A stretch of 34,071 nt of DNA. Origin: Candidatus Aquidulcis sp. Its GTDB lineage: Bacteria > Chloroflexota > Anaerolineae > UBA4142. Positions within the stretch are counted from its first letter, which is position 1, and the number at the start of each line of letters is the position of its first letter. The stretch is from positions 1 to 34,071 of the forward strand of contig DYJA01000068.1 of NCBI GenBank assembly GCA_020723345.1, in the 5' to 3' direction. This document shows positions 1 to 34,071 of the stretch, in pieces. The notes beneath the pieces were generated by a model. It was not told where the DNA came from. It saw only the letters and a program-made list of their open reading frames with translations, and ran no database searches. A program made the position numbers and the translations under genes.

Positions 1-147
1 CCACTGGCAATCTGAATCGAACATCCGTGCTCACAGTTTGAGAGTTGCACCCATTTGACTTGGCAGAAAAACGAAATCGTAGTATTCTACGTCGCGTCAC
101 ATTATCGCCCAATTACTTTTTCGCGCAAAATCAGATTCGTTGCGCGG

Positions 148-210
148 GCGGCTCGCCCGCTGCAAAGCGAGCCAGCGGCTCGCCCGCCGCAAAACGAGCC
201 AGCGGCTCGC
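148..210. repeat. 27-nt GC-rich tandem repeat upstream of the dehydrogenase
   Basis: Two 27-nt units (148-174 and 175-201) differ at two positions, and a partial third unit follows (202-210). Each unit contains CGGCTCG and its partner CGAGCC, so the array can fold into GC-rich hairpins. It ends about 18 nt before the ribosome site of the dehydrogenase. An open reading frame runs through it (start near 45), but the encoded peptide is only the repeat. This looks like one of the dispersed short repeats of this genome and not coding sequence. Confidence 0.8.
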
Positions 211-239
211 GCAGCAATTTATTCCCCAGGAGCAATCGC

Positions 240-1292
240 ATGAAAGCAGGTATCCTTTACAACGACAGAGATATTCGCGTCGGCGACGCGCCCGAACCGA
301 CAATCCAGCCGGACGAGGTGTTGATCCAGAACGCGTTCGCTGGAATCTGCGGCACCGATCTGCACATTTATCGCGGTGAGTTTCACGCGCGCGTCAAATT
401 CCCGGCGATCCAAGGTCACGAGTTTGGCGGCGTCATCGTTCAAGTCGGCAAGCAAGTGACGAACTTCAAAGTGGGCGACCGCGTCGTGGTTGACCCGATC
501 ATTTCTTGTCACAGTTGTCCCGCGTGTCTCACCGGACACATCAACGCGTGCCGCACACTCAAACTGCTCGGCGTCGATCTTAACGGCGGATTCGGTCAGT
601 ACGTCGCCGCGCCCGCGAGTCACGTTTTCCATTTGCCGGAGAGCGTGCCGATGAAATTCGCGCCGATGGTCGAAATGTACGGCTTGGGCTGTCACGTTTT
701 GACGCGCGGCAAAGTTCAGCCCGGCGAGACGGTCGCGATTCTCGGCGCGGGCAAACTGGGCTTGGCGGTGCTCGACGTGTTGTGTCACAGCGCGAATCCG
801 GCGACGACGATCATCACCGACGTTCAACCGTTTCGATTGGAGACCGCGCGCAAGATCGGCGCGGATTACGCGATCGATATCGAGCAGGAGGACCCGGTCA
901 CGCGCGTGATGGAGATTACGCGCGGCGAAGGCGTGGACTGCGTGATCGAATGTGTGGGACATTTCCACGAGATCGCCGAACGCGCCGCGCCGCTCCAGCA
1001 AGCCGTGAAAATGATTCGCACCGCCGGGCGCATCGTCACCTGCGGCTTGGGCGAGCAATTGTCGCCGGTACATTTCAAGACGCTCGTGATCAAGGAAGCC
1101 GAAATGATCGCGTCGCGCGTCACGCTCGGCGAGTTTCCGCGCGCGATTCGGTTGATGGCGAAGGGACTCGTGCATCCCGAACTGCAAGTGACGCACGAAC
1201 TGCCGCTGCGCGAGATTGGCGCGGCGTTCGCGCAAGTCGACCGCGAAGACCCGCGCACGATCAAAGTGGTGTTGGATGTGCAAAAGGCGTAA
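240..1292 (+). CDS. Zinc-dependent medium-chain alcohol/polyol dehydrogenase
   Basis: A 350-residue medium-chain dehydrogenase that probably oxidises a sugar alcohol or secondary alcohol with NAD in the cytoplasm. Catalytic-zinc ligands are visible as C37, H60 and E61 in GHEFGG, with a possible further ligand at E145. The structural zinc site is C90, C93, C96 and C104. The Rossmann nucleotide loop GAGKLG lies at 169-174, followed by a TDVQ segment whose acidic residue favours NAD over NADP. The ATG at 240 was chosen because AGGAG (228-232) sits 7 nt upstream and the conserved N-terminus begins there; the frame extends to 45 only through repeat DNA. The Gfo/Idh/MocA gene follows 81 nt later on the same strand, suggesting a polyol or inositol-like catabolic unit. 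Sorbitol and threonine dehydrogenases share this architecture, so the substrate is open. Confidence 0.9.
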   Translation: MKAGILYNDRDIRVGDAPEPTIQPDEVLIQNAFAGICGTDLHIYRGEFHARVKFPAIQGHEFGGVIVQVGKQVTNFKVGDRVVVDPIISCHSCPACLTGHINACRTLKLLGVDLNGGFGQYVAAPASHVFHLPESVPMKFAPMVEMYGLGCHVLTRGKVQPGETVAILGAGKLGLAVLDVLCHSANPATTIITDVQPFRLETARKIGADYAIDIEQEDPVTRVMEITRGEGVDCVIECVGHFHEIAERAAPLQQAVKMIRTAGRIVTCGLGEQLSPVHFKTLVIKEAEMIASRVTLGEFPRAIRLMAKGLVHPELQVTHELPLREIGAAFAQVDREDPRTIKVVLDVQKA

Positions 1293-1298
1293 CGTGAT

Positions 1299-1355
1299 AC
1301 GTGCTGCGTGGTGCGTGCTGCGTAGAATAAACGGAACACGCAACACGCAACACGC
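1299..1355. repeat. Foldback repeat between the two oxidoreductase genes
   Basis: A GTGCTGCGT-type direct repeat is followed by ACACGCA repeats, which are approximately its reverse complement. The element begins about 6 nt after the stop codon of the dehydrogenase and could form a long imperfect hairpin without a T-run. Confidence 0.6.
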
Positions 1356-1373
1356 CGTTTGCGAGGAGCATAA

Positions 1374-2372
1374 ATGAAACTCGACAAAATCCGCTGGGGC
1401 GTCATCGGCGCGGGAAATGTGTTTGAGTATAAAAGCGGTCCCGCGCTGTCCAAAACGTCCAACTCGGAACTGATCGCGGTGATGCGGACGAACGCGGCAA
1501 AAGCCGAAGAAACCGCGCGACGGCACAACGCGAAACACTGGTACACCGACGCGGCGTCGCTCGTGAACGATCCGGATGTCAACGCGGTGTACATCGCGTC
1601 GCCGCACTATTTACATCCGGAACACGTCGCGCTCGCCGCGCGCGCCAAGAAAATCGTCTTGTGCGAAAAACCGGTCGGCGTGAATACCGCGCAGGCGCAG
1701 CAAGCCGTTGAGATTTGCCGCGCGAATAACGCGCCGCTGACCGTCGCGTACTATCGGCGATTTTGGGGGATCGTCCAAGCGATGCAAAAATTTTTGCGCG
1801 ACGGCGCGGTCGGCGAAGTGGTCACCGCGCGCGCGCAACTTTCCGACTTGTTCACCGGCGACGGCGAACGCGCGTGGCTCACTTCGATGGCGAAATCCGG
1901 CGGCGACGCGCTCGCGAACTCCGGCGCGCACTGGATCGACCTGATTCGTTTTTTACTCGGCGCGGTGTCGGACGTGATGGCGTACGCGTCGTCGAAATTC
2001 AGCGGGTGGGAAACCGACGACACGACCATCGTACAGATGCGAATGGCGAGCGGCGCGCTCGTCTCATTCACCACGACGCGTCGCACGCCAACGGTCACGA
2101 ACGAGTTTGACATTTTGGGGACGAAAGGGAGATTGTACGCGAGTCCGCTGTCGGAGGGGCGTTTGATTTTGCATCGCGCCGGACGCGAGCCGGAGATGCT
2201 GAATTATCCGCGCGTCGGCGTGATGCACGCGGAACTGATCGCGGAACTCGTGCCACACTTCTTGCGCGGTGAGCCATCGCCTTTGCCGGGCGAAGAAGCG
2301 GTCGCGGTGTGGAAAATTATGGAAGCGGCGTATCGGTCGTCGGCGGAAGGCGTGCGCGTGAAAGTAAAATAG
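1374..2372 (+). CDS. Gfo/Idh/MocA family oxidoreductase
   Basis: A 332-residue NAD(P)-dependent oxidoreductase of the Gfo/Idh/MocA family, which acts on sugars, inositols or amino-sugar derivatives. The N-terminal Rossmann fold is marked by GVIGAGNV (9-16) and the family lysine motif EKP lies at 98-100. The C-terminal half carries the SGAHWIDL segment (183-190), whose H186 and D189 match the usual substrate-site pair. Length is normal for the family. GAGGAG (1363-1368) precedes the ATG. It lies 81 nt after the zinc dehydrogenase on the same strand, with a foldback repeat between them, and no transporter or regulator is in view. The substrate cannot be told from sequence alone. Confidence 0.92.
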   Translation: MKLDKIRWGVIGAGNVFEYKSGPALSKTSNSELIAVMRTNAAKAEETARRHNAKHWYTDAASLVNDPDVNAVYIASPHYLHPEHVALAARAKKIVLCEKPVGVNTAQAQQAVEICRANNAPLTVAYYRRFWGIVQAMQKFLRDGAVGEVVTARAQLSDLFTGDGERAWLTSMAKSGGDALANSGAHWIDLIRFLLGAVSDVMAYASSKFSGWETDDTTIVQMRMASGALVSFTTTRRTPTVTNEFDILGTKGRLYASPLSEGRLILHRAGREPEMLNYPRVGVMHAELIAELVPHFLRGEPSPLPGEEAVAVWKIMEAAYRSSAEGVRVKVK

Positions 2373-2466
2373 ACAGCACGTACTCGGCGATGCCTTTCCA
2401 TGGGTAGCGCTCAACCGTCAGGTCTCGTCAGTTTGCGCCGCTTCGGTGCTCTGTGCTCGCGCACTA

Positions 2467-2495
2467 TTGACAATTGCGCCAACAGAGTATATAAC
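2467..2495 (+). promoter_or_regulatory. Sigma70-type promoter TTGACA-N17-TATAAC
   Basis: A perfect -35 hexamer TTGACA (2467-2472), a 17-nt spacer and TATAAC (2490-2495) lie about 100 nt upstream of the DUF5678-like gene. The rest of the 226-nt spacer 2373-2598 shows nothing recognisable. This gives the two-gene unit downstream its own transcription start. Confidence 0.7.
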
Positions 2496-2598
2496 ATTCA
2501 TAGTAAATTGACGTGCGATTAGAACGTCTGTTGCGCTCCCTCGTCCAAGTGTCTGGCAATCAAGGGAGAGTCTATTGGCACAAAAAGAGGGTTGACCA

Positions 2599-2862
2599 AT
2601 GTTAGACCAAGAACTCAGATTCTATCAGGAAAATAAGGCGATGTTGCTGTCCCAGTACAATGGAAAATTCATTGTCATCAAAGGTCAAGAGTTAATTGGC
2701 TCGTTTGATACGATCAATGATGCTCTGGCTGAGGGAGCAAGACGATTCGGATTAGAGTCTTTCCTTGTTCGTCGTGTTCAAGAACGCCAAGAGGAAATCA
2801 GAGTTCCTGCTCTCACACTAGGATTGCTCAATGCCAATTCTACACGTTCAACTGGGCGGTGA
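2599..2862 (+). CDS. Small DUF5678-like protein
   Basis: An 87-residue acidic protein with no signal peptide. The pattern of an N-terminal helix (ELRFYQENKAML), a short beta hairpin (GKFIVIKGQELIGSFDT), and a C-terminal helix ending FGLESFLVRRV resembles the DUF5678 family. The function of that family is unknown to me. GAGGG (2587-2591) precedes the ATG. Its 3' end overlaps the retropepsin-like gene by 32 nt, so the two are very probably co-translated partners. Both have far fewer CGCG words than the flanking genes, which suggests acquisition. It could be an accessory subunit or substrate of the protease; that is inference. Confidence 0.75.
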   Translation: MLDQELRFYQENKAMLLSQYNGKFIVIKGQELIGSFDTINDALAEGARRFGLESFLVRRVQERQEEIRVPALTLGLLNANSTRSTGR

Positions 2863-3316
2863 AGGTCATACTCCGGACGGGAAAAAGGTTCCACTTCCAA
2901 CGAATATTGCCCTTGCCCAGCGGGGACCAGTTGTTCAGTTGACAATTGGTGTAGCCCAAGCAATTGCTGAACAACTTCTCAAGGAGGGCAAACCTGTACC
3001 GCAACCCATTTCTGGGTTAGGTCTCATTGACACCGGGGCCTCGGCAACTTGTATCGATGAAGTGTCCGCCCAACGGCTTCAACTGCCCGTTATTGATGTG
3101 GTGCAAATAGCATCCGCGTCACATGCTTCTACAGAGCAAAATGTATATCCACTCCACATTGAGATCGTAGGGTTTCCCATTGGATTGGATGTGCCTCGTG
3201 CCATTGGTGCTCCACTGGCTGCACAAGGCCTACTTGTCTTGATCGGACGTGATGCTCTGCACCAAGCTGTTCTAATCTACAACGGAATGGCAGGGCAATT
3301 CACACTTTCACTGTAG
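2831..3316 (+). CDS. Retropepsin-like aspartic protease
   Basis: A 161-residue protein with the aspartic-protease active-site motif LIDTGAS (catalytic D67 in DTGAS, 67-71). The flanking sequence is hydrophobic, and near the C-terminus a LIGRDAL segment corresponds to the conserved Gly-Arg-Asp of retropepsin-like folds. Only one DTG is present, so the active enzyme would be a homodimer, as in retroviral proteases. No signal peptide or membrane segment is visible, so it should be cytoplasmic. The ATG at 2831 has AGGA (2820-2823) ahead of it, inside the upstream gene. The substrate is unknown; the overlapping DUF5678-like protein is the obvious candidate partner. Nothing else points to a retroelement here: there is no reverse transcriptase or integrase. 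Confidence 0.82.
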   Translation: MPILHVQLGGEGHTPDGKKVPLPTNIALAQRGPVVQLTIGVAQAIAEQLLKEGKPVPQPISGLGLIDTGASATCIDEVSAQRLQLPVIDVVQIASASHASTEQNVYPLHIEIVGFPIGLDVPRAIGAPLAAQGLLVLIGRDALHQAVLIYNGMAGQFTLSL

Positions 3317-3377
3317 GTGATGATTCACAGGGAAAATATACAAGCGTGCCAGGAGATTCCTTTCTGCTTATGGGAAG

Positions 3378-3415
3378 AAACCGCGCATTCTGAAAACATT
3401 CAGGTCGCGCGGTTT
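3378..3415 (+). terminator. Rho-independent terminator embedded in the trmD 3' end
   Basis: AAACCGCGC (3378-3386) pairs with GCGCGGTTT (3407-3415), followed on the + strand by a T-rich run. It would stop + strand transcription of the retropepsin unit. The trmD stop codon (complement of 3400-3402) lies in the loop, and the right arm encodes the last TrmD residues, so one sequence serves as terminator and coding DNA. Confidence 0.75.
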
Positions 3416-4158
3416 TGTTTTTCGGCTTTCAGCGTTTCGAGAAATTGCCGGTCTTCGTCCGATAGTTCAACGCGTTCGAGCAAATCAGGGCGGCGCTCGA
3501 ACGTGCGGCGCAACGCTTCGCGGTGTCGCCACTTTTCAATTTGCGCGTGATGTCCGGAGAGCAAAATCTCCGGCACACGCCAGCCGCGAAAATCGGCGGG
3601 GCGCGTATAGTGCGGACCTTCCAGCAAGCCGGACGCGTGCGAATCGTTTGCCGCCGCGGTCGGATGACCTAGCACGCCGGGAATCAAGCGCGCGACCGCG
3701 TCGACGATCACCATCGCCGGGATTTCGCCGCCGGTCAGCACGTAATCGCCAATCGAAATCTCATCGGTGACGAGATGTTCGCGCACGCGCTCGTCCACAC
3801 CTTCGTAATGTCCGCAGATCAGCGCGATGCGCGAATGCTGCGCGAGTTCGCGCGCAATCGTCTGATCGAAAACGCGACCTTGCGGCGTGAGGAGAATAAT
3901 TGGAATTGGAGATTGGGGATTAGAGATTGGAGATTGGAGTACGGATTCGACTGCCGCGAAGATCGGCTCCGGCTTCATCACCATTCCGCCGCCCGCGTAC
4001 GCGTAATCGTCGGTGACGTGGTGCTTGTCGGTTGTGGACGCGCGAATATCGTGCAGGAAAATTTCGATGAGCCGCGCGTCACGCGCGCGTTTCAAAATGC
4101 TCTCGTCGAAAACCCCGGCAAACATTTCGGGAAAAAGCGTAAAGATGTCGAAACGCAT
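3400..4158 (-). CDS. trmD: tRNA (guanine-N1)-methyltransferase TrmD
   Basis: A 252-residue SPOUT methyltransferase that uses S-adenosylmethionine to make m1G37 in tRNAs, which prevents frameshifting. Hallmarks are the N-terminal [11 protein letters not shown], the AdoMet knot segments [10 protein letters not shown] (117-126) and GDYVLTGGE (137-145), R157 in ARLIPGVLG and the catalytic-type N-D-S at 171-173. The ATG at 4158 was chosen because the family N-terminus starts there and GGAG lies 9 nt upstream. The usual ribosomal-operon neighbours (rimM, rplS) are absent. Oddity: residues about 73-86 ([10 protein letters not shown]) are encoded by a short tandem repeat that is also found in mutS; they lie just before the conserved [10 protein letters not shown] strand and look like an in-frame insertion. 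Confidence 0.95.
3903..3939. repeat. GATTGGA repeat tract inside trmD
   Basis: A degenerate run of GATTGGA/GGGATTA units lies inside the trmD coding region. Its 19-nt segment 3921-3939 is identical to 29294-29312 inside mutS, in the same orientation and reading frame, so both proteins carry the peptide SPISN.QS. Confidence 0.85.
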
Positions 4159-4202
4159 GGCTATTTTCTCCGCGCGGTATTGTATCACAGGACGGGGAAA
4201 TA

Positions 4203-4268
4203 GTGAACAGTGAACAGTCAACCGTCAGCAGTCAGTGTTCACTGTTGACTGTTCACTGTTCACTGCTT
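4203..4268. repeat. Foldback GTGAACA/TGTTCAC repeat upstream of the PT-rich gene
   Basis: GTGAACAGTGAACAGTCAAC units are followed by TGTTCACTGTTGACTGTTCAC units. The two halves are reverse complements, so the region can form a long imperfect hairpin. The same family recurs at 4765-4935, so the PT-rich gene is bracketed by it. Confidence 0.85.
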
Positions 4269-4274
4269 GTCAGT

Positions 4275-4303
4275 TTGCGTGTTCTCGCTCGCAATGCTAT
4301 AAT
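4275..4303 (+). promoter_or_regulatory. Possible promoter with perfect TATAAT
   Basis: TTGCGT (4275-4280), a 17-nt spacer, and TGCTATAAT ending at 4303 (extended -10 form). The start site would lie near 4310, directly at the GGAGG of the PT-rich gene, leaving almost no 5' leader; that closeness is unusual and lowers confidence. Confidence 0.45.
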
Positions 4304-4317
4304 GCGCGTGGAGGAAA

Positions 4318-4761
4318 ATGATGCCGTGGCGTAAGTGGAATGTAATTATTGTTTTGATCTTGGCGAACTATGTCGTCTTTGGACTTTTCGCGGCATTCGT
4401 GTTTCCGGTGCGACCGCAAGCCCCGCTGAGTCATCCCGCGCAACCGACATTCACGCCGGGCGCGCCATCGCCGCAACGCGTCGGCACGTTGTCGTACGAT
4501 TTTCTCACGCCGAGTCCGATTGTGCGCGCGACGAATACCAGCACGTGGACGCGGACGCCAATTGCCACAACCGAAACGCCGACCGATACCACGCCCACGA
4601 GCGCGACTACTGCTGCGCCCGCGACTGCCACGATTGCGCCGACGGCGGCAGCGACGCTGCCGCCCACCTCGACCGCGACAGGCAGCGCGCCAACCGGAAC
4701 TGCGACCGCACCCGCGCTGCTCGCGCCGCGACCACTCGCCACCGCGACGACGCGACCGTAA
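4318..4761 (+). CDS. Membrane-anchored proline/threonine-rich protein
   Basis: A 147-residue protein of unknown function. Residues about 8-29 form one hydrophobic membrane segment (VIIVLILANYVVFGLFAAFVF) after a short basic start, so it is probably anchored with the C-terminus outside. The rest is low-complexity Pro/Thr/Ala/Ser without cysteines and without a folded domain that I recognise; such sequence usually acts as an extended, possibly glycosylated spacer. The second ATG (4321) is an equally good start; GGAGG lies at 4310-4314. The gene is flanked on both sides by the same TGTTCAC foldback family. Length and composition suggest a wall-spanning stalk without a head domain, or a protein truncated by repeat expansion. 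Confidence 0.65.
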   Translation: MMPWRKWNVIIVLILANYVVFGLFAAFVFPVRPQAPLSHPAQPTFTPGAPSPQRVGTLSYDFLTPSPIVRATNTSTWTRTPIATTETPTDTTPTSATTAAPATATIAPTAAATLPPTSTATGSAPTGTATAPALLAPRPLATATTRP

Positions 4762-4764
4762 TCC

Positions 4765-4935
4765 AGTGAACGGTGAACAGTAAACAGTCAACGGTTGATT
4801 GCTCACTGTTCACTGTTCACCGTTCACTGTTCACTGTTCACCGTTCACCGTTCACTGTTCACCGTTCACTGTTCACTGTTCACCGTTCACTGTTCACCGT
4901 TCACTGTTCACTGTTCACTGTTCACCGTTCACTGA
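4765..4935. repeat. TGTTCACTG/TGTTCACCG tandem foldback array
   Basis: A short left arm of GTGAAC units (4765-4795) is followed by about 130 nt of TTCACTG and TTCACCG units in irregular alternation. The repeat provides the stop codon of the HlyD-like gene (complement of 4929-4931) and begins 3 nt after the stop of the PT-rich gene. Units are 7 nt with no spacers, so this is not a CRISPR array. Confidence 0.9.
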
Positions 4936-6095
4936 TTAATCACCACCTGATCCCCCTCATTCACTCCGCTTAGAATTTCCGTCTCGTTGCCATCCGTCAC
5001 GCCAACCTCGACGATGACATCGCGCGGCTCGCCGGGCGAAACGACATGCACCGCTTTCCGCGTCCCAACATTTTTCAGCGCACGATTCGGCACGAGCAAG
5101 ACGCCTTTCTTTTCGACGGTGAGGATTTTCAAGTTTGCGCCCATTCCCACACGCACGTTAAAGTTTCTGCGATCAAACTCGACGACTGCCGAATATGTGG
5201 TGCTGCCGCGCTGCGACGATGACGCGGGGAAAAGGCGCGTGAGTTTGCCGGTGAATTTTTCGCCGGGGAACGCGTCGAAACGCACCTCGACGGTTTGACC
5301 GACTTTCACATTCGCCACATCGATCTCGTCAATCTCCGCCGCGATTTCGAGCGCGGTCAAATCCGCGACCAAAGCGAGCGGCGTGAATCCGCCGACCAAT
5401 TCCCCTTCCCGGATCGTGATCTCCGTCACCGTCGAAGTGAATGGCGCGGTCAATTTCGTTTGCGTGAGCGCGGTCTTGGCGCTATCAAGATCGAGTTGCG
5501 CGGCGACAACCGCATTTTGCAGCGATTCGATTTCCTCTTTCGACAAGCCGTTCGTGACGCGATTGAAATTCGCGCGCGCGATGTCGAGATCGGCGCGCGC
5601 GATTTCCCGCGCCGCGTCGTTCTGCGAACTCGGATTGGAATTGTACGCGGCTTCGGCGGCGGCGACCGCCATCGTCGCTTTACGCAGACTCGCGCGCGCG
5701 ATTTCAATATCCTCATCACGTGGCGACGATTTGCCGCGCGCCAAGTCCAACTGCCGCGATTGCAGGTTCAATTCCGCCTGCCGGACGCGGCGCGTCGATT
5801 CGTCCGCGCGCAGCGACAAGATCACATCGCCCAGGTTCACGTCGTCGCCTTCCTTTTTGACGATGCTCTGGACAACGCCCGACATCGGCAGAGACAAACG
5901 CGCGGATTGCTTCGCGCGCGCCTTGCCGGTCGCGTTGACCGACGCGCTGATGTCGCCGCGCCGTACCGCCACCGCGTTCTGAGTCGGCGTCGCGCGCGGC
6001 GATGCGACGATGAGAATGATCGCAAGCAGAATAATAATGACAATGCCCGCGATAATCACGTTGCGATTGAGTTTGGGAATTGGAATGGATTTCAT
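4929..6095 (-). CDS. HlyD/RND-type efflux periplasmic adaptor
   Basis: A 388-residue membrane-fusion protein. Residues about 12-31 are a membrane anchor, and a DISASVNATGKARAKQSARL strand opens the barrel region. The lipoyl-like half-motif SGVVQSIVKKEGDDVNLGD is followed by a long coiled coil (about residues 90-190, rich in A/R/E/D). The second lipoyl half (LTAPFTSTVTEITIREGELV) and a C-terminal beta-barrel (IAAEIDEIDVANVKVGQTVEVRF) complete the fold. Such adaptors link an ABC or RND pump to the outside. No transporter lies next to it, so the partner must be elsewhere. The ATG at 6095 was chosen for GGAG 6 nt upstream; a start 24 nt further upstream is possible. The final codons run into the tandem array, which supplies the TGA stop. 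Confidence 0.88.
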   Translation of the reverse strand: MKSIPIPKLNRNVIIAGIVIIILLAIILIVASPRATPTQNAVAVRRGDISASVNATGKARAKQSARLSLPMSGVVQSIVKKEGDDVNLGDVILSLRADESTRRVRQAELNLQSRQLDLARGKSSPRDEDIEIARASLRKATMAVAAAEAAYNSNPSSQNDAAREIARADLDIARANFNRVTNGLSKEEIESLQNAVVAAQLDLDSAKTALTQTKLTAPFTSTVTEITIREGELVGGFTPLALVADLTALEIAAEIDEIDVANVKVGQTVEVRFDAFPGEKFTGKLTRLFPASSSQRGSTTYSAVVEFDRRNFNVRVGMGANLKILTVEKKGVLLVPNRALKNVGTRKAVHVVSPGEPRDVIVEVGVTDGNETEILSGVNEGDQVVINQ

Positions 6096-6114
6096 GATGC
6101 GCTCCGGGATAATG

Positions 6115-6174
6115 GGCAATCAGGCAATCGGTCAACCGGTTACTGATTGCCTGATCACTTATTGACCGATTGAC
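6115..6174. repeat. Foldback GGCAATC/GATTGCC repeat
   Basis: GGCAATCAGGCAATCGGTCAACCGGT is followed by the approximate reverse complement, ending directly at the stop codon of the propeller-hydrolase gene (complement of 6174-6176). The word ATCAGGCAATC recurs at 17116-17126 in a second element of the same type. Confidence 0.75.
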
Positions 6175-8903
6175 TACTCTGCAAAATCACTCACCCGATA
6201 CGCGTCCGTCGTCAACGCATTTGGCAGTCCGTCAACTTGAATCGCCGCCCAGGACGCATCCATCAATACGAGTTCGACCGCGTACGGTCCGTCGATGCCG
6301 CGCGCGCGAATGTCGCGACCTGGGATCGTGATCGACGCGGTTTGCGTGCCGGCTTTCAGCGTCAGCGGCGCAGTGAGCGACGTGATGAGTTGTCCTTGCG
6401 GACCGCGCAGCGTCGCGCCAACTGCGAACGCGCCCGCGCGCGTCACGTTCACGCTCGTTTCGATCACGAGCGATCCGTTCTCGATTCGCGCGCTTGTCCT
6501 GAGCGGAGTCGAAGGGGCGCCGGTAAATGCGGCAGTCTTGGGCGAGACCGCGAAGATCGTTTGGCTTTCGCGCGCAAAAGTCGTGGTGCGCGCGGTGACG
6601 CGCGCCAGGTAATAACCGCCGCGCGTCAAATCGGCGAGTGTCGCTGCGTACGTCCCCGGTTCGCTCCCGGCGCGGAGCGGCAGATCAATCGAACTGCCGC
6701 GCGGCAATGCGCCGTCGCCGAGCCAGAGAATTTTCGCGCGCACCTCCGCGGTCGTCGCTTTGTTCGACAGCGTCGCGCTGATCGTCACCGTCGATCCCAG
6801 CGCGTACGTCGCGCGATCGGTCGACGCGTCCATTTTCAGATCCGCGTCGAGATCGGCGTAGGTAGTCAGCAACAGCGGCTCCGCGCCTTTGTCCAAGCGC
6901 GTCGCAACAACCGACCACGTGCCGGTCAGCGCGCGCGTCAGCGAATAGCCCGCGAAATCGCCAATGTCCGCTTTCAGGTACGCCGCGTCGCGCAAACTGT
7001 CGGGCGCGTAGCGCGAACCGTCGGGCGCGCGCAATTTCAAATCGATATCGCCGCGATCCCAGCGCGCAAAGAATCGCGCGGCGCGATTCACGTCGAGCGT
7101 AATCGCGCGCGTGATCGTCTCGTTCGCGCGCAGCGTGTCGACGTTCAACGGCGTCGTGTTGCGCGGCGCGAGCGGCTCCGCCGACGTGGTCGCAAAACCG
7201 ATCGGGCGCGCGTCCGGATCGCGCAGCGCGTTGCGAATGTACCGCGCGTACGTTTGATCGGGATACAAATACGACGAGGGATTGAGCGGAATCGGTTCGG
7301 GATCCCACGCATGCACATCGGCATTGGTCAGGCGGCGGACTTGCAAACCTGTGAGCGCGTGCGCGCTCCACACGTCGATCAAGCCATCGGTCGGCGGAAA
7401 AATTTTGAGAAAGTCGAGACCCGTTTGTGTGCGCGCATCGCCGATGAGCAAATCGTACGGGACAGTCGCGCGCGGCGCGTGCGTGCGATTGAAAAGCGCG
7501 GCGTACTCCGGCGTCAGTTCGATCACCGACGGCTCGGTCGGACGATCTTCGATCTCGCGGGTCAAAAACGGATACCATAAACGGACACCGGCTTGCGGCG
7601 TGCCGAGAATGATCGCGCGGCGCACGTCGTCTTGATAGAGCGTGGATTCGAGATACGCGCGCGTGTTCAGTCCGCCCATCGAAAACGCGACAATGTCGAC
7701 GCGCGGCGCGCCGGTTTTCTTTTTCGCGTCGGCGATCACATCGCGCAACGTTTCCGCGTTTTGGAAAAGCGTTTTGTACGGCGAGATGCCTTGCGCGTAA
7801 AAAACCTGAAAGCCATCGCGCTCCAAGTAGCGGCGAAGGTAATGAAACTCGGTGTCGTCAATGTGATCCGAGTCGGCGGTGTGCCAGCCGTGGACGAGAA
7901 CGACCGGCAAAGTTGTGACGCGTTGTAAAGCCGCGCCCATAACGCTCAAGCCGTGCGTCGTGCCGACCCAGAGATTGTCGCGCGCGTCGAGCGCGAGCGC
8001 GGTGATTTGATCCGCGGCGAGTCCGTCCGCGCGGGTGCCATCGGCACTTTTAGTGTACGTTTTCCACTTGCCGCCGTCGAACATCGAGAGCCCGCGCAGC
8101 GTGCCGAACCAAACGCGATTTTGCGCGTCAACCGCAATCGCGCGGACGATGTTGTCCGCGAGCCCATCGGTTTTCGTGTACGTGCGGTACGTCTTGCCGT
8201 CGAACACCGTCGCGCCTTCGTCGGTACCGAACCAGACGCGCGCGTCGCGCGCGACGGCAATCGCGTTGACGCGATTGCTCGCGAGTCCATTCGCGCGCGT
8301 CACGCGCATCCACATTTTGCCGTCGGAGAAGAGCGCGCCGTCGCTCGTCGCAAACCAGGGATTGCCGTTCGCGTCGAGCGCGAGCGCGTTGAAATAATTG
8401 CCGGTGAACGTGTACTTTGCCCACTGTTCGTTTTCGAGCCGCGCGACGCCGTAGCCGAGCGTGCCGACCCACACGCGACCTTGTTTGTCGACCGCGACCG
8501 ATGTGAGATAGTTGCTCGGAATCGCCGAGTTCGCGGTGGTGTACGTTTTGCGATTCGCGCCGTCGAAGAGCGCGAGTCCGCCGCCGTTCGTCGCAAAGTA
8601 CGTTTTGCCGTCGGGCGCAATCGCGATGCCGGTGACGCACGCGTTGCCGAGTCCGTTCGCGGCGGTGTACGTGATCCAGTACTTGTCCTGCACGCGCGTC
8701 GCGCCGCGCGTCGTCCCGACCCACACTGCGCCATCGGATGCGAACGCGATGCCGGTGATGTAATCCGCGGCGAGTCCGTCGCGCTGGGTGTACGTTTGGA
8801 ACGCGGGATTGTCCGCACGCGCGGAAGAAGAGATGAAAGCGGAGAGAAGGAAGATGAGAGCGAGAAAGCAAATTAGGAATTGCGAAATAGTTTTCGTAGG
8901 CAT
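6174..8903 (-). CDS. Secreted seven-bladed propeller fused to an alpha/beta hydrolase
   Basis: A 909-residue secreted protein. Residues 1-30 are a signal peptide ending SSARA. Seven repeats of about 40-45 residues follow (about 40-320), each with a GLA..I..IA...DG.VWVGT pattern, as in two-component-regulator-type propellers. Residues about 330-560 are an alpha/beta hydrolase: VVLVHGW (335-340) for the oxyanion hole, nucleophile elbow AFSMGG with S408, and an acidic candidate in PPTDGLID (503-510). The C-terminal 300 residues look like beta-sandwich modules. No kinase is attached, so the propeller may be a binding platform for a lipase or esterase. The ATG at 8903 was chosen because the signal peptide starts there; the frame is open to 9044, but a TATAAT at 8977-8982 (-) lies inside that extension. 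SD is weak. A dispersed repeat lies in frame at 6497-6515. Confidence 0.85.
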   Translation of the reverse strand: MPTKTISQFLICFLALIFLLSAFISSSARADNPAFQTYTQRDGLAADYITGIAFASDGAVWVGTTRGATRVQDKYWITYTAANGLGNACVTGIAIAPDGKTYFATNGGGLALFDGANRKTYTTANSAIPSNYLTSVAVDKQGRVWVGTLGYGVARLENEQWAKYTFTGNYFNALALDANGNPWFATSDGALFSDGKMWMRVTRANGLASNRVNAIAVARDARVWFGTDEGATVFDGKTYRTYTKTDGLADNIVRAIAVDAQNRVWFGTLRGLSMFDGGKWKTYTKSADGTRADGLAADQITALALDARDNLWVGTTHGLSVMGAALQRVTTLPVVLVHGWHTADSDHIDDTEFHYLRRYLERDGFQVFYAQGISPYKTLFQNAETLRDVIADAKKKTGAPRVDIVAFSMGGLNTRAYLESTLYQDDVRRAIILGTPQAGVRLWYPFLTREIEDRPTEPSVIELTPEYAALFNRTHAPRATVPYDLLIGDARTQTGLDFLKIFPPTDGLIDVWSAHALTGLQVRRLTNADVHAWDPEPIPLNPSSYLYPDQTYARYIRNALRDPDARPIGFATTSAEPLAPRNTTPLNVDTLRANETITRAITLDVNRAARFFARWDRGDIDLKLRAPDGSRYAPDSLRDAAYLKADIGDFAGYSLTRALTGTWSVVATRLDKGAEPLLLTTYADLDADLKMDASTDRATYALGSTVTISATLSNKATTAEVRAKILWLGDGALPRGSSIDLPLRAGSEPGTYAATLADLTRGGYYLARVTARTTTFARESQTIFAVSPKTAAFTGAPSTPLRTSARIENGSLVIETSVNVTRAGAFAVGATLRGPQGQLITSLTAPLTLKAGTQTASITIPGRDIRARGIDGPYAVELVLMDASWAAIQVDGLPNALTTDAYRVSDFAE
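6497..6515. repeat. Dispersed TCCTGAGCGGAGTCGAAGG element inside a gene
   Basis: This 19-nt word lies in frame in the C-terminal part of the propeller-hydrolase. The same element, expanded by two CGGAG units, is at 28662-28690 inside mutS. Both encode STPLR-type peptides in the minus frame. Confidence 0.8.
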
Positions 8904-8976
8904 GCGCGACTCAGTTTGGTGATGCCGTAGCGCGCCGACCACGCCGACGCGCCACGCGAAACGAAAGTGACTTGCA

Positions 8977-8982
8977 ATTATA
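8977..8982 (-). promoter_or_regulatory. Possible -10 box of the propeller-hydrolase gene
   Basis: TATAAT on the minus strand, preceded by GG, lies 73 nt upstream of the chosen start at 8903. No good -35 hexamer is seen at 16-18 nt. Its position argues against the longer reading of the gene. The surrounding gap 8904-9076 holds nothing else recognisable. Confidence 0.3.
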
Positions 8983-9076
8983 CCGACCAACTCCGCCAAA
9001 AGGCGCGTACCGTGCATGGTCGGCGCGTGTTTGGCGGCGTTCATCGGGTTGTCATTCTGCTTTGTCGAACGCGTCT

Positions 9077-9481
9077 TTAAGTGGCGAATGGTTGCGGGTA
9101 TGGAAGCAAGCGTAACTCAGTGATGAAGCGATAGTCACGCTCATTCTTTGTGACAAAGGGGATGCCCTGCAAAATGGCGGTAGCGGCAATCAGCGCGTCC
9201 GCAATCAGCAATCCATGACTCAACCGATAGCGGCGCAACAAGTCAATCGCGAGGTCAGAGGTTTGCTCGTTTGACTTTACTACTCGAAAACGCGACAGAA
9301 ATTTGTCGAGTGCGCGCTGTTCTGCTTTGTTGCGACAACCGACAACGAGTTTCATCTCACTGACAACGCTGATTGCGAGAGACGCTTGGCGTTCAACTTG
9401 TTCGAGACAGATGACCGCGTCGCCGATATTGCGCCCTGCGTCAATCAGTACATCGGTATCTACAACCACCAAATCAGGCAT
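9077..9481 (-). CDS. PIN-domain ribonuclease toxin, VapC-like
   Basis: A 134-residue PIN-domain protein, expected to be a Mg-dependent RNase that acts as a toxin. Acidic metal ligands fit the family: D8 in VVDTDVLID, E42 in SEMKL, D95 in IADALIAATA, and the TKNERDY segment near residue 112-117. Length is typical of VapC. It overlaps the upstream DUF2281-like gene by 8 nt (9474-9481), the usual antitoxin-toxin arrangement. The CGCG density is lower than in neighbouring housekeeping genes. Its RNA target cannot be deduced. Confidence 0.9.
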   Translation of the reverse strand: MPDLVVVDTDVLIDAGRNIGDAVICLEQVERQASLAISVVSEMKLVVGCRNKAEQRALDKFLSRFRVVKSNEQTSDLAIDLLRRYRLSHGLLIADALIAATAILQGIPFVTKNERDYRFITELRLLPYPQPFAT

Positions 9482-9719
9482 GGCGACTCATCCACTCACT
9501 TTGGCGAATACTGCGAACCCACGCGCTACTGTCTTGCAGATCCTTACGATTTCGCCACATACCGATAAAGGGCTCGTCTGCCAACTTGGTGCGTTTCGTA
9601 GTCTTGCTCACGCGTAGTGGTGCATAGCGCGTTCGCAAAAAAGTGATAAAGTCAGCAACCTGTTTCTGAAGTTCAGGTGGCAAAGCGGTGTATTCGCGCC
9701 AGATTCTTTCTTCCTTCAC
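9474..9719 (-). CDS. DUF2281-like antitoxin, VapB partner
   Basis: An 81-residue protein starting with GTG at 9719, chosen because a perfect GGAGGT (9725-9730) lies 5 nt upstream. The pattern of an N-terminal helix with LPPELQKQVADFITFLRTR followed by a basic linker and a W-containing tail matches DUF2281 proteins, which commonly precede PIN toxins. No DNA-binding domain is obvious by eye; an AbrB-type or short MetJ-type fold is not evident. Regulation is probably by autorepression of the short upstream region, which contains TATACT (- strand, 9744-9749) as a candidate -10 box. Confidence 0.75.
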   Translation of the reverse strand: MKEERIWREYTALPPELQKQVADFITFLRTRYAPLRVSKTTKRTKLADEPFIGMWRNRKDLQDSSAWVRSIRQSEWMSRHA

Positions 9720-9811
9720 AACTCACCTCCGTCATTTACGCCAAGTATACAACTTTTCTCGCGGTTAGCCAACCACCTTCCGATTGGAAAAGGAATGTCG
9801 CCAAACTACTT

Positions 9812-9833
9812 GCTCTACGCATCTGCGTAAAGC
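9812..9833. repeat. Small hairpin in the spacer upstream of the VapBC-like pair
   Basis: TACGCA-TC-TGCGTA (9816-9829) with extra GCT/AGC pairing outside. The 272-nt spacer 9720-9991 otherwise holds only the duplicated thyX end (9901-9986) and no open gene that I can support. Confidence 0.5.
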
Positions 9834-9900
9834 ATACCATTTTTGTTCGCTTCCCACATCTTTATTGCGGGAAACCACATCCCCCCTCGCCTCTAACCCT

Positions 9901-9986
9901 TCCGCGCCTTCCGCATCTCCGCGCGCAACCGTCCCAGCGGCACGTCCGGCGTCAGATCGACAAACCTCATCGGCTCGGCGAGCGCG
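9901..9986 (-). pseudogene. Detached copy of the thyX-like gene 3' end
   Basis: These 86 nt match 10558-10643, the last codons of the ThyX-like gene, with three mismatches and the same orientation. Read on the minus strand it encodes the same C-terminal segment (PDVPLGRLRAEMRKARK), then Gly and an in-frame TAG at 9893-9895. Similarity stops abruptly on both sides. It is therefore a partial duplicate, and possibly the original gene end left behind when the cassette 9992-10542 was inserted. Confidence 0.85.
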
Positions 9987-9991
9987 AAAAT

Positions 9992-10231
9992 TTACGCTGG
10001 ATTCAGTTGGCGCATCTCTGCGGTAATGGGCAGAGAGAAAAAGTCTCGTCGTAGCAAACGGCTGGTAAAGAAGAGAATTTCCAGGTTCTCGATTTTGCCT
10101 GTCTTGGGATTCAGTCGCGCAATAATCTCGTCGCCTAATTCCTCCGATTCTTGTTCGGGATATGGAGGCACAAGATTGATATACAAAATATCGGCGTCGC
10201 GGTCATATTGAAAAGTCAATCTTTGTTCCAT
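9992..10231 (-). CDS. DUF2283 family small protein, probable antitoxin
   Basis: A 79-residue protein with the DUF2283 pattern: LTFQYDRDADILYINLV at the start, then an acidic EQESEELGDEIIARLNP stretch and a terminal NLEILFF strand. Members are typically found beside small toxin-like genes and are regarded as antitoxins. It overlaps the upstream gene by 16 nt (10216-10231) and has AAAGGAG (10239-10245) in front of the ATG. The pair forms a compact cassette between the two copies of the thyX end. It lacks an obvious DNA-binding motif. Confidence 0.82.
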   Translation of the reverse strand: MEQRLTFQYDRDADILYINLVPPYPEQESEELGDEIIARLNPKTGKIENLEILFFTSRLLRRDFFSLPITAEMRQLNPA

Positions 10232-10542
10232 TCGATCTCTCCTTTCGCCAGGCGTCGCGCAATGTACGCCGTGATGATCCAGTGCCGCTCGGTAGGCGCC
10301 GGTTCACTCACAACAACCACCACAACGTACTTACCATGCAAGACATCCTCAAACCAACGCGAGAACAGTCGGGCAGCACTCAAACGAGTACTGCGTCTGA
10401 TTTGATCAGGATCAGCCAATGTTTTCCCGATCTGTTCCAGATACGTCGGCAGTAAATCAGGATGATTGAGCGCAATATGTGCTTCGCGTTCATCAGACAA
10501 TTCGACGTTGCCCTTGAGATATGGGCAAGAGAATACTTGCAT
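10216..10542 (-). CDS. PBECR/RelE-like putative nuclease toxin
   Basis: A 108-residue protein. The pattern of an early EAHIALNHPDLL helix with a central histidine, a LADPDQI turn, a KYVVVVVV strand and a final HWIITAYIARRLAKGEIEW segment resembles the phage-Barnase-EndoU-ColicinE5-RelE (PBECR) nuclease group. In that group, conserved His and Arg residues near the ends form the RNase site. That assignment is from motif memory and is only moderately sure. Its ATG (10542-10540) comes one nucleotide after the ThyX-like stop codon, with no good SD, so translation is probably coupled to the ThyX-like gene. Pairing with DUF2283 supports a toxin-antitoxin role. Confidence 0.65.
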   Translation of the reverse strand: MQVFSCPYLKGNVELSDEREAHIALNHPDLLPTYLEQIGKTLADPDQIRRSTRLSAARLFSRWFEDVLHGKYVVVVVVSEPAPTERHWIITAYIARRLAKGEIEWNKD

Positions 10543-10543
10543 A

Positions 10544-12241
10544 TCAGGTTTGTTCTTTCCGCGCCTTCCGCATCTCCGCGCGCAACCGTCCCAGCGGCAC
10601 GTCCGGCGTCAGGTCAACAAACCTCATCGGCTCGACGAGCGCGGGATGCACGGCTTGAATCGCGCGGAACATTTCTTGCGCGGTGTTGCGGTAATCAGGA
10701 TGACCTTGCGGCACGGAGCGCAGTTCGATCAGGTGGTACGCCTCGCGCAAATTCATCCGCAAATTGTAACGCACGCGATAACCAAACGGCACGACGTACT
10801 GCGCCTCAAACGGCATTTCGTTGGCAAGCCGCTGGTGCAACAGCGCGGCTTGCTCCATGCACCACACATAGTCCGCGCGAATTTCGGGCACGCGGTCGAT
10901 GTCGTCGTTGACGACGTAACCGTGCGCGGTTGTGAACATCTGACGGTCGGGCGTGACGACGCGATGCCGCTGCAAATCGCGATACTCGCCGATGTTGACG
11001 AGCAAATCGAATTCGTACACCGCATGCTCGAACGCGCGCCCCGGCTTGTGCCGCCGATTCTTGCGCTCGCCGACGTACGCGCGGATGATGCGCGCTTTTT
11101 CGTCGTCGCCGAGTTCGCACACACGATCCAGGATTTTTGTCTTGGGTAATTCCGACCCACCGTACAAAATCGCGGCGACAATGCGCTCCAGCGCCGCCGC
11201 GTCGTACCGAACGAGTGTCACTTTTTGATCGGTGGGCGCAACATTGCGCGGCAAGAATTCGCGCGCCAGGTCACGCTCGCGTTCGCGCGCGTCGCGCAAG
11301 TACGTTTGGAACGTTTTGCCTTTTTCGTCGTTCGCGCGTTTCACAAAGGGACCGATCACCTGCTCCAGTTCAAAATGCGCGGCGCGCGCAATCGTCTGCA
11401 TTTCGTCGAGCGGATCGGCGTAGAGACGAATCAGCAAATATTCGAGCGCGCGCCCGTTGCCCCACACGCCCACGTTCGTCAGCGTCGCCAGCGGCAGAAA
11501 ACAGCGGAGCATGTCGCACGCGCGCGCGCGGACGGCTTGGCGGTACGCGGCTTGCGCGCTCTTCAAGAAATCGTCGTCGTGAATTTCGGTATAGCGCGTC
11601 ACATCGCCCGTCGCCGCGTTCTCAAATTCGAGCGACGCAATCGGATAGCGCTGCGTGAGATGTTCGATCATGCGCGATAGGTTGCGCGCGTACGCGTCGA
11701 AGAACGCGTCAAGCGTCGCGACGTACTCCGCGCCGAGCGCCGATTCCAAAATTTTGCGCGGGCGATAGTAGCGGTACTGCCCGTTCACCTTGTCGTCGAA
11801 CGGAACATAGCGCGACGATTTTTCGAGGTACGAAACGCCGATGCGTCCGTGTTCAATCGCTTTGGCGGCGATCTGCGAAACTTCCTGGCAGGCGAGATGC
11901 GCGCCGCCCAGTTCGCCGACCGAATCGTCGCCGTAATCGGACAGAATCCGGCGATAAAAATCTGCGGCGCGCGCGGCATCGACAGCGGGCGTTTCGCGCG
12001 CCGGATCGCTCATGCCGAGATCGGCGCGCGGCAAAAATTCGTCGAGGAAGAGACGGCGGACGCCTTTGGCGGTGCGACTATAGCGCGAAAAAAGCGCGCC
12101 TTTGATCACTTCGGGGAGATTTCTCAACGCGACGATCGAGCGCGTCGCGTTGGTGAAGAAGGGTTCGACGCGACGCGTCTCGTCCGGCGTCAAGATTTCG
12201 CTGGAGGGGGTCAATTGCCATTCGAATTCGTTTGACGACAT
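10544..12241 (-). CDS. thyX: Two-domain ThyX-like FAD-dependent thymidylate synthase
   Basis: A 565-residue protein, about twice the usual ThyX length. It contains two ThyX-like halves. The first shows YGDDSVGELGG and SQIAAKAIEHGRIGVSYLEKSSRY, the Ser/Arg-rich segment that binds dUMP and FAD. The second shows YEFDLLVNIGEYRDLQRHR, with RHR at 425-427 as in the ThyX motif, and a REAYHLIELRSVPQGHP region. ThyX makes dTMP from dUMP with FAD and methylene-tetrahydrofolate. Neither half has an intact canonical RHRxxSxxxxSxR by eye, so activity may rely on both halves. The ATG has GGAG (12247-12250) 5 nt upstream. tmk, the next enzyme in the pathway, lies about 1.1 kb away. The last codons (KEQT and TGA) come after the duplicated 86-bp segment and may derive from the inserted cassette. 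Confidence 0.82.
   Translation of the reverse strand: MSSNEFEWQLTPSSEILTPDETRRVEPFFTNATRSIVALRNLPEVIKGALFSRYSRTAKGVRRLFLDEFLPRADLGMSDPARETPAVDAARAADFYRRILSDYGDDSVGELGGAHLACQEVSQIAAKAIEHGRIGVSYLEKSSRYVPFDDKVNGQYRYYRPRKILESALGAEYVATLDAFFDAYARNLSRMIEHLTQRYPIASLEFENAATGDVTRYTEIHDDDFLKSAQAAYRQAVRARACDMLRCFLPLATLTNVGVWGNGRALEYLLIRLYADPLDEMQTIARAAHFELEQVIGPFVKRANDEKGKTFQTYLRDARERERDLAREFLPRNVAPTDQKVTLVRYDAAALERIVAAILYGGSELPKTKILDRVCELGDDEKARIIRAYVGERKNRRHKPGRAFEHAVYEFDLLVNIGEYRDLQRHRVVTPDRQMFTTAHGYVVNDDIDRVPEIRADYVWCMEQAALLHQRLANEMPFEAQYVVPFGYRVRYNLRMNLREAYHLIELRSVPQGHPDYRNTAQEMFRAIQAVHPALVEPMRFVDLTPDVPLGRLRAEMRKARKEQT
10558..10643. repeat. 86-bp direct repeat, copy within the intact thyX-like gene
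   Basis: Partner of 9901-9986, at an offset of 657 bp and with three mismatches. The two copies bracket the DUF2283/PBECR-like pair exactly, which is what an insertion with target duplication or a recombination-mediated capture would leave. Confidence 0.9.
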
Positions 12242-12265
12242 GATGGCTCCGGACGAGCCGCCCCG

Positions 12266-12335
12266 CGAGTTCCCCAGAGTTCCGCGAGTTCCCTGGTGAA
12301 GTAGGAACTCGGGGAAACTCGGGGAAACTCGGGGA
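12266..12335. repeat. Foldback GAGTTCC/ACTCGGGGA repeat
   Basis: GAGTTCCCC-type units (12266-12293) are followed by three GGAAACTCGGGG units (12304-12335) that are their inverse. The element fills the spacer between the PilZ stop (12344) and the ThyX-like ribosome site (12247-12250). Confidence 0.8.
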
Positions 12336-12343
12336 CAGAACGA

Positions 12344-12715
12344 TTAGCACACTTGAAGTTGGATCAAGCGGCGCGCTTTGGACGAAACTTTGGCGAACTC
12401 GACGGCGACGTGATAGAATTTGTCGCGCTTGCTCACGCGGGTTACGCGTCCGTCGGTCTGCGCGATCCGGTTGTTGTCCAGCAAAAATTCCAACGCCAGA
12501 TTTTGTCCGAGGTCAAACTTGTCCGGCGATTCGAGCAGCGCGCCAATGGAACTCAGGTTCAGCGCGCGGACAAAACCGGTCAACGATTCCTTGCCCACAT
12601 CCAGGCAACGAAACGCGGTGAGCAATTTCAAACTGCCGCGCGGCGCGCGGCGACGTTCCGTCGACGACTTACGCGAGGCTGGTTTGCTCTTGGAACGGCT
12701 GAGAGTACGCGTCAT
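12344..12715 (-). CDS. PilZ-domain protein (second of a tandem pair)
   Basis: A 123-residue single-domain PilZ protein, expected to bind cyclic di-GMP. The basic motif RRRAPR (21-26) and the second motif NLSSIG (53-58), a variant of (D/N)xSxxG, are both present. The first 20 residues are Ser/Lys/Arg-rich and probably disordered. The start at 12715 was chosen because GAGGT (12721-12725) lies 5 nt upstream; the frame is open to 12784. It overlaps the upstream PilZ gene by 47 nt. No output domain is attached, so it would act on a partner protein. No GGDEF or EAL gene lies in the window. Confidence 0.82.
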   Translation of the reverse strand: MTRTLSRSKSKPASRKSSTERRRAPRGSLKLLTAFRCLDVGKESLTGFVRALNLSSIGALLESPDKFDLGQNLALEFLLDNNRIAQTDGRVTRVSKRDKFYHVAVEFAKVSSKARRLIQLQVC

Positions 12716-13082
12716 GGGTGACCTCAGAGATTGAGTTTCGCTGTCGCGCGAATTCAAGTTCGCGCGCGATGAGCATGCGGGCATCTGCGGAGAGCGCGAG
12801 AAACTGAACGCCCACGCGAAAGAACGAGTGCGGTTCAGCTTGAACGTGAATCACACGGGCGCGCGCGTCGATAACCTTGTGTTCCGACGTGACGATCTGA
12901 AATGCGATCACCGAGCCCAGGACGAGCGGATCGGGCACTAGAATTAACGCGCCTAACATACTGAGATTGACCACAGAGGTCTCAGGAGGGTGAGGACTGG
13001 GGGGCAGATAAAAATACTTGATCAGGCAGTCCACGGAAAATCGCGGGAGTATCCGCCGTTCGCGATTAGACACCAATGTCAT
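12669..13082 (-). CDS. PilZ-domain protein (first of a tandem pair)
   Basis: A 137-residue single-domain PilZ protein. The arginine motif RRILPR is at 9-14 and NLSMLG at 39-44. The C-terminal segment FRVGVQFLALSADARMLI is the usual closing strand and helix. The strong AGGAGG (13085-13090) is only 2 nt from the ATG at 13082, so translation may start at the TTG or GTG two and three codons further in. The gene overlaps the following PilZ gene, and the two are probably co-translated. Together they suggest a c-di-GMP-controlled surface or motility output; the target is unknown. Confidence 0.82.
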   Translation of the reverse strand: MTLVSNRERRILPRFSVDCLIKYFYLPPSPHPPETSVVNLSMLGALILVPDPLVLGSVIAFQIVTSEHKVIDARARVIHVQAEPHSFFRVGVQFLALSADARMLIARELEFARQRNSISEVTHDAYSQPFQEQTSLA

Positions 13083-13276
13083 CTCCTCCTACCCTTCGAA
13101 GGTTGCTCATCGAAAGGGAAAACGGGATTGCAAATTCCGGACTCGCCGTTCGTCCAGCGGCGCGAGTGTCCGCTGGACGGGGTTGTCACCGCTATGCTCC
13201 CAAGTATTATAGGCGAAAGTTGGACGCGAGTCAACTTGCGATCCAATTACCCAATTACATTCGCCGCGCCCGCGTG

Positions 13277-13305
13277 TTGCCGAATGTTCCAGAATGTTGT
13301 AAAAT
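13277..13305 (+). promoter_or_regulatory. Promoter TTGCCG-N17-TAAAAT for tmk
   Basis: TTGCCG (13277-13282), a 17-nt spacer and TAAAAT (13300-13305) lie 45 nt before the tmk start. It shares a divergent 267-nt spacer (13083-13349) with the PilZ pair; nothing else is evident there. Confidence 0.55.
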
Positions 13306-13349
13306 CAAACCGCTTACGCCAGCGAAATTTCTGCTCCGAGTGAATCACT

Positions 13350-13979
13350 ATGTCACTTTTCGTCACCTTTGAAGGTCCCGATGGCAGCGGCAAGACGACG
13401 CAGGCGCGTCGTCTCGTCGAACATTTGCAAGCGCGCGGATACTCGGTCATCTACACGCGCGAACCGGGCGGGACGGAAATCAGCGAACAAATTCGCCAGG
13501 TCATTCTGTCGCCGCGCAACAAGGCGATGCAGCGCGAAGCCGAAGTGCTGCTGTTCTCCGCCGCGCGCGCCCAAATCGTCGCGGAACTGATCCGCCCCGC
13601 GCTCGCGGCTGGCAAACTCGTCATCTGCGACCGCTACGCGGATTCGACGATGGCGTACCAGGGCTACGGCTTGGGGCTGGATTTGGCGGGACTGCGCGCG
13701 ATCACGCGCTTTGCGACCGGCGGACTCGTGCCCGATCTGACGTTCTACGTCGACGTGCCCGCCGAAATCGGATTGGCGCGGCGTCACCGCGGCGCAACGA
13801 ACCGGCTCGATCAAAAAGATGTCGCGTACCATACGCGCGTGCGGAACGGTTATTTGGCATTGGCGCAGGCGGAGCCGCAGCGCATCGTCGTCGTTGACGG
13901 CACGCGGTCGATTGACGTGGTGCAACAAGAAATTCGCGCGCGGATAATGACCGAGTTGAACCACCGACGGAGCCGGTGA
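13350..13979 (+). CDS. tmk: Thymidylate kinase
   Basis: A 209-residue P-loop kinase that converts dTMP to dTDP with ATP in the cytoplasm. The P-loop GPDGSGKT is at 9-16, the TREPGGT motif around 36-42 contains the Arg that contacts the phosphates, and the DRYADST motif is at 94-100. A lid region with ARRHRGATNRLD follows later. Length is normal for the family. It lies close to the ThyX-like gene but on the opposite strand, and the two steps are consecutive in dTTP synthesis. No strong SD is seen directly upstream (GAGTG near 13338). It is followed by a GC-rich palindrome region and then the c-di-AMP receptor gene, a tmk-darA order also known in other Gram-positive-type genomes. Confidence 0.95.
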   Translation: MSLFVTFEGPDGSGKTTQARRLVEHLQARGYSVIYTREPGGTEISEQIRQVILSPRNKAMQREAEVLLFSAARAQIVAELIRPALAAGKLVICDRYADSTMAYQGYGLGLDLAGLRAITRFATGGLVPDLTFYVDVPAEIGLARRHRGATNRLDQKDVAYHTRVRNGYLALAQAEPQRIVVVDGTRSIDVVQQEIRARIMTELNHRRSR

Positions 13980-13996
13980 TTGCACATATCTGTTGC

Positions 13997-14039
13997 GCGG
14001 GCAGCCTGCCCGCCAGACCCGCGAGCGAGCCGCTCGCTC
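13997..14039. repeat. Paired GC-rich hairpins after tmk
   Basis: GCGGGCA-GCC-TGCCCGC (13997-14013) and GAGCGAGC-C-GCTCGCTC (14023-14039). They begin about 20 nt after the tmk stop and have no T-run. The sequence resembles the 27-nt repeat at 148-210 in its GAGCC/GGCTC core. Confidence 0.75.
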
Positions 14040-14075
14040 CACATTGAGACGTGTACAATCACCAGGACGGAGTGA

Positions 14076-14104
14076 TTGACGCGCTTGCCAAGCGATTGTA
14101 TAAT
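14076..14104 (+). promoter_or_regulatory. Promoter TTGACG-N17-TATAAT for darA
   Basis: TTGACG (14076-14081), an exact 17-nt spacer and TGTATAAT ending at 14104, 29 nt before the start codon of the c-di-AMP receptor gene. This indicates strong expression independent of tmk. Confidence 0.75.
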
Positions 14105-14133
14105 CTAGTCGAGGAAAGCCAAAGGGGGAACGA

Positions 14134-14463
14134 ATGAAACTTGTTTTCGCGATCGTACACAATGACGATGCAGGTAAACTGACCGACGCGCTGCGCGATC
14201 ACAATTTCCAGTTCACGCTCATCAGCACGACCGGCGGCTTTTTGCGCGAAGGCAACGCGACGATCTTGATCGGCGTGGATGAAGATAAATTGGATGACGC
14301 GTTGTCGCTGATCAAAGCGAACTGCGTGACGCGCACGCAGTTCGTCAATCCGATGCCGCCGGTGATGGAGCCCGGCGAATTGTACCTCGCCCAACCGGTC
14401 GAAGTCCAAGTCGGCGGCGCGACGGTGTTTGTGCTGAATGTGGAACGGTTTGAAAAATTCTAG
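14134..14463 (+). CDS. darA: Cyclic di-AMP receptor, DarA/PstA family
   Basis: A 109-residue PII-like trimeric protein that binds cyclic di-AMP. Diagnostic features are the start KLVFAIVHNDDAGKL, the ligand loop STTGGFLREGN (31-41), the following TILIGVDE strand and a closing TVFVLNVERFEKF. Length matches the family (about 109). AAGGGGG precedes the ATG. Its output is not known in most bacteria; c-di-AMP generally controls potassium and osmotic homeostasis, which fits loosely with the kdp genes at the right end of this window. A diadenylate cyclase is not in view. Confidence 0.93.
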   Translation: MKLVFAIVHNDDAGKLTDALRDHNFQFTLISTTGGFLREGNATILIGVDEDKLDDALSLIKANCVTRTQFVNPMPPVMEPGELYLAQPVEVQVGGATVFVLNVERFEKF

Positions 14464-14612
14464 AAGGATGAAGATGGCATCAGAAGGAAAAAGAAGGCAC
14501 GCGAAGGGATGAGAAAGCAAGAAGATAGAGAAGGCGCGCACCCCCTAATGCCCTCCGCGCCTTCTGTACCGTCATTATCTTCTACTGCCCTCTACGCGCC
14601 TTCTTATCCCCT
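14464..14612. repeat. Purine-rich/pyrimidine-rich foldback between convergent genes
   Basis: The first half on the + strand is a GAAG/AAGA-rich tract and the second half is its pyrimidine-rich complement (GCGCCTTCT, CCTTCT, CCCTCT). GAAGGCGCGC around 14530 and GCGCCTTC near 14559 and 14599 can pair. It starts right after the darA stop and ends at the FmdB-like stop. Confidence 0.7.
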
Positions 14613-15002
14613 CTAAAGATCACCCATCGCCGATTCTCCCGCGCCTCCCAACCCCGGCATCGTCTTCTCGATTTCTTCCGGGCTTTCTCCCGCTTCGAGG
14701 CGATCGACCATCTCGCCGAATTCGGGTCCCAGGTCTTCGCCGCCCATCTGATCGCCCATCTTCCGCATGAACCGCGCGACGCTCTTGGGATCGTTTTCGT
14801 CCACATCGCCAAACGCGGATGGATCCGATAACGCGTCCAAGCGCGCTTCCTCGGATTTGACAGTCGCGACGCGCGACACCAAGCGCGCGAGATTTTTTCC
14901 GCCGCAATTCGGACAGGTCGGATCGCCAACCGCCGCGAAGGATCGAAAGAAAACGCTGACGCGGCGTCGGCAATCCGCGCAGCGGTATTCGTAAATCGGC
15001 AT
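14613..15002 (-). CDS. FmdB-type zinc-ribbon protein
   Basis: A 129-residue protein whose first 40 residues are the FmdB-type zinc ribbon: MPIYEYRC followed by C8, C11, C30 and C33 as zinc ligands (CADC and CPNCGG). The rest is acidic and helical with FMRKMGDQMGGEDLGPE, probably flexible. Such proteins were named for a formamide/acetamide regulator, but most have no defined role. The start at 15002 was chosen for the invariant MPIYEY and GGAG (15008-15011). It stands alone, convergent with darA. Confidence 0.88.
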   Translation of the reverse strand: MPIYEYRCADCRRRVSVFFRSFAAVGDPTCPNCGGKNLARLVSRVATVKSEEARLDALSDPSAFGDVDENDPKSVARFMRKMGDQMGGEDLGPEFGEMVDRLEAGESPEEIEKTMPGLGGAGESAMGDL

Positions 15003-15114
15003 TGTTTCTCTCCACTCAACTCCCAACCTTGCGAAGGTTGATCCCGCATCCGGCATACACTTGCAATTCAACCTTCGTATGGATCAGAACAGATTATATC
15101 GAAACTGCAATCAA

Positions 15115-15143
15115 TTGACAAGCCAGGAACGTCATCATATAAT
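15115..15143 (+). promoter_or_regulatory. Perfect consensus promoter TTGACA-N17-TATAAT
   Basis: TTGACA (15115-15120), exactly 17 nt, then TATAAT (15138-15143), 35 nt upstream of the acyl-CoA dehydrogenase start. Both hexamers match the sigma70 consensus at all positions. Confidence 0.85.
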
Positions 15144-15178
15144 TTGTTCACCATACTTCAAAGGCGAAGGAGGGGTTG

Positions 15179-16327
15179 ATGGATTTCCAATTGAGCGAGG
15201 AGCAACGCGCGATCCGCGAACTGGTGCGCGATTTTGCGGAGAAAGAAATCGCGCCGCGCGCCGCCGAGATTGACAAGACGGACGAGTTTCCCGCCGATGT
15301 CTTTAGCAAAATGGGCGCGCAAGGTTTGCTGGGCTTGCCGTACCCCGAAGAGTACGGCGGCGGCGGCGCGGATGTGACCTCGCAAGCGCTCGCGGTCGAA
15401 GAAGTTTCGCGCGTATCGGGTTCGGTCGGGTTGACGTATGCAGCGCATTTGTCACTCGCTTGCGGACCCCTTTTCATGTTCGGCACCGAAGAACAAAAAA
15501 AGAAATGGCTCGCGCCGCTCGCCAAAGGCGAAGATCTCGGCGCGCTCGCGCTGACCGAAACAAAAAGCGGCAGCGATCTCGCGGGCTCGGTTGCGACGAC
15601 GGCGATGCTGAAAGGCGACGAGTGGATTCTCAACGGCACGAAGATGTACGTCACGTCGGGCGCGGTCGCGCGCTCGATCACCGTGCTGTGCGCGACCGAC
15701 AAAGCGAAAGGGCATCGCGGCTTGAGTATGATCGTCGTACCGCGCGGCGCGCCGGGGTTGACGATCGGCAAAGTTGAAGAAAAGATGGGCTTGCACGGTT
15801 CGCTGACGACGCAGATTTTTCTCGAAGACTGCCGCGTGCCGAAAGAAAATTTGCTCGGCGGCGAAGGCGAGGGTTTCAAGCAAGCGATGATGACGCTCGA
15901 CAGCGGACGGATCGGCATCGGCGCGATGGCGTTGGGCTTGGGACGCGCCGCGCTCGAAGCGTCGATCAAGTACGCGCAAGAACGCCAGGCGTTCGGCAAA
16001 CCGATTGCGGATTTTCAGGCGATTCAATGGATGATCGCGGATTGTTCGGTCGAGTTGGAAGCCGCGCGTTTGCTCGTGCTGCAAGCCGCGTACTTGAAAG
16101 ACACCCAGCAAAGTTTTTCGCAACAAGCCGCGATGGCGAAACTATTCGCGTCGGAAGCCGCCGACCGCGCGTGCTGGAAAGCGATTCAGATTCACGGCGG
16201 CGCGGGCTATTTGCGCGATTTTCCCGTCGAACGATTTTACCGCGACAATCGCCTGACGATGATCGGCGAGGGGACGAGCGAAATTTTGCGGATGGTAATC
16301 GCGCGGAATATTTTGCGCGCGCCGTAG
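15179..16327 (+). CDS. Acyl-CoA dehydrogenase
   Basis: A 382-residue FAD enzyme of the short/branched-chain acyl-CoA dehydrogenase type, which removes hydrogens from the alpha and beta carbons of an acyl-CoA and passes electrons to ETF. Family features are the N-terminal helix SEEQRAIRELVRDFAEKEIAPRA, the FAD motif ALTETKSGSDL, the VTSGAVA region, the ERQAFGKPIADFQAIQWMIAD helix and IQIHGGAGYLRDFPVERFYRD. The catalytic glutamate is E364 in IGEGTSEI. ATG at 15179 with GGAGG (15169-15173); a TTG one codon earlier is less likely. It stands alone under a perfect consensus promoter with a terminator at 16336. Chain-length preference cannot be read from sequence. It could serve leucine/isoleucine or fatty-acid degradation. 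Confidence 0.95.
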   Translation: MDFQLSEEQRAIRELVRDFAEKEIAPRAAEIDKTDEFPADVFSKMGAQGLLGLPYPEEYGGGGADVTSQALAVEEVSRVSGSVGLTYAAHLSLACGPLFMFGTEEQKKKWLAPLAKGEDLGALALTETKSGSDLAGSVATTAMLKGDEWILNGTKMYVTSGAVARSITVLCATDKAKGHRGLSMIVVPRGAPGLTIGKVEEKMGLHGSLTTQIFLEDCRVPKENLLGGEGEGFKQAMMTLDSGRIGIGAMALGLGRAALEASIKYAQERQAFGKPIADFQAIQWMIADCSVELEAARLLVLQAAYLKDTQQSFSQQAAMAKLFASEAADRACWKAIQIHGGAGYLRDFPVERFYRDNRLTMIGEGTSEILRMVIARNILRAP

Positions 16328-16335
16328 AAAAATCA

Positions 16336-16366
16336 GAAACCCGCTTTCTCAAAGAAAGCGGGTTTC
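16336..16366. terminator. Bidirectional terminator hairpin
   Basis: A perfect 14-bp stem GAAACCCGCTTTCT / AGAAAGCGGGTTTC with a 3-nt loop lies between the convergent acyl-CoA dehydrogenase and HAD genes. A-rich and T-rich flanks support termination in both directions. Confidence 0.85.
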
Positions 16367-16375
16367 TCATTCGCA

Positions 16376-17086
16376 TCACTCCTCAAATTTTCTTTCCAAC
16401 AACGCGCCAAATTCCTCCAACGTGCCGCGCCAATCCGCCGGAACATCCGTCGCCATGAATGCCGTGTCGGTGACCCAGAACGTTTTCATGCCCGCGCGCT
16501 TGGCCGGCAGAATATCGTTTTGCACTTCGTTGCCGACCATGACGCAATCTTCCGGCGCGCAGCCAATCTTTTCTGCGATCTCGTGATAGTACGCCGGGTG
16601 CGGTTTGGACGCGCGCATATTTTCGTACGCCGTGATCAGCGCGTACGAAAAGTCCGCGAGTTTGCCCCATTCCAGACGTTGCTGCACGGCGACGAGCGGA
16701 AAGACCGGCATCGTCGCGATCACCACCGGCACGCGCGCGTCGAACGCGCGGCGGACGACGGCGCGCGCCTCCGGAATCGGATTGACGTACGCGCGCAGAT
16801 CGCGGTACTCGCGCGCGTAGAAATCGTCGAACAGCGGCATCAGCGTTTCGCGCGGCACGCCGATCTTTGGGAAAAAATCGGCGGCGAATATATCGGCGAG
16901 CGTGCGCGTGGCATCCGCGCTGGCGACCATCGCGTGCGTGGACGCGTTCAACTGCGCGATCAATTTCTCCGGCGCGATGAGGTGCGCGAGTTTTCTTGTG
17001 AGCGCGGCAAAGTACGGCGGAAGAAACGATTCCATCGAGTCGTTAATCAACGTACCGTCGAGATCGAAAAGAATGGCTTGTGGCAT
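16376..17086 (-). CDS. HAD-family hydrolase
   Basis: A 236-residue haloacid-dehalogenase-type phosphatase. Motif I DLDGTL (8-13) gives nucleophile D8 and acid/base D10. Motif II is ATM with the preceding VVI strand, motif III is the Lys in ASKPHPAYY, and motif IV is VGNEVQNDILPAKRAG. The helical cap (about 15-100) is of the C1 type. AAAGGA (17091-17096) precedes the ATG. The substrate is probably a small phosphate ester but cannot be assigned. It is convergent with the acyl-CoA dehydrogenase, and no pathway neighbour is evident. Confidence 0.9.
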   Translation of the reverse strand: MPQAILFDLDGTLINDSMESFLPPYFAALTRKLAHLIAPEKLIAQLNASTHAMVASADATRTLADIFAADFFPKIGVPRETLMPLFDDFYAREYRDLRAYVNPIPEARAVVRRAFDARVPVVIATMPVFPLVAVQQRLEWGKLADFSYALITAYENMRASKPHPAYYHEIAEKIGCAPEDCVMVGNEVQNDILPAKRAGMKTFWVTDTAFMATDVPADWRGTLEEFGALLERKFEE

Positions 17087-17111
17087 GTGGTCCTTTCGGG
17101 TGGGTGAATTT

Positions 17112-17173
17112 GGCGATCAGGCAATCAAGCAGTCCGGCAATTGGTGGACTGCTCCCTGATTGACGATTGCCTA
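17112..17173. repeat. Foldback GGCAATC/GATTGCC repeat, second copy type
   Basis: GGCGATCAGGCAATCAAGCAGTCCGGCAATTGG is followed by GGACTGCTCCCTGATTGACGATTGCC. The right arm includes the stop codon of the downstream-reading hydrolase (complement of 17171-17173). It shares ATCAGGCAATC with the element at 6115-6174. Confidence 0.8.
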
Positions 17174-18121
17174 GTTACCGGTTCGGTTCGCCGCCTGAAC
17201 CGCGTCCGCAATCAAGCGTATCGTCGTCGGGTCTTGAAAATAATTGTGCGAGTCCAAGGGCCCGACGCCGACGTCGATGAAAATATCGAGAATGGCGCTG
17301 CCGGGCTTGCTGAATTGGGAACACAGCGGGCTGGCGACCGGATCCGTCGAATCAAAAATATTGTACCAGTGTTCCACCGTGGCGCAACTGAGTCGCGTCG
17401 GAGTGCCGGCGCGCAGGCGCAAAACCGTGGTGAGCGGACAACCGAGCGTGAACCAGTACGCAATTTTCGGCCGGTCGCCCACCCAGGCGTTCAGCACGTC
17501 GTACGCGACGACCGAGCCGAGACTATGACTCACCAGCACGATTTTTTCGCACTGCTGCGCGGCGAGCAGTTTGTCGATCAATGCTTGCCGGATCGGCTTG
17601 ACGAAATTGGGATCGTCACGCAAATAGAAAAACACGTCGGCAACTGTCTGCGTGATCTGATCGCGCATTTCCTTCAACGACTTGGTCAACGCCGCGTTCG
17701 CCATCGCGTCCCATACTTTGTCGACCGGCGGCGCATCGCTCCGCCCTGGGATGAGTGACCGCACCAAGTTATTGGCAAATTGCGGCAAAAAAAGTTGCGG
17801 CGTCGTGAGTGCCAGCGCCGCGCGAATACTATTCCACAGCAGTGTGTTCAGCAACGCGCTTTGCGGTGCGGTGGGCGCGGCCGCGCGCGCAACTTGCGCG
17901 GCGGGCGAATTCACCACATCGGAATAACACGCACCGGACGCGTCGAACGCGGAGAGAGTAGAACTTCCGTCAATACAATTCTGGATCGCTTTGGCGACGG
18001 GTTCCCAATAATCGGCGTCCCACTTGCCCCCGCCATGAACAAACACGACGCCCGTCCGCGACCGCGGATGAACGGGCACATTACTCGGCGCGCTCGAGGC
18101 GCCAAGGGCTTCGTTGCTCAT
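17171..18121 (-). CDS. Alpha/beta hydrolase, paralogue A
   Basis: A 316-residue cytoplasmic alpha/beta hydrolase without a signal peptide. VVFVHGGG (25-32) forms the oxyanion region and LVSHSLGS has the nucleophile S200. A candidate catalytic histidine is H292 in DSHNYF near the C-terminus. An insertion of about 110 residues before the nucleophile is helical and may be a lid. GGAGGAG lies directly upstream of the ATG at 18121. The next gene upstream encodes a divergent paralogue with the same order of motifs and the same C-terminal DIF..V......SH.YF pattern. Esterase or lipase activity is likely, but the substrate is unknown. The stop codon lies in a foldback repeat. Confidence 0.82.
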   Translation of the reverse strand: MSNEALGASSAPSNVPVHPRSRTGVVFVHGGGKWDADYWEPVAKAIQNCIDGSSTLSAFDASGACYSDVVNSPAAQVARAAAPTAPQSALLNTLLWNSIRAALALTTPQLFLPQFANNLVRSLIPGRSDAPPVDKVWDAMANAALTKSLKEMRDQITQTVADVFFYLRDDPNFVKPIRQALIDKLLAAQQCEKIVLVSHSLGSVVAYDVLNAWVGDRPKIAYWFTLGCPLTTVLRLRAGTPTRLSCATVEHWYNIFDSTDPVASPLCSQFSKPGSAILDIFIDVGVGPLDSHNYFQDPTTIRLIADAVQAANRTGN

Positions 18122-18140
18122 GATCTCCTCCTTCGAAAAC

Positions 18141-18168
18141 GTAGGACAAATTTCCAAATTTGTCCTAC
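18141..18168. repeat. Near-zero-loop palindrome between the paralogous hydrolases
   Basis: A perfect 13-bp inverted repeat GTAGGACAAATTT / AAATTTGTCCTAC with only CC between the arms. It lies 5 nt after the stop of paralogue B and about 10 nt upstream of the ribosome site of paralogue A. Confidence 0.85.
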
Positions 18169-18173
18169 CCAAC

Positions 18174-19013
18174 TCACGCGCGCAGCGCGTCCGCAAACAT
18201 TTGGATCGTTTCTCGATTGGTGAAATAATCGTGCGAAGCAATTGGATCGAATGCGACGTTGACGAAAATATCGTGCAGCCGATAGCCGGGTTGGGGAAAC
18301 GACGGACCGAGCGGATCCGCAATCCAATCGGTCGTATCGTAGACGTTATGCCAACGCGCGACATTCTGCGGCGTGATCGCGCCCAGGTTGTCGTCGTACA
18401 TACCGATGCGGCGCAATTTGGCGATGGGCGCGCCGGTCGTAAACCAAAATGGAATTTTGTACCGGTGAGCGGATTGCTTGAGGACGTCGAAACACATCAC
18501 AGCGCCAAACGACAGACACACCAGCACAATGTCTTGCGATTTCTGTTTGGCTTGATCGAGCACGGTCGTGAGCCGCGCTTGAATTTCCGCGCGCACGCCC
18601 GCGTCGAAAAAGTACGCGGCGATTTCTTTTGTAATGCCGCCGAATCGTTCGAGCGGCGCGGGCAAACCGGCAATGCTCACCGCGCGGTCGGCGGGAATCG
18701 TCGGACTGTTGCGCGCGGCGTCGAACGATTTCCGGAGTTCGTTTTGAAAATCGGCTTTGAATTGCGATTGCTCCGGCGTTTCGAGCGCGCGCGCGCGCTG
18801 CCGGTTCGTCACGTCGGCGTAGTAAACGGGCAGGTACGCGAATGAATGCCCAAGTTCTTTTTCGACGGCGGCGACGAGCGGCTTGTACCAATCCTCTGGA
18901 AAAGTTCCCGCGCCGTGAACCATCACCAAAACTTTTTGCGACGCGGTCACCGCGCGCGTGATTTTTTTGCGCGGCGCGCGTTTTTGTTTGGAGCGGACAA
19001 TTCGTTTTGCCAT
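18174..19013 (-). CDS. Alpha/beta hydrolase, paralogue B
   Basis: A 279-residue alpha/beta hydrolase with a very basic N-terminus (first 20 residues rich in K and R, no hydrophobic core). VLVMVHGAG (28-36) is the oxyanion region, S168 in LVCLSFG is the nucleophile in a variant elbow (Cys-Leu-Ser-Phe-Gly), and H261 in ASHDYF is the probable histidine. AGGGG precedes the ATG at 19013; the frame extends upstream to 19466 only antisense to the PA14 gene. It is paralogous to the following gene. A shared tail (DIFVNVAFDPIASHDYF) suggests both recognise a related substrate or partner. Confidence 0.82.
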   Translation of the reverse strand: MAKRIVRSKQKRAPRKKITRAVTASQKVLVMVHGAGTFPEDWYKPLVAAVEKELGHSFAYLPVYYADVTNRQRARALETPEQSQFKADFQNELRKSFDAARNSPTIPADRAVSIAGLPAPLERFGGITKEIAAYFFDAGVRAEIQARLTTVLDQAKQKSQDIVLVCLSFGAVMCFDVLKQSAHRYKIPFWFTTGAPIAKLRRIGMYDDNLGAITPQNVARWHNVYDTTDWIADPLGPSFPQPGYRLHDIFVNVAFDPIASHDYFTNRETIQMFADALRA

Positions 19014-19030
19014 TGGTTCCCCTTTTGAAC

Positions 19031-19101
19031 GTGACAAGGGACAAGTGGCAGGGGAAGTAAAACGCGCAACATCCCTTGTCGCCTGTCGCCCGTCACTTGT
19101 T
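19031..19101. repeat. Foldback GACAAGGGACAAG/CCCTTGTC repeat
   Basis: GTGACAAGGGACAAGTGGCAGG is followed at 19073-19100 by CCCTTGTCGCCTGTCGCC and CGTCACTTGT, its approximate inverse. The right end overlaps the TAA stop codon of the triple-PA14 gene (complement of 19100-19102). Confidence 0.8.
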
Positions 19102-20785
19102 ACCGTAACGAAAAACGCGCCGCGTCCACAACTATCGTTGTCGCGAGCGACGCTTCGTACGTCGCGTCGGACACGGTGACGTATTCGTCTTCTGTCGCAC
19201 CGAAATAGTAAACGCCCAAACTCACCCACTGATTCGCGTACAGCGATTGATTGAGCGTGCGCGCGTCGAACGCGCCGGCGTGCGCGATCCAATAACGCGC
19301 GCCGCGCGTCGTGCCGAGGTTCGCGGGAATGTACACCGACACGTCGTAATAGCCGGGGCGCGGCAACGGCGCGTACCAGCGCGCCCATTTCGATTCTGAT
19401 TGTGCGAATGCGTTGTTCTTCAAAACGAACGCCGTACCGCCATAGCCGTTCGGCGCGGTCTGCCAAACGTCGTCTACGCCGCTCTTGATAAAGTTGGGAT
19501 TCTTGGTGTCAATCGCGATGTCGCCGGTCGTCGGATTCGCGGCGGCGTGCGCGTCGGGCGATGCCGCGCCGGGCGTGATTTGCACGGCGACGGTCGCGAT
19601 CCCACCGTGATTGTAATATTCGACGCGCCAATCGTGCAAGCCCGCGTTGAGGTACATCATCGCCGCGTGCGGCGTCGGTGCTTGATCGTGCCATTCGTCG
19701 ATCAGCAAATTGTTGTCCACCCACACGCGTACGCCATCGTCCGCTGTTGCGGTGACCGTGTAATAGCCGGGCAACATAGTCGCGCGTTTCGTCGTCCACC
19801 GCACCGACCAATTTGGACCGGAGACGCCGGTACCGGGCGACGCGGTACCCCAGTTGAAATTGATCGCGGCATCGTCGCGCGCAAACGCGGACGCGCCGGT
19901 GAGTCCGGCGTTGTCGAAATATTCGCCGCGCCACGTTTCCGCGCTACCGGAAATCGGCGACCAGGTGAGCGAAGCGATCCCGCCGCTGGTCGCGGTGTAA
20001 TATTCCATTTTGATAAAATGATCGCCGTCGGCAAGCGTGACTTCGCCGTTCCAAGTTGTGGCGCGTTGATCGCGCCAGCGGTCAATCACGAGTTGATTGT
20101 CCACCCACAGCCGCGCGCCGTCGTGCGTGCGCGTCGAAAAACGATAGCGTCCCGCGCTGAGATAAACGCTGCGCGTCCAGCGCGCGGAAAACTTGTCGGC
20201 AGGAATTCCGCCGCCGGGTCCGGTCGCGCCGAAATTGAAATTGATCGCGCTATCGTTGCGCGTGAAAACCGGCGCGCCGGAGAGAGTCGGATTGTTAAAG
20301 TACTCGCCGCGCCAATCGGGAAAATTCGCGGAGAGGATTTGCAAATGTGCTTGCGCGTTGCCGATGCGGTCGTAGTATTCAAAGCGGACAAGGTGAAACG
20401 CTTGCGTGAGATTCAGTGTGACGGAACGCGTGGTGAGTTGCTGATCCTGCCACGCGTCGATGACGAGTTGATCGTCGATGAAAAGGCGCGCGCCGTCGTC
20501 GGTCGTCGTGACAAACGTCCAGTTGCCCGGCGTGTCGAGGTACAGCCACCGCGTCCAGCGCGCGGAAAAGTTATCGACAGGAATGCCGCTGCCGGGACTT
20601 GCGTTACCCCACGCAAAGTCAATGTTCGGATCCTCGCGCACGAACGCGGGATTGCCCTGCAAGTTCGCGTTCGCAAAATAGTAACCCGTCCACGCGTTCG
20701 CGGATTGCGCGGGCGCGGGACGCGCGTTGACGATCAGCGTGACGCCGATGCCGATTAAGAGGGTTAGTTTTCTGAATCCGATCAC
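19100..20785 (-). CDS. Secreted triple-PA14 protein with golvesin-like C-terminal domain
   Basis: A 561-residue secreted protein of unknown function. Starting at GTG (20785) gives a typical signal peptide (basic FRK, hydrophobic core, ARPAPAQS cleavage region). The only longer reading begins with TTG at 20851, so the start is uncertain; no clear SD is seen. Three PA14-type beta-sandwich modules follow at about 28-150, 155-275 and 285-410. Each has a YYF/EYF..L.G.P.F.R.D..I.F.WG opening and a DDGARL(F/W)(I/V)D(D/N)QL(V)IDxW core. PA14 modules bind carbohydrate. Residues about 430-560 match golvesin C-terminal-like domains (YDVSVYIPAN, ARYWIAH, W.SLGVYYF). It is a paralogue of the single-PA14 gene at 22769. 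Confidence 0.88.
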   Translation of the reverse strand: MIGFRKLTLLIGIGVTLIVNARPAPAQSANAWTGYYFANANLQGNPAFVREDPNIDFAWGNASPGSGIPVDNFSARWTRWLYLDTPGNWTFVTTTDDGARLFIDDQLVIDAWQDQQLTTRSVTLNLTQAFHLVRFEYYDRIGNAQAHLQILSANFPDWRGEYFNNPTLSGAPVFTRNDSAINFNFGATGPGGGIPADKFSARWTRSVYLSAGRYRFSTRTHDGARLWVDNQLVIDRWRDQRATTWNGEVTLADGDHFIKMEYYTATSGGIASLTWSPISGSAETWRGEYFDNAGLTGASAFARDDAAINFNWGTASPGTGVSGPNWSVRWTTKRATMLPGYYTVTATADDGVRVWVDNNLLIDEWHDQAPTPHAAMMYLNAGLHDWRVEYYNHGGIATVAVQITPGAASPDAHAAANPTTGDIAIDTKNPNFIKSGVDDVWQTAPNGYGGTAFVLKNNAFAQSESKWARWYAPLPRPGYYDVSVYIPANLGTTRGARYWIAHAGAFDARTLNQSLYANQWVSLGVYYFGATEDEYVTVSDATYEASLATTIVVDAARFSLR

Positions 20786-20795
20786 GCCGCAAGTA

Positions 20796-20832
20796 TATTT
20801 GAAAACTTGGGAATTGGCAACAAAAGACCTGA
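20796..20832. repeat. Copy of the terminator-flanking segment at 22093-22129
   Basis: TATTTGAAAA (20796-20805) and the 17-nt GGCAACAAAAGACCTGA (20816-20832) recur at 22093-22102 and 22113-22129. Here only the left arm of the hairpin remains. The two copies enclose the TolB-like lipoprotein gene and a propeller-gene remnant. Confidence 0.7.
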
Positions 20833-20866
20833 GCGATATTTGACCGGTCAAGTTCAGACAATCGCT

Positions 20867-21910
20867 TTATTGCCAGTCTGGCAAAAGGTTGTTGCCTGAT
20901 CGCGTGAGACGAACCACATTCGATCCGTCAGTATTCATCACATAGATTTCAAACGCGCCATCGCGGTTGGAAATGAACATGATGCGCGTACCATCCGGCG
21001 ACCACAGCGGGTAGACATCCCGCGCGCGGTTGTTGGTGAGGCGCGTTTGATTCGAGCCGTCGGCGTTCATCACGTAGATTTCAACGTTGCCGTCGCGGTC
21101 GGAAACGAACGCGATCCGTTTGCCGTCGGGTGACCAAACCGGGCGATCATCTGCCGCCGGGTTGTTGGTGAGACGCGTGACATTGCTGCCGTCGGCGTTC
21201 ATGACGTAGATTTCGGCATTGCCATCACGATTCGACCAGAACGCGATCCGTTTTCCATCCGGCGACCAGCGCGGCATCGCGTCGTGAGAGGTGGGCGCGT
21301 TGGTGAGTCGCACCGGATTGGAACCATCTGCGTTCACCACGTAGATCTCAGAAACGCCCGGCGTGGTGACATCGCGATCCGACTCGATCACCAATTGTTT
21401 GCCATCCGGCGACCAGTGCGGGAGTCCGCTGCTAAAGTTGGTCACCGGCGTCTGATTCGAGCCATCGGCGTTCATCACAAGAATGCGCGTGCCATAGTTC
21501 TCTCTCTTGGGATTGGTAGTAAACGCAATGCGCTTACCGTCTGGTGACCAGGCGGGATAAGCGTTAAGGCCGGGCAGATTCGTGAGTTGCCGCGCGTTGG
21601 AGCCATCGACATCCATTACAAAAATGTTGAGATTGTTCGTGTCGGAGCCCGAAGCGTAGACGATTTTTCCGCCGCCACCCCCGAGAGGTGTGGGCTTGGG
21701 AGTCAATGTGAGGGTTGGGGGCGCGGTCGGCGGCGCGGGCGTCGCCGTTGGCGTGGATGGCACGCGCGTGGGCGGCGCAGTGGGCGGCGCCAGCGTGGTG
21801 GTGGAAACCGCGGTTGGCGATGGTGGAATCGGTGTTGGAGTAGCAGGTACGGCGCAACCACTAATCACCAGCGCGAGAATAGAAAAACTGAAGAGGATTT
21901 GCGTTTTCAT
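20867..21910 (-). CDS. TolB-like beta-propeller lipoprotein
   Basis: A 347-residue lipoprotein. The signal peptide ends in a lipobox with C19 (VISGC). Residues about 22-75 are a Pro/Thr-rich tether. Residues about 80-347 contain six PD40/TolB-type repeats with the signature WSPDGKRIAF.S.RDGN.EIYVMNADGSN...LTN, so a near-perfect six-bladed propeller. The repeats are so alike that recent internal amplification is likely. GGAGGAG lies just upstream of the ATG. Such proteins sit on the outer face of the membrane and probably bind a ligand or partner. It is flanked by PA14 genes and by a broken relative at 21957. Confidence 0.88.
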   Translation of the reverse strand: MKTQILFSFSILALVISGCAVPATPTPIPPSPTAVSTTTLAPPTAPPTRVPSTPTATPAPPTAPPTLTLTPKPTPLGGGGGKIVYASGSDTNNLNIFVMDVDGSNARQLTNLPGLNAYPAWSPDGKRIAFTTNPKRENYGTRILVMNADGSNQTPVTNFSSGLPHWSPDGKQLVIESDRDVTTPGVSEIYVVNADGSNPVRLTNAPTSHDAMPRWSPDGKRIAFWSNRDGNAEIYVMNADGSNVTRLTNNPAADDRPVWSPDGKRIAFVSDRDGNVEIYVMNADGSNQTRLTNNRARDVYPLWSPDGTRIMFISNRDGAFEIYVMNTDGSNVVRLTRSGNNLLPDWQ

Positions 21911-21956
21911 TTCTCCTCCTTTGGCGACTACGCAAAAAAGGTATGCCGGTTCTTTC

Positions 21957-22091
21957 CTAGCGATTCGGTGTTGGCTGCCAGCGCGGCGCCGTATCGTCTG
22001 CGGCGTTGTTCGTCACGCGCGTCTGCCCAGTGCCATCGGAATTCATCATGTAGATTTCGTTGTTCCCGTCGCGATTGGATACGCTTGCCAT
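21957..22091 (-). pseudogene. Remnant of a TolB-like propeller gene 3' end
   Basis: The minus strand encodes 44 residues that begin SVSNRDGNNEIYMMNSDG and end QPTPNR with a stop. This is the last blade of a TolB-like propeller with a different C-terminus from the intact neighbour. An in-frame TAG immediately precedes it (22092-22094), no SD is present, and similarity to PD40 repeats stops abruptly at that point. It is therefore best read as the tail of a deleted or truncated gene. Confidence 0.75.
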
Positions 22092-22118
22092 CTATTTGAA
22101 AAACGGAATGGCGGCAAC

Positions 22119-22157
22119 AAAAGACCTGACAAGTTTCTAAGACTCGTCAGGTCTTTT
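22119..22157 (-). terminator. Rho-independent terminator after the Uma2-like gene
   Basis: A 12-bp stem AAAAGACCTGAC / GTCAGGTCTTTT with a 15-nt loop, 9 nt after the stop of the Uma2-like gene. T-runs are present on both strands, so it can work in either direction. Confidence 0.8.
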
Positions 22158-22166
22158 CCTTCCATG

Positions 22167-22763
22167 TCAATTTTTGTCCTGGAATGCGGCTTCGCCTGAC
22201 CATTCCACTTTTTCGTAGATCGCGGTCAACGGGATTCCAGCTTCCAGCGCGCGCAGCGTCACGACGGCATCCATTCCTTCGATAGTTTCCAGCGCCCAGG
22301 ACTGTTTTTCGCGGCGAAAATATTCGATGTACGGTCGCGTCTGGTCGATCATCACGTAATCTTGCAACGACGGGATGTCGCGGTACATCGCGAATTTCTT
22401 GCCGCGATCGTACTCTTGCGTCGAGTCCGACCATACTTCGACGATCACGCGCGGATTGGTCAGTGTGTCATCGCGTCCCGGCACCAGTTCGATTTTGCCG
22501 CAGACGATCATCACATCGGGATACGTGTACAATCTTCGCTTGTCGATGTACAGACGCACGTCGCTCGAAAAGACGCGGCAGGGTTTCCGCTCCAACAAAC
22601 GATCCAATACTTTGGCTGTGTTGAAAATGATTTGGTTGTGATTGATCGACGCGCCGGTCATCGCGAAGATTTCGCCTTCGCGATATTCGCTCTTGTATTC
22701 GGCTTGGGCTTCTCGCAAAAGATATTCTTCGGGCGTGACGAATTTTTTCGTCGATTCAATCAT
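22167..22763 (-). CDS. Uma2-family (PD-(D/E)XK-like) protein
   Basis: A 198-residue protein of the Uma2/DUF820 family, which has a restriction-endonuclease-like fold. The pattern VTPEEYLLREAQAEYKSEYREGEIFAMTGAS..HN is followed by SSDVRLYID, YPDVMIVCG (D83), VIVEVWSDSTQEYDRGKK (E109, K122) and Y..IPSLQDYVMID. The acidic and Lys residues fit a nuclease site. Cellular function is not established for this family, which is abundant in Cyanobacteria and Chloroflexota. The start at 22763 lies 5 nt after the PA14 stop codon at 22769, so it is probably co-transcribed and perhaps translationally coupled; the SD is weak. The frame is open much further upstream, but that part is a shadow of the PA14 gene. 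Confidence 0.85.
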   Translation of the reverse strand: MIESTKKFVTPEEYLLREAQAEYKSEYREGEIFAMTGASINHNQIIFNTAKVLDRLLERKPCRVFSSDVRLYIDKRRLYTYPDVMIVCGKIELVPGRDDTLTNPRVIVEVWSDSTQEYDRGKKFAMYRDIPSLQDYVMIDQTRPYIEYFRREKQSWALETIEGMDAVVTLRALEAGIPLTAIYEKVEWSGEAAFQDKN

Positions 22764-22768
22764 CAGGA

Positions 22769-23716
22769 TCACCACATCGTACAGCGCGGCGCGAAATTTA
22801 CAGAGTCCATCACGAGGACGGTCGACAGGAAGCGCTCGCCGGTCACATCCGAGAGCGAGACGTACTCGCCGCCGCGTCCGTGAAAGTCGAACGTGCCGAG
22901 CGAGACCCACTGGTTCGTGTACACCGATTGATTGACGCTGCGCGCGTCGTATCTGCCGTTGTGCGCGATCCAGTAGCGCGCGTTGCGCGTCGTCGCGACG
23001 CGATGCGGGAGGTAAACCGAGACTTCGTAGTAACACGCGCGCGTCGGCGGCAGCATCCACCGCGCCCAGTTGTAGCGATATTGTGTGTACGCGTTGTTGT
23101 ACGTCCAGAACGCGGTGCCGTAATAGCCGTTCGCAAACGCGAACCAGCCGTTCGGATCACCGCCCTTGCTAAAGTACGGACTGCGCGTATCAATCGCAAG
23201 ATCGAACGGCTGAGGTCCCGGTTGCGGACCGGGCGACGGCGCAGCGCCGTAGGACACCGCGAAATGCGCTTCGGCGTTGACGAGGTGTTGATAGTACTCC
23301 ATCTGGACGAGGTGATATCCTTGAGTGAGGTTGCGCGTCGCCGTGTGCTGAGTGGCGGGCTGATCGTACCACGCGTCGATCACGAGTTGATTGTCAACCC
23401 ACACGCGCACGCCGTCGTCGGTGATCGTCAAAAAGGTCCAGTTGCCCGCGCGATCCATATAGAGCCAGCGCAGCCACCGCACGGAAAAGCTCGTGCCGGG
23501 GATGCCGCCGCCGGGTCCCCCAGTGCCCCAATTGAAATCGATGTAGGGATCCTCGCGCGTAAAAACCGGACTGCCCTGCAAGTACATATTGTTAAAGTAA
23601 TAGCCCAGCCACGCGTTCGCCCCTTGCGCGACTTGAGCGGAAACCGGCGCGGCACTGGCTGCGCTGACGACAATTAGCAGTAACGCGAGTCCGATAAACC
23701 AGATCGCCCTCTTCAT
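22769..23716 (-). CDS. Secreted single-PA14 protein with golvesin-like C-terminal domain
   Basis: A 315-residue secreted protein. Residues 1-28 are a signal peptide (KR, hydrophobic core, APVSAQ). One PA14 module occupies about 34-155 (YYFNNMYLQGSPVFTREDPYIDFNWG then DDGVRVWVDNQLVIDAW). A Pro/Gly linker (SPGPQPGPQP) leads to a golvesin-like domain at about 180-315 (YYEVSVYLPHR, ARYWIAH, WVSLGTFDFHG). It is a clear paralogue of the triple-PA14 gene, with two PA14 modules fewer. AAGGAGGT precedes the ATG, and a minus-strand promoter is seen at 23771-23798. It probably binds wall or extracellular polysaccharide; that is inference from PA14. Confidence 0.88.
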   Translation of the reverse strand: MKRAIWFIGLALLLIVVSAASAAPVSAQVAQGANAWLGYYFNNMYLQGSPVFTREDPYIDFNWGTGGPGGGIPGTSFSVRWLRWLYMDRAGNWTFLTITDDGVRVWVDNQLVIDAWYDQPATQHTATRNLTQGYHLVQMEYYQHLVNAEAHFAVSYGAAPSPGPQPGPQPFDLAIDTRSPYFSKGGDPNGWFAFANGYYGTAFWTYNNAYTQYRYNWARWMLPPTRACYYEVSVYLPHRVATTRNARYWIAHNGRYDARSVNQSVYTNQWVSLGTFDFHGRGGEYVSLSDVTGERFLSTVLVMDSVNFAPRCTMW

Positions 23717-23770
23717 CGAGACCTCCTTATCGGTTGGCGAAATAGAATTCCCAAATACCGGCTACATAAG

Positions 23771-23798
23771 ATTATACTACATTTCCCAAATTTTTCAA
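23771..23798 (-). promoter_or_regulatory. Minus-strand promoter TTGAAA-N16-TATAAT
   Basis: On the minus strand TTGAAA (23798-23793) is followed by a 16-nt spacer and TATAAT (23776-23771), 55 nt before the single-PA14 start. It probably drives the PA14 and Uma2-like genes. Confidence 0.65.
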
Positions 23799-23805
23799 TA
23801 GGCAA

Positions 23806-23846
23806 AAACAGACTTCCAAAGTCTTGAAGACTTTGGAAGTCTGTTT
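23806..23846 (-). terminator. Perfect 41-nt palindrome, probable terminator
   Basis: Twenty-nt arms (AAACAGACTTCCAAAGTCTT and its exact complement) around a single G. The last base is also the first base of the TolB-like gene's stop codon (complement of 23846-23848). T-rich ends occur on both strands. The nearly absent loop would be poor for an ordinary RNA hairpin, yet AAGTCTTGAAGACTT can open to form one. Confidence 0.7.
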
Positions 23847-25357
23847 CATTTCGCCCAATCCATCATTCGCTCATTCTCAAAATCAAAGCGCAACGAGATC
23901 AGGTCGGTGATATTTTTGAGAACTTGGCGAATGTTCGAGCCGTCGGTATTCGCGACGAAGAATTCCCACTTGCCGGTGCGATCTGACAGGAACAAAATCT
24001 GCTTGCTGTCCGGCGACCAGACCGGCGCGACGTTGTTGACGACGACGTGGAAAAAAGTGTACAAAATCGGATTTGGACTCGTGATGCCGGTCGCGTTCGT
24101 GCCGTCGGCGTTGATGGTGTGCAATTCCCAGCGGTCGTGCGATTTTTCCGCGTAGGCGATTCGCGCGCCATCGGGACTCCACAGCGACGATTGAAGCGGC
24201 GGCAAATGCAAAATCGGGCGCGGCATATTCGCGCCGGTGTCGAAATAGGTGCCGGACGGCGCAAGGATGAACGACGCGGAGCCGCTGATCACGCTCGTCG
24301 CCATGATGCCTTCGCCGGGATCGGTGTACGCGAGCAATTTGCCGTCGGCGTTCCAGCTCGGCGTGAAGCAAAGGCGCGAGCATTGCGGCTCGGTCAATTT
24401 CGCCGGCTCGATTTCAGTCGTGCCGGGCTTGACGCGCGGCAGTTCGACGACGCCGAGTTTCCACAGCGATTGACCGGAAGCGCCAGATTTCTCTTGCGTG
24501 AACGCGATGAATTTGCCGTCGGGACTCCAGCGCGGCGACCGAACGCGCGGCGCGCCGTAGATCAACCGCATATTCGATCCGTCCGCGTTCGCGGTGTACA
24601 GACCGGGGTACACCGTGTCCCAACGCGCGAACGCGATTTGTTTTCCATCGGGCGACCACGCGGGATCAAGTCCGGCGGCGATGATGTTGAGATTCGAGCC
24701 ATCGCCATTTACGGTGTAGATGACGCCGCCGGTCGCTTGCTGAAAAACGATTTTGCCTTGCAGCGTGTCAGTCGGCACGCGCGTCACCGCGAACGGAATC
24801 GTCGGCGTGGGCGTCACCGTGGGCGTGGGATAGAGTGTGATCGTGTCGCCGGTCACCGTCAAACGAAAAGGCAATTCGACGGGCGCGTGGTTTACGACGC
24901 GAACGAAATATCGTCCCGCCGTGTTGAACGCGCCCGACCAGTACAAATCGCGGACGATAAAACCGGTCAACGTATCGCGATAGGTCGTGCCACGGCCGAT
25001 CGGCGAAGTGGTTGGATCGCGCAGCCAATCTTGCGCGAGCGCGGGCGTGTAAATCTCGAATTGGATTGCCTCATAATGATTCGCGTCGACCGCGATATTG
25101 ATCTTGGCGCTGCGACCTGAACTCGGACTCGCGCCAAAGCCGCGACCGAATCCCGGACCGGAGGTGTCCATCCAATAGTCAAAGTAGAACCAGAGGGAAC
25201 CATTCGGCGCGATGGTGCGCCAATCCGGCGGCACCATCAACGCGTCGAGGGGGCTGTTGCCGGTCGGCGTCCCGGCGAATGCGGCGGAAGCGAGGAACGT
25301 GACAAGCACTGCCGCGAGGAAGACGATCAAAAATCCAACGAGAGTCTGTTTCATCAT
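23846..25357 (-). CDS. Secreted TolB-like propeller protein with N-terminal beta domain
   Basis: A 503-residue secreted protein. Residues 1-29 are a signal peptide ending SAAFAG. Residues about 30-190 form a beta-rich domain with a pre-peptidase-C-like end (GRYFVRVVNHAPVELPFRLTV). A short PTPTVTPTPTIP linker follows. Residues about 215-503 are a TolB-type propeller with repeats such as LDPAWSPDGKQIAFARW, PRWSPDGKFIAFTQ and APVWSPDSKQILFLSDRTG. AAAGGT lies upstream of ATG 25357; the open frame continues to 25480 but has no supporting features. It shares its propeller type, not its N-terminus, with the lipoprotein at 20867. Its ligand is unknown. Confidence 0.85.
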   Translation of the reverse strand: MMKQTLVGFLIVFLAAVLVTFLASAAFAGTPTGNSPLDALMVPPDWRTIAPNGSLWFYFDYWMDTSGPGFGRGFGASPSSGRSAKINIAVDANHYEAIQFEIYTPALAQDWLRDPTTSPIGRGTTYRDTLTGFIVRDLYWSGAFNTAGRYFVRVVNHAPVELPFRLTVTGDTITLYPTPTVTPTPTIPFAVTRVPTDTLQGKIVFQQATGGVIYTVNGDGSNLNIIAAGLDPAWSPDGKQIAFARWDTVYPGLYTANADGSNMRLIYGAPRVRSPRWSPDGKFIAFTQEKSGASGQSLWKLGVVELPRVKPGTTEIEPAKLTEPQCSRLCFTPSWNADGKLLAYTDPGEGIMATSVISGSASFILAPSGTYFDTGANMPRPILHLPPLQSSLWSPDGARIAYAEKSHDRWELHTINADGTNATGITSPNPILYTFFHVVVNNVAPVWSPDSKQILFLSDRTGKWEFFVANTDGSNIRQVLKNITDLISLRFDFENERMMDWAK

Positions 25358-25446
25358 TCGACCTTTGCCGAACCAGACAGCGCGGAACTGACCGGCGGCG
25401 ATGTGAAACATAACTCGAAACGGCGGGAATGTCAAAAATGGCGTAT

Positions 25447-25468
25447 GGGGCGATTCATGAATCGCCCC
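25447..25468. repeat. Zero-loop palindrome GGGGCGATTCATGAATCGCCCC
   Basis: A perfect 22-nt palindrome 8 nt beyond the stop of the 5'-nucleotidase gene, with TA/TA flanks that nearly extend it. It is a short dispersed palindrome of the same near-zero-loop type as those at 18141 and 23806. Confidence 0.8.
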
Positions 25469-25476
25469 TACGAATC

Positions 25477-27081
25477 TCATTTGATCGTGATGCGCCCTTC
25501 CACTTTGGCGCTGACTTGCTTTTGCGCTTTGATGTAATTCATGATCAACTCGTTGACATCTTTGCCCGAGTCGGTGTAATTTTTTCCGGTTTGGAAGATG
25601 TCTTTGAATCCTGCCGCGACGCCGCCTTGATAGTTCGTCGTCGCGACGGTGTACGTCTTTGCCGCGTCAAGCGCCGCGCCGCCGACCTTGATGTCTTCGA
25701 CGATGCCTTTGTTGATCGTGAACGACGCGCCGCTGAGTTGGCAGAACGCGCCCGCGCCGATGTTCTTGGCGCACAATTCCAACAACTGCTTGACCTGCGC
25801 GCCGGTCAACTGCGACGTGACGAGCGTGTTCTTGTACGGAATCGCTTCCATATAATCGTTGACCGTGATCGGACCTTTGAAGATGCTGCTGAGGAAACTG
25901 CTCGCGGTCGAAACGGCGATGTCGGCTTTGGATTCCATTCGCATTACGTCCGTCGCAAAATTGCCGATTGCGGCTTCTTGCGTCCGCAGGTTCGTGTCGG
26001 TGATGTCCGCCGTCGCTTCGCCCAGAACGACAAAGCGCGCCTGGTTTTGCTCCTTCATTTTTGCGACGAGCGATTTCACTTCGGCGTCGATTGCCGCGTC
26101 CGGCGTGATCGAATTCGCGACCGGGACCAGTTGATATTTCGCGTCTGCGATCTTCCCTGCGCGAATCGTCAAGTCCAAACGACCCAGGAACGCGCCGAAC
26201 TGCCACGCTTCGACGAGCATCGTGTTGCCGACTTTGACGATTTCGTTCAAGCGCGCGTGTTCGTGCGCGCCGATGATGATGTCAATGCCGGGCACGGCTT
26301 CCGCCAGTTTCTTGTCGTCGCTCACCAATTCGTGACCCAGGACGACGACGAGATCGGCTTGCTTGCGAAGTTCCGGCACCAACGCCTTCGCGCTGACGAT
26401 CGGATCCTCGAATTTCATGTCGGGGACGAATTCCTGCTTGACAAGCGATTTGAAATCGGGACCGCCGAAACTCGTGAGCGCGATTTTCACATCGCCGACT
26501 TGCTTGATCACGTACGACGTGAGCGCGGGCTTGTTCGTCGCGGAGATGACAAGATTCGCGCTGAGAATCGGGAATTTCGCCGCGTCCTTGCGCGCCTGGA
26601 ATGTCGCCCAGCCGTAATCAACGTCGTGATTGCCCAAGCCCATCGCGTCGTAGCCCATCGCGTTCATAAACTTGATGTCGGGCTCGCCCTTGTACGTGTC
26701 CGCGATCAAAATGCCTTGATGCACGTCGCCGCCATCAACGAGCAAGACGTTCGGCGTCTCTTTGCGAATCTGCGCGATCATCGTCGCGCGGCGCGCCACG
26801 CCGCCGACCGGATTGGGGAATTCCGCGATACGGAACGCGTCGAGGTGACCGTGCGTGTCGTTCGTGTGCAAAATCGTGAGCTTGGTTTCTTTGACCGGCG
26901 TCGCGGTCGGGGGAACTGCCGTCGCGGTGGGCGGCACCGGCGTCGGCGCGGTTGTCGGCTTGGGCGCTTCAGTCGGTTTCGGTACCGGCGTCGGCGTCGG
27001 TGCCGGAGTTGGCGTCGGCGTCGCGCACGCGACCAGCGCGACCATCGCCAACACGGATAACAAAACTAGAAAGCGTTTCAT
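25477..27081 (-). CDS. 5'-nucleotidase/metallophosphatase lipoprotein
   Basis: A 534-residue surface lipoprotein that hydrolyses nucleotides or related phosphate esters outside the cell. The lipobox LVAC places the lipid on C19, followed by a Pro/Thr tether (about 21-65). The metallophosphatase domain carries HTNDTHGH (D75, H77), DGGDVHQG (D119), GLGNHDVDYG (N151, H152), VVLGHE and IIGAHEHA. The C-terminal substrate domain includes NFATDVMRM, ITVNDYMEAIPY.N and the YTVATTNY segment. GGAGGAG precedes the ATG. Length is typical for the UshA-like family. It would feed nucleosides and phosphate to the cell. UDP-sugar or 2',3'-cyclic nucleotide activity is possible. Confidence 0.92.
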   Translation of the reverse strand: MKRFLVLLSVLAMVALVACATPTPTPAPTPTPVPKPTEAPKPTTAPTPVPPTATAVPPTATPVKETKLTILHTNDTHGHLDAFRIAEFPNPVGGVARRATMIAQIRKETPNVLLVDGGDVHQGILIADTYKGEPDIKFMNAMGYDAMGLGNHDVDYGWATFQARKDAAKFPILSANLVISATNKPALTSYVIKQVGDVKIALTSFGGPDFKSLVKQEFVPDMKFEDPIVSAKALVPELRKQADLVVVLGHELVSDDKKLAEAVPGIDIIIGAHEHARLNEIVKVGNTMLVEAWQFGAFLGRLDLTIRAGKIADAKYQLVPVANSITPDAAIDAEVKSLVAKMKEQNQARFVVLGEATADITDTNLRTQEAAIGNFATDVMRMESKADIAVSTASSFLSSIFKGPITVNDYMEAIPYKNTLVTSQLTGAQVKQLLELCAKNIGAGAFCQLSGASFTINKGIVEDIKVGGAALDAAKTYTVATTNYQGGVAAGFKDIFQTGKNYTDSGKDVNELIMNYIKAQKQVSAKVEGRITIK

Positions 27082-27174
27082 CGAATCTCCTCCTTTGGAA
27101 TTGGTGTTGAGCTCTCAAGATTAATGCAATGTTTTCCTCTCATCACCTCCTCGAAACGCCCGTCGTAAACGACT

Positions 27175-27239
27175 GGCTGAACGGAGTAAGGACGCCTGAG
27201 CGTCCTTGAATTGTTCAGCCCGAAGATTGATCTTCGGGC
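27175..27239. repeat. Nested hairpins downstream of mutS
   Basis: An outer GGCTGAAC (27175-27182) / GTTCAGCC (27213-27220) stem encloses AAGGACGC-CTGA-GCGTCCTT (27188-27207). A second hairpin GCCCGAAGAT-TG-ATCTTCGGGC (27218-27239) begins within the outer arm. It lies 5 nt after the mutS stop and has no T-run. Confidence 0.75.
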
Positions 27240-27244
27240 AATTC

Positions 27245-29863
27245 CTATTTGCTTTTCGCCTTCTCCACCAACTCGTACAATTTGTTCAGCGCTTCGAGCG
27301 GCGAGAGCGACAGCACGTCGAGTTGCGCGATTTCATCGCGCAGCGGATCGGAGGGCGCGAACATCGCGAGTTGTACGCCCGCGCCCTTATGTAACCGACC
27401 CGTCGCTTGCAGTTCTTCCAATTCCTTGAGCACTTCTTCCGCGCGATGCACAACCGCTTTGGGAATTCCCGCGAGTTGCGCGACGTGAATCCCGTACGAT
27501 TTGTCCGCGCCGCCGCGCGCGATCTTGTGAAGAAAGACGACGCGCCCGCCTTGCTCCAAAACGCCAACATTGTAATTTCGTACTTTGGGCAAATATTCTT
27601 CGAGCGCGATCAATTCGTGGTAATGCGTCGCGAACAATGTTTTCGCCTGCAACTGCGGATGATTGTGAATGTGTTCGACCATCGCGCGCGCAATCGCGAT
27701 GCCGTCGTACGTGCTGGTGCCGCGTCCGATTTCGTCGAGGATGATCAACGACCGGTGCGTCGCGTGCGTCAGAATGTTCGCCGCTTCGACCATCTCGACC
27801 ATGAACGTCGACTGCCCCGCCGCGATTTCGTCCTGCGCGCCGATGCGCGTGAAAATGCGATCCACCAAACCGATCGTCGCGGCTTCTGCCGGAACGAACG
27901 AGCCGATCTGCGCCATCAAAACGATCAGCGCGACTTGGCGCAAGAAAGTTGACTTGCCCGACATATTCGGTCCCGTGATGAGATGAATCATTTCGTCGGA
28001 CGAGAGCGCGACGTCGTTCGGGACGAACGGTTCATCGCGCAAAGTGAGTTCGACGACCGGATGCCGACCGGCGACGACGTGGATCGCATCGCCATCGTTC
28101 AACTGCGGGCGCGCGTAGCGATAGCGCATCGCGACTTCGGCGAGCGCGGCGTACACGTCGAGTTCGGCGAGCGCGCGCGCGGTCGCAAGCAGACGCGGCG
28201 CGGCTCCGGCGATTTGCGCGCAGATTTCCTTGAATAGCGTCGTCTCCAATTCGACGAGACGTTCTTCCGCGTTGAGAATCAGCGACTCGTACTCTTTCAG
28301 GTCCGGCGTGATAAAGCGTTCCGCGTTGACGAGCGTTTGCTTGCGAATGTACTCCGGCGGCGCTTGCGGCAAGTTCGGCGTCGTCACTTCGATGTAATAG
28401 CCGAACACTTTGTTATAGCCGACTTTGAGCGATTTGATGCCGGTGCGTTCACGCTCTTTCCGTTCGAGATTCGCGACCCAGTCTTTCGCATTCTTCGACG
28501 CGCTCGCGATGCCGTCGAGTTCCGCCGAATAGCCCGGCGCGATGACGCCGCCATTGTTCAAATTCGCAGGCGGATCGGGGACAATGGCGCGCGCGATGAG
28601 GTTCACCAAGTCGTGACACGCGTCCAGCGCGACCGCCGACCGCCGACCGCCGACCGCCGCATCCTGAGCGGAGCGGAGCGGAGTCGAAGGATCTGCCGTC
28701 TGCGGTCTGCCGTCTGCGGTCGTATCCAGCAATGTGACGACCTTTGGGACAACATCTAGACTCGCGCGAATCGCGACGACATCGCGCGGCGTGGCGATTG
28801 CTTGCGCGACGCGGTTCGTCAGGCGTTCGAGATCGTTGACGCGTTTGAGTAAATCGCGCAGCGATTCGCGGCGCGCGGTGTCGCGGTAAAACGCGTCGAC
28901 GTGATCGAGGCGCGCGTTCAGCGCGTTCAAATCGAGGAGGGGTTGCGTGATCCATTCGCGCAAGAGGCGCGCGCCCATCGCCGTACGCGTTTCGTCGAGC
29001 ACGCCGAGGAGCGATCCCCTGACCGCGCCGCCGCGAATTGTTTGCGTCAACTCGAGGTTACGCCGCGTCGCCGGATCGAGCGTCATGAACGCGCGCGTCG
29101 AGTACGTTTTGAGCGTGGTCAACTGCGCGAGCGCGGCTTTTTGATTATCCTGCAAGTACTGCACGATTGCGCCCGCGGCGCGCGTCGCGAGCGGCAGCGC
29201 GCCCAAGCCAAAGCCGTCGAGCGCGGCGACGTGAAAGTGATCGAGGAGGGTTTGACGCGCGGAGTCAAAGTCTGGAGGTTTGAAGTTAGAGGTTAGAGAT
29301 TGGAGATTGGAGATTGGAGATTCGCGTCCAACTTCCAACTTCCAACTTCCAACATCGAGCAACACTTCCGCCGGATGGATGCGCTCCAGCTCTTGCCGCG
29401 CGTCGCGCGCGTCGACTTCGGTCGCGGCAAACGCGCCGGTCGTGATGTCGGCGTACGCGATCCCGGCGCGATCTTTTTCGACGACGAGCGCGGCGAGATA
29501 ATTGTTGCGCTTTTCTTCGAGCAACCCAGGTTCGACGATGGTGCCGGGCGTGACGACGCGCGTCACTTGTCTTTCCATCAAGCCGTTCACCGGCGCGTCG
29601 TTCATCTGCTCGACAATCGCGACTTTGTGTCCGGCTTGAATGAGTTTGGCGAGGTACGATTCGACCGCGTGGTACGGCACGCCGGCAAGCGGGACGCGCT
29701 GCCCGGTGCCCATATCGCGTCCGGTGAGGACGATGTTGCACGCACTCGCCACGGTCTTGGCGTCGTCGTCAAACGTCTCGTAAAAATCGCCGAGCCGAAA
29801 CATGACGATGGTATCGGGAAATTGTTTTTTGATGCGGAGGTATTGCTGGCGCAGTGGAGTCAT
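27245..29863 (-). CDS. mutS: DNA mismatch repair ATPase MutS
   Basis: An 872-residue MutS1-type mismatch sensor. The mismatch-reading GDFYETF (Phe27-Tyr-Glu29) is intact. The connector and core domains follow, then Walker A GPNMSGKST, Walker B ILDEIGRGTSTYDG and the THYHEL switch; the tail (LSLSPLEALNKLYEL) is the usual dimerisation helix. ATG 29863 or the GTG one codon earlier could start; GGCGGGTG is a weak SD. Two low-complexity inserts are present: about residues 170-194 (28 nt-scale direct and inverted repeats, in the connector domain) and about 380-411 (in the core/lever region). Both are encoded by dispersed repeat DNA in frame. MutL is not adjacent. The catalytic and mismatch motifs look functional. 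Confidence 0.95.
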   Translation of the reverse strand: MTPLRQQYLRIKKQFPDTIVMFRLGDFYETFDDDAKTVASACNIVLTGRDMGTGQRVPLAGVPYHAVESYLAKLIQAGHKVAIVEQMNDAPVNGLMERQVTRVVTPGTIVEPGLLEEKRNNYLAALVVEKDRAGIAYADITTGAFAATEVDARDARQELERIHPAEVLLDVGSWKLEVGRESPISNLQSLTSNFKPPDFDSARQTLLDHFHVAALDGFGLGALPLATRAAGAIVQYLQDNQKAALAQLTTLKTYSTRAFMTLDPATRRNLELTQTIRGGAVRGSLLGVLDETRTAMGARLLREWITQPLLDLNALNARLDHVDAFYRDTARRESLRDLLKRVNDLERLTNRVAQAIATPRDVVAIRASLDVVPKVVTLLDTTADGRPQTADPSTPLRSAQDAAVGGRRSAVALDACHDLVNLIARAIVPDPPANLNNGGVIAPGYSAELDGIASASKNAKDWVANLERKERERTGIKSLKVGYNKVFGYYIEVTTPNLPQAPPEYIRKQTLVNAERFITPDLKEYESLILNAEERLVELETTLFKEICAQIAGAAPRLLATARALAELDVYAALAEVAMRYRYARPQLNDGDAIHVVAGRHPVVELTLRDEPFVPNDVALSSDEMIHLITGPNMSGKSTFLRQVALIVLMAQIGSFVPAEAATIGLVDRIFTRIGAQDEIAAGQSTFMVEMVEAANILTHATHRSLIILDEIGRGTSTYDGIAIARAMVEHIHNHPQLQAKTLFATHYHELIALEEYLPKVRNYNVGVLEQGGRVVFLHKIARGGADKSYGIHVAQLAGIPKAVVHRAEEVLKELEELQATGRLHKGAGVQLAMFAPSDPLRDEIAQLDVLSLSPLEALNKLYELVEKAKSK
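28631..28722. repeat. Composite repeat insert in mutS (core domain)
   Basis: Four GACCGCC-type units (28631-28660), the TCCTGAGCGGAG...TCGAAGG element with CGGAG amplified threefold (28662-28690), then two GCCGTCTGCGGTC units (28694-28721). The first and last blocks are roughly inverse to each other. It keeps the reading frame of mutS. Confidence 0.85.
29281..29354. repeat. Foldback repeat insert in mutS (connector domain)
   Basis: GATTGGA units (29294-29321) are followed by CCAACTT units (29328-29353), whose inverse (AAGTTGG) pairs loosely with the first half. Residues SWKLEVG and SPISNLQS are encoded here. 29294-29312 is identical to 3921-3939 in trmD. Confidence 0.88.
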
Positions 29864-29909
29864 CACCCGCCATAATAACGCAATTTATCGCGCCTGACAA
29901 GTACGGGCT

Positions 29910-30602
29910 TTACTCTTCCGCGCGCAACCGATACCCCACACCTGGCTCGGTGACGATGTAACGCGGGCGCGTCGGATCCGCTTCGATTTTGCGGCGCAGG
30001 TTGCTGATGTTCACGCGCAGCATGTGCGTTTCCTGATCGTAGCCCACGCCCCACACCTCGCGCAATAATTGGTGATGCGTCAGCACTTTGCCGGCGTGGC
30101 GCACCAGCACGCGCAATAAATCATATTCGGTTGGCGTCAGTTGCACTTCTTGTCCGGCGAGCGTGACGACGCGCCGCGTAAAATCAACGCGCAGATCACC
30201 TGACGTGAAAACCGGCGCCTCCGCCTGCGGCGCGGTGTGCCGCAGCGCCGCGCGCATCCGCGCCAGCAACTCGCCGATGCCAAATGGTTTCGTCAAGTAA
30301 TCGTCCGCGCCAGCGTCGAGCGCGGCGACTTTAGCCGATTCGTGCTCGCGCACCGACAGAATGATGATCGGAATCTTGCTCCATTCGCGCAACCGCCGCG
30401 TCACTTCGATCCCTTCGATGTCCGGCAAACCGAGATCGAGAATCACCAGATCCGGACGCTGCGCGACGACGGCGGTCAGCGCTTCCTCTCCCGTCGCGGC
30501 TTCGAACACCTCAAAGTCGTGCGCGGTCAGCGACATTCGCAAAAAACGCCGGATCGCCGGTTCGTCGTCGACCACCAAAACGCGCACGCCTTGTTCGCTC
30601 AT
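29910..30602 (-). CDS. kdpE: Response regulator KdpE
   Basis: A 230-residue OmpR/PhoB-type response regulator. The receiver domain has the acidic pair D12-D13, the phosphorylated D56 in VILDLGLPD, S83 in LSVRE and K105 in YLTKPFG. The winged-helix DNA-binding domain (about 130-230) has LTPTEYDLLRVLVRHAGKVLTH and RVNISNLRRKIE..P..PRYI.TEPGVGYRL, characteristic of KdpE. Its ATG overlaps the TGA of kdpD (ATGA at 30599-30602), so translation is coupled. AGGAG lies upstream. It is expected to activate the kdp operon under potassium limitation. Confidence 0.93.
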   Translation of the reverse strand: MSEQGVRVLVVDDEPAIRRFLRMSLTAHDFEVFEAATGEEALTAVVAQRPDLVILDLGLPDIEGIEVTRRLREWSKIPIIILSVREHESAKVAALDAGADDYLTKPFGIGELLARMRAALRHTAPQAEAPVFTSGDLRVDFTRRVVTLAGQEVQLTPTEYDLLRVLVRHAGKVLTHHQLLREVWGVGYDQETHMLRVNISNLRRKIEADPTRPRYIVTEPGVGYRLRAEE

Positions 30603-33346
30603 TTCGATTGCTCCTGGGGCAAGGGCAATTGCAGCGTGATGATCGTTCCGCCGCTGTCGCGATTTTCCGCCTTGATGGCGCCGCCGTGCGCCTCGACGAT
30701 TCCTTTGCAAATCGAGAGACCCAGTCCGATGCCCGACATTTTTTCGGGGCGGCGCACGCGGAAAACTTTGTCGAACTTGGCGCCGCGCGTTTCGACCGGC
30801 ACAAGTTGGCGAACCTTGTCGGGACGCTGCACGCTAAAGAATTTGTCGAAGACGCGCGCCAGGTCTTCGCGCGGGATTCCGATGCCGCGATCGGCGACCT
30901 GGATTTGGAGCGCGGCGTCCAGCGCGCGAACGCTAACCTGGATCGGCGAAGTGGGCGGCGAATATTTGAGCGCGTTGTCGAGCAGATTGACCAACACCTG
31001 AACGATTAACGCGAAATCCATCGGCACCAAAGGGAGCGCCGCCGGAACGTCCACCGCGACCTCGCGCGCCGCGAGCCGATTCGCCAAGCGTTCCAGCGCC
31101 GAGCCGATAACATCCTGCGCGTCGCACGGTTCGCGTTTCAATCGAATCGCCCCGGCTTCGATGCGCGTCATGTCGAGCAGATTGCCAACCAGATGATTCA
31201 AGCGTTCGGCTTCTTCCAGCGCGGTTTCGACCAAGTTATGGCGCGTCGGCGCGTCCAGGTGCGAATTCTCTTCCTGCAAACTGCTGAGCGCGCCGGTGAT
31301 CGAAACGAGCGGCGTCCGCAATTCGTGCGAAACGGAATCCAACAGCGCGGTCTGCAATCGCTCGGTCGCTTTGAGCAGTTGCGCCTGGCGCGCTTGCTCG
31401 TCCAACTGCGCGCGCTCGACCGCGAGCGCGACCTGACTCGCGAACGATTCAAGCAAGCGGCGCTGCTCTGGCGTGAGTCGATCGTCGCGTTGCGGCGGCT
31501 TGATGGCGAGGATGCCAACGACGCCGCGCGCCGTTTTGAGCGGAAGGCAACGAATCGGAACGGCGGGCAACGTATCCGAGCCGCGCCCAGCCGGCGCGTG
31601 ATGTTGAAAAGCCCAAACCGCGACGGCGCGCTCGTTGTCGTCGAGTCGAAAGTGCGGGCTAGCCGCGCGTAATTGCAACTCTTCTCCCTCCGGCAAAAGA
31701 ATTGCGGCTTGGCGATTGAACGTCTGACCGATGTGTTTGATCGCGGATTGCAGAGTATCTTCCAGTCCTGCCGCCGCGGTCAGATCACGACTGAACGCGT
31801 ACAGTTCCATCGTCTCCGACTCGCGGCGCTGGACCACTTCGACTTGTTCGCGCAAGCGTACCGTCAGATCGCTGATCACCAATCCGACGACCAGCAGCCC
31901 AAGAAACGTCAAGAGATATTGCGTATCCGTCACCGCAAAAGTGAGAAAGGGCGGCACGAAAAAAAAGTCGAACGCGAGTACGCCGAGGACCGCCGCCATG
32001 AGCGAAGGTCCGCGTCCGAGGTAAACAGCGGCGACCACGACGGTGAGCAGGTACAACATCACCAAATTGATCGGCGAGATAATTCCGTGCGCCGGCATAC
32101 CCAGCAGCGTTGCGCCGATAACCAACAAGAGACTCTGAAAGTATCGTCGCAGAGGACGATGGGGTTGCCACGGATCGGTTGCAATGATCGGTCCGGGTTC
32201 GGCTTCGCCGCTGATGACGTAGACATCAATCGTCCCGCTGTGCCGGATAATTTGATCCACGACGGAGCCGTGCAAAAATTCCCCAAAGCGCGAGCGCACC
32301 GGTTTACCGGCGATGATCTTGGTAACGTTGTGCGACCGCGCGTACTGGAGGACCGTCTCTGCCACAGTCGGACTGGGCAAGGTGATGACTTGCGCGCCCA
32401 ACTCTTCCGCTAGACCCAGGATCCGCGTGATCCGCTCGCGCTGGTGCGCGGGCAGGCGCGTGTGGCCCGGCGTCTCGACGTAGAGCGCGGACCACTCGGC
32501 TTTGAGTTCGTCCGCCAACCGCCGCGCGGCGCGCACGAGCCGGTCGCTCAAGGCGCCGGGGCTGACGCACACGAGCAGACGTTCGTTCGCCGCCCAGGGA
32601 CCGGCAATCGCGCGCGTTTCCATGTACGCGCGCATTTGATCGTCCACGCGCGCGGCGGCGCGGCGCAGCGACAATTCGCGCAGCGCGGTCAGATTCCCTT
32701 TCCGGAAAAATTGTTCGACCGCGCGCGCGGCTTGGTCGGGCACGTAGACCTTGCCGTCTTTCAAGCGCTGCAGCAACTCGTCGGGAGGCAGATCGACGAG
32801 TTCGATCTCGTTCGCTTGGTCGATGACGCTGTCCGGAATCGTCTCGCGGACGATGACGCCGGTGATTTGCGCGACGATGTCGTTGAGACTTTCGAGATGC
32901 TGAATGTTGAGCGTGGTGTACACGTCAATCCCCGCCGCCAACAATTCTTCGACATCTTGATAGCGTTTGGGATGACGCGAATCGGGCGCGTTCGTGTGCG
33001 CGAGTTCGTCCACGAGCGCGAGTTGCGGCTGGCGCGCGAGCACCGCGTCCACGTCCATCTCGGTCATCGACGTTCCGCGATATTCGACGCGGCGGCGCGG
33101 AACAACTTCCAGCCCTTGGACGAGCGCTTCCGTCTCCGCGCGTTCGTGCGTCTCGACGTACGCGACGACGACATCAACGCCCGCGCCTTTGCACTCGTGC
33201 GCCGCCGCTTCGAGCATCGCAAAAGTCTTGCCGACCCCGGCAGCGTAGCCGAGAAAAATTTTTAGTTTCCCGCGCGTTTGTTGTTTTTCTTCTTGCTGTA
33301 CGCGCGCGAGCAATTCATCGGGATTGGGGCGCACATGTTCTTGCAT
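30599..33346 (-). CDS. kdpD: Potassium sensor histidine kinase KdpD
   Basis: A 915-residue sensor kinase for potassium limitation. The N-terminal KdpD domain has Walker A GYAAGVGKT (33-41) and LVDELAHTNAPDSRHPKRYQDV. A USP-like domain follows (about 250-380), then four membrane helices (about 405-500), a GAF-like region (about 540-660), the H-box SVSHELRTPL with H674, and an HATPase domain with NLLDNALKYSP, DRGIGIPREDL and GIGLGLSI. Oddity: in the ATP lid (about 833-868), FDKFFSVQRPDKV is followed 12 residues later by FDKVFRVRRPEKM, an in-frame duplication or insertion of about 25 residues. The ATG has no strong SD. kdpE overlaps it by 4 nt. Downstream kdpFABC expression would be controlled by this pair. 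Confidence 0.95.
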   Translation of the reverse strand: MQEHVRPNPDELLARVQQEEKQQTRGKLKIFLGYAAGVGKTFAMLEAAAHECKGAGVDVVVAYVETHERAETEALVQGLEVVPRRRVEYRGTSMTEMDVDAVLARQPQLALVDELAHTNAPDSRHPKRYQDVEELLAAGIDVYTTLNIQHLESLNDIVAQITGVIVRETIPDSVIDQANEIELVDLPPDELLQRLKDGKVYVPDQAARAVEQFFRKGNLTALRELSLRRAAARVDDQMRAYMETRAIAGPWAANERLLVCVSPGALSDRLVRAARRLADELKAEWSALYVETPGHTRLPAHQRERITRILGLAEELGAQVITLPSPTVAETVLQYARSHNVTKIIAGKPVRSRFGEFLHGSVVDQIIRHSGTIDVYVISGEAEPGPIIATDPWQPHRPLRRYFQSLLLVIGATLLGMPAHGIISPINLVMLYLLTVVVAAVYLGRGPSLMAAVLGVLAFDFFFVPPFLTFAVTDTQYLLTFLGLLVVGLVISDLTVRLREQVEVVQRRESETMELYAFSRDLTAAAGLEDTLQSAIKHIGQTFNRQAAILLPEGEELQLRAASPHFRLDDNERAVAVWAFQHHAPAGRGSDTLPAVPIRCLPLKTARGVVGILAIKPPQRDDRLTPEQRRLLESFASQVALAVERAQLDEQARQAQLLKATERLQTALLDSVSHELRTPLVSITGALSSLQEENSHLDAPTRHNLVETALEEAERLNHLVGNLLDMTRIEAGAIRLKREPCDAQDVIGSALERLANRLAAREVAVDVPAALPLVPMDFALIVQVLVNLLDNALKYSPPTSPIQVSVRALDAALQIQVADRGIGIPREDLARVFDKFFSVQRPDKVRQLVPVETRGAKFDKVFRVRRPEKMSGIGLGLSICKGIVEAHGGAIKAENRDSGGTIITLQLPLPQEQSK

Positions 33347-33396
33347 CGTTTCTATTTTACCACACTTTGCAATATTGGATCGGACAATTAGAAATC

Positions 33397-33440
33397 GCGG
33401 CAGCCCAAGCCCAAAGGTTGGCTTTGCCTGGGTTGCCGCG
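33397..33440. repeat. Long hairpin between kdpC and kdpD
   Basis: CGCGGCAGCCCAAG (33397-33410) pairs with CTGGGTTGCCGCG (33428-33440) with one mismatch or G-U pair, and an inner AGCC/GGCT stem is possible. No T-run follows on either strand. It lies in the 128-nt gap between kdpC and kdpD and could lower readthrough from the pump genes into the sensor genes. Confidence 0.65.
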
Positions 33441-33474
33441 TTGGTTCAACTTGACTCGCCGGTAAAGATACGTG

Positions 33475-34047
33475 TCAAGGCATTTTGTCTAACCGCAAAT
33501 TGAGTTGCAGCACGTTGACGCGCGGTTCCCCCAGGATCCCCCATTGCCGGTCTTCGCTGAACTGCTCGACAAGCGCACGCACGCGCGCTTCCGGCAGCCC
33601 GCGCGCCCGCGCGACGCGCGGCGCTTGGTACAGCGCCGCCGCGACGCTGATGTGCGGATCGAGTCCGCTGCCGGACGCCGTCACCAAATCCACGGGAACT
33701 GGTGCCGCGTTGCCCGGATCGGCAGCGCGCAGCGCGTCGACGCGCGCCCGCACCGCGTCAACCAACGCCGGGTTCATCGGACCCAAGTTCGATCCGGATG
33801 AAGCCGCCGCGTTGTACGCAAAGGGCGCAGTCGCCGATGGGCGTCCCCAGAAATATTTTGGATCGTCGAACGACTGTCCGATCAGCGTGGAGCCAATGAC
33901 TATGCCGTCTTGGACGATCAAACTGCCGTTCGCTTGATTTGGGAAAATCAGTTGTGCGATGCCCGTGATCGTCAACGGATAGATCAGCCCGGTGATGATC
34001 GTCAGGAAAAAAAGCGGGCCGAGCGCCGGTCTCAGTTGCGCGATCAT
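33475..34047 (-). CDS. kdpC: Potassium-transporting ATPase subunit KdpC
   Basis: A 190-residue KdpC, the inner chaperone-like subunit of the KdpFABC high-affinity potassium pump. One N-terminal membrane helix (about 12-34), then [22 protein letters not shown], the hallmark of the family, [21 protein letters not shown], and the [23 protein letters not shown] segment. The C-terminus [13 protein letters not shown] is typical. GGAAG precedes the ATG at 34047. On the minus strand a TGA at 34062-34060 preceded by three sense codons to the window edge could be the end of kdpB; this cannot be confirmed from 12 nt. The gene order kdpC-kdpD-kdpE is standard. Confidence 0.95.
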
Positions 34048-34071
34048 GTTCTTCCGTCCTCACGTTCCTCT

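Follow-up and report, generated by a model that had tools for sequence, protein, structure and literature searches.

The window analysed in the present study (the whole stretch of DNA, 34,071 nucleotides) carries a thyX gene followed by a small toxin–antitoxin (TA)-like gene pair, and this pair lies between two copies of the end of thyX, which raises the question of how such an arrangement could arise. With a probability of about 0.7, we regard the locus as a chromosomal TA cassette whose insertion at the 3′ end of thyX duplicated a long stretch of that gene end. The order on the minus strand is thyX, its 87-bp end, the toxin/DUF2283 pair, the 87-bp copy, an older VapBC-like pair and a propeller gene, with the following features:

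10544–12241, minus strand: thyX, 565 aa, intact; Thy1 domain (PF02511, E = 8.6e-38); orthologues in relatives
10557–10643, minus strand: gene-end copy attached to thyX (direct repeat)
10216–10542, minus strand: toxin candidate, 108 aa, PBECR2-like below the cut-off (PF18810, E = 7.7e-4)
9992–10231, minus strand: antitoxin candidate, DUF2283, 79 aa (PF10049, E = 6.6e-10, above the cut-off)
9900–9986, minus strand: remnant of the thyX end (repeat copy), continuing to KARKG and a stop (9893–9895)
9474–9719, minus strand: second cassette, VapB/DUF2281-like antitoxin (DUF2281, E = 2.1e-4; TA_VapB, E = 7e-6; both below the cut-off)
9077–9481, minus strand: second cassette, PIN/VapC-like toxin (PIN, PF01850, E = 1.3e-14)
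6174–9044, minus strand: propeller gene, directly 3′ of thyX in relative G009

The PIN gene (9411–9430) and the DUF2283 gene (10187–10206) of the adjoining cassettes also share 19 of 20 nt in inverted orientation, probably by chance.

The repeat search returned a direct repeat of 87 nt (9900–9986 and 10557–10643), with copies that are 96.6% identical (three mismatches), share the same orientation and lie 657 nt apart, start to start. The initial annotation had described an 86-bp repeat with three mismatches; the repeat and its orientation are real, and only its length and the low-end coordinates, which were one base short, had to be corrected. BLAST comparison of the two thyX-end copies gave E = 6e-35, and 300 shuffled versions of the 4-kb region yielded at best 44/87 matching positions against the observed 84/87. 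The remnant (distal) copy is translated as ...RAEMRKARKG followed by a native-type stop (9893–9895), and the copy attached to thyX as ...RAEMRKARKEQT followed by a stop at 10544–10546, with the result that intact thyX carries a changed C-terminal tail, KARKEQT, with three new codons. The earlier description of a distal copy continuing to Gly and a stop, and of an attached copy continuing to EQT, a stop and then the toxin start, is read directly in the sequence. One base separates the thyX stop from the ATG of the toxin candidate (10542; spacing TGA-T-ATG), and the remnant begins 5 nt past the DUF2283 stop. The inner 570 bp have a G+C content of 47.9% versus 60.4% for thyX, and the thyX cassette locus contains no tRNA gene.

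The toxin-candidate and DUF2283 genes are both open and overlap by 16 nt. The DUF2283 assignment is firm (39.4 bits; cut-off, 23). At the same time, the proposed PBECR identity of the toxin could not be upheld: PBECR2 (PF18810) is only the best match, scoring 20.1 bits against a curated cut-off of 27.1, it matches weakly in four of six homologues of the 108-aa protein, and the AlphaFold model built from six sequences (pLDDT 53) was uninformative, being too poor for fold searches. Neither PADLOC nor NCBIfam recognised the pair. Close relatives of the 108-aa protein occur in Chloroflexota, Acidobacteria, Poribacteria and Cyanobacteria, each with a DUF2283 gene beside it, and the pairing is kept at 7/7 close homologous loci. 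Toxicity and antitoxin function are predicted from family and layout. The TGA-T-ATG spacing makes translational coupling of the toxin candidate to thyX plausible, and the pair is probably co-expressed off the thyX transcript. The match of the thyX product itself to TIGR02170 is weak.

The state of the site before insertion can be judged from relatives. A thyX gene is present in 18 of the 60 genomes, with long matches of roughly 57–78% identity in G002, G004, G009, G012 and G014–G019. No cassette and no second thyX end were found at the thyX loci of the same family (G002, G004, G009 and G012), and relatives from two families (these four genomes; family f2) have a single thyX end and lack the cassette. 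In G009 the propeller gene, 73% identical across 441 aa (tblastn, L020), stands immediately after thyX, and both TA pairs found at thyX in the window are therefore additions. G009, which is empty and colinear, belongs to another genus; thyX of the same-genus genome G002 is followed by different downstream DNA. The proposed entry of the cassette at the 3′ end of thyX, with the gene end rebuilt and a remnant with the native-type stop left behind, agrees with the single end and missing cassette in relatives; a duplicated end in cassette-free relatives, which would speak against such an entry, was looked for, and their thyX loci show a single end. Additionally, in G016 and G019 of the sister family, a HicB-type antitoxin-like gene, recognised by eye, overlaps the thyX stop, and the thyX end has therefore been used repeatedly.

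The search for further cassettes between copies of host gene ends, suggested in the initial annotation, was productive. The direct-repeat scan covered 2.25 Mb of the genome (6.34 Mb in a 132-contig draft; the compared genomes include drafts), with about 0.24 Mb picked for the window and the DUF2283 loci and 2.01 Mb taken irrespective of content. It revealed six further TA brackets of 57–127 bp, each enclosing a different TA-type pair:

nuoK, 5′ end: 87/91 nt, 93% identical; DUF4258-type + DUF2283
nuoL, 3′ end: 127 bp; VapB-like + PIN, then Doc
nuoF, 3′ end: about 57 bp; HigBA
leuC, 3′ end: 67 bp; HicBA
flpD, 5′ end: 66 bp; DUF433 + DUF5615
Fe-S oxidoreductase, 3′ end: 110 bp; ParE-like pair

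Thus thyX is not a special target, since six other host genes are bracketed alike and enclose unrelated TA families. The process is a generic one: at several loci, TA pairs of unrelated kinds lie at either the 3′ or the 5′ end of conserved genes that are themselves unrelated. The inserts have a lower G+C content than the DNA around them, the cassettes contain TA-type genes only and no recombinase genes, and the boundaries of the seven brackets, compared by eye, have no common motif, the bracket sequence differing gene by gene. At nuoK the downstream copy is intact and the upstream copy lacks four bases. Within the unselected 2.01 Mb, the TA brackets are those of the Fe-S oxidoreductase, leuC and nuoF genes, and only two other gene-end brackets (L100 and L167) were found; the enrichment of TA pairs in brackets is descriptive. 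Two of the 14 DUF2283 loci in the genome are bracketed (thyX and nuoK).

The two other gene-end brackets hold nuclease-type genes, namely a PD-(D/E)XK (GxxExxY) gene between 100-bp copies of a gene end plus intergenic DNA (L100:4122–4829) and an HNH endonuclease pair enclosed by 216-bp copies of a type IIG restriction gene's 3′ end (L167:5343–7130, contig C54). Further repeats were not counted as brackets: those at L087, L157, L162 and L175 consist of coding DNA that is paralogous or repetitive, and those at L112, L118, L122 and L155 are intergenic repeats of a dispersed or simple type. TA cassettes stand at the nuoK 5′, nuoL 3′ (two stacked) and nuoF 3′ ends (L079 in C25; L126 in C102), and they land preferentially in complex I genes. 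The FlpD/MvhD-like gene on the minus strand of C34 (L081:7007–7444) has an in-frame TGA (...MVAG-stop-LEGTCHY...) where a conserved Cys is expected, which could possibly encode selenocysteine.

Comparison with related genomes extends the pattern. The leuC and nuoF targets are single, with the insert absent, in 8–10 relatives, the nuoF cassette in particular being absent in eight other relatives. In genome G007, of another genus, this nuoF end likewise bears a HigBA pair (74% and 81% identity) and a separate 60-bp remnant, which resembles the nuoF of G007 itself; the nuoF remnants of G007 and of the genome studied here (G000) start at one and the same codon. The pairing of TA and host gene is kept across relatives at nuoF and absent for leuC and nuoL; in the same-genus genome G001, the nuoL end carries another pair, DUF4160-DUF2442, right after the stop. 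In G019, the stop of an ankyrin-type gene is overlapped by the start of a DUF4258-like/DUF2283 pair; next come a 62-bp end copy, a pair in inverted orientation and another end copy, the third, and G018 has a reduced version of this array. Copies of the rpe 5′ end surround a DUF2283 gene in G011, where the same region (L261:1348–2565) also shows nested scars with a HicAB-like pair and a 60-bp copy of an internal rlmN piece fused to the rpe remnant; a simple one-arm insertion does not account for the repeated rlmN piece. The closest homologue of the thyX cassette, in an Anaerolineae MAG (L046:2728–3844), lies among intergenic direct repeats of 112/200 bp, and no flanking repeats were found at six other close homologues (L026, L027 and L047–L050), so that this type of cassette does not always come with a bracket.

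Whether the two copies descend from one sequence or from two can be approached through their differences. In the 3′-end cases, the full gene generally has an altered tail or stop context and the native-type stop is retained in the remnant; the TGA stop of the leuC remnant overlaps the dapB start. The seven copy pairs differ at 46 positions (8/10/28 at the three codon positions), and 26 of these 46 differences are synonymous against 11.7 expected under unconstrained change (p = 7e-6). Relatives allowed 29 of the differences to be placed: the intact copy has 17 of them and the remnant 12, a more even split than free decay of the remnant would give. Decay of a true duplicate beside a constrained gene predicts a synonymous fraction of 0.33–0.40 with 25–39% of the differences on the intact copy; the observed values are 0.57 and 17/29, and the departure (p from 0.02 to 2e-4, varying with the assumptions) should be read in the light of only 46 and 29 differences and noisy outgroups. 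As the differences are coding-like and not concentrated in the remnant, two alleles are favoured over one duplicated sequence, and the copies may derive from two alleles and not from a decaying duplicate, which this pattern suggests at most. Direct proof of a donor was sought in the form of an intact gene with a foreign 3′ end, and none was seen at nuoL, leuC or nuoF, the intact 3′ ends of which diverge from relatives no more than the rest of the gene. The G000 nuoF remnant carries changes at otherwise conserved Glu positions, and these look like decay.

Insertion-duplication would account for such loci as follows. An incoming fragment sharing a gene end with the chromosome would bring its DNA in by recombination, and the resulting two copies would stem from two alleles. 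Full-length thyX is kept with its new three-codon tail, and the native-type end is left as a remnant. As any insert can be removed cleanly when the two copies recombine, it is proposed that addictive inserts survive: bracketed ordinary DNA would be lost in this way, and TA inserts would persist as segregants losing them are poisoned. The earlier suggestion that loss of the cassette is costly through thyX does not hold, since the direct repeats permit a clean pop-out restoring full thyX (KARKG), so retention must come from addiction and any cost must lie in the toxin. No Ku gene was found in the nearly complete draft genome and a ComEC gene is present, a weak indication that uptake with homologous or one-sided recombination fits better than end joining.

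A true target-site duplication remains a tentative alternative, by which two nicks or a staggered break 60–130 bp apart would be filled in during capture, giving copies that were identical at first. The variable repeat lengths (57–127 bp) and the lack of a motif common to the boundaries agree with it, but synonymous changes are over-represented among the mismatches, which do not cluster in the remnant, end joining would lack a Ku gene here, and the nuoF remnants of G000 and G007 begin at the same codon. This last coincidence, with two genera sharing both HigBA and the bracket start at nuoF and a G007 remnant like its own nuoF, would suit an excisable circle, in which the TA pair plus gene end is released by recombination between the copies, re-enters the same gene in other cells by homologous exchange and builds arrays; the series gene-TA-copy-TA-copy (G019) and gene-TA-copy-TA (thyX, nuoL) have the corresponding form. 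We nevertheless consider the circle rather doubtful, as the other TA–gene pairings are private to G000, no circle was observed, and nuoF is also explicable by common descent with gene conversion. An unlikely extension is that TA cassettes are autonomous homology-guided elements without a recombinase of their own, which carry a gene-end copy, pop out as a circle, re-enter, stack and become fixed by addiction.

An ancestral cassette beside thyX, duplicated in tandem together with the gene end and then reduced by deletion to one cassette and the extra end, would need no insertion mechanism, and similar cassettes do adjoin other genes flush and without repeats. It is improbable, given relatives that lack the cassette at thyX, remnants that retain native-type stops (e.g., the leuC TGA overlapping the dapB start) and the need for two events at each of seven loci. 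Mobilisation in trans by a site-specific integrase, with the gene end serving as an att site, is highly improbable: gene ends are classical att sites and the arrays resemble tandem accretion, but no cassette has an integrase, and the repeat differs per host gene without a common core. Chance or misassembly, which the 132-contig draft might invite, is scarcely credible in view of the 84/87 matches against at most 44/87 after shuffling, the non-identity of the copies and the independent cases across several genomes.

Insertion-duplication has parallels among known systems. Integrative elements use gene ends as att sites, and their insertion at a 3′ end regenerates the gene and leaves a remnant; the loci described here differ in having no integrase, a target that varies per cassette and no shared core. 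Integron cassette arrays with TA modules are likewise stacks of small cassettes with repeats between them, stabilised by TA; here, however, the repeats are copies of local host gene ends, and the cassettes share no single recombination site. "Insertion with long target duplication" is known for restriction–modification (RM) systems (Nobusato et al. 2000, Gene 259:99; Furuta et al. 2010; described in PMC3874152, PMC3031569, PMC1643837). Its features are an addiction-type module, direct repeats of about 100 bp and variable length, no transposase of its own and a single target in genomes without the insert, all of which resemble the present loci. The differences are that the cargo here consists of TA-type pairs, drawn from six or more unrelated families and found in Chloroflexota-type genomes (an affiliation based on named homologous records such as L046), with no RM system inserted, and that the repeats are ends of protein genes restoring the gene, with stacked arrays and coding-like differences between the copies. 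RM genes of the PabI family insert in operons and have been proposed to impose operon maintenance via post-segregational killing; they too form an addiction module on the same strand within an operon, but an RM pair is involved there, and here a TA pair with a gene-end copy left behind (PMC4615327, PMC10273834). No prior report of TA modules with target or gene-end duplication was found in the open-access literature searched.

The unexplained insertion mode known from restriction enzymes thus seems also to spread addiction modules. How TA modules move between chromosomes without a plasmid, phage or transposon is an old open question, and the scar described here, a TA pair between copies of its neighbour's gene end, allows insertion events to be dated, counted and compared, and ties TA mobility to the long-target-duplication insertions of RM systems. 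If the scar is kept only with an addictive insert, it would provide a natural test of chromosomal post-segregational killing. Moreover, small foreign pairs enter essential operons, including several complex I genes, without breaking them.
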